Origin: Sphingomonadaceae bacterium
GTDB lineage: Bacteria > Pseudomonadota > Alphaproteobacteria > Sphingomonadales > Sphingomonadaceae
Reading direction: 5' to 3'
Length of the DNA: 35,879 bases
Assembly: GCA_009920915.1 (NCBI GenBank)
Contig: RFZB01000009.1
Location: forward strand, 1-35,879
Part shown: in pieces, positions 1 to 35,879 of the stretch
Numbering within the stretch: position 1 is the first letter of the stretch
Layout of the letters: every line of letters starts with the position of its first letter
Notes under the pieces: model-generated
Told to the model about the DNA's origin: nothing
The model's database searches: none
What the model saw: only the letters and a program-made list of their open reading frames with translations
Made by a program: the position numbers and the translations under genes

Positions 1-1069
1 CCGCCACAATGATATCCGCCTCTAATTCCTCGCCAGATTTCAGGAGAATGCCTTTTTCCGTGAAGCGATCAATATGATCCGTCACCACGCTGACGTCGCC
101 GCGCGCCACAGCTTGGAAAATATCGCCATCGGGCACAAAGGCGAGCCGCTGTTGCCAGATGCGATAATTGGGCGTGAAGTGCGGCTCAAATTGGAAATCC
201 GGCCCAGTATAGAGGCGGATCAACTCTTTCAGCTCTTCCACCACAACGTCCGGCTCATCAATGCAGCGCTGGGTGAGGACTTGCTGATCATACATAATCT
301 GCTGGCGCACCACACGGTGGACGGTGGGCTCATCAATGCCAATTTGCCGCAGCCGGTCTGCCAACTCATTCTGATTGGGGCTGGCAAAGAAATAAGTGGG
401 GGATCGTTGGAGCATGGTCACATGGCTGGCCTTGCCGGCCATGGCGGGGATGACTGTGGCCGCGGTTGCGCCAGAGCCAATGACAATCACTTTCTTGCCC
501 GTCACATCAATATCGGGCGTCCACTTCATCGCGTGGATGAACAGGCCTTTGAATTTATCCCGATCGGTCCATTCGGGAGTATAAGGGTCGTTGTGGTTGT
601 AATAGCCTTGGCACATCCACAAGAAATTGCAGGTGAAATGGTGGGTCTTACCATCTGCCTTGCTGATCGCTTCAACAGTCCAAAGGTTCGTCGCGCGCGA
701 AAAGCTGCAATGGGTGATGGTGTGGCCATAGCGAATATGGGGGTTGAGATCATTCTCGCTAATCACGTCGCCCATATATTTCAGAATTTCTTCCGCTGAG
801 GCGATGGGCGCACCCACCCACGGCTTGAACCGATAGCCAAAGGTGTACAGATCCGAGTCGGACCGCACACCGGGATATTTATGGGTTTCCCAGGTGCCGC
901 CAAATGTGTCTTTCGAATCAAGGATGACAAAGCTTTTGCCGGGGCACTGCTCTTGCAAATGCACGGCCGATCCAATGCCTGAAATGCCCGCCCCCGCAAT
1001 CAAAACGTCGAAATGCGTTACGTCATTCGCCGATGTGGCGTGCGCGCGTTCTGCGACACTGTCCAGCAT
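1..1069 (-). CDS. Flavin-containing monooxygenase, Baeyer-Villiger/EthA type (C-terminus cut by window edge)
   Basis: The reverse strand is open from an ATG at 1069 to the left edge, giving about 356 N-terminal residues of a protein that normally has about 490 to 550. A first FAD-binding Rossmann motif, GAGISG, lies at residues 26-31, followed by FGGTW and KYPGVRSD, which are typical of FAD-dependent monooxygenases. The motif FKGLFIHAMKW at 173-183 fits the Baeyer-Villiger fingerprint FxGxxxHxxxW, and GSGATA at 198-203 is the second (NADPH) Rossmann motif. The family inserts oxygen next to ketones or oxidises heteroatoms using NADPH and O2; the substrate cannot be read from sequence. A GAGAGAGGG purine run just upstream of the ATG is a plausible ribosome binding site. 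The gene is divergent from a thiolase, so a role in ketone or fatty acid breakdown is possible but inferred. Confidence 0.9.
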   Translation of the reverse strand, partial: MLDSVAERAHATSANDVTHFDVLIAGAGISGIGSAVHLQEQCPGKSFVILDSKDTFGGTWETHKYPGVRSDSDLYTFGYRFKPWVGAPIASAEEILKYMGDVISENDLNPHIRYGHTITHCSFSRATNLWTVEAISKADGKTHHFTCNFLWMCQGYYNHNDPYTPEWTDRDKFKGLFIHAMKWTPDIDVTGKKVIVIGSGATAATVIPAMAGKASHVTMLQRSPTYFFASPNQNELADRLRQIGIDEPTVHRVVRQQIMYDQQVLTQRCIDEPDVVVEELKELIRLYTGPDFQFEPHFTPNYRIWQQRLAFVPDGDIFQAVARGDVSVVTDHIDRFTEKGILLKSGEELEADIIVA

Positions 1070-1130
1070 GTTACACCCTCTCTCTGGCTGTCCTTTTGAC
1101 GGACTTTCGAAGAGGATGATGCCGACCACA

Positions 1131-1144
1131 TTGATTGAAATCAA
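1131..1144. promoter_or_regulatory. Inverted repeat in the monooxygenase/thiolase divergent region
   Basis: TTGATT (1131-1136) and AATCAA (1139-1144) form a perfect 6-bp inverted repeat with a 2-base spacer, in the 223-bp region between two divergent genes. The position and short spacer fit a dimeric repressor operator. No regulator gene is next to it, and no convincing -35/-10 pair could be fixed on either strand. Confidence 0.3.
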
Positions 1145-1292
1145 CCAAAGATACGCGGCATTAAATTCTATCAAAATCGGACCCTGAAAAGCTGTGCTGC
1201 GCTGCAAAAACTATCGCTTGAATTCGGCGTGCCCATGCGAAAAAGCAGGGTATCCGCCCAGCCATGCTGAGTCGCACCGAAAGGATGTTGAG

Positions 1293-2477
1293 ATGACTGC
1301 AGATCCCATTGTGATTGCCGCTTATGCCCGAACGCCCATGGGCGGGATGCAAGGCGCACTTGCCTCTGTCCCCGCGACCAAGCTGGGCGCAATTGCCATT
1401 CAAGCCGCCGTGGACCGCGCAGGCGTTGCGCCTGAGGCTGTGGATCAAGTGATTATGGGCTGTGTCTTGCCAGCGGCCTTGGGCCAAGCCCCTGCGCGCC
1501 AAGCCGCACTTGGCGCAGGCCTGCCCATTTCGACGGGCGCCACAACCATTAACAAAGTCTGCGGCTCAGGCATGAAGGCGGCCATGATGGCAGCTGAAGC
1601 CATTATTGCGGGCACGTCTGACGTGGTTGTGGCCGGCGGCATGGAAAGCATGACCAACGCCCCCTATTTGCTCACCAAGCATCGCTCTGGCGCGCGGCTG
1701 GGGCATGATAGCCTGAAAGATTCGATGTTCCTCGATGGGCTGGAAGATGCCTATGAGCCGGGCCGCGCGATGGGCAGCTTTGCCGAAGAAACCTGCCGCG
1801 AATATCAATTCACGCGTGAACAGCAGGATGATTATGCCTTGCGCTCGCTGACACGCGCCAAGGCCGCGATTGAAAGTGGCGCCTTTGACCGTGAGATTGT
1901 GCCCGTGGAAGTTGCAGGCCGCAGCGGCACGACGCTGGTGGCGGTTGATGAACAGCCGGGCAATGCCAAGCCCGAAAAAATCCCGACGCTAAAGCCAGCC
2001 TTTGCCAAGGATGGCACCATTACGGCTGCCAATGCCTCGTCCATCTCCGATGGCGCAGCCGCCCTTGTTCTCACAAAAGAAAGCGTGGCCAAGGCGCAGA
2101 GCTTGCCCATTGCGGCCCGCATTGTCGCCTGGGCCACCAACAGCCAAGAACCCGCCCGCTTTACCTCGGCCCCCGTGCCCGCCATCCGCAAGGTGATGGA
2201 AAAGGCAGGCTGGCGCGTTGAGGATGTGGATTTGTTTGAAATTAACGAGGCCTTTGCGATGGTGCCAATGATCGCCATGGCGGAACTGGGCATTCCGGCT
2301 GACAAGTTGAACGTCAATGGCGGGGCAACGGCCTTGGGCCACCCCATTGGGGCGTCTGGCGCCCGGATTATTGCGACTTTGGTGGCGGCACTTGAAACCC
2401 GCGGGCTAAAGCGCGGCATTGCCTCTTTATGCATTGGCGGGGGCGAAGGCACAGCCATCGCCATCGAGCGCGCCTGA
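1293..2477 (+). CDS. Acetyl-CoA acetyltransferase (thiolase)
   Basis: A 394-residue thiolase that joins two acetyl-CoA to acetoacetyl-CoA, or cleaves 3-ketoacyl-CoA in the reverse direction, in the cytoplasm. The nucleophilic cysteine is in NKVCGSGMKA near residue 89. The catalytic histidine is in GGATALGHPIGASG, and the second cysteine is in CIGGGEGTA near the C-terminus. The length matches biosynthetic thiolases of the PhaA/AtoB type (about 390). The open frame extends upstream to 1194, but the ATG at 1293 is preferred: it has AAGGA about 8 bases upstream, and the protein then begins at the usual place (MTADPIVIAAYARTP). It stands alone in front of the Mur-ligase gene. Together with the 3-hydroxybutyrate dehydrogenase at 32384 it hints at hydroxybutyrate or ketone-body metabolism, but the two genes are not linked. 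Confidence 0.93.
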   Translation: MTADPIVIAAYARTPMGGMQGALASVPATKLGAIAIQAAVDRAGVAPEAVDQVIMGCVLPAALGQAPARQAALGAGLPISTGATTINKVCGSGMKAAMMAAEAIIAGTSDVVVAGGMESMTNAPYLLTKHRSGARLGHDSLKDSMFLDGLEDAYEPGRAMGSFAEETCREYQFTREQQDDYALRSLTRAKAAIESGAFDREIVPVEVAGRSGTTLVAVDEQPGNAKPEKIPTLKPAFAKDGTITAANASSISDGAAALVLTKESVAKAQSLPIAARIVAWATNSQEPARFTSAPVPAIRKVMEKAGWRVEDVDLFEINEAFAMVPMIAMAELGIPADKLNVNGGATALGHPIGASGARIIATLVAALETRGLKRGIASLCIGGGEGTAIAIERA

Positions 2478-2519
2478 TAGACTCTCGACATTGGCGGCTA
2501 GGCTTGGCAAGGGCCGCCA

Positions 2520-3890
2520 ATGGCGAAGCGGGATTATTTCTTCTGCGGTATTGGCGGCTCGGGCATGATGCCGTTGGCTTTAATCGTGGCGGGTCAAGGA
2601 CATCGCGTCGCCGGATCCGACCGATCCTTAGACCAAGGCCGCACGGCCCCTAAATTTGAATGGCTGCGATCCAAAGGCATTGCCCTGTTTCCCCAAGATG
2701 GCAGCGGCATTACCCGAGCTGAGCAAATTGTGGTCGCGTCGACAGCCGTGGAAGAGACGGTGCCCGATATTGTTGCGGCACACCGCATTGGGGCCAGCCG
2801 ACTGCGCCGCGCCGATTTACTGGCTGAACTCTTCAACGCCAGCCAGACGGGCATTGCCGTTGGCGGCACCAGTGGCAAATCGACAGTGACGGGGATGATT
2901 GGCTGGATCTTCCACGCCCTTGGCCAAGACCCGACTGTGATGAATGGCGCGGTGATGAAAAATTTCGCCACGCCCGATGCCCCTTTTGCCAGCGCCTTGG
3001 TGGGCAATGGCCCGGCATTCATCAGCGAAGTCGATGAAAGCGACGGCTCTATTGCTTTATATGCGCCTGATATTGCCGTCCTCAACAATATCGCGCTTGA
3101 CCATAAATCCATGGACGAGCTGCGTTCGCTTTTTGGCGATTTTACGCGCCGTGCCCGCGTTGCTGTGTTGAACCTGGATAATGCAGAAGTCGCTCGCTTT
3201 CCGCGGGACAATGCCCGCACCTATTCCATTTCTGGGCAACCCGCGGATCTGATGGCAACGGACATTGTTGAACGGCCCAATGGCGTGGACTTTACAGTCA
3301 ATGGCACGCCCGTTTCATTGCAGGTTCCCGGACGGCATAATGTGTCCAACGCGCTTGCCGCCTTGGCCGCTTCTGAAGCTGCAGGGCTGGATCTGGCACA
3401 GGCGGCGACCGCGCTGGGTGGCTTTATGGGGCTGCGCCGGCGCATGGAGATTGCGGGGACGGCTGGCGGCGTGACCGTGATCGATGATTTCGGGCATAAC
3501 CCCGACAAGATTTCTGCCACGCTGTCCGCCCTCCATGCCTTTCCGGGGCGGCTTTTGCTGTTCTTCCAGCCACATGGCTATGGCCCCCTAAAGCAAATGG
3601 GGCATGAACTGGTGCGCACCTTTGCCCAGCACATGCGCGATGAGGACCAGCTGATCTTGTGCGACCCTGTCTATTTTGGGGGCACCGTGGATCGGTCGGT
3701 TGGCAGTGCTGAGCTGGTGGCAGATATTGCGGCCATGGGGCGCCACGCCGCCCATATTCCAGACCGTGCCGAATGTGGCGATCATCTGGCAGCACTGGCC
3801 AAAGCAGGCGACCGGATTGTCATCATGGGCGCGCGTGACGATACGCTATCTGCCTTTGCAGCAGATATTTTGGCAAAGCTGGGGCAGTAA
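2520..3890 (+). CDS. MurC/Mpl-like Mur ligase family protein
   Basis: A 456-residue ATP-dependent ligase with the three-domain Mur architecture. The N-terminal UDP-binding motif is FFCGIGGSGMMPLA (7-20). The ATP-binding loop GGTSGKST has its lysine at 120, where MurC and Mpl usually have GTHGKTTT. SEVDESDGS near 169-177 matches the MurC/Mpl EADESD motif. NNIALDHKS holds His195, GRHNVSNALAA follows at 271, and DDFGHNPDK at 322-330 opens the third domain; FQPHGYGP resembles the MurC FQPHRYSR segment. MurC adds L-alanine to UDP-MurNAc, and Mpl adds a recycled tripeptide. The altered P-loop and the GHNPDK motif make this a divergent member rather than an obvious MurC, which would be expected in the division gene cluster. 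It ends one base before the lipid-kinase-like gene, so the two are very likely cotranscribed. The exact substrate is unknown. Confidence 0.85.
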   Translation: MAKRDYFFCGIGGSGMMPLALIVAGQGHRVAGSDRSLDQGRTAPKFEWLRSKGIALFPQDGSGITRAEQIVVASTAVEETVPDIVAAHRIGASRLRRADLLAELFNASQTGIAVGGTSGKSTVTGMIGWIFHALGQDPTVMNGAVMKNFATPDAPFASALVGNGPAFISEVDESDGSIALYAPDIAVLNNIALDHKSMDELRSLFGDFTRRARVAVLNLDNAEVARFPRDNARTYSISGQPADLMATDIVERPNGVDFTVNGTPVSLQVPGRHNVSNALAALAASEAAGLDLAQAATALGGFMGLRRRMEIAGTAGGVTVIDDFGHNPDKISATLSALHAFPGRLLLFFQPHGYGPLKQMGHELVRTFAQHMRDEDQLILCDPVYFGGTVDRSVGSAELVADIAAMGRHAAHIPDRAECGDHLAALAKAGDRIVIMGARDDTLSAFAADILAKLGQ

Positions 3891-3891
3891 C

Positions 3892-4749
3892 ATGGCCGTG
3901 CGCGTTCAACTTGTCGTTAATCCCGATGCTGGGGGCTATCGCGTCGAGAATGTGCTTGAGCTGCGCGAGGCCTTTCGGCGCAAGGGGGCGCGCGTTACCT
4001 TGGCGCATATTGGCCCAGGCCGCCAACTCATGGTGGAGGATGATGCCGATTTAATTGTGGTCGCAGGCGGTGATGGCACACTGCGCCACGCGGCCATGGC
4101 GCTGCTCAACAGCGGGCGAGACTTGCCTCTGGCCTGTTGCCCCATGGGCACCGTCAATTTGCTCCATTTGGAAGTCGGCGGCCCCACCAATCCTGATGAT
4201 TTTGCGCATGTCGCGCTGCATCAGGTGAAGGCGCAATTTCATGTGCCCGCCACAATTAATGGCGAGATGTTTTTTGGCTGCGCCAGTGTGGGGCCAGATT
4301 CTCATGCCGTGGCGGGTGTGTCCCTGCGGCTCAAGCGCCTAATTGGCCGCTATGCCTATCTGGTGTCTATGCTGTGCCTGTTGGGCCGGTGGCATCGACC
4401 ACAATTGACCATTATTGCGGATGGCAAATCCCATAAGTGCGAGGCCGTCTATATTGCCAAAGGCGCCTATTTCGCTGGGCCTTATACCTTTGCCCCCGAA
4501 GCCCGGCGGACAACCGCCAAGTTGCACGTTTTGGCACTTAAACAGGCCGGTCGGCGGGATTTTTGGCGCTTTGTGCGCGGCGTGATGCGCGGCCGCCCGT
4601 TGGAAGATCGAGCCAATCTCATCCCCCTTAATTGCACAACGCTGGATATTTTATCTGAGGAACCTTGGCCCATTCAGGCCGATGGTGATGCCATAACAAC
4701 GCTGCCCGTGCGCATCGAAATTTCGGATAAGCGATTGCGTCTCCACTAA
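3892..4749 (+). CDS. Diacylglycerol kinase-like (DAGK/YegS/LCB5) lipid kinase family protein
   Basis: A 285-residue protein with the DAGK catalytic fold. It starts with a nucleotide-binding strand ending in NPDAGG (10-15), then VVAGGDGTLRHA with the GGDGT signature at 59-63, and PMGTVNLL (84-91), which matches the PxGTxNxxA element. The C-terminal half is a beta-rich domain with QADGDAI near the end, as in YegS/DgkB proteins. These enzymes phosphorylate diacylglycerol, sphingoid bases or related lipids with ATP. The lipid here is not identifiable; in a sphingolipid-making sphingomonad a sphingoid substrate is conceivable but speculative. The ATG at 3892 was chosen because it lies one base after the Mur-ligase stop codon and begins the conserved strand directly. 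The longer open frame from 3676 only overlaps the preceding gene. Confidence 0.85.
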   Translation: MAVRVQLVVNPDAGGYRVENVLELREAFRRKGARVTLAHIGPGRQLMVEDDADLIVVAGGDGTLRHAAMALLNSGRDLPLACCPMGTVNLLHLEVGGPTNPDDFAHVALHQVKAQFHVPATINGEMFFGCASVGPDSHAVAGVSLRLKRLIGRYAYLVSMLCLLGRWHRPQLTIIADGKSHKCEAVYIAKGAYFAGPYTFAPEARRTTAKLHVLALKQAGRRDFWRFVRGVMRGRPLEDRANLIPLNCTTLDILSEEPWPIQADGDAITTLPVRIEISDKRLRLH

Positions 4750-4839
4750 TTGCTGCTCTGGATTGGCGGCTTTCCCTTGACGCCCGGCTGTCAATCGCGT
4801 CCATAGGCAGTCATACTCATCCGCAGGGAGCATCTGTTC

Positions 4840-6159
4840 ATGGCTAAGCGCCTGACACTCTACATTGGCATTGCTTTGATCATCGGCATTATCGTCGGTG
4901 CCATCATCAACGCCACCGCCTCGCCAGAAATCATTGCCGAAGTTGTCAAATATCTTGGCTTGGTGACCTTTGCCTTTTTGCGTCTGATCAAGATGATCAT
5001 TGCGCCGCTGGTCTTTGGCACGCTCGTCGCTGGCATTGCCCATATGGGCGATACAGCTGCCTTGGGGCGCGTTGGGCTGCGGTCTATTTTATGGTTTTTG
5101 GCAGCAAGTATTGTGTCGCTCTCGCTGGGCTTGATCCTTGTCAATCTGTTCCAACCCGGCGTTGGCATTGGCTTGGCCCTGCCGCCCGCCACAGCCGAAG
5201 CTGGCGTCGCCAAAACTGCCTTTGATGCAAAGAAATTTGTGGGCGACATCATCCCCATGTCCATCGTTGATGCGATGGCAACCAACACCATCCTTCAGAT
5301 TGTTGTTTTCTCCGTCTTCTTTGGGGTGGCGATGACAGCGGTGGGCGAAAAAGCGGCGCCAATTGTGCGTGCCGTCGACTCGCTGGTTGAGGTGATGTTG
5401 GTCGTCACGGGCTATGTCATGCGGTTTGCACCTTTTGCCGTGTTTGCTGCTGTGGCCTCAGTAATTGCCGAAGAAGGCCTGGGCATTCTTGCCAAATATA
5501 TTGAGTTTATTGCCACTTTCTATCTTGGCCTTGCGATTTTGTGGGTGCTGCTGATTGGCGCCTGTTTCTTAATCATTGGCGGCCGCGCGCTTGGCTTGGT
5601 CCGCTATATTCGCGAACCCCTGTTGGTCGCCTTTTCCACGGCCTCGTCAGAAGCCGCCTTCCCGCGGACATTGGATGCGCTGGACCGGTTTGGCGTGCCG
5701 CGTCGCATTGGCAGCTTTGTCTTGCCGCTGGGCTATTCGTTCAACCTTGATGGCTCGATGATGTATATGACCTTCGCGACCATCTTTATCGCGCAGGCCT
5801 ATGGCATTGACCTGACATTGGGTCAGGAAATTCTGATGCTGCTGACGCTGATGCTGACGTCCAAGGGCATGGCCGCTGTGCCGCGGGCCAGCTTGGTTGT
5901 GATTTCGGCAACGCTGGCCATGTTTGGCATTCCCGAAGCAGGGCTGTTGCTGATCCTTGGCGTGGACCATTTCCTCGATATGGGCCGCACGGCAACCAAT
6001 GTTGTTGGCAATACCGTGGCCAGTGTTGTGATTGCCAAGTGGGAAGGCGGGCTGGATGCCCCCGAAAGCCCCGAGCATGAGCCGCCACACGCCCCCTCAT
6101 CACATGACGGCACGGCGCGCCCTGCCCCGCGTGAAGGTGAACCCGGCGGCGTAAGCTAA
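4840..6159 (+). CDS. Dicarboxylate/amino acid:cation symporter (DAACS family)
   Basis: A 439-residue inner-membrane transporter with many hydrophobic segments, the first at residues 6-26. Family landmarks are present in order: the serine-rich hairpin FSTASSEAAFPRT near residue 265-277 (SSxxTLP in GltP/DctA), GYSFNLDGSMMYM near 300, MLTSKGMAAVPRAS near 343 and DHFLDMGRTATNVVGN near 380. The last contains the Asp and Asn/Arg positions used for substrate and cation binding. The family imports glutamate, aspartate, succinate, malate or similar anions with H+ or Na+. The substrate cannot be fixed; the SSEAAFP and NLDGS variants differ somewhat from classic DctA. The C-terminal 35 residues are hydrophilic and rich in Pro, His and Glu. 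A purine-rich GCAGGGAG lies upstream of the ATG. The downstream DUF6356 gene follows after 20 bases. Confidence 0.92.
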   Translation: MAKRLTLYIGIALIIGIIVGAIINATASPEIIAEVVKYLGLVTFAFLRLIKMIIAPLVFGTLVAGIAHMGDTAALGRVGLRSILWFLAASIVSLSLGLILVNLFQPGVGIGLALPPATAEAGVAKTAFDAKKFVGDIIPMSIVDAMATNTILQIVVFSVFFGVAMTAVGEKAAPIVRAVDSLVEVMLVVTGYVMRFAPFAVFAAVASVIAEEGLGILAKYIEFIATFYLGLAILWVLLIGACFLIIGGRALGLVRYIREPLLVAFSTASSEAAFPRTLDALDRFGVPRRIGSFVLPLGYSFNLDGSMMYMTFATIFIAQAYGIDLTLGQEILMLLTLMLTSKGMAAVPRASLVVISATLAMFGIPEAGLLLILGVDHFLDMGRTATNVVGNTVASVVIAKWEGGLDAPESPEHEPPHAPSSHDGTARPAPREGEPGGVS

Positions 6160-6179
6160 GTTTGATTGAAGGAGTGAGC

Positions 6180-6434
6180 ATGATCCGCAAGCTGTTTCTC
6201 GACCATCCGGCTGAGGTGGAAGAAGGCTATTTTGAGCATATGGGCGTCGCCAGCCGCTTTGGCTTTGCGATGATCTGGGGCGGCCTGAAAGCGCTTGTCC
6301 ATGCCCTAGTGCCAGCGTGGTGCGTGACCAGCGGCAGCGACACCATTCGACGCTTGCACACAATCATGGTCGAAAAGCGCGGGGCCAAGCGCGAGGCCAC
6401 CATTGAGATGATGACAATTGAATGGGTGATTTAA
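6180..6434 (+). CDS. DUF6356 family small protein
   Basis: An 84-residue protein starting MIRKLFLDHPAEVEEGY, a beginning I associate with the DUF6356 family of sphingomonads and relatives. It contains a hydrophobic stretch, FGFAMIWGGLKALVHALVPAWCV (about residues 26-48), that could span or lie on the membrane, followed by the conserved TSGSDTIRRLH segment. The function is unknown. The ATG at 6180 has AAGGAG 5 bases upstream (6169-6174); a TTG at 6162 in the same frame has no such site. It overlaps the start of the hydrolase gene by 13 bases, so the two are probably translated together. Confidence 0.8.
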   Translation: MIRKLFLDHPAEVEEGYFEHMGVASRFGFAMIWGGLKALVHALVPAWCVTSGSDTIRRLHTIMVEKRGAKREATIEMMTIEWVI

Positions 6435-7177
6435 CGCCGCCGCTGTGGGTGGACCGCGGCGATGGCGTGCATCTGGCCGCGCGCCATCGTGCTGGGACTG
6501 GGGGCAAACCAACGCTGGTTTTCCTGCCCGGCTATGCCTCTGATATGCAGGGCAGCAAGGCTTTGGCCCTTGAGGCTTGGGCGGTAGAGACGGGCCATGG
6601 CCTTTTGCGGCTTGATTATTCGGGCTGTGGGGAAAGCCAAGGCAAGTTTGAAGATGGGACGCTTGCCCAATGGCGGGATGATGCGCTGACAGTCATCAAT
6701 CACGTCGCCCCCGGCCCAGTGGTGCTGATTGGGTCCTCAATGGGGGGCTGGATTGCCCTTTTGCTGGCCCAAGCGCTTGGCGCGCGCGTCAAGGGACTGA
6801 TTGGCATTGCCGCTGCACCAGATTTTACCCAATGGGGGTTTAGCGCGGCGGAAAAGGCGCAAATGGCCACCGCCGGCCGCCTGCTCCGCCCGTCAGACTA
6901 TGGGCCAGAACCCATGCTGACAACGCAGGCCTTTTGGCAATCGGGCCAAAGCCTGTGCGTGCTAGATGCGCCAATTGACATCATCTGCCCTGTTCGGCTG
7001 CTTCAGGGCCAGCAAGACCCAGATGTGCCTTGGGACTTGGCCTTGCGCCTTGCCGACCAGCTGCGTTCAGCCGATGTGCAGCTTTACTTGGTGAAAGATG
7101 GCGATCACCGGCTGTCGCGCGAACAGGATCTCCGCCTCCTAACGGAAGTGACGGCACGGCTGATGGAGAGAGTGTGA
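6422..7177 (+). CDS. Alpha/beta hydrolase (ABHD10-like thioesterase/esterase)
   Basis: A 251-residue alpha/beta hydrolase with a complete catalytic set. The nucleophile elbow is GSSMGGW near residue 103, the acid is probably Asp in GQQDPDVPW near 200, and the histidine is in DGDHRLS near 228. LVFLPGYASDMQGSKA and LRLDYSGCGES near the N-terminus match the oxyanion-loop region of the ABHD10 / mitochondrial depalmitoylase-like group, which hydrolyses thioesters or glucuronide esters. The physiological substrate in bacteria is unknown. No signal peptide is seen, so it is probably cytoplasmic. It overlaps the DUF6356 gene by 13 bases at its start and the TPR gene by 4 bases (GTGA) at its end, which indicates a translationally coupled three-gene unit. 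Confidence 0.88.
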   Translation: MGDLTPPLWVDRGDGVHLAARHRAGTGGKPTLVFLPGYASDMQGSKALALEAWAVETGHGLLRLDYSGCGESQGKFEDGTLAQWRDDALTVINHVAPGPVVLIGSSMGGWIALLLAQALGARVKGLIGIAAAPDFTQWGFSAAEKAQMATAGRLLRPSDYGPEPMLTTQAFWQSGQSLCVLDAPIDIICPVRLLQGQQDPDVPWDLALRLADQLRSADVQLYLVKDGDHRLSREQDLRLLTEVTARLMERV

Positions 7178-7956
7178 CAATTTTATTCGCCCTTGCAGCC
7201 ACGCTGGCTGCGCCCAACCCGGCCCCAACTGCACCACAAAGCGATGACGACAAGTTTCGCGCCTGCTTGACCTTGGTGGATAAAGACCCGGAAGCCGCCA
7301 TTGCCATGGCCGGCCAATGGCGTGTGTCAGGCAGCCTGATTATGGCGCGCCAATGCCTTGGCATGGCCTATGCCGCCACCCAACGCTGGGCCTCGGCCAT
7401 GACGGCCTTTGAACAATCTGCCCAAGCCGCACAGGCCAATCAGGATGTCCGGGCAGCGGGGTTATGGGTGCAGGCCGGCAATGCCGCGCTGGCCGCGAAA
7501 GATGCCGTTAAGGCGCGTGGCTATTTTGATGCGGCCATCATCCTTGGGACGCTGAAAGGCGCAGAGGCTGGCGAGGCGCGGTTAGACCGGGCCCGCGCGC
7601 TGGTCGCCACGGGGGATTTCCCGCGCGCACGCACAGATTTGGATGCCGCCTTGGGTCTGGTGCCAGAAGACCCGTTGGCATGGCTGCTGTCCGCCGCGCT
7701 GGCCCGCCGCATGGGGGATTTAAGCCGCGCGGAACAGGATATTGCCGAAGCCGCCAAACGGGCGCCTGATGATGCCTCGGTGGCTTTAGAGGCAGGCAAC
7801 ATCGCGGCCATGGGTGGGCAGGTTGAAGCCGCCAAAACGGCGTGGCAGGCCGCCCAAAGGTTGCAACCCAATGGACCACAAGGCCAAGCCGCAGCGCGGG
7901 CACTGGCACAATTTACGCCGCCCCCAACGCCTGACGCTGCGCCGCCCAAGCCTTAA
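7174..7956 (+). CDS. TPR repeat protein with N-terminal signal-like segment
   Basis: About 260 residues. The GTG at 7174 overlaps the hydrolase stop codon as GTGA and has GGAGAG just upstream; it is preferred over in-frame starts further upstream, which lie inside the hydrolase gene. The N-terminus (TILFALAATLAAPNPAP) looks like a short signal peptide, which suggests export to the periplasm. The rest is alanine-rich and helical, with tetratricopeptide-like units (ARQCLGMAYAATQRW, AGNAALAAKDAVKARGYFDA, ARALVATGDFPRARTDLDAA, ALARRMGDLSRAEQDIAEA, AGNIAAMGGQVEAAKTAW). The C-terminus is proline-rich. TPR proteins mediate protein contacts; the partner is unknown. Confidence 0.8.
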   Translation: MTILFALAATLAAPNPAPTAPQSDDDKFRACLTLVDKDPEAAIAMAGQWRVSGSLIMARQCLGMAYAATQRWASAMTAFEQSAQAAQANQDVRAAGLWVQAGNAALAAKDAVKARGYFDAAIILGTLKGAEAGEARLDRARALVATGDFPRARTDLDAALGLVPEDPLAWLLSAALARRMGDLSRAEQDIAEAAKRAPDDASVALEAGNIAAMGGQVEAAKTAWQAAQRLQPNGPQGQAAARALAQFTPPPTPDAAPPKP

Positions 7957-7990
7957 CGCTTTTGAAATGACATAAATGCTTTTCGCAGAC

Positions 7991-8012
7991 TGCCAGACAC
8001 ACTAATCTGGCA
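7991..8012. promoter_or_regulatory. Inverted repeat upstream of gloA
   Basis: TGCCAGA (7991-7997) and TCTGGCA (8006-8012) form a perfect 7-bp inverted repeat around an 8-base centre (CACACTAA), 41 bases before the gloA start codon. No T-run follows, so a terminator for the TPR gene is less likely than an operator or an mRNA leader hairpin. Confidence 0.35.
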
Positions 8013-8053
8013 TATGACCATCGCGTGCCGGTCCGCTGGCTGAGGAGTTATTT

Positions 8054-8473
8054 GTGATCAAATATTTGCATACCATGATCCGCGTATCTGACCCGGCGGC
8101 CACGATCCGCTTTTTTGAGCTTTTGGGGCTGAAGGAATTGCGCCGCTTTGACAATGAAGCGGGGCGGTTCAGCCTGATTTTTCTGGCGGCCCCTGGCGAT
8201 GAAGAGGCGCAAATTGAACTGACTTATAATTGGGATGAACGTGGCTATGGCGAAGGCCGCAATTTTGGCCATGTCGCCTATAGCGTCTCGAACATTTACG
8301 AAACATGCCAAAGGCTGGCAGATGGCGGGGTGACCATCAACCGTCCACCGCGCGATGGCAAAATGGCCTTTGTCCGGACACCGGATAACATTTCCGTAGA
8401 GCTGCTTCAGGCTGGTCCCGCACTTGAACCTGCCGAACCTTGGGCCTCTATGCCCAATATTGGCACATGGTAG
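8054..8473 (+). CDS. gloA: Lactoylglutathione lyase (glyoxalase I)
   Basis: A 139-residue VOC-fold metalloenzyme that turns the hemithioacetal of methylglyoxal and glutathione into S-lactoylglutathione in the cytoplasm. The metal ligands align well with the E. coli enzyme (His5, Glu56, His74, Glu122): His6 in YLHTMIRV, Glu55 in IELTYNW, His73 in FGHVAYSV and Glu116 in SVELLQ. The start is a GTG at 8054 with GAGGAG about 8 bases upstream, and the protein then begins at the usual place. gloB begins 10 bases after its stop codon, so the two glutathione-dependent detoxification steps are very likely cotranscribed. Confidence 0.95.
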   Translation: MIKYLHTMIRVSDPAATIRFFELLGLKELRRFDNEAGRFSLIFLAAPGDEEAQIELTYNWDERGYGEGRNFGHVAYSVSNIYETCQRLADGGVTINRPPRDGKMAFVRTPDNISVELLQAGPALEPAEPWASMPNIGTW

Positions 8474-8483
8474 GGCCAGCATC

Positions 8484-9212
8484 ATGACAATCGACATTGT
8501 TCGCATTCCCGTATTGTCAGACAATTATGTCTGGCTGGTGCATGATGCAGCATCCGGCGAGACAGTGGTTGTCGACCCTGCTGTGGCGGACCCCGTTTTG
8601 GCGGAAGCCAAAGCGCGGGGCTGGACGATATCGGCCATTTGGAACACGCATTGGCACCCGGATCATACAGGCGGCAATGCTGAGATTAAGGCTGCAACAG
8701 GCTGCACCATTTTTGGTCCCGCTGCCGAGGCAGAGCGGATCCCAACGCTCGACCAAAAAATTGCCGAGGGGGACTGCGTTCATATTGGGGGCCATGCGGC
8801 GCAAGTGCTGGATGTCCCTGCACATACCGCCGGGCATATTGCCTATTATCTGCCGACGGCCAACGCAGCCTTTGTTGGCGATACTTTGTTCGCCATGGGC
8901 TGTGGCCGGCTGTTTGAAGGCACGGCAGACCAAATGTTTACCAATATGCAAAAGCTGGCGGCCCTGCCGGGCGAAACGCGCGTCTATTGCGCGCATGAAT
9001 ATACCCAATCCAATGGCCGCTATGCGCTGGTGGCAGAGCCTGAGAATAAAGCTATCGTGGAACGCATGGCACATGTGGATGCCGCGCGGGCGCGTGGCGA
9101 GGCCACTGTGCCCACCAGCATTGCGGATGAACTGGCAACCAACCCCTTCATGCGCGCGACATCGGCCGCCCAGCTGGCAGACCGCCGTGCCGCCAAAGAT
9201 AGTTTTAAATAG
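8484..9212 (+). CDS. gloB: Hydroxyacylglutathione hydrolase (glyoxalase II)
   Basis: A 242-residue metallo-beta-lactamase-fold hydrolase that splits S-lactoylglutathione into D-lactate and glutathione. The dinuclear metal site is complete: THWHPDH at 55-61 (His56, His58, Asp60, His61), His114 in PAHTAGH, Asp133 in VGDTLF, and His171 in CAHEYT. The C-terminal glutathione-binding region ends in RRAAKDSFK, as in canonical GloB. The ATG at 8484 is chosen because the protein then starts at MTIDIVRIPVLSDNY, typical for the family; the longer frame only overlaps gloA. It completes the glyoxalase pathway with the preceding gene. Confidence 0.95.
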   Translation: MTIDIVRIPVLSDNYVWLVHDAASGETVVVDPAVADPVLAEAKARGWTISAIWNTHWHPDHTGGNAEIKAATGCTIFGPAAEAERIPTLDQKIAEGDCVHIGGHAAQVLDVPAHTAGHIAYYLPTANAAFVGDTLFAMGCGRLFEGTADQMFTNMQKLAALPGETRVYCAHEYTQSNGRYALVAEPENKAIVERMAHVDAARARGEATVPTSIADELATNPFMRATSAAQLADRRAAKDSFK

Positions 9213-9235
9213 GCCCTATGATGATTGGGAGACGC

Positions 9236-9646
9236 ATGATGCGTGGTCTGATACTGGCGCTGCCGCTTTTGGCCGGGGCGGGGTGCGCCTCGCTTGACAA
9301 CAGCCCGGCCCGTCTGCAGCTGCAAGCGCGTGAGGCAAGTCGGCTGAAGGATAGTTTGGCCGGGTTCACCGCTGGCAAGCCAGTCTCTTGCCTGCCCAAT
9401 CGCGATATTCGCGGGCCAGAAGCCTATGGAGATACCACGCTGCTTTTCCGGGTGAATCGCAACCTCATCTACCGCACAGAGACGCGCGGCACCTGCCGCG
9501 GCATTGCGCGGGGCGATGCCCTGATCACCAAGCAATTTTCCAGCCAGCTCTGTGCCGGAGACATTGCCTATAGCGCAGATTTACGAACCGGCTTTCAGTC
9601 CGGCACCTGCGCGTTGGGAGAGTTTATTCCCTATACGCGCAAATAG
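9236..9646 (+). CDS. Putative exported protein or lipoprotein of unknown function
   Basis: About 136 residues from the ATG at 9236, which has GGGAG just upstream; ATGs at 9218, 9221 and 9239 are alternatives in the same frame. The N-terminus has a positive residue and a hydrophobic stretch (GLILALPLLAGAGCAS), typical of a signal peptide. A cysteine follows at a lipobox-like place, but the -3 residue is glycine rather than Leu/Val/Ile, so lipidation is uncertain. The mature part has a conserved-looking core (GKPVSCLPNRDIRG, FRVNRNLIYRTETRGTC) and several cysteines that could form disulfides in the periplasm. I recognise no defined domain. It starts 23 bases after gloB and may share its transcript. 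Confidence 0.75.
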   Translation: MMRGLILALPLLAGAGCASLDNSPARLQLQAREASRLKDSLAGFTAGKPVSCLPNRDIRGPEAYGDTTLLFRVNRNLIYRTETRGTCRGIARGDALITKQFSSQLCAGDIAYSADLRTGFQSGTCALGEFIPYTRK

Positions 9647-9673
9647 CCGGACCGTTAACCCCCTGCGCTGCGG

Positions 9674-11467
9674 CTAGGCCTTGTAGAGTGCGTCGATCCG
9701 ATCGCCATAGGTCTGGCGGATCATATGCCGGCGGATTTTGAGGCTGGGGGTCAGCATCTCATTATCAATGGTAAAGGCATCGGCCGTCAGCGTGATTTTG
9801 CGCACCTTTTCGGTGACCGACAATTGCGCATTGACGCGGTCTACTGCGGCCATGATCGCAGAGCGGAAAGCCGGCAGATCACATAGCTTTGCCAGATCAT
9901 AGGCTTCGTCATTGGCCTGTGCCCATTCCACGGCCCATTCCGGGTCGGGCACAACCAGGCCCACAAGATGCGGCCGCTTATCGCCAGACACCATGGCTTG
10001 GAAGATTTCGGGCTGAAGGGTCAGCATCCCTTCCACTTTTTGCGGGCTAACATTTTCGCCCTTATCATTGACGATGATGTCCTTTTTCCGATCCGTAATG
10101 CGGATGCGGCCTTTTTCATCAATTTCGCCAATATCGCCGGTGTGAAGCCAGCCATTTTGCAGCACACGGGCAGTTTCTGCCTCGTTGCGCCAATAGCCAT
10201 AGGTCACCAATTCCCCGCGGACGAGAATTTCACCATCCTCGGCGATTTTGACCTCGACATTCTTCAGCGGCGGGCCAACCGTGTCCATCTTCAGGCCCAC
10301 TTTGGGCCGGTTGCACGAAATGACAGGGGCGGCTTCAGTCTGGCCATAGCCTTGCAACATGGTGAGGCCCATCGCGTGAAAGAACACCCCGATTTCGGGA
10401 TTAAGCGGCGCACCGCCAGAGACCATGGCCTTCATCCGCCCGCCAAAACGCTGCTGAATCTTAGGCCGCAATGTTTTGTTGATGAGCAAGTTCATGGGCA
10501 AATCCCAAAGCGACAGGCCGCCTTGCAGATCTTTTTCGCCCAGCGACAAGGCCCGCCGCATCAACGCTTGGGGCACCTTCCCTTGCTTTTCAATCTGCTT
10601 CAAAATGCGGGCGCGCAACACTTCAAACAAACGCGGGACAACGACCATGATGGTCGGGCGCGTTTCCTCAATATTGGACGCAAGTTTTTCCAACCCTTCG
10701 GAATAATAAATCTGCGCGCCAAGGCCGATGGGGAAATGCTGGCCGCCCGTATGTTCATAGGCGTGCGACAAAGGCAGGAAGGACAAAAAGACTTCGTCAT
10801 CCCACCCAAAATCCTCGGAAATAACCTCAGCACAGCCTTCGACATTGCACAAAATGGCGCCATGATGCTGGCGCACGCCGCGCGGGGCGCCGCCCGTACC
10901 ACTGGTGTAAATCAGACAGGCCAGATCATCGCGCTTAAAATTGGCGGCAGCATAGGCGGCACAGGCCTCAACATCGGCAGGGCCGCTGACCATATCTTTC
11001 CAATTGCGGATGGTGACGCCCGTCGATTGGCCAACACGCAGTTCTTCTATCCCAATCAGCTGGTGGGCGCGCGTGGCCCGGATGGCGGCGGGCATAACCG
11101 CTTGGGCTAGCTTTGAGGTTGAGACAATGATTGCGCTGGCGCCTGAGTCTTCAATAATATGCTGGTGGTCGCGTTCAGTATTGGTGATGTAGGTTGGCAC
11201 GGTGACGCACCCGGCGGCCATAATGCCCAAATCTGCAATGCACCATTCGGGCCGATTTTCCGACACCAGCATCACGCGATCACCCGGCTCTAAGCCAATG
11301 TCTTTCAAAGACTTGGCAAGAGCCGCCACTTGGCGCGCCGCCTCTGCCCAGCTGACTGGCTGCCACGCGCCGCCCTGTTTTGCCCAGAGGAAGGGGGCAT
11401 CGCCCTTTTCCTTCGCGCGCATGAAAAACATCGTCACAAGATTGGGAAAATGCTCCAGCTCCCGCAT
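9674..11467 (-). CDS. Long-chain fatty acid-CoA ligase (AMP-forming)
   Basis: A 597-residue ANL-superfamily enzyme that adenylates a fatty acid with ATP and transfers it to CoA. The P-loop reads YTSGTGGAPRGV, with Gly-Gly and Arg where the classic motif has TTGxPKG. YGQTEAAPVIS matches the adenine-binding YGxTE motif, WLHTGDIGEIDEKGRIRITDR (about residue 445-465) is the ribose-binding and hinge region, and LTPSLKIRR carries the C-terminal catalytic lysine. The length fits the bacterial long-chain group that is about 600 residues long. The chain-length preference is unknown. The start codon has a strong purine-rich site (GCAGGAGCAGGA). It lies 55 bases downstream of the gamma-glutamyltransferase gene on the same strand; a shared transcript is possible but the functions are unrelated. 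Confidence 0.92.
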   Translation of the reverse strand: MRELEHFPNLVTMFFMRAKEKGDAPFLWAKQGGAWQPVSWAEAARQVAALAKSLKDIGLEPGDRVMLVSENRPEWCIADLGIMAAGCVTVPTYITNTERDHQHIIEDSGASAIIVSTSKLAQAVMPAAIRATRAHQLIGIEELRVGQSTGVTIRNWKDMVSGPADVEACAAYAAANFKRDDLACLIYTSGTGGAPRGVRQHHGAILCNVEGCAEVISEDFGWDDEVFLSFLPLSHAYEHTGGQHFPIGLGAQIYYSEGLEKLASNIEETRPTIMVVVPRLFEVLRARILKQIEKQGKVPQALMRRALSLGEKDLQGGLSLWDLPMNLLINKTLRPKIQQRFGGRMKAMVSGGAPLNPEIGVFFHAMGLTMLQGYGQTEAAPVISCNRPKVGLKMDTVGPPLKNVEVKIAEDGEILVRGELVTYGYWRNEAETARVLQNGWLHTGDIGEIDEKGRIRITDRKKDIIVNDKGENVSPQKVEGMLTLQPEIFQAMVSGDKRPHLVGLVVPDPEWAVEWAQANDEAYDLAKLCDLPAFRSAIMAAVDRVNAQLSVTEKVRKITLTADAFTIDNEMLTPSLKIRRHMIRQTYGDRIDALYKA

Positions 11468-11522
11468 AAAATCCTGCTCCTGCTTCTTTTATCTATCGTT
11501 GAACCAAAGGGGTGATGTTTCG

Positions 11523-13193
11523 TTATTCCTGCAAGCCAACGCCGTCACTGCGCGGGTCCGCAGCGCCAACCCAGCCTTGGGCCGTGCGCTGCGCAGCATT
11601 GGCTTTGGACGGCATGATGGCGTTCACTTGGACGGTGCGGCCAAATTTTGCCAAGGCGTCTGCTTGCGCGGCCAACGCTGTGCCGCTTTCCACCAGCAGC
11701 GCGTCAGCGTTGAAATAGATATTTGGCGCCGCAAGCGCCTCTTGCGCGCTTAGGCCCCAGTCCAGATGCGCAATCAGCGTTTTCGTGACTTGCATAATGA
11801 TGCGCTTGCCGCCGGCAGCGCCCACCGCAAAAATTGGCTTTCCGCTTTGATCGTAGACGATTGTTGGCGACATAGACGACACCGGACGCTTGCCCGGTTG
11901 TGGGCGGTTGGCCACAGGGGCGCCATCCTTCATGGGGGCAAGGCTGAAATCAGTCAGCTCATTGTTCAGCGCCATGCCCGCCGCCACCAACTGGCTGCCA
12001 AATGGGCCTTCAATGGTTGATGTCATATTCGCCACATTGCCAGCGCCATCGACAGCCACGAAATGGGTTGTGCCCTGCACTTCGCCAGAAATGGCCGCCG
12101 TGCGCGGCTGCGCGCCCGGGGGCGTGCCGGCCTCATAGCGGGGCAGTGATGTGGTGTCTGAAATCAGGGCAGAGCGGCTGGCAATATAGTTTTTGTCGAG
12201 CAGACCCGTGACGGGAACCGACACAAAATCGGCATCGCCCAGATATTTTTCACGATCAGCATAGGCCAGCTGCATGGCCTCAGCAATGACGTGCCATGCC
12301 TTGGGGTCGGCTTGGCCCATCGCCTTTAAGTCAAAGCGTTCCAGCATTCCCAAAATTTGGAAAACGGTTGTCGCGCCCGAAGATGGCGGGCCCATGCCGC
12401 ACAATTTGTAAATGCGGTAGGTGACGCACACAGGCGGGCGTTCCTTTGCCTCATAGGCGGCAAGGTCTGCCATTGTCAGCGGCGCAGGGTTTTCTGGGGC
12501 ATAGGTGACAGCACGGCTAATCTCACGCGCGATCCGGCCAGTGTAAAAGGCGTTTGGGCCTTTACGGGCAATCTCTCGCAGGGTTTTTGCAAGAGCAGGA
12601 TTGCGGATCACATCGCCTGCTGCTTTTGGCCGGCCATCTTGAAAATAAACTGCCTTGGTTGCGTCCATCTTGGTCCAGAGCGGCGCCATTTGGGCAATGG
12701 TGCCGGCCAAACGTGGGGTCACGACATAGCCTTTTTCAGCCAGCTCAATGGCAGGCTGAAACAGGGTGGCCCATTTCAGCTTGCCCCATTTGGCGTGCGC
12801 CTTGGCCGCCAATGCAATATTGCCCGGCACGCCTACGGAATGGCCACCCAAAAAGGCCGTGCGGAACGGCATGACTTGGCCATTGGGCTGCAAAAACCGG
12901 TCTTCGCGCGTGGCGGCTGGCGCCTTTTCACGCCCATCAATGGTCGCGGGCTGCCCCGTTACGGCGTCATGATAGACGAAAAAGCCGCCACCACCGATGC
13001 CGGAGGATTGCGGCTCAACCACCGTGAGGGCCAACATCATCGCCAAAGCGGCGTCAGCGGCGCTGCCCCCTTGGCGCAACATAGCTTGGCCGGCTGCAGC
13101 AGCACGCGGGTCAGCGGCAGACACAGCGCCCCCAGCGGCCAATGCTTGCACCGGAACCAGAAAGAGGATGAGCGTGAGGAGAAGCTTTTTCAT
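11523..13193 (-). CDS. ggt: Gamma-glutamyltransferase
   Basis: A 556-residue exported N-terminal-nucleophile hydrolase that cleaves the gamma-glutamyl bond of glutathione in the periplasm and can transfer the group to amino acids or water. Residues 1-19 form a clear signal peptide (KKLLLTLILFLVPVQALA). DGREKAP at 87-93 carries the substrate-binding arginine (Arg114 in E. coli). The self-cleavage site is GTTHFVAVD, with Thr375 as the new N-terminus and nucleophile. RPVSSMSPTIVYD and GAAGGKRI are conserved binding elements of the small subunit. The protein appears complete and active. It lies between pyrD and the acyl-CoA ligase on the same strand, 37 bases after pyrD. Confidence 0.94.
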   Translation of the reverse strand: MKKLLLTLILFLVPVQALAAGGAVSAADPRAAAAGQAMLRQGGSAADAALAMMLALTVVEPQSSGIGGGGFFVYHDAVTGQPATIDGREKAPAATREDRFLQPNGQVMPFRTAFLGGHSVGVPGNIALAAKAHAKWGKLKWATLFQPAIELAEKGYVVTPRLAGTIAQMAPLWTKMDATKAVYFQDGRPKAAGDVIRNPALAKTLREIARKGPNAFYTGRIAREISRAVTYAPENPAPLTMADLAAYEAKERPPVCVTYRIYKLCGMGPPSSGATTVFQILGMLERFDLKAMGQADPKAWHVIAEAMQLAYADREKYLGDADFVSVPVTGLLDKNYIASRSALISDTTSLPRYEAGTPPGAQPRTAAISGEVQGTTHFVAVDGAGNVANMTSTIEGPFGSQLVAAGMALNNELTDFSLAPMKDGAPVANRPQPGKRPVSSMSPTIVYDQSGKPIFAVGAAGGKRIIMQVTKTLIAHLDWGLSAQEALAAPNIYFNADALLVESGTALAAQADALAKFGRTVQVNAIMPSKANAAQRTAQGWVGAADPRSDGVGLQE

Positions 13194-13230
13194 CCCACTT
13201 ACCTAACGCAGTTTAAAAGGTGGGCAAGCC

Positions 13231-14265
13231 CTAACGCGCATCAACCCCAACGGCGTCGGCTATAGTAGAAAATCCGTCTCGAATCAGGAGTTTCGCAAGC
13301 CCCTTATTGATGCGACGGGCAAGGCCTGGCCCGTCATACACCAAGGCAGAATAGAGCTGGATCAGCGAAGCCCCTGCCCGAATGCGCGCATAAGCCTGCT
13401 CGGCTGTTGCAATCCCTCCGGCCCCAATCAGGGGCAGCTGCCCGCCTGTGGCCCGATAAAAATCGGCCATGCGCGCCTGCGCCAAGGCACAAAGTGGCGC
13501 ACCAGACAGCCCCCCTGTTTCGCCCGCATGGCGCGAGGCCAACGCGGGGCGGCTGATTGTGGTGTTTGATACAATCAAGGCATCCACTTGCCCCATCGAC
13601 AGCCGGGCAATCGCCTCAATATCGGCTGCCTCCAGATCCGGGGCGACTTTCAAAAATACCGGCGGCGCCTGTTTGGGCAGCGCCGCTCGGACAGCCGCCA
13701 GCAAATCCCGCAAGGCTGCTTCATCCTGCAAGGCCCGAAGCCCCGGCGTATTGGGGGAACTGATATTGACGGTCAGGTAAGAGGCCAGCGGCGCCATCCG
13801 GGCCACGCCCGTGGCATAATCCGCAATCCGGTCCACCGCATCCTTATTTGCCCCAATATTGATGCCAATGATCCCACGGCCCTGCACCCGCGCCAAACGG
13901 GGCATGGCGGCGTGCTGCCCGCCATTGTTAAAGCCCATGCGATTGATAACTGCCCGGTCCTCAACCAGCCGAAATAGGCGGGGCTGGGGATTTCCGCTTT
14001 GCGGCAGCGGGGTCAATGTCCCCACCTCGACAAAGCCAAAGCCCATGCCCAGCATCTGTGCGGGCACTTCGGCATCCTTGTCATAACCTGCGGCCAAGCC
14101 AACAGGATTGGGAAACTCCAGCCCCGCGACACGGCTCGCCAGCACCGGATGCGATGGGCGAACGCCCCGCAACGGAGACAGGTGAAGCGCCTTCAGGCTA
14201 AGGCGATGCGCCGTTTCCGCATCCAGTGCGAAGATGAAGGGGCGAATAAGCGAATAAAAAGACAT
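13231..14265 (-). CDS. pyrD: Dihydroorotate dehydrogenase (quinone), class 2
   Basis: A 344-residue inner-membrane-associated flavoenzyme of pyrimidine synthesis that oxidises dihydroorotate to orotate with ubiquinone. The N-terminal helix (FYSLIRPFIFALDAETAH) is the class 2 membrane segment. FMN and substrate motifs are GLAAGYDKDAEV, NRMGFNNGG, NISSPNTPGLR (with the catalytic serine), FLKVAPDL, VSNTTISR, GAGGI and QLYSALVYDGP. The start at 14265 gives the usual class 2 N-terminus and length; in-frame ATGs at 14277 and 14301 are further upstream, and the latter would run into the promoter region of the SUF regulator. The gene is divergent from the SUF operon. Confidence 0.94.
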   Translation of the reverse strand: MSFYSLIRPFIFALDAETAHRLSLKALHLSPLRGVRPSHPVLASRVAGLEFPNPVGLAAGYDKDAEVPAQMLGMGFGFVEVGTLTPLPQSGNPQPRLFRLVEDRAVINRMGFNNGGQHAAMPRLARVQGRGIIGINIGANKDAVDRIADYATGVARMAPLASYLTVNISSPNTPGLRALQDEAALRDLLAAVRAALPKQAPPVFLKVAPDLEAADIEAIARLSMGQVDALIVSNTTISRPALASRHAGETGGLSGAPLCALAQARMADFYRATGGQLPLIGAGGIATAEQAYARIRAGASLIQLYSALVYDGPGLARRINKGLAKLLIRDGFSTIADAVGVDAR

Positions 14266-14334
14266 GAGACTCGCCATAGCCTTATCCGACGCGGCGTCCA
14301 ATGGCGCAGCTAGGGGCGAAATATCAGTTCAGGG

Positions 14335-14364
14335 TTGAAATTCGGACTAATGCGGTCCAATTAG
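14335..14364 (+). promoter_or_regulatory. Candidate promoter/operator of the SUF operon
   Basis: In the short gap between pyrD and the Rrf2 gene, TTGAAA (14335-14340) and AATTAG (14359-14364) are spaced by 18 bases and could be a weak -35/-10 pair. Within it, GGAC (14344-14347) and GTCC (14355-14358) form an inverted repeat with a 7-base centre, flanked by AATT on both sides with one offset. An Rrf2-family regulator commonly binds such a site in its own promoter. If the -10 is right, the transcript would begin at or very near the start codon. All of this is inferred from position and symmetry. Confidence 0.35.
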
Positions 14365-14369
14365 CCGCC

Positions 14370-14801
14370 ATGCGATTATCGAGTCTGGCAGATTATGCAG
14401 TTGTCATGATGACGGCCTGTGCCCGCCATTGCGGCGGCACGCGCATCAATGCCGGGCAATTGGCAGAGGAAACGGGCATTCCCTTGCCCACCGTGCAAAA
14501 GCTGGTCAGCCGCCTCTCCTCTGCAGGTCTGCTCCGGTCCATTCGCGGCGCAGGCGGCGGGTTTAAGCTGGCGCGCCCGGCCGCTGCGATCAGCATTGCC
14601 GAAATTGTTGAGGCCATTGAAGGCCCCATTGCGATGACCGCCTGTGTGGAACAAGGTCGGCATGATTGCGCGCTGGAAGGCAGCTGCACGGTCCAGCCGC
14701 ACTGGCCCATCGTCAACCAAGCCGTACGCAGTGCGCTGGCAGACATCCGCCTCACTTCCCTCACCAGACCCATGCCACAGCTTGCTGAGGCGACGAGCTA
14801 A
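14370..14801 (+). CDS. Rrf2-family SUF system regulator (IscR-like)
   Basis: A 143-residue winged-helix transcription factor. The N-terminus MRLSSLADYAVVMM and the helix-turn-helix (INAGQLAEETGIPLPTVQKL) are typical of Rrf2 proteins, as is the wing SIRGAGGGFKLARP. Three cysteines, Cys92, Cys100 and Cys106, match the Fe-S cluster ligands of IscR (Cys92, Cys98, Cys104 in E. coli), with slightly wider first spacing. The protein is therefore expected to sense Fe-S status through a cluster and control the operon that it leads, probably by repressing it when clusters are plentiful. The ATG at 14370 is preferred to the frame start at 14301 because it gives the conserved N-terminus. sufB starts 3 bases after its stop codon. 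Confidence 0.9.
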   Translation: MRLSSLADYAVVMMTACARHCGGTRINAGQLAEETGIPLPTVQKLVSRLSSAGLLRSIRGAGGGFKLARPAAAISIAEIVEAIEGPIAMTACVEQGRHDCALEGSCTVQPHWPIVNQAVRSALADIRLTSLTRPMPQLAEATS

Positions 14802-14804
14802 GCC

Positions 14805-16283
14805 ATGACAGATACTCCAATTAAAGATGCGGCGGCCCATGCGGCGGCCGCCAAAGTTGCCGATTATGAGCATGGCTGGTCGGCTGATATTGAGCAGGAA
14901 TTTGCGCCCAAGGGGCTCAATGAAGATACCGTCCGCTTCATCTCGGCCAAAAAGAATGAGCCGGAATGGATGCTCGATTGGCGATTGAAAGCCTTTCGCC
15001 TGTGGCAGACGCTGGAGGCGCCCGATTGGGCCAAGCTCAACGTCCCGCCAATCGATTATCAGGACGCCTATTATTACGCCGCGCCCAAGGCGAAGAAAAA
15101 GCTGGAAAGTCTGGATGAAGTCGATCCGGAAATTCTGAAAGTCTATGAAAAGCTGGGCATCCCGATTGAAGAGCAAAAGGTGCTGGCCGGTGTTGAGGGC
15201 GCACGCAAAGTCGCCGTCGATGCCGTGTTTGACAGCGTGTCGGTGGCAACCACTTTCCGCGATGAGCTGAAAAAGGCAGGCGTCATCTTCCTGTCCATCT
15301 CAGAGGCGATCCGCGAATATCCTGACCTTGTCAAAAAATGGCTCGGCAAGGTTGTGCCGGTGCGCGACAATTATTTTGCCGCACTCAACTGCGCTGTTTT
15401 TTCGGATGGGACGTTTGTTTATATTCCAGAAGGCGTGCGCTGCCCGATGGAATTGAGCACCTATTTCCGCATCAATGCCGAAAATACGGGCCAGTTTGAA
15501 CGCACACTGATTGTTGCAGATAAAGGCAGCTATGTCTCTTATCTCGAAGGCTGCACCGCGCCAATGCGCGATGAAAATCAGCTGCACGCAGCGGTCGTGG
15601 AACTGGTCGCGCTTGATGATGCCGAGATTAAATATTCCACGGTGCAAAACTGGTATCCCGGCGACGCCGAAGGCCGGGGCGGCATTTACAATTTCGTGAC
15701 CAAACGGGCCCTGTGCCAAGGCGCACGATCCAAAGTCAGCTGGACGCAGGTTGAAACGGGCTCCGCCATCACTTGGAAATACCCAAGCTGCGTGTTGAAT
15801 GGCGATGACAGCGTGGGCGAATTTTATTCCGTCGCCGTCACCAACAATTTCCAGCAGGCCGATACGGGCACCAAGATGATTCACAATGGCAAGCGCACAC
15901 GCTCAACCATTGTGTCCAAGGGGATTAGCGCGGGCCATAGCAATGGCACCTATCGCGGGCTGGTGCGCGTGGCCCCGCAGGCGGAGGGCGTACGCAACTT
16001 CACGCAATGCGACAGCCTGTTGCTGGGCAATCAATGCGGCGCGCACACAGTGCCTTATATTGAAGTGAAGAACCCCTCCGCGCAGATTGAGCATGAGGCC
16101 ACAACGTCCAAAATCTCGGACGATCAGCTGTTCTACGCCATGCAGCGCGGGCTGGGGCAGGAAGAGGCCGTGGCACTGATCGTCAATGGCTTTGCCAAAG
16201 AAGTGTTGCAGCAATTGCCAATGGAATTTGCCGTGGAAGCGCAAAAGCTGCTGGGCATTTCTCTGGAAGGGAGTGTGGGGTGA
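14805..16283 (+). CDS. sufB: Fe-S cluster assembly scaffold SufB
   Basis: A 492-residue SufB, the scaffold subunit of the SufBC2D complex on which Fe-S clusters are built in the cytoplasm. The family features are intact: the N-terminal [13 protein letters not shown] segment, the beta-helix core with [20 protein letters not shown] and [22 protein letters not shown] (about residues 250-295), [12 protein letters not shown], and the C-terminal [19 protein letters not shown] with [10 protein letters not shown], which contains cysteine and histidine positions used for cluster assembly. The length is normal for alphaproteobacteria. It is probably translated together with the regulator, 3 bases upstream; sufC follows after 51 bases with no obvious hairpin. 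Confidence 0.96.
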
Positions 16284-16334
16284 CAAGATTGCAGGTCGTG
16301 TCGCCCAACCCCTTCTTTATCAGGATTTTTTGAT

Positions 16335-17078
16335 ATGCTTTCAATCACCAACCTCCAAGCGACTGTGGCGGACAAGCCCATTCTGAAGGGCCTTTCGCTG
16401 AGCATTAATGCGGGCGAAGTCCATGCCATCATGGGCCCCAATGGCGCGGGCAAATCGACGCTGGGCTATACGCTGGCGGGCCGCCCCGGCTATGAGGTGA
16501 CCGGCGGCAGCGTGGTGTTTGACGGGCAAGATTTGCTGGCACTTGATCCGCATGAACGGGCGGCAGCAGGCTTGTTTCTGGGCTTTCAATATCCCGTTGA
16601 AATCCCCGGCGTTTCCAACCTGCAATTCTTGCGCGAAAGCCTAAATGCCCAGCGGAAAATTCGTGGGGAAGACCCGCTGTCCGGCGCTGACTTTTTGAAA
16701 ATCGCACGCGCGCAGGCGGATGCCATGGGCATGGAGATGGACATGCTCAAGCGGCCAGTCAATGTCGGCTTTTCGGGCGGGGAGAAGAAGCGCAACGAAA
16801 TGGTGCAAATGGGGATTTTGAACCCCAAGCTGGCGCTTCTCGATGAAACCGATTCCGGGCTAGATATTGATGCGCTGCGCGTTGTTGGCGAAGGGATTAA
16901 CCGCATCATGCGCAAGGCCGATAAGGCCGTGCTGTTGATCACCCATTATCAGCGCCTTTTGGATTATGTGCAGCCAGACTTTGTGCACGTGCTGGCCGAG
17001 GGGAAAATTGTCCGTTCCGGCGGGCCAGACCTTGCGCTGGAACTGGAGCGCGAAGGCTATCGGGAGCTTGCTGCGTGA
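16335..17078 (+). CDS. sufC: Fe-S cluster assembly ATPase SufC
   Basis: A 247-residue ABC-type ATPase that powers the SufBC2D scaffold. Walker A is GPNGAGKST near residue 35. The Q-loop region is FLGFQYPVEIPGV, the signature is FSGGEKKRNEMVQM, Walker B with the catalytic region is LALLDETDSGLDIDAL, and the H-loop is LLITHYQRLL. It has no membrane segments, as expected. Its GTGA end (17075-17078) has the layout that, in the other junctions of this operon, also contains the next start codon. Here sufD begins 134 bases later, behind an inserted REP element. Confidence 0.96.
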   Translation: MLSITNLQATVADKPILKGLSLSINAGEVHAIMGPNGAGKSTLGYTLAGRPGYEVTGGSVVFDGQDLLALDPHERAAAGLFLGFQYPVEIPGVSNLQFLRESLNAQRKIRGEDPLSGADFLKIARAQADAMGMEMDMLKRPVNVGFSGGEKKRNEMVQMGILNPKLALLDETDSGLDIDALRVVGEGINRIMRKADKAVLLITHYQRLLDYVQPDFVHVLAEGKIVRSGGPDLALELEREGYRELAA

Positions 17079-17215
17079 CAGCCCTGCCCACCCGATCCAA
17101 CCTCATGCGTCACCCTGAACTTGTTTCAGGGTCCATGATCTCTGCCGTCGCAGGTTCTGCTGCGTCGTGTTCTTGGATGCTGAACCAAGTTCAGCATGAC
17201 GGTGCGGCGCGATGA
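17075..17215 (+). other. 46-codon mini-ORF bridging sufC and sufD through the REP element
   Basis: The GTG at 17075, overlapping the sufC stop as GTGA, is followed by 45 further sense codons through both REP hairpins. The frame ends at TGA 17213-17215, which overlaps the sufD ATG (17212-17214) as ATGA. The first codons are the duplicated former sufD start (VTALPTR); the rest includes RHPELVSGS and MLNQVQHDG, which are simply the repeat read as protein. GGGAG lies about 9 bases before the GTG. The likely role, if any, is to carry ribosomes to the sufD start. A functional peptide is not suggested. Confidence 0.45.
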
Positions 17216-17231
17216 CAGCCCTGCCCACCCG
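17076..17231. repeat. REP-type palindromic element flanked by a 19-bp direct repeat at the sufC/sufD junction
   Basis: TGACAGCCCTGCCCACCCG occurs at 17076-17094 and again, identically, at 17213-17231. Between the copies lie two hairpins. ACCCTGAA (17112-17119) pairs with TTCAGGGT (17125-17132) around CTTGT. ATGCTGAAC (17177-17185) pairs with GTTCAGCAT (17189-17197) around CAA. The outer ends (CGTCA plus CTGAAC, and its complement ending GACGG) are themselves mutually inverted. I recall such CTGAAC/GTTCAG palindromes as abundant dispersed repeats in Sphingomonadales. The direct repeat covers the sufC stop and the first sufD codons, so it looks like a duplication made at insertion. REP elements are usually moved by a RAYT-type transposase acting from elsewhere; none is in this window. 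Confidence 0.85.
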
Positions 17232-17937
17232 TCGTGATGAAGCCTGGCGATATGCGGATTTGGACGCCGTTGCGCGCGCCTGGCCGCTGCCCGCGCCTGA
17301 GCAGATTCAGGTCGCAGACGGGGGCAAATTCGCCCGGACAATTGTGCAGGATAAAGGTGGCATCCAACAGATTGATCTCCACCTGGGTGCCAACTCTATT
17401 GCTAGCCTCCACTTCCTCAACTTTGGCGCGGACTATGGGCGGATTGAGCTCAACGTGACCTTGGAGGCTGGCGCCGATTTCGCACTTGGCGCGGCGCAAA
17501 TTGGCGGCGCCAAGCAGACGCTGGAAATCATCACCACGGTGACACACGCTGCCCCGGATGCAACCAGCCGACAAATTGTCCGCTCGGTGCTCGCAGGCCA
17601 AGCAACAGGCACCTATTTGGGCAAGGTGGCGGTGGCGCGTGGCGCGCAACACACGGACAGCGAACAATCAGTCAAAGCCATGCTGCTGGATCGGACGGCC
17701 ACCGCCAATGCCAAGCCAGAGCTGGAAATCTACGCGGACGATGTGAAATGCGCGCATGGCTGTGCCATTGGTGAGCTTGATGCGATGGCGCTGTTTTACC
17801 TGCAATCCCGCGGACTGACCCCGGCAGAGGCGAAGACGCTTTTGCTGCAAGCCTTTGTTGCCGAAGTCTTTGAAGGTGCAGCCGACCAAGAGACGCTTCA
17901 GGCGCTGGCGCTCGCCCAGCTGGAGGCGCTGGCGTGA
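17212..17937 (+). CDS. sufD: SufD family Fe-S cluster assembly protein (short form)
   Basis: A 241-residue SufD, the partner of SufB in the scaffold complex, helping iron entry and cluster formation. It is much shorter than E. coli SufD (about 420 residues), keeping the N-terminal WRYADL motif, a reduced beta-helix core and the conserved C-terminal segment DVKCAHGCAIGELDAMALFYLQ. That segment holds the Cys/His pair corresponding to the KCSHG motif. Short forms are, as I recall, usual in sphingomonads, so this is probably not a truncation. The ATG at 17212 has no clear Shine-Dalgarno sequence (upstream bases are GACGGTGCGGCGCG). It was probably separated from its original site inside sufC by the REP insertion and may depend on coupling to the mini-ORF. 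It overlaps sufS by 4 bases (GTGA). Confidence 0.9.
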   Translation: MTALPTRRDEAWRYADLDAVARAWPLPAPEQIQVADGGKFARTIVQDKGGIQQIDLHLGANSIASLHFLNFGADYGRIELNVTLEAGADFALGAAQIGGAKQTLEIITTVTHAAPDATSRQIVRSVLAGQATGTYLGKVAVARGAQHTDSEQSVKAMLLDRTATANAKPELEIYADDVKCAHGCAIGELDAMALFYLQSRGLTPAEAKTLLLQAFVAEVFEGAADQETLQALALAQLEALA

Positions 17938-19055
17938 CATCTTATCGCGCAGACTTTCCCGGCATTGACGGCTGGCATTATCTCGACACCGCGGCAACGG
18001 CGCAAAAGCCGCGCGTGGTGATTGATGCCATGGCGCGCGCGCTGGGGCAGGATTATGCGACAGTGCATCGCGGCGTCTATGCCCGGTCTGCCCATATGAC
18101 CTTGGCTTTCGAAGCAGCGCGCCAGCGCGTGGCGCGGTTCATTGGGGCGCCCAGCCAAAATGAAATTGTGTTTGTGCGGGGCGCGACGGAGGCAATTAAT
18201 TTGGTCGCCCATAGCTGGGGCAGCGTGCTGAAAGCGGGCGACCGCATTCTCCTGTCGCAGCTGGAGCATCATTCCAACATTGTCCCGTGGCAGTTGCTGC
18301 GCGATCGCATTGGCATTGAAATTGATGTCTGCCCGCTGACCGCGGAGGGCGAGATTGATCTTGATGCGGCAGAAGCCCTGCTGACACCCCGGCACAAATT
18401 GGTGGCGCTTGCACACGTCTCCAATGTGTTGGGCTCAGTGCTTGATGCCAAGCGGGCGGCAAAGCTGGCGCACAATGTGGGCGCAAAATTGTTGCTCGAT
18501 GGCTGTCAGGCGGTGCCGCATATGCCCGTCAATGTCGCAGACTTGGGCTGTGATTTTTACGTCTTTTCCGCCCATAAGCTCTATGGCCCCACGGGCATTG
18601 GCGTCCTTTGGGCCAAGGCGGAGCTGCTGGATGCCATGCCGCCGTGGCAGGGCGGCGGCGCGATGATTGATCGCGTCACGTTTGAACGCACGACCTATGC
18701 CCCGCCACCTGCGCGCTTTGAAGCTGGCACGCCCGCCATTGCCGAGGCCATCGCGCTGACAGCGGCCATCGATTATGTCGATGGGATTGGGCTTTCGGCA
18801 ATCCACGCGCATGAAGCGGCGCTGGTCACCGCAGCCCGCGAGGCGATGAGCCAAATCAACTCGATCCGCCTATTTGGCCCGACAAACGCCGCCGGGATTA
18901 TTTCCTTTGCTGTCGAAGGAGTGCATCCGCACGACGTGGGCACCATATTGGATGAGGAAGGCGTGGCGATCCGCGCCGGGCATCATTATAATGATTTGGA
19001 TGATGTGACCGCGCTGGTGCGCGGTTTGGAACGGGTGAAGAGGATCTTCGGATGA
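17934..19055 (+). CDS. sufS: SufS-family cysteine desulfurase lacking the active-site cysteine loop
   Basis: A 373-residue class V aminotransferase-fold enzyme, GTG start overlapping the sufD stop. The PLP site is intact: His in SQLEHHSNIVPW, Asp in LLLDGCQA, and the PLP lysine Lys215 in FSAHKLYGPTG. SufS normally takes sulfur from cysteine onto a catalytic cysteine (Cys364 in E. coli) and passes it to the SUF scaffold. Here R347-A-G-H-H351 is followed directly by Y352-N-D-L-D-D, the beginning of the C-terminal helix. About 21 residues present in E. coli between GHH and YN are absent, including Cys364 and the substrate-binding Arg379. The family is usually about 405 long. The frame is preserved to the normal end (RVKRIFG). 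Desulfurase activity is therefore doubtful unless this is a sequence error. Confidence 0.9.
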   Translation: MTSYRADFPGIDGWHYLDTAATAQKPRVVIDAMARALGQDYATVHRGVYARSAHMTLAFEAARQRVARFIGAPSQNEIVFVRGATEAINLVAHSWGSVLKAGDRILLSQLEHHSNIVPWQLLRDRIGIEIDVCPLTAEGEIDLDAAEALLTPRHKLVALAHVSNVLGSVLDAKRAAKLAHNVGAKLLLDGCQAVPHMPVNVADLGCDFYVFSAHKLYGPTGIGVLWAKAELLDAMPPWQGGGAMIDRVTFERTTYAPPPARFEAGTPAIAEAIALTAAIDYVDGIGLSAIHAHEAALVTAAREAMSQINSIRLFGPTNAAGIISFAVEGVHPHDVGTILDEEGVAIRAGHHYNDLDDVTALVRGLERVKRIFG

Positions 19056-19516
19056 GCAAGGAAATCCGGATCGAAGAAGTCGATAGCGTGCCATCGCCGC
19101 CCAAGGCGCGCGTGGAAGACGTGGAAAGCGCAGGCGAAAAGCTGGAGCGCAAGAAAGATTATCTCGATGGCTTTTTAAGCCAAAAGCCTGCCGCCGTCCC
19201 TGCGACAGAGCCGGGTGGCGACTTGTACGATGCTGTCATCGCGGCACTGAAGGACATTTATGACCCGGAAATTCCAGTCAATATTTATGATCTGGGCCTG
19301 ATCTACAATGTCGAGATTAATGACAGCCATGTCCATGTGACCATGACGCTCACGACCCCGCACTGCCCAGTGGCCGAATCTATGCCGGGCGAAGTGGAAT
19401 TGCGCGTTGGCTCTGTGCCCGGCGTGGGCGATTGCGAAGTGCATTTGGTTTGGGATCCGCCATGGTCGCCTGACTCAATGTCGGACGAGGCGCGTTTGGA
19501 GTTGGGAATGCTATGA
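19052..19516 (+). CDS. SUF system DUF59/MIP18-family Fe-S assembly protein
   Basis: A 154-residue protein whose C-terminal part is a DUF59 (MIP18/PaaD-like) domain: YDPEIPVNIYDLGLIY (70-85) and TTPHCPVAES, with the conserved Cys105. The first 55 residues are a charged, probably flexible extension. Proteins of this kind inside SUF operons (SufT type) help Fe-S cluster maturation or transfer to target proteins; the exact step is not settled. It overlaps sufS by 4 bases (ATGA) and the following sufA gene by 4 bases, so it is firmly part of the operon. Confidence 0.92.
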   Translation: MSKEIRIEEVDSVPSPPKARVEDVESAGEKLERKKDYLDGFLSQKPAAVPATEPGGDLYDAVIAALKDIYDPEIPVNIYDLGLIYNVEINDSHVHVTMTLTTPHCPVAESMPGEVELRVGSVPGVGDCEVHLVWDPPWSPDSMSDEARLELGML

Positions 19517-19872
19517 CAACCGAAACAAAAGCCCGCGCCCGCCCTGCTGCTGTCATCCTGACGCCTGCTGCCGAAGCGCGCATTGCCCATCTTATGAGCC
19601 AAGCGCCGGAAGGGGCAATTGGCGTCAAGCTCTCCACCCCGCGCCGGGGCTGTTCCGGCCTTGCCTATTCGGTTGATTATGTCAGCGAAGCCAACAGCTT
19701 TGATGAGAAAATCGAAACGCCGGGCGGATTGTTCTTCATTGATGGCGCGTCGGTTTTGTATCTTGTCGGCTCTACCATGGACTGGCAGGAAGATGACTTC
19801 ACCGCAGGGTTTGTTTTTGAAAACCCAAATGCCAAAGGCACGTGCGGTTGTGGGGAGAGCTTTACGATATGA
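19513..19872 (+). CDS. sufA: Fe-S cluster carrier of the SufA/IscA/ErpA family
   Basis: A 119-residue A-type carrier protein. Three conserved cysteines are present: Cys47 in RRGCSGLAY, and Cys111 and Cys113 in GTCGCGESF at the C-terminus. These hold a transient Fe-S cluster received from the SufBCD scaffold and handed to apoproteins. The length and the C-terminal GCGESF end match the family. It is translationally coupled on both sides by ATGA overlaps, to the DUF59 gene upstream and the MBL-fold gene downstream. SufA is assigned from operon position; ErpA or IscA cannot be excluded from sequence alone. Confidence 0.93.
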   Translation: MTTETKARARPAAVILTPAAEARIAHLMSQAPEGAIGVKLSTPRRGCSGLAYSVDYVSEANSFDEKIETPGGLFFIDGASVLYLVGSTMDWQEDDFTAGFVFENPNAKGTCGCGESFTI

Positions 19873-20933
19873 CACAAGGTGGCCGCCGGATCCTGATTTT
19901 TCTCTCCGGCGCTGCGTTGATTGGCGGCTTAACCTACGCCAACCGAGACGCGCTGCTTCAGCGGGCCTTTGACCGGGCAGTTGATAAAGCCATTGGCCGC
20001 GATGTTGTTGCCAGCCTTGACCCCAAAGACATTCATGTCGGCTTTTGTGGCACGGGCTCGCCCTTACCCAGCCGCGATCGGGCATCTGCCTGCACCGCGA
20101 TTTGGGTGGGCGGCAAGCTGTTCATTTTTGACGCAGGCGAAGGGGCAGGCGAAACGCTCTCTCTCATGGGCCTGCCCTTGGGCAAGACCGAAGGCATCTT
20201 CCTTACGCATTTGCACAGCGACCATTTTGAAGGCCTAGGGCCGTTGGCGCTTCAGCGCTGGGCCGGGACAAGCGCTGCCACGCCGCTGCCGCTCTTTGGT
20301 CCAGCAGGGACCGATCAAATCGCGCAAGGTCTGACCCAGGCCTATGGGCCTGACAGCAAATTCCGCATGGCGCATCATGGGGCCACGGCCGTGCCGCCCT
20401 CAGGCTTTGGCTTTGCGGGCACCGTAATTGCGCCGGGCGTGGTCTATGACCAAGATGGCATTCGCATCACGGCTTTTGCTGTTCCGCATGATCCAGTGAA
20501 GCCAGCTTTTGGCTATCGGCTCGATTGGCAGGGCAAAAGCGTGACGATCAGTGGTGACACCGCCAAATCTGAGACGCTCGCCAAAATGGCCAAGGGCACC
20601 GACCTGCTGGTCCATGAAGTGCTCAACCGCGATATGGTGCAGGCCATGGCAGAGGCAGCAGCGCGCCACGGCCAACCCAATCGGGCGAAGATTTTCCGCG
20701 ACATTCAAAGCTATCATGCCAGCCCGGTCGAAGCAGGCGAAGTCGCAAGCGCTGCGGGGGCCAAAATGCTGGCCTTCACGCATCTTGTGCCAAGCGTTCC
20801 CAATGCGATGACGGGCCTTGTCATTGCGGGGGCAGACCGCGCCTATAAAGGCCCGATCCGCGCGATGCGCGATGGCGATGTGCTGAGCATCAATGGGCGG
20901 GATGACCCCAGCCATCGAAATCTGCTGGACTAG
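19869..20933 (+). CDS. MBL-fold metallohydrolase with N-terminal membrane anchor or signal (RNase Z/AtsA-like)
   Basis: A 354-residue protein whose ATG overlaps the sufA stop as ATGA, so it is translated as the last coupled gene of the SUF operon. Residues 7-23 (RILIFLSGAALIGGLTYA) form a hydrophobic segment, either an anchor or a signal peptide, placing the domain in the periplasm. The MBL core has GTGSPLPSRDRASAC, the metal motif THLHSDHFEG near 119-128, PHDP, SGDTAKSE and a final FTHLVPS, as in RNase Z/arylsulfatase AtsA-like hydrolases. Export argues against a tRNA-processing role. The substrate is unknown. Why it is tied to Fe-S assembly is not clear from the sequence. Confidence 0.87.
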   Translation: MTQGGRRILIFLSGAALIGGLTYANRDALLQRAFDRAVDKAIGRDVVASLDPKDIHVGFCGTGSPLPSRDRASACTAIWVGGKLFIFDAGEGAGETLSLMGLPLGKTEGIFLTHLHSDHFEGLGPLALQRWAGTSAATPLPLFGPAGTDQIAQGLTQAYGPDSKFRMAHHGATAVPPSGFGFAGTVIAPGVVYDQDGIRITAFAVPHDPVKPAFGYRLDWQGKSVTISGDTAKSETLAKMAKGTDLLVHEVLNRDMVQAMAEAAARHGQPNRAKIFRDIQSYHASPVEAGEVASAAGAKMLAFTHLVPSVPNAMTGLVIAGADRAYKGPIRAMRDGDVLSINGRDDPSHRNLLD

Positions 20934-20960
20934 ATCCGGCTTCCTCCGCAAAGCAATCTC

Positions 20961-21620
20961 ATGACCACCAAACCCCCGCTTCAAGCCGCGATCATTCCCG
21001 TGACACCGTTGCAGCAAAATTGCTGCCTCATTTGGTGCACCGAAACGATGCAGGGCGCCTTTACTGATCCGGGTGGGGATTTGCCGCTGCTGAAAGCTGC
21101 GGCCGCCAAACAGGGCGTGACGATTGAAAAACTGCTCGTGACGCATGGGCATCTCGATCATTGCGGGCAGACAGGCATTCTCGCCAAAGAATTGGGCGTG
21201 CCCATTGAAGGCCCGCATGAAGAAGATCGTTTCTGGATTTCGCAGCTGGATGATGATGGCCGCAAATGGGGGATGGACGCCAAAACCTTTGAGCCTGATC
21301 GCTGGCTGAAAGATGGTGACACTGTCACCATCGGCAAATTGACTTTGGACGTCATTCATTGCCCCGGCCATACGCCGGGCCATGTCGTCTTTTATCACGC
21401 GCCGTCCAACTTTGCGGTGGTGGGCGATGTGCTGTTCCAAGGATCAATTGGCCGGACTGATTTTCCACGCGGCAATCATCAGCAACTCATTGATTCAATA
21501 ACGCAAAAGCTGTGGCCGCTGGGCAATGACACCGCCTTTGTGCCGGGCCATGGACCGATGTCGACCTTTGGGCATGAGCGCAAGACGAATGCCTATGTCT
21601 CGGATTATCTATTGGGCTAA
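20961..21620 (+). CDS. MBL-fold metallohydrolase, YcbL/glyoxalase II-like
   Basis: A 219-residue cytoplasmic MBL-fold protein. The metal motif is THGHLDHCGQ near residue 60-69, then HCPGHTPGHVVFY, GDVLFQGSIGRTDFPRG and FVPGHGPMSTFGHE, which matches the YcbL-type glyoxalase II-like group. These proteins hydrolyse thioesters or related compounds, but the true substrate is usually unknown. The N-terminus AIIPVTPLQQNCCLIW is characteristic. It begins 27 bases after the preceding MBL gene on the same strand. Its stop codon overlaps the end of the convergent rsmE gene by 4 bases, so there is no room for a separate terminator. Confidence 0.9.
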   Translation: MTTKPPLQAAIIPVTPLQQNCCLIWCTETMQGAFTDPGGDLPLLKAAAAKQGVTIEKLLVTHGHLDHCGQTGILAKELGVPIEGPHEEDRFWISQLDDDGRKWGMDAKTFEPDRWLKDGDTVTIGKLTLDVIHCPGHTPGHVVFYHAPSNFAVVGDVLFQGSIGRTDFPRGNHQQLIDSITQKLWPLGNDTAFVPGHGPMSTFGHERKTNAYVSDYLLG

Positions 21621-22360
21621 GCCGCCCAATCCCCCGCAACGGCCATCCAAATAGACAGGCCCGCAATGGCCGCTGTTTCCGCCCGCAAAATGCGCGGGCC
21701 AAGGGAAACGCCCACCGCCTGTGGCAGGGCTTTGATCGCCGCGCGTTCGTCCGCATCAAAGCCGCCCTCCGGCCCGACGAGGAGTGCTGCCGGACCCGGC
21801 TTGGCAACTTCTGCCAGCGGGACACCGCCTTCTTCATCCGCGAAATATAATGTGCGCTCTGCGGGCCAAGTCTTGAGCAACTGGGTCAGCTTCACCGCCT
21901 CGGCAATCTCGGGCAGTGCAGTGCGGCCACATTGTTCGGCCGCCTCCACTATTTGCGCGTGCAGCCGGTCCATTTTCATCCGCTCAACGATGGTCCGCCG
22001 CGTGATGACAGGCTGATAGAGTGCAACGCCCAATTCGCAAGCCTTTTCCACCACCATATCAAGCCGGGCTTTTTTGACAGGTGCCGCGAGCAGCCACAAA
22101 TCCGGCACTGTTTCCCGCGGGCGCAAAAGAGCCGTCACACGCAAGCTCAGATCGCGCTTGGCCGTATCTGCGACTTCGGCCAGCCACTCGCCTGTCTGAT
22201 TGTCGCAGAGTTTAACAGGGGAGCCGGGCTTTACGCGCAGTACATTGAGCAGATAATGCGCCTGTCCGCCCTCTAGCCGGATGAAGGCGCCATCGCTTAA
22301 GCGATCCTCGATAAAGAGGCGCGGTGTGGATTGGGGTGGCCAGGCGGGAATTGCGGGCAT
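21617..22360 (-). CDS. rsmE: 16S rRNA (uracil(1498)-N(3))-methyltransferase
   Basis: A 247-residue SPOUT-class methyltransferase that uses S-adenosylmethionine to methylate N3 of U1498 in 16S rRNA. It has an N-terminal PUA-like domain (RLFIEDRLSDGAFIRLEG) and a C-terminal trefoil-knot domain with LLVGPEGGFDADERAA and LGPRILRAETAAIAGL, the cofactor-binding loops. The start at 22360 (MPAIPAWPP) is preferred from memory of related proteins. An ATG at 22375 in the same frame would overlap the divergent ubiA start codon. No clear Shine-Dalgarno is seen for either start. Confidence 0.92.
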   Translation of the reverse strand: MPAIPAWPPQSTPRLFIEDRLSDGAFIRLEGGQAHYLLNVLRVKPGSPVKLCDNQTGEWLAEVADTAKRDLSLRVTALLRPRETVPDLWLLAAPVKKARLDMVVEKACELGVALYQPVITRRTIVERMKMDRLHAQIVEAAEQCGRTALPEIAEAVKLTQLLKTWPAERTLYFADEEGGVPLAEVAKPGPAALLVGPEGGFDADERAAIKALPQAVGVSLGPRILRAETAAIAGLSIWMAVAGDWAA

Positions 22361-22373
22361 AAGGGCGGTTAGC

Positions 22374-23294
22374 ATGACAGATCAGTCAAATATAGCCTCA
22401 CTGGTGCCCGATGCAGAACTGACCGGCCTGATGCGCCTGCTGCCAGCTCGCGCGCGGCCTTATGCGGCCCTGGCGCGTTTTGACCGGCCCATTGGCTGGT
22501 GGCTGCTGTTTTGGCCGTGCATTTATGGCCTGGGGCTGTCGGGCGGCTTGCCGCAGCTTTGGCCGCTGGCGCTCTGGATGCTGCTGGGCGCCATTGCGAT
22601 GCGCGGCGCAGGTTGTGTGTATAATGACATTGTCGATCGTGATTTGGATGCGCGGGTGGAACGCACGCGCAATCGCCCGGTGGCAAGCGGGGCTGTGTCA
22701 CTAAAGGCTGCTTGGGCTTGGCTGGTCTTCTTGTCCAGCATTGGCCTGATTGTCCTGCTGCAATTGCGCTGGCAGGCCCAATTGGTGGCAGTTGCAAGCC
22801 TTGCGCTGGTCGCTGCCTATCCGTTCATGAAGCGGATCACGTGGTGGCCGCAGGCATGGCTGGGCCTTGTCTTTTCATGGGGCGCATTGGTTGGCTGGAT
22901 TGCCATTGCCCCGCCCAGCGTTGAGATGGCGCTGGTCTATGCCGGATCCATCTTTTGGGTGATTGGCTATGATACCATCTATGCCTTGCAAGACCGCGAA
23001 GATGACGCGCTAATTGGTATCCGCTCTTCCGCGCGGGCGCTTGGGCATAAGGTAAAGCCGGGGATCGCCCTTTTTTACGCAGCAGCCCTGCTGCTTTGGG
23101 GAGCGGCGATCTGGCAGGTTCGGCCGCAAGGTCTGGCATTGGTGGCTCTTTTGCCCGCAGCACTGCATTTGGCATGGCAGAGTATCACGCTGGCACCAAA
23201 TGATGGTGCTGATGCGCTTGCCAAATTCCGATCCAACCGGCTCACGGGGCTGCTGGTCGCATTGGCAATGATAACAATTGGGGCTTCGGCTTGA
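22374..23294 (+). CDS. ubiA: 4-hydroxybenzoate polyprenyltransferase
   Basis: A 306-residue integral membrane prenyltransferase of ubiquinone synthesis that attaches the polyprenyl tail to 4-hydroxybenzoate. The first Asp-rich motif is NDIVDRDLDARVERTRNRP and the second is YDTIYALQDREDDALIGIRS; both bind the Mg2+-diphosphate. Hydrophobic helices separate and follow them. The ATG at 22374 has AAGGG about 9 bases upstream and gives a normal length; the frame is open further upstream only because it runs antisense through rsmE. The gene starts back to back with rsmE with almost no intergenic space. Confidence 0.93.
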   Translation: MTDQSNIASLVPDAELTGLMRLLPARARPYAALARFDRPIGWWLLFWPCIYGLGLSGGLPQLWPLALWMLLGAIAMRGAGCVYNDIVDRDLDARVERTRNRPVASGAVSLKAAWAWLVFLSSIGLIVLLQLRWQAQLVAVASLALVAAYPFMKRITWWPQAWLGLVFSWGALVGWIAIAPPSVEMALVYAGSIFWVIGYDTIYALQDREDDALIGIRSSARALGHKVKPGIALFYAAALLLWGAAIWQVRPQGLALVALLPAALHLAWQSITLAPNDGADALAKFRSNRLTGLLVALAMITIGASA

Positions 23295-23325
23295 GGCTTG
23301 GGCCACAAGCGCCTAACTGAGGGCC

Positions 23326-24672
23326 ATGCTCACTCATGATCAAGCGCGTGACCGCGCCCAAGACCTTATTGCCCGCGCGCTGAAAGCCGGGGCAGATGCT
23401 GCCGATGCTATTTATGTGGCGGATGCCTCAACCGGCGTCCAAGTGCGCTTGGGTGCGCTGGAAGATGTGCAACGATCTGAAGGCGAAGAAATTGGCCTGC
23501 GTGTATTTGTGGGCCGCCAATCGGCCAGCGCATCCTCTTCGGACTTATCAGTTGATGCGCTGACCCAATTGGCTGAACGCGCCGTTGCCATGGCCGGCCA
23601 AGCCCCCGAAGACGAATTTGCGGGCCTTGCTCCAGAAGAGCTGTTGATGCGCGAGGCGCCGCGTGATCTGGATATTGATGATGGGGCCGATGTCTCTCCC
23701 CAAGACTTGCGCGAACGCGCATTGGCGGCGGAAGACGCGGCGCGGGCCGTTAAAGGCGTCACCAATAGCGAAGGCGGCAGCGCAGGCGCGGGCCGTGCCA
23801 TCATTGCGCTTGCCACCAGCGGCGGCTTTGCGGGCAGCTATTCCGGCTCTAGCCATAGTGTGTCGGCAAGCGTGCTGGCGGGCGAAGGGGCCAGCATGCA
23901 GCGCGATTATGCCTATCACAGCGTGCGCCATTTGGGCGATCTGGATGATGCCGCCGCCATTGGACGCGAAGCAGGCGATAAAGCTGTTGCCCGGCTCAAC
24001 CCAATTAAGCTGAAAAGCGGGCCGATGCCCGTGGTGCTCGATCCGCGCGTCGGGGGGTCGTTGGTTGGTCATCTGATTGGCGCGATCACGGGATCATCCA
24101 TTGCGCGCAAGACAAGCTTTCTTTTGGAAGCTCTGGGAACCGAAATTTTTGGCCCCAACATTACGATTATTGATGATCCGCATCGGCTGCGTGGTCTGCG
24201 CTCTAAACCTTTTGACGGCGAGGGCCTGCCGACAAGTCGCCGGGCATTGATTGACAAGGGCGTGCTGACGACATGGCTGCTCGACAGTGCCTCGGCCCGG
24301 CAATTGGGGCTGCAGCCCACGGGCCATGCTGCACGCGGCGTGGGCGGCCCGCCGGGCGCTGGCGCCTCAAACCTGCATATGGAAGCAGGCAGCATCAGTC
24401 CGGCCGATTTGATGGCCGACATCACCGAAGGCTTTTACGTGACAGAACTTATCGGTCAGGGCGTGAATGGCCTGACGGGCGATTATAGCCGAGGCGCATC
24501 GGGCTTTGTCATTCGCAATGGCCAAATTGCAGAGGCTGTGGCCGAAGTGACCATTGCTGGAAATCTCAAAGAGATGTTCCGCAACCTGACGCCTGCGAAT
24601 GATTTGGTCTTCCGCTATGGCACCAATGTGCCGACGCTGCGGGTGGAAGGACTGACGCTCGCTGGTGACTGA
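23326..24672 (+). CDS. pmbA: TldD/PmbA family metalloprotease subunit (TldE)
   Basis: A 448-residue member of the TldD/PmbA family. In E. coli the TldD/TldE pair forms a protease that processes peptides such as microcin B17 and degrades unfolded peptides. This protein resembles the PmbA (TldE) subunit: the N-terminal region with RSEGEEIGLRVFVGRQSA, the middle RDYAYHSVRHL, PVVLDPRVGGSLVGHL, the FDGEGLPTSRRALIDKGVL segment, and the C-terminal GVNGLTGDYSRGASGFVI. I do not see the HExxxH zinc motif of TldD, which is expected for the non-catalytic subunit. A GAGGG site precedes the ATG. It overlaps the cysQ-like gene by 8 bases. Confidence 0.92.
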   Translation: MLTHDQARDRAQDLIARALKAGADAADAIYVADASTGVQVRLGALEDVQRSEGEEIGLRVFVGRQSASASSSDLSVDALTQLAERAVAMAGQAPEDEFAGLAPEELLMREAPRDLDIDDGADVSPQDLRERALAAEDAARAVKGVTNSEGGSAGAGRAIIALATSGGFAGSYSGSSHSVSASVLAGEGASMQRDYAYHSVRHLGDLDDAAAIGREAGDKAVARLNPIKLKSGPMPVVLDPRVGGSLVGHLIGAITGSSIARKTSFLLEALGTEIFGPNITIIDDPHRLRGLRSKPFDGEGLPTSRRALIDKGVLTTWLLDSASARQLGLQPTGHAARGVGGPPGAGASNLHMEAGSISPADLMADITEGFYVTELIGQGVNGLTGDYSRGASGFVIRNGQIAEAVAEVTIAGNLKEMFRNLTPANDLVFRYGTNVPTLRVEGLTLAGD

Positions 24673-25444
24673 TCCGCGCCTTGATCAATTAAGCGAAATT
24701 GCGCGCGAGGCTGGGGCGATTGCGCTGGACCGGTTTCGGGGGGAGTTTGACCGCTGGGAAAAATCCCCCGGTAATCCGGTCAGCGAAGTTGATCTGGCCG
24801 TGGATGCGTTTCTCAAATCTGCGCTCGCTGATTTAGACTCTGATGCAGGCTGGCTGTCAGAGGAAACGGCGGACAATGCCGAACGCCTTTTGCTGCCGCG
24901 GGTCTGGGTGGTGGACCCGATTGATGGCACGCGCGATTATGTGCGTGGGCGCGATGGCTGGGCAATTTCCATTGCGCTGGTCGAGGGGGGGCGGGCAACG
25001 CTGGCCGTGCTGGATGCCCCGGCCCGCGATGAACATTGGCGAGCCGTCCGTGGGGGTGGGGCGTGGCGCAATGGTGAGCCTCTGGCAGCCAGCACGCGGG
25101 CCACTTTGCCCGGCGCACGCGTGCCAGCAGACCTTTTGCCGAAAGCCGATATGGATTTGGTGACCGTGCACAAACCCAACAGCATTGCCTTGCGCATTGC
25201 GATGGTGGCTGCGGACGAGGCAGATTTGGTCGCCACGCTGCGCTGGGGGCATGAATGGGATATCGCAGCCGCCGCCCTGCTGACGGAAGAAGCAGGCGGC
25301 GTCGTGACAGACGCGCATGGTCGGCCGCTGCGTTTTAATTCGACCAAGGGCGAGGCCTTTGGCGTCTTGGCGACAGGGGCGCCCCTTCATTCTGCCGCAG
25401 TGGCACGGCTGAGCGAACGGGCAGAGCGGCTGTCCGTCCGCTAA
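24665..25444 (+). CDS. cysQ: Inositol monophosphatase family protein, CysQ-like 3'(2'),5'-bisphosphate nucleotidase
   Basis: A 259-residue Mg2+-dependent phosphatase. The conserved metal motifs are WLSEET (Glu), DPIDGTRDYVRG (Asp-x-Ile-Asp-Gly-Thr) and HEWDIAAAALLTEEAGG near residue 198-214. The CysQ type removes the 3'-phosphate from PAP, a by-product of sulfate assimilation; an inositol or other sugar phosphatase role cannot be ruled out. It starts with GTG at 24665 inside the end of pmbA, so translation is probably coupled. It ends 3 bases from the convergent CoA-binding protein gene. Confidence 0.85.
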   Translation: MTDPRLDQLSEIAREAGAIALDRFRGEFDRWEKSPGNPVSEVDLAVDAFLKSALADLDSDAGWLSEETADNAERLLLPRVWVVDPIDGTRDYVRGRDGWAISIALVEGGRATLAVLDAPARDEHWRAVRGGGAWRNGEPLAASTRATLPGARVPADLLPKADMDLVTVHKPNSIALRIAMVAADEADLVATLRWGHEWDIAAAALLTEEAGGVVTDAHGRPLRFNSTKGEAFGVLATGAPLHSAAVARLSERAERLSVR

Positions 25445-25447
25445 GCC

Positions 25448-25876
25448 TTAAGCGACAGGCGCAATCTTCAAGCGGCGCAGTTCAATCTTTGGGCAATGAT
25501 CCATCACCACGCGCAGGCCTGCGGCCTCGGCGCGGGCAGCGGCCTCGGGATTGATGACGCCCAATTGCATCCAGACGGCTTTGGCCCCCGCCGCTATGGC
25601 CTCGTCCACAATGGGTCCGGCGGCTTCAGAATTGCGAAATATATCAACCAGATCAATCGGACCTGCGACATCTGCCAAGCTGGCGACCACCGTCTGACCA
25701 TGGATTTGTTGCCCCGCCAGCGCCGGGTTGACCGGAGTGACGTGATAACCATGGGCAAGCAGTACGGCCATCACCTCATAGCTTGCTCGCTCTGGTCGAT
25801 CGGATGCGCCAACCAGCGCGATATGGCGTATCTCCGTTAACAGCTGGGCAATGTCCGCATCAGATGTCAGCGGCAT
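25448..25876 (-). CDS. CoA-binding protein (YccU-like, CoA_binding_2 domain)
   Basis: A 142-residue protein that is essentially one Rossmann-like CoA-binding domain: HIALVGASDRPERASYEVMA (18-37), HGYHVTPVNPAL, VDIFRNSEAAGPIVDEAI, AVWMQLGVINPEAA and VVMDHCPKIEL at the C-terminus. Proteins of this size are common, and their biochemical role is not established; binding of CoA or an acyl-CoA is inferred from the family. The ATG at 25876 lies one base after the stop codon of apbC on the same strand, so the pair forms an operon. The longer frame from 26029 only overlaps apbC. Confidence 0.87.
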   Translation of the reverse strand: MPLTSDADIAQLLTEIRHIALVGASDRPERASYEVMAVLLAHGYHVTPVNPALAGQQIHGQTVVASLADVAGPIDLVDIFRNSEAAGPIVDEAIAAGAKAVWMQLGVINPEAAARAEAAGLRVVMDHCPKIELRRLKIAPVA

Positions 25877-25877
25877 A

Positions 25878-26876
25878 TCAGCGTCCTTGCGTGTTGAGCC
25901 AAGTGGCAATCTTGGCGCCAATCGCTTCAAACACGCGCGCATGCGGCCCATCCCCAGCGGCGACAGGCTGGCCCGCATCGGACGAGGCACGAATGTCCAT
26001 ATCCAGCGGAATACGCCCCAGAAAATCAATGCCTAGGGCTTTGGCAGCTGCTTCCGCGCCACCTGACCCAAAGGGATCCGACACGTCACCACAATGCGGG
26101 CAGACATAGCCCGCCATATTCTCAATCACGCCAATGATGGGAACACCCGCCTTTTGAAACAAATCAATGGCGCGCGTTGCATCAATCAAGGCCAAGTCTT
26201 GCGGAGTTGAAACAATAACGGCGCCCGCTGGCTTGTGCTTTTGCACCATCGACAATTGCACATCGCCTGTGCCGGGCGGCATATCTGCCACCAGGACATT
26301 GGCATTGCCCCATTCTGCATCAATCAACTGGCTCAGCGCATTGCCGGCCATTGGCCCGCGCCAAGCAATGGCTTGGCCCGGGGCGACCAAATGCCCCATG
26401 GAAAGCAGTGGCACGCCCAAGGGCGTGTCGAGGGCAATCAACTTTTGCCCCTCAGCCTCAGGCTTACGCCCCTCGCTGGCGGTTAACAGCGGTTGGGATG
26501 GGCCATAAATATCGGCATCAACTAGGCCGGGGTGAAAGCCTGCGCGTTTAAGGGCGACTGCAATATTGGTCGACACCGTTGATTTGCCGACACCGCCCTT
26601 GCCACTTGCAATGGCAATCAAGGGCCGGGCAATCTTCTCGCTGGTCATCGCAATGCGAACGTCTGTCACGCCTGGCAGGCGTTTTAACTGCGCCTCAACT
26701 TCAGCCGCCAACGCAGTGCGCGCCGCCACAGTGAGGCCCGACACATCAAGGATAAGCGCGGCGCGCCCCTCTGAGATACGAGGCGCTGTGGCGCGGCCAG
26801 AGGCAATCAACCCGCCTGTGCCAGCAGGGTCAGCAATGGCATCAAGCGATGCCGTTAAGAGATCAAGATCAGACAT
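25878..26876 (-). CDS. apbC: Mrp/ApbC/NBP35-type Fe-S cluster carrier ATPase
   Basis: A 332-residue P-loop ATPase that binds and transfers Fe-S clusters. An N-terminal DUF59-like domain (about residues 1-80, with LDAIADPAGTGGLIASG and LKRLPGVTDVRI) is followed by the deviant Walker A motif SGKGGVGKST, the switch region DADIYGPSQP and VADMPPGTGDVQL. The CxxC cluster site is in YVCPHCGDVSDPFGSGG. The chosen start at 26876 gives the usual N-terminus; an in-frame ATG at 26933 is possible. It adds a cluster carrier to the SUF proteins encoded 6 kb away, and is divergent from hflK. Confidence 0.92.
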   Translation of the reverse strand: MSDLDLLTASLDAIADPAGTGGLIASGRATAPRISEGRAALILDVSGLTVAARTALAAEVEAQLKRLPGVTDVRIAMTSEKIARPLIAIASGKGGVGKSTVSTNIAVALKRAGFHPGLVDADIYGPSQPLLTASEGRKPEAEGQKLIALDTPLGVPLLSMGHLVAPGQAIAWRGPMAGNALSQLIDAEWGNANVLVADMPPGTGDVQLSMVQKHKPAGAVIVSTPQDLALIDATRAIDLFQKAGVPIIGVIENMAGYVCPHCGDVSDPFGSGGAEAAAKALGIDFLGRIPLDMDIRASSDAGQPVAAGDGPHARVFEAIGAKIATWLNTQGR

Positions 26877-26948
26877 AAAGCGCGATTTAGGGGGAGAATC
26901 TCGCAGCGCCACTGTTTTTCGTGAAAGGGCCATCCTATATGGTGGGTC

Positions 26949-28043
26949 ATGAGCGCAAAAACAGGCTGGAGAGCGCGGGCAATCGCGCTATTTTCGGACG
27001 CGGGCGGCCCTTGGGGCAACCGCGGAAATGGTGGGTCTAATGGCGGCGGTGCGGGCGGCAATGGCCCGCGCAACCCGTGGAATGCGCCGCCCGGCGGCGG
27101 CGGCAAACCGCGTGGCCCCTCTCCCTTTGACGATTTATCACGCCAATTGCGCGATCGCTTTGGCGGCAATGGCGGCGGTGGTTCGTCTTGGCCGATGATC
27201 CGTCTGGTCGGCGGAGTCGTGCTGGGCCTGTGGGTCGTGTTCACCAGTTTCCATGCGATTGCGCCGCAAGAACGCGCGATTGTGACTATTTTTGGTGCAT
27301 ATTCGCGCACGCTGGAATCGGGCATTGGCCTTACGCTGCCCGCCCCCATTGAACGGGTGACCAAGCTGAATGTTGCCGAAATCCGCACCGTGAATATCCC
27401 CGTTTCCAGCGAGGTGGAGAATTTCGTCCTGACGGGCGATCAAAACATTGTCGATCTCGACTATTCGGTGCGCTGGTCGATTGCCGATCCTGAACTATTC
27501 CGTTTCCAGTTGACGGATCCGGAAGAAACGATTCGGGAAGTGGCCGAAAGCGCGATGCGCGCCGCTGTGTCTCGCGTCGATTTGATTGGGGCCATTGGTG
27601 CCAAGCGCGGCCAGATTGAAGCGGATGTTGAAAACCGGATGCGTCGCATTTTGGCGGCCTATCGGTCGGGCGTCCGCATTGAAGGCGTGGCCATTAAGCG
27701 CGCGGACCCGCCCGGTGCCGTGATTGACGCGTTCAAAGACGTAACGGCTGCCCAACAAGAAGCGCAGTCAATGATCAACCAAGCCAACACCTATTCGCAG
27801 CAGGTGACGCAGCGGGCCTTGGGTGAGGCGCAGGCCTTTGACAAGGTATATGCGCAGTACAAGCTGTCCCCCAATGTCACGCGCCGCCGTATGTATTATG
27901 AAACGATGGAACAGGTGCTGGGTAAGTTGGATAAGACAATTATCGAAACGCCCAATGTCATGCCCTATATGGCGCTGCCCCCCAATGCGCGCAAAGCACA
28001 GGAACCTGCAGCCAATCCCACGCTGCGGGCAGGAGACCGCTGA
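26949..28043 (+). CDS. hflK: FtsH protease regulator subunit HflK
   Basis: A 364-residue membrane protein of the SPFH/band 7 family that pairs with HflC and surrounds FtsH in the inner membrane, limiting its proteolysis. The N-terminus is a glycine-, asparagine- and proline-rich cytoplasmic region (residues 19-60, with runs of GG and GN). One transmembrane helix follows (MIRLVGGVVLGLWVVFTSFHAI, about 82-103), then the band 7 domain starting APQERAIVTIFGAYSRTLESG, and a coiled-coil region rich in Ala and Gln (AAQQEAQSMINQANTYSQQV). The order hflK-hflC followed by a Deg protease is typical of alphaproteobacteria. Its last base overlaps the hflC start (TGATG). Confidence 0.94.
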   Translation: MSAKTGWRARAIALFSDAGGPWGNRGNGGSNGGGAGGNGPRNPWNAPPGGGGKPRGPSPFDDLSRQLRDRFGGNGGGGSSWPMIRLVGGVVLGLWVVFTSFHAIAPQERAIVTIFGAYSRTLESGIGLTLPAPIERVTKLNVAEIRTVNIPVSSEVENFVLTGDQNIVDLDYSVRWSIADPELFRFQLTDPEETIREVAESAMRAAVSRVDLIGAIGAKRGQIEADVENRMRRILAAYRSGVRIEGVAIKRADPPGAVIDAFKDVTAAQQEAQSMINQANTYSQQVTQRALGEAQAFDKVYAQYKLSPNVTRRRMYYETMEQVLGKLDKTIIETPNVMPYMALPPNARKAQEPAANPTLRAGDR

Positions 28044-28906
28044 TGGAACGTATCTTGCGGAACCCCGCAGGCATGGCCTTTTTAGCGCTGGCGCTTGTCA
28101 TCCTGTTTGGCGCGACGGTTTCCTTCGTGCCGGAAACACGCCAGGGCGTGGTCGTGCGCTTTGGCCAGCCCGTGCGGATCATCAACGCCTATGAAAAAGG
28201 CGAGCAATTTGGGAATACCGGCGCGGGCCTGATTGTCCGCGTGCCTTTTGCTGAAAAAATCCAATGGCTCGATAAGCGCGTTCAGTCGATCAGCATGGAC
28301 GAGCAGGAAGTTCTGTCGACTGACCAGCTTCGCCTGCAAGTTGATGCTTTTGCGCGGTATCGCATTGTTGACCCGCTGAAGATGTACAAGACAGCGCGGA
28401 CCGAAGAGCGGCTGGCCGAAGCACTCCGCCCGCTGTTGGGCTCTGCCTTGCGCAATGAATTGGGCAAGGAACCCTTTGCCACATTGCTGAGCCCAGAACG
28501 TGGCAAAGTAATGGAAAATATTCGCAACGGCCTGAACCGCGAAGCGCGGCAATATGGCGCGGAAGTGATTGATGTGCGCATCAAGCGGGCGGATTTGCCC
28601 AAGGGTGCCACGCTGGAATCCGCATTCCAACGGATGCGCACCGCGCGTCAGCAAGAAGCCGCGACCAAGCGGGCCGAAGGCTGGAAGCAAGCGCAAATCA
28701 TTCGTGCCAGCGCAGATGCCGAAGCTGCTAAAATCTATTCAGCCTCGTTTGGCAAAGACCCCGCATTTTATGATTTTTACCGGGCGATGCAGTCTTATCG
28801 GGCAACTTTTGGCCTAGATGGGTCAAAGCCGGAAGGCTCAACCAGCATCATCCTATCCCCCGGCAATGATTATCTGCGGCAATTCCGCGGCGGGGGTGCG
28901 CGTTAA
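28043..28906 (+). CDS. hflC: FtsH protease regulator subunit HflC
   Basis: A 287-residue partner of HflK with the same SPFH/band 7 design. It has an N-terminal transmembrane helix (GMAFLALALVILFGATVSFV, about residues 9-28), then ETRQGVVVRFGQPVRI, a domain core with LDKRVQSISMDEQEVLSTDQ, DVRIKRADLP, and an alanine-rich C-terminal helix (RQQEAATKRAEGWKQAQ and IRASADAEAAKIYSASF). It ends with the typical FYRAMQSYRATF and STSIILSPGNDYL segments. Translation is coupled to hflK by a one-base overlap. A Deg-type protease follows after 112 bases. Confidence 0.94.
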   Translation: MERILRNPAGMAFLALALVILFGATVSFVPETRQGVVVRFGQPVRIINAYEKGEQFGNTGAGLIVRVPFAEKIQWLDKRVQSISMDEQEVLSTDQLRLQVDAFARYRIVDPLKMYKTARTEERLAEALRPLLGSALRNELGKEPFATLLSPERGKVMENIRNGLNREARQYGAEVIDVRIKRADLPKGATLESAFQRMRTARQQEAATKRAEGWKQAQIIRASADAEAAKIYSASFGKDPAFYDFYRAMQSYRATFGLDGSKPEGSTSIILSPGNDYLRQFRGGGAR

Positions 28907-29018
28907 GCCACCCCTGATCGTGGCGGCCTGATGGTGGGCTGTTCAATTTCCGTTCAGCCCCGCCACGCCATCCGTCCCCGGGATGTTACGTCTAAGATAT
29001 AAGATAAGGAGACCAAGA

Positions 29019-30527
29019 GTGCGTTATGCTTATGCCCTGACGGCAGCTTTGCTACTCGGCGGAACAACGGCCACACTTGCCCTGCAATCCCCTGCCGCCT
29101 CACAAGAGGCGCAGAATGAACCCGGCCTGATGGCCAGCACAGCCCCGCGCCCTGGCGCACCCATGAGCTTTGCCGATTTGGCAGCGCGTCTCCAGCCGGC
29201 TGTCGTTAACATTTCGACCAAGCAGAAAGTGCAAGTCCCCACCAATAATCCCTTTGCGGGCACCCCTTTTGCTGATCTTTTCGGGGGCGGGGAAGGCCGC
29301 TCGGTCACGCGCGAAGCCCAATCTTTGGGCTCAGGTTTCCTCATCTCGCCTGATGGCTATATCGTCACCAATAACCATGTGGTCTCACCTGGTCAGCGTG
29401 GTGCTGCTGTCAGCTCGATCACGGTCACTTTCCCCGACCGGACGGAATATTCCGCCAAGCTGGTTGGCCGTGACGCAGCCTCTGACCTTGCCGTGCTTAA
29501 GATTGAAGGCCGCAATCTGCCTTATGTGAAATTTGGCGATAGCAGCCGGACGCGCGTCGGCGATTGGGTGGTGGCCATTGGCAACCCCTATGGGCTTGGC
29601 GGCACAGTCACGGCGGGCATTGTTTCTGCCCTGCACCGCAATATCGGCTCGGGACCGTCTGACCGCTATATCCAGACCGATGCCTCAATTAACCAGGGCA
29701 ATAGCGGCGGCCCCATGTTTGATATGAGCGGCAATGTCATTGGCATTAACACCGCCATTTTCTCGCCCACGGGCGGCAATGTGGGCATTGGTTTTGCCAT
29801 TCCGTCGGAAGTTGCAGCCCCCATTATTGAGACGCTGAAATCTGGCGGGAAAGTAAAGCGCGGCTATTTGGGCGTAAGCATCCAGCCCTTGGATGAAGGC
29901 GCAGCCGAAGCCTTGGGCCTGCCCAAAAACCAAGGTGAACTCATTGCCCGGGTTGAGCCCAATGAAGCAGCGGCCAAGGCCGGCATTCGCGAAGGCGATG
30001 TGGTTGTGCGGGTTGGCGGCCGTGATGTCACGCCGGATCAAACGCTATCCTTCTTGATTGCAAATCAATCTGTTGGCAGCCGTGTTCCCATTGAAGTGAT
30101 CCGTGCTGGCAAACGCTTAACCTTCACAGCGGTGCTGGGGGAGCGGCCTTCCGAAGACCGATTGGCGGCAATTGCAGGCGGCAATCAGGGGCTAGACCCC
30201 GAAGATGAAGAAACCGCACAAAATGCGACGCGGGAATCGCTGGGCCTTGCCGTCCAAGAACTGACCCCTGAAATTGCACGGCAACTGGGCCTTACCAACC
30301 CGCCACGCGGTGTTGTGGTTGCCGCTGTCGACCCTGCCAGTGACGCAGCGGCCAAGGGCGTGCGCCGTGGGGATATTATCCTGTCGGCCAACCAACAGCC
30401 AACTTTGGCAGCGGCTGATTTGGGCCGGATCGCAACAGAGGCCAAACGCGCTGGGCGCACCAATGTGCTGCTGTATATTCAGCGTGGGTCCATGCCGCCG
30501 CGCTATTTGGCCGTTAAATTCCGTTAA
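29019..30527 (+). CDS. Deg/HtrA-family periplasmic serine protease (DegP/Do)
   Basis: A 502-residue exported protease of envelope quality control. The GTG at 29019 has AAGGAG (29006-29011) 7 bases upstream and begins directly with a signal peptide (YAYALTAALLLGGTTATLALQ). The trypsin-like triad is His120 in VTNNHVV, Asp156 in ASDLAVLKI and Ser229 in QGNSGGPMF. Two PDZ domains follow, starting near KRGYLGVSIQPL (about residue 287) and near LGLAVQELTPEIARQLG (about 408). DegP and DegQ-type assignments cannot be separated with certainty. The 112-base gap after hflC could hold a separate stress promoter, but no clear ECF-type motif was found. A hairpin terminator follows the stop codon. Confidence 0.94.
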   Translation: MRYAYALTAALLLGGTTATLALQSPAASQEAQNEPGLMASTAPRPGAPMSFADLAARLQPAVVNISTKQKVQVPTNNPFAGTPFADLFGGGEGRSVTREAQSLGSGFLISPDGYIVTNNHVVSPGQRGAAVSSITVTFPDRTEYSAKLVGRDAASDLAVLKIEGRNLPYVKFGDSSRTRVGDWVVAIGNPYGLGGTVTAGIVSALHRNIGSGPSDRYIQTDASINQGNSGGPMFDMSGNVIGINTAIFSPTGGNVGIGFAIPSEVAAPIIETLKSGGKVKRGYLGVSIQPLDEGAAEALGLPKNQGELIARVEPNEAAAKAGIREGDVVVRVGGRDVTPDQTLSFLIANQSVGSRVPIEVIRAGKRLTFTAVLGERPSEDRLAAIAGGNQGLDPEDEETAQNATRESLGLAVQELTPEIARQLGLTNPPRGVVVAAVDPASDAAAKGVRRGDIILSANQQPTLAAADLGRIATEAKRAGRTNVLLYIQRGSMPPRYLAVKFR

Positions 30528-30554
30528 GCGGATACGGCGTGGTTACAAAGACTG

Positions 30555-30582
30555 GGCGTAGGCCATTGGCCTGCGCCTTTTC
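30555..30582 (+). terminator. Intrinsic terminator after the deg protease gene
   Basis: GGCGTAGGCC (30555-30564) and GGCCTGCGCC (30568-30577) form a 10-bp stem with one T-G wobble and a 3-base ATT loop, followed by TTTTCC. It lies 28 bases after the protease stop codon and before the convergent LD-carboxypeptidase gene. Confidence 0.8.
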
Positions 30583-30591
30583 CTTGACCTC

Positions 30592-31395
30592 TCAGCCAAA
30601 AGGCACGACTTTGTTTTCGGCATCATGGCCAATATCCGCGCGGCCAAGATAGGTAATGCCGCTCTGCCGACACCAATGGCGGGCAACCTCTTCCTCAGTC
30701 AGCACAAAGTCAGGATCATTATCGGGCACGTCGCTGCATCGGCCCAGCATCAAGCCTGCAACTTTGCGAATGCCGGGGTGAGAGGTGAGGTGAAATAAAC
30801 TGCGATCAATGCGGTACATATATTCGCCGACCTCTTCGATCATCAGGACATGATCGGTCAGATCGGGCTGAAGCGATGTCCCCAAAAGCTGGCTCAGCAC
30901 GGTGAGGTTAAAGGCCGCCTGTTTTGGCGCGTCTTGGGCCGTCTTATGAGGCGCCATGAGCCATTCTAGCCCACGCAAAACGGCAGCATCACCGCCTGCG
31001 CGCTTCATATCGCTGGGCATTGGGCCATGCGCGATACGGCCAATGCCTGCCGCATAAAGCCCTGCCAGCAAAAAGCCGGCATCGCTATAGCCCAAATAGG
31101 CTTTATCCCCTGCAGCAGACGCCAGGCGGGGCAAGGCATGGTCAACCACCCGACACGCGCCATAGCCGCCACGCGCAAACCAGATCGCATCAATATTGGC
31201 GTCATTCGCCAATTCTACAAAGGCATCGGCACGCGCGGCATCTGGCCCCGCAAAATGGCCTTCAGACAGGAAGCATTGGGGGTGAATGACAAATTCTGGC
31301 GCATCCGCGCCATAAGCGGCGCGGGCGAGCATCGGCAATTGCCCAGCAACGGCCTCTTCCAGCCGGCATGAAGGCGCCACAATCCCAATCCGCAC
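30592..31395 (-). CDS. Muramoyltetrapeptide LD-carboxypeptidase (peptidase S66 family)
   Basis: A 267-residue serine carboxypeptidase of the LdcA/MccF family, which removes the terminal D-alanine from murein tetrapeptides during peptidoglycan recycling. The nucleophile is Ser104 in LGYSDAGF, the glutamate is in MIEEVGEYMYRID near 187, and the histidine is His257 in DIGHDAENKVVPFG. ARGGYGACRV is the other conserved motif. The GTG at 31395 is chosen because AGGGGG precedes it and the protein then begins RIGIVAPSC, as in the family. The frame extends upstream into the neighbouring peptidase gene, whose stop is only 10 bases away, so the two are probably an operon. Confidence 0.91.
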   Translation of the reverse strand: MRIGIVAPSCRLEEAVAGQLPMLARAAYGADAPEFVIHPQCFLSEGHFAGPDAARADAFVELANDANIDAIWFARGGYGACRVVDHALPRLASAAGDKAYLGYSDAGFLLAGLYAAGIGRIAHGPMPSDMKRAGGDAAVLRGLEWLMAPHKTAQDAPKQAAFNLTVLSQLLGTSLQPDLTDHVLMIEEVGEYMYRIDRSLFHLTSHPGIRKVAGLMLGRCSDVPDNDPDFVLTEEEVARHWCRQSGITYLGRADIGHDAENKVVPFG

Positions 31396-31405
31396 AATCT
31401 GCCCC

Positions 31406-32203
31406 CTATTTGTCCAATCGCACCGTCTGAAATGGATCACAGCGATCTGGATCCCCGGTATCAAGCCCACGCTTCAACCATGCAAGCCGATCCCGCACAG
31501 ACGCTAGAGAAAAATTCTCTGGCACCAAAACAGGCGCAGCGGGCTGCCGCTTTAACTTTGCGCCTTCCGCTTGAGCGAGGCGCAGCCCGTTTTCCATGTC
31601 GGTGGCATTTGTCAGCGCCCCATTTTGGGCCGCCCAGACGCCTGCATAGCAATCGGCTTGCAGGTCCAGCGCAGTTTGCAGCTTCTCTCTATCTGCGGCA
31701 GGAAGCCGCGTCTGATAAGCGCGTATCTGATCCACAATGCCAGTTAGGTACTGGATATGATGGCCCAGCTCATGCGCCACAATATAGGCCTTTGCAGGCT
31801 CTGCTGCCGTGCCGTGCGTTTGTGAGAGGGTTTGGAGCCATGTTTCATCCAGATAAATAGACGCATCTGTTGGGCAGTAAAAAGGGCCCATGGCGGATTG
31901 CGCTGTGCCACAGCCGGTTTTGCCCGTCTGGGCGTAAAAGCGGATTTGGGTGGGCTGATATTTGCCTGCTGGAAAGGCCTTGGCCCAGCTGGCATTGGCG
32001 GTAGCCAAAATCTGACACGCAGGGTTGGCCTGATATTTGGCATCTGCACAGCTATTGCCCATGATTTGGCCCATCGCCTCGCCAGCCTGCGTGCGCGGCG
32101 CGGGGGCACGTCCATCCCAAAAGCGCAGCGATGGTGGCGCAAAGGCATAGCCCAAGGCCAAGATCAGCAGCCCATAGCCCATGGCGATCATCCTGCGGCG
32201 CAT
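31406..32203 (-). CDS. Neutral zinc metallopeptidase (YpfJ-like, Zn_peptidase family)
   Basis: A 265-residue membrane-anchored protein with one N-terminal hydrophobic helix (MIAMGYGLLILALGYAFA, residues 5-22) and a zinc-protease motif HELGHH at 144-149. Family context motifs are present: YCPTDASIYLD before it, LDLQADCYAGVWA after it (the glutamate ligand region is replaced by the LQADCYAG signature of this family), and a C-terminal GDPDRCDPF. The domain most likely faces the periplasm. No substrate is known. The ATG at 32203 has AGGAG 8 bases upstream; longer in-frame starts up to 32368 run into the divergent promoter region. It probably shares a transcript with the LD-carboxypeptidase gene. 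Confidence 0.88.
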   Translation of the reverse strand: MRRRMIAMGYGLLILALGYAFAPPSLRFWDGRAPAPRTQAGEAMGQIMGNSCADAKYQANPACQILATANASWAKAFPAGKYQPTQIRFYAQTGKTGCGTAQSAMGPFYCPTDASIYLDETWLQTLSQTHGTAAEPAKAYIVAHELGHHIQYLTGIVDQIRAYQTRLPAADREKLQTALDLQADCYAGVWAAQNGALTNATDMENGLRLAQAEGAKLKRQPAAPVLVPENFSLASVRDRLAWLKRGLDTGDPDRCDPFQTVRLDK

Positions 32204-32327
32204 GCTATCGGCTCCTCGCCCGCACAAAATGGGCGGTAAGGCGCGCACCTTTTGAAAGGGGCGCATGATGAAGACAATTGGTCTGACGCATCTTGCCTTT
32301 CCTTCTTCCTTTCCCCTCATAAAAGAC

Positions 32328-32355
32328 ATTGCACTGCCAGTCTGCGTGATGCAAT
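32328..32355. promoter_or_regulatory. Inverted repeat upstream of the 3-hydroxybutyrate dehydrogenase gene
   Basis: ATTGCA (32328-32333) and TGCAAT (32350-32355) form a perfect 6-bp inverted repeat with a 16-base centre, 28 bases before the dehydrogenase start, in the 180-bp gap between divergent genes. It could be an operator; the wide spacing makes chance occurrence quite possible. The rest of this gap holds a pyrimidine-rich stretch but no promoter I can fix. Confidence 0.25.
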
Positions 32356-32383
32356 CGCAGGACGTCACCAGCAGGAGTATGCC

Positions 32384-33169
32384 ATGATCCTCAAAGGCAA
32401 AACCGCCCTAATTACCGGCTCCACCTCAGGCATTGGCGCTGCTTGCGCAACGGCCCTTGCGAAAGAGGGCTGTGCGGTCATGATCAATGGCTTTGGCGAT
32501 GCCGCGAACATTGAGGCGCAGCGGCAAGCCTTGGAAGAATTGAGCGGCGCCAAAGCTTTGTGGTCGGGCGCGGATATGACCCAGCCAGACCAGATCGCCG
32601 CCATGGTTGAAACCTGCCATGCCGAACTGGGCGGGCCGGATATTCTCATCAACAATGCCGGCGTCCAGCACGTCGCCCCGGTGGATCAATTCCCCATTGA
32701 GAAATGGGATCAGTTGATTGCGCTGCTGCTGTCTGCGCCCTTCCACGCCATGCGCGCGGTGCTGCCCTATATGAAGGCCAAAGGCTGGGGGCGGATTATC
32801 TCAACGGCGTCCGCCCATTCCATTGTCGCCAGCCCCAATAAATCGGCCTATAATGCGGCGAAACATGGCCTGATGGGCCTGACCAAAACGGCCGCGCTGG
32901 AAGTGGCGCAACAGGGCATTACCGTCAATTGCATCTCGCCCGGCTATGTCTGGACGCCGCTGGTGGAAAACCAAATCCCTGACACAATGCGCACCCGCAA
33001 TATGACGCGCGAGCAAGTGATCAATGATGTGCTGCTGGGCGCGATCCCGCAAAAGCAATTTGTGATGCCCGATCAAATTGGCGCCATGGCGCTCTTCCTC
33101 TGCCGCGATGAGGCAAGTGCTGTGACGGGCAGCAATTTGGTCGTCGATGGCGGCTGGACGGCGCAATAG
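32384..33169 (+). CDS. bdhA: 3-hydroxybutyrate dehydrogenase (SDR family)
   Basis: A 261-residue NAD-dependent short-chain dehydrogenase that interconverts D-3-hydroxybutyrate and acetoacetate. The nucleotide motif is TGSTSGIG (11-18) and NNAG sits at 90-93. The catalytic residues are Ser143, Tyr156 and Lys160. The substrate-binding residues known from the Pseudomonas fragi enzyme (Gln94, His144, Lys152, Gln196) are all present one position later: Gln95, His145, Lys153 and Gln197. This makes the specific assignment stronger than for a generic SDR. The ATG at 32384 follows GCAGGAG. The enzyme would work with a thiolase and a CoA-transferase or ligase in polyhydroxybutyrate or ketone-body use; the gene stands alone here. 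Confidence 0.92.
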   Translation: MILKGKTALITGSTSGIGAACATALAKEGCAVMINGFGDAANIEAQRQALEELSGAKALWSGADMTQPDQIAAMVETCHAELGGPDILINNAGVQHVAPVDQFPIEKWDQLIALLLSAPFHAMRAVLPYMKAKGWGRIISTASAHSIVASPNKSAYNAAKHGLMGLTKTAALEVAQQGITVNCISPGYVWTPLVENQIPDTMRTRNMTREQVINDVLLGAIPQKQFVMPDQIGAMALFLCRDEASAVTGSNLVVDGGWTAQ

Positions 33170-33184
33170 GGACGATCTGCCTTG

Positions 33185-33230
33185 CCCCAAGCGACTTAAG
33201 CGGCGGAACGCAGCTTTAGTCGCAATGGGG
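33185..33230. terminator. Long hairpin between convergent bdhA and thrS
   Basis: CCCCA, GCGACT and AAGC on the left arm (33185-33201) pair with GCTT, AGTCGC and TGGGG on the right arm (33213-33230). The stem has about 15 pairs, interrupted by a T-T mismatch and a small internal loop, around an 11-base apex. Lying between two convergent genes it probably ends transcription from one or both sides, although it has no T-run. A dispersed palindromic repeat is the alternative. Confidence 0.5.
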
Positions 33231-33246
33231 TAGGCCTCGTCCGTTC

Positions 33247-35238
33247 TTAGCCCCGCAAATCGGGCGGTGTTGCCTCGTCGCGCAGCATGGCAATGGCGTC
33301 CTCCACGCTCATGATGCGCTGACCTTCCTGGCCCAAAGTGCGGATGGCGACCTTGCCTTCTTCGGCCTCACGCATCCCAACCACCAACAAGTGCGGCACC
33401 TTCGCCAGCGAATGTTCGCGCACCTTATAGTTGATCTTTTCATTGCGCAGATCGGTTTCGACACGCAGGCCAGCGGCTTCCAGCTTGTCCGCGACAGCCT
33501 TGGCATAGCCATCGGCATCCGAGACAATGGTCGCGACGACAGCTTGCACCGGCGCCAACCATACGGGGAAGCGGCCTGCGAAATGCTCAATCAAAATGCC
33601 AATAAACCGCTCATAAGAGCCGAAAATGGCGCGATGGAGCATGACCGGGCGATGCTTTTCGCCATCATCCCCCACATAGGTTGCGTCCAAACGCTCGGGC
33701 AGAACGCGGTCTGACTGGATCGTGCCGACCTGCCATGTCCGGCCAATGGCGTCAGTCAAATGCCATTCCAGCTTAGGTGCATAAAAGGCGCCTTCACCGG
33801 GCAATTCTTCCCAGCCATAGTCCGGCGTGGCAAGGCCAGCTGCCGCCACCGCCGTGCGCAGCTCGGTCTCGGCCTTGTCCCACACCTCGTCGCTGCCAAA
33901 GCGCTTTTCCGGGCGCAGCGCGAGCTTGATCGAATAGGTGAAGCCAAAATCCTTATAAATCCGGTCCGCCAATTCGCAGAAGGCACGGACTTCATCGACA
34001 ATCTGGTCTTCGCGGCAGAAGATATGCGCATCATCCTGCGTAAACTGGCGCACGCGCATCAGGCCGTGGAGCGCGCCGTGCGGCTCATTGCGGTGGCAGC
34101 AGCCATTTTCATAGAGGCGCAGCGGTAAGTCGCGATAAGACTTGATGCCTTGACGGAAAATCAGGACGTGCGCCGGGCAGTTCATGGGCTTCAATGCCAT
34201 CCAATCGGCATCGCCCGAAATCACCGGGCCTTCATCATCCACATTGGGCACTTCGTCCGGAATGACGAACATATTCTCGCGATATTTGCCCCAGTGGCCG
34301 GACTGTTCCCATTGGCGGGCATCCATGATCTGCGGGGTTTTGACTTCGCGATAACCTGCCGCGTCAATCGCCCGGCGCATATAGGCCTCAAGCTCCCGCC
34401 ACACGCGAAAGCCCTTGGGATGCCAGAACACACTGCCATGTGCTTCTTGCTGCAGGTGGAACAAATCCATCTCATTGCCCAAGCGGCGATGATCACGCTT
34501 GGCGGCTTCTTCCAGCCGCGTCAGATGGGCATCCAGTTGCTTTTTATTGAGCCAGCCGGTGCCATAAATGCGCGAGAGCTGCGCATTCTTCTGATCCCCG
34601 CGCCAATAGGCGCCTGATACGCGCGTTAGCTTGAACGCTTGCGGATCGAGCTTGCCGGTCGAGGCCAAATGCGGCCCGCGGCACATATCCATCCAGTCAT
34701 CCCCGGACCAATAGACACTAATTTCTTCGCCCTCGGGCAGTTCGGCGGCCCATTCAGCCTTGAAACTTTCCCCCTCAGCCTGCCAACGCGCGATCAGCTG
34801 ATTGCGATCCCAGACTTCGCGGCGCAGCGGCTTATCCGCTGCAATAATCTCGCGCATCTTGGCTTCGATGGCGGGCAGATCATCTTCGGTAAAGGGCCGC
34901 TTGGGCGCGAAATCATAGTAAAAGCCATCTTCGGTCGACGGACCAAAGGTGATTTGCGTACCGGGAAACAGTGCCTGCACGGCTTCGGCCAAAATATGCG
35001 CAAAGTCATGCCGGGCAAGGTCCAGTGCCTCATCCTCGTCACGCGCTGTGACAAGCGCCAGTTCACAATCGCCCTCAAACGCGCGGGAAATATCGCGCAG
35101 TTCGCCATTCACACGCGCAGCAATGGCGGCCTTGGCAAGGCCGGGGCCAATGGCGGCGGCAACATCGGCAGGCGTTGCACCTTTCGGCATTTCGCGCACG
35201 GAACCATCGGGCAGGCTGATTTTGAGCATCTCGGTCAT
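33247..35238 (-). CDS. thrS: Threonine-tRNA ligase
   Basis: A 663-residue class II aminoacyl-tRNA synthetase that charges tRNA-Thr. Domains in order: TGS ([21 protein letters not shown] at the start), the editing domain ([17 protein letters not shown] with the HxxxH motif near 91-95, and [11 protein letters not shown]), the catalytic core ([12 protein letters not shown] with the zinc cysteine, then [25 protein letters not shown], and [13 protein letters not shown]), and the C-terminal anticodon-binding domain ([14 protein letters not shown]). The length is normal. Start codons at 35238 and 35229 are both possible; 35238 is given, and the frame is open to an ATG at 35274. It lies downstream of nadB on the same strand. 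Confidence 0.96.
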
Positions 35239-35298
35239 GGCGGCGGCTATGCCCTGTGTGCGCCGATCAATCAACCTCGGGCGTCGTCCAAATGCACG

Positions 35299-35879
35299 TC
35301 ACGGCACGAGAATCGTGTCTTGGGCCTGGGGCAGAAGATCAGGATAATCAGTTGTAGAGTGCAAGCCCCGGCTTTCCTTGCGGGCCAGCGCAGACCGAAT
35401 GATCAGGTCGGCCACTTCTACAAGGTTGCGCAGTTCCACCAAATCCGGCGTGACGCGGAAATGGCTGTAATAATCGGCGACTTCCTGACGGAGCAGATCA
35501 ATCCGATGCTTGGCGCGTTCCAGCCTTTTGGTGGTGCGCACGATGCCAACGAAATTCCACATGAAATGGCGGATTTCGCGCCAGCATTGCTGGATGACAA
35601 CTTCTTCGTCGCTGTCCGTCACCCGGCTTTCATCCCATGGCCGGATATCAGGCGGCGGTGGCAGGTTATCCCAATTGGCGGAAATATGCTGCGCGCAGGC
35701 TGCGCCAAACACAAGGCATTCTAACAGGCTGTTTGAGGCGAGGCGATTGGCCCCGTGCAGGCCAGATTGGGTGACTTCACCTGCCGCATAAAGCCCCGGC
35801 GCATCGGTGCGGCCATCCAGATCCACCACCACACCGCCGCACGTATAATGCTGGGCCGGGACAACGGGGATGGGTTCCT
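35299..35879 (-). CDS. nadB: L-aspartate oxidase, C-terminal part (start beyond window edge)
   Basis: The reverse strand is open from the right edge to a stop codon at 35299, giving about 192 C-terminal residues of NadB. NadB oxidises aspartate to iminoaspartate with FAD in the first step of NAD synthesis. [13 protein letters not shown] and [20 protein letters not shown], followed by [18 protein letters not shown], match the flavin- and substrate-binding C-terminal part of the catalytic domain. The remaining helical domain carries [24 protein letters not shown], also typical. The true start lies outside the window. Confidence 0.93.

Follow-up and report, generated by a model that had tools for sequence, protein, structure and literature searches.

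The question raised by this locus is whether the sufS gene of a Sphingomonadaceae bacterium has truly lost the segment encoding the catalytic cysteine of its cysteine desulfurase, and, if so, what the remaining protein could do and from where the SUF pathway would receive its sulfur. The window (the whole stretch of 35,879 nucleotides that was analysed) is contig 326 of a 347-contig draft assembly of 2.44 Mb with 95% completeness and 4.4% contamination. Its suf operon lies on the forward strand in the order Rrf2-sufB-sufC-sufD-sufS-PaaD-like-sufA and is of the ordinary sphingomonad type apart from the loss in sufS. The genes for the Rrf2-type SUF regulator (14301-14801; TIGR02944), sufB (14805-16283; NF008773 and TIGR01980), sufC (16335-17078; TIGR01978) and the SUF-associated PaaD-like protein (19052-19516; TIGR02945) were all assigned above the profile cut-offs, and the sufA/iscA-like A-type carrier gene (19513-19872) scored above the cut-off of TIGR00049 and below that of the narrower TIGR01997 (sufA). 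The SufD-like protein (17212-17937) is short at 241 residues and reached 177 bits with TIGR01981, below the cut-off of 222. The sufS gene, encoding a group II cysteine desulfurase (17934-19055, 373 codons; TIGR01979), begins with a GTG codon at 17934 that overlaps the sufD stop as GTGA, and its stop codon (19053-19055) overlaps the start of the PaaD-like gene as ATGA (19052); both overlaps are intact.

Within SufS, the residues R347-A-G-H-H351 (18972-18986, forward strand; R347 at 18972-18974, H350 at 18981-18983 and H351 at 18984-18986) run straight into YNDLDD, beginning with Y352 at 18987-18989, such that 18972-18989 encode R-A-G-H-H-Y. The His351/Tyr352 junction at 18984-18989, where 63 nt (21 codons) are absent, was located by alignment to relatives and to E. 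coli SufS, and the retained C-terminal helix that follows it (YNDLDD...KRIFG, 22 residues, 18987-19052) is 91% identical to that of G006, the closest member of the genus. The two SufS proteins are 90% identical over their shared part and lie on collinear contigs, the 21-residue block being present in G006 only. Protein and DNA alignments to G006 gave a loss of exactly 21 residues or 63 nt in frame, seen in the DNA as a clean gap with matching flanks on both sides; placement of the break is ambiguous by a few nucleotides, the breakpoints share a few nucleotides only, and no flanking direct repeat was found at the ends of the loss in this DNA comparison. Alignment to E. coli SufS (PDB ID: 1i29 and others) identified the missing block as residues 364-384, starting at the cysteine of VRTGHHC and comprising the catalytic Cys364, the helix that follows this residue and the strand that bears Arg379. 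An earlier note, made from the letters of the window, had described RAGHH as joined directly to YNDLDD through an in-frame loss of about 63 bases that removed the Cys364 loop and the Arg379 strand, with the remaining active-site elements, the reading frame and the ATGA coupling to the downstream gene all kept; the alignments bear this description out in every part, the size of the loss now being exact.

Cys364 of SufS holds the persulfide that is handed on to Cys51 of SufE (PMC6006206), and a role in binding the carboxylate of the substrate has been proposed for Arg379 (PMC3343029). Across 29 other SufS proteins (the 29 aligned loci out of 80 SufS loci retrieved), 72 alignment columns are invariant, and the window protein keeps 67 of them, including Lys215, His112, His113, Asp189, Gln192, His214 and Arg347. 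Every one of the five lost columns (C, P, M, R and S) falls inside the missing block, the equivalents of Cys364 and Arg379 being present in all 29 relatives and absent here. Lys215, which we take to be the PLP lysine, aligns with E. coli Lys226, and the kept conserved residues are presumably those of the large-domain active site. The window SufS resembles E. coli SufS/CsdB (PDB ID: 1i29, 1jf9 and 6mr2) in its operon context, in the PLP lysine and surrounding residues, in the presence of SufE in the genome and in its family-level profile score, but differs from it in the absence of an equivalent to residues 364-384. No desulfurase activity is expected of such a protein.

The deletion was then placed among related genomes. 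SufS matches were obtained in 59 other genomes, with loci given for 29 of these (L003-L031), and all 29 contain RAGHHC, with the 21-residue block preceding Y[NS]. Among 13 genomes of the genus, only the window's own has the exact deletion junction. At the family level, the canonical cysteine motif was present in 380 of 397 genomes, and the 17 without it comprise the window's genome (G000) and 16 others, among which sufS was inspected in G019 only, where it is split. A deletion-type motif, defined as V/I-A-I/V-R-A-G-H-H and then a codon with any base but G in second position (which places Cys, Gly, Arg, Trp and two of the Ser codons outside its reach), matched two of the 397 genomes, the window's genome and G130. 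The G130 match lies in a non-SufS frame of approximately 187 residues, and a canonical copy is present in this genome; the match was therefore rejected as a second case. With this limited codon pattern, no other SufS carrying a different residue at the cysteine site was found in the 397 family genomes. Two apparent exceptions among the 80 loci, L095 and L118, both read RASHHC, so that the cysteine is present, and in the other 78 the canonical motif occurs in one or other forward frame, be it the SufS frame or not. The best named SufS relatives (L062-L082) belong mainly to Sphingomonas, Blastomonas, Erythrobacter and Sphingopyxis at 66-71% identity. No natural SufS without the cysteine segment is named in the titles and abstract openings retrieved from the open-licence literature. 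The sufS gene of G019 (C1:1301508-1302566) lies in three pieces, one with an internal TGA, perhaps owing to assembly frameshifts or as a pseudogene.

Evidence on the assembly itself was sought in comparisons with related contigs. Over approximately 26 kb (5679-31493), the window runs collinear with the G006 contig, and the largest other gaps of at least 3 nt amount to 11 nt of extra and 8 nt of missing sequence; within 14805-19872, no gap of at least 3 nt is listed beyond the 63-nt loss. A total of 157 alignments of open reading frames, 87 to G006 and 70 to G002, were drawn from approximately 171 kb of the window's assembly and span 33,592 positions including gaps; frames were taken from stop to stop, each was represented by its best segment, and an identity of at least 55% was required, the comparable frames being limited to those with counterparts in 26 kb of G006 or 400 kb of G002. 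Within these alignments, no deletion in this genome other than that in sufS reaches 10 residues, the next largest being 9 and 8 residues, which indicates that the assembly is not generally prone to errors of this kind; in the reverse direction, the window's genome has 10, 15 and 19 extra residues relative to G002. Repeat collapse was ruled out as unlikely because the junction lacks a repeat. The window's assembly was searched for another intact sufS and for a stray contig carrying the missing segment, and neither was present: the segment search returned the two halves of the gene itself plus two matches at chance level (E 0.29 and 0.65). Repeat collapse and a generally faulty assembly both become less likely on these results, which carry no weight against a single error of the chimeric or strain-mixing kind.

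Selection on the remainder of sufS was assessed using dN/dS, which was 0.066 to G006, 0.085 to G005 and 0.103 to G003 for the window gene and 0.090, 0.092 and 0.117 among these three relatives over the same codons. The corresponding values to G006 for the other suf genes were 0.020 (sufB), 0.042 (sufC), 0.071 (sufD), 0.028 (PaaD-like) and 0.059 (sufA). Lineage-specific amino acid changes in SufS numbered 9 in the window versus 16 in G006 with G005 as outgroup, and 15 versus 8 with G003 as outgroup; there is therefore no consistent acceleration and no sign of relaxed selection. If the gene has been neutral since the loss, the neutral period would amount to at most approximately 1-5% of the window branch, a rough bound that takes half of dS on the branch and normal error, with a dS near 0.85 that is itself uncertain. 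Unchanged constraint weighs against a relic that has long been neutral, agrees with either a very recent event or an artefact, and may also be compatible with a protein still under selection. One option in the earlier note, that the protein is a relic, is consequently disfavoured in the form of a long-standing neutral relic, as the rest of sufS shows no relaxation.

The genome was also searched for components of sulfur supply. It contains a single SufE, on contig C294, with the conserved cysteine of VRGCSASVW. For a 121-codon core, dN/dS was 0.044, 0.109 and 0.074 with the window's SufE and 0.041-0.061 among relatives, with 5 versus 3 and 5 versus 2 lineage-specific changes; SufE is constrained, any excess in the window lineage being slight at most and too small to read. 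No NifU_N/IscU match was found in the window's genome (a 95% complete draft), and likewise none in G006, G001 and G008, using a search that was positive in 12 of 14 control genomes and gave one match each above cut-off in G002 and G012 (27 and 29.3 bits versus 22). Two adjacent genes for NifS/IscS-type proteins of 372 and 365 residues lie on contig C113 of the window's genome (L059:3850-6391), with the motifs SAGSACSSG and SAGSACASG, which presumably form the catalytic cysteine loop. Neither protein reaches the curated cut-off of any family listed for it, the best scores being 199.7 bits for NifS (cut-off 530.75) and 294.5 bits for IscS (cut-off 643.2). Directly after this pair, in a genome without a NifU_N match, is an open reading frame that was named ferredoxin-like by eye.

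Of the six genus relatives searched, five have a similar adjacent NifS/IscS pair together with an intact SufS, the loops having been read in the C113 pair only; such a pair was not found in the draft of G006. Specific compensation by a new desulfurase is therefore unsupported, since a similar pair accompanies intact SufS in relatives, and the C113 pair is, as judged from sequence, a possible sulfur source for SUF. The proposal in the earlier note that another desulfurase supplies SUF stands insofar as two NifS/IscS-type proteins exist in the genome, but the pair is not a specific replacement. Sulfide is a further candidate source; in a different system, that of E. coli under anaerobic conditions, it is reported to be able to replace IscS (PMC13015791).

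Structure prediction using AlphaFold was carried out for one protein each, as monomer models from alignments of 29-30 rows; SufS is a dimer. The window SufS was predicted with a mean pLDDT of 84.9, with residues 248-265 below 50 and no beta-hairpin, whereas the intact relative L068 gave a mean pLDDT of 93.2 with no residue below 50, hairpin strands at 244-248 and 251-254, and, within the block that the window protein has lost, a helix at 350-359 and a strand at 365-368. The window protein is thus predicted to have neither the cysteine helix nor the arginine strand, and no ordered beta-latch. The beta-latch, which includes the hairpin, is described as shielding the persulfide and as contributing to formation of the close SufS-SufE complex (PMC10011822). 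The predicted disorder at 248-265 corresponds approximately to E. coli residues 259-276 and overlaps the hairpin; the beta-latch variant N99D of E. coli SufS, as presented in the same study, retains Cys364 and is able to turn over when given an external reductant, whereas the window protein has no such cysteine and its disorder is predicted only. In E. coli SufS, helix alpha16 (Y345, D346 and F350) is given as the SufE-contact helix (PMC11408855), and its counterpart in the window, HPHDVGTILDE, precedes the loss and is kept. We infer that the SufS remnant could perhaps still bind SufE, yet not load it.

The explanation tentatively preferred, at close to an even chance, is a very recent desulfurase-null sufS allele created by the in-frame loss of 63 nt. 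Such an allele would probably be present in part or the whole of the sampled population; the large PLP domain should still fold, with Lys215 and the SufE-docking helix kept, and SufS should be unable to load SufE because both the persulfide-forming cysteine and the proposed carboxylate-binding arginine are absent. Carriers would have to live on sulfur from the two NifS/IscS-type enzymes, on sulfide, or alongside cells that have the intact allele. In this account the missing residues and their conservation in the examined relatives, the rarity of the loss, the unaltered constraint elsewhere in sufS and the existence of SufE and two NifS/IscS-type proteins are observations, and the reality of the DNA, the inactivity of the protein and the sulfur source are what we infer. 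It is consistent with an exact loss in frame within an open, overlapping operon, with unchanged constraint on sufS, with a junction seen in one of the 13 genus genomes while all 29 fetched relatives are intact, with repeat-free ends of the loss, with its being the sole deletion of such size in the 157 alignments, with the lack of any further, intact copy in the assembly, and with SufE and other desulfurase-like proteins in the genome. However, SUF may be the sole assembly route in a genome without a NifU_N/IscU match, and loss of SufS should therefore be severe; the SufE core is still constrained, one fragmented assembly is the sole witness, and the C113 proteins score below curated cut-offs and are at most candidate feeders of SufE or SufB. 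An assembly or consensus artefact is nearly as likely, in which cells have an intact sufS and the 63 nt disappeared through a chimeric read, resolution of a strain bubble or gap closing. The deletion occurs in this fragmentary and partly contaminated draft only, the sufS remainder and SufE evolve as though functional, no IscU-type scaffold was matched, and the finding was picked as an oddity, a choice that favours rare errors. Breakpoints without a repeat, a loss exactly in frame, the lack of any comparable loss in the aligned parts of approximately 171 kb of the same assembly and the lack of a stray contig with the intact segment weigh on the other side.

That the protein is maintained as a pseudo-enzyme, namely a PLP-binding, SufE-docking or SufBCD-associated partner with sulfur from a NifS/IscS-type desulfurase, is improbable. 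The kept frame, gene overlaps, large-domain active-site residues and SufE-docking helix, the low dN/dS and the two NifS/IscS-type proteins with cysteine loops would all suit it, but the deletion is in no other genome examined, a similar NifS/IscS pair is also found beside intact SufS, the model predicts disorder in the SufE-positioning beta-latch, and low dN/dS fits a very recent loss equally well. Slightly more doubtful still is the specific version in which non-catalytic SufS is kept as a PLP-binding, SufE-docking partner while group I NifS/IscS-type sulfur passes to SufE/SufBCD in a genome without a NifU_N/IscU match; if true, it would mean a SUF pathway uncoupled from SufS catalysis. Remodelling into an enzyme of different activity, in which the retained PLP site would serve, for instance, a lyase or transaminase reaction, is very improbable: of the columns invariant in relatives, Lys215 and 66 more survive, but the proposed carboxylate-binding arginine is gone together with the cysteine and no changes are seen at other invariant columns. 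The loss of this arginine with the cysteine makes a selenocysteine-lyase-like activity unlikely as well.

If the preferred null allele is real and were fixed, a bacterium with SUF as its only detected Fe-S route would live without SufS chemistry, and alternative feeders of SufE or SufB would become a directly testable question. Should it prove to be a recent null allele or an error of assembly, little follows from it beyond a warning for annotation. The NCBIfam profile TIGR01979 accepts the window SufS without its catalytic segment (483.4 bits versus a cut-off of 475.1), with a match that stops at profile position 360 of 403, whereas the intact G006 protein scores 536.8 bits and reaches position 403. 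Because the profile accepts the protein despite the absent cysteine and arginine, automatic annotation may label it as a functional SufS.
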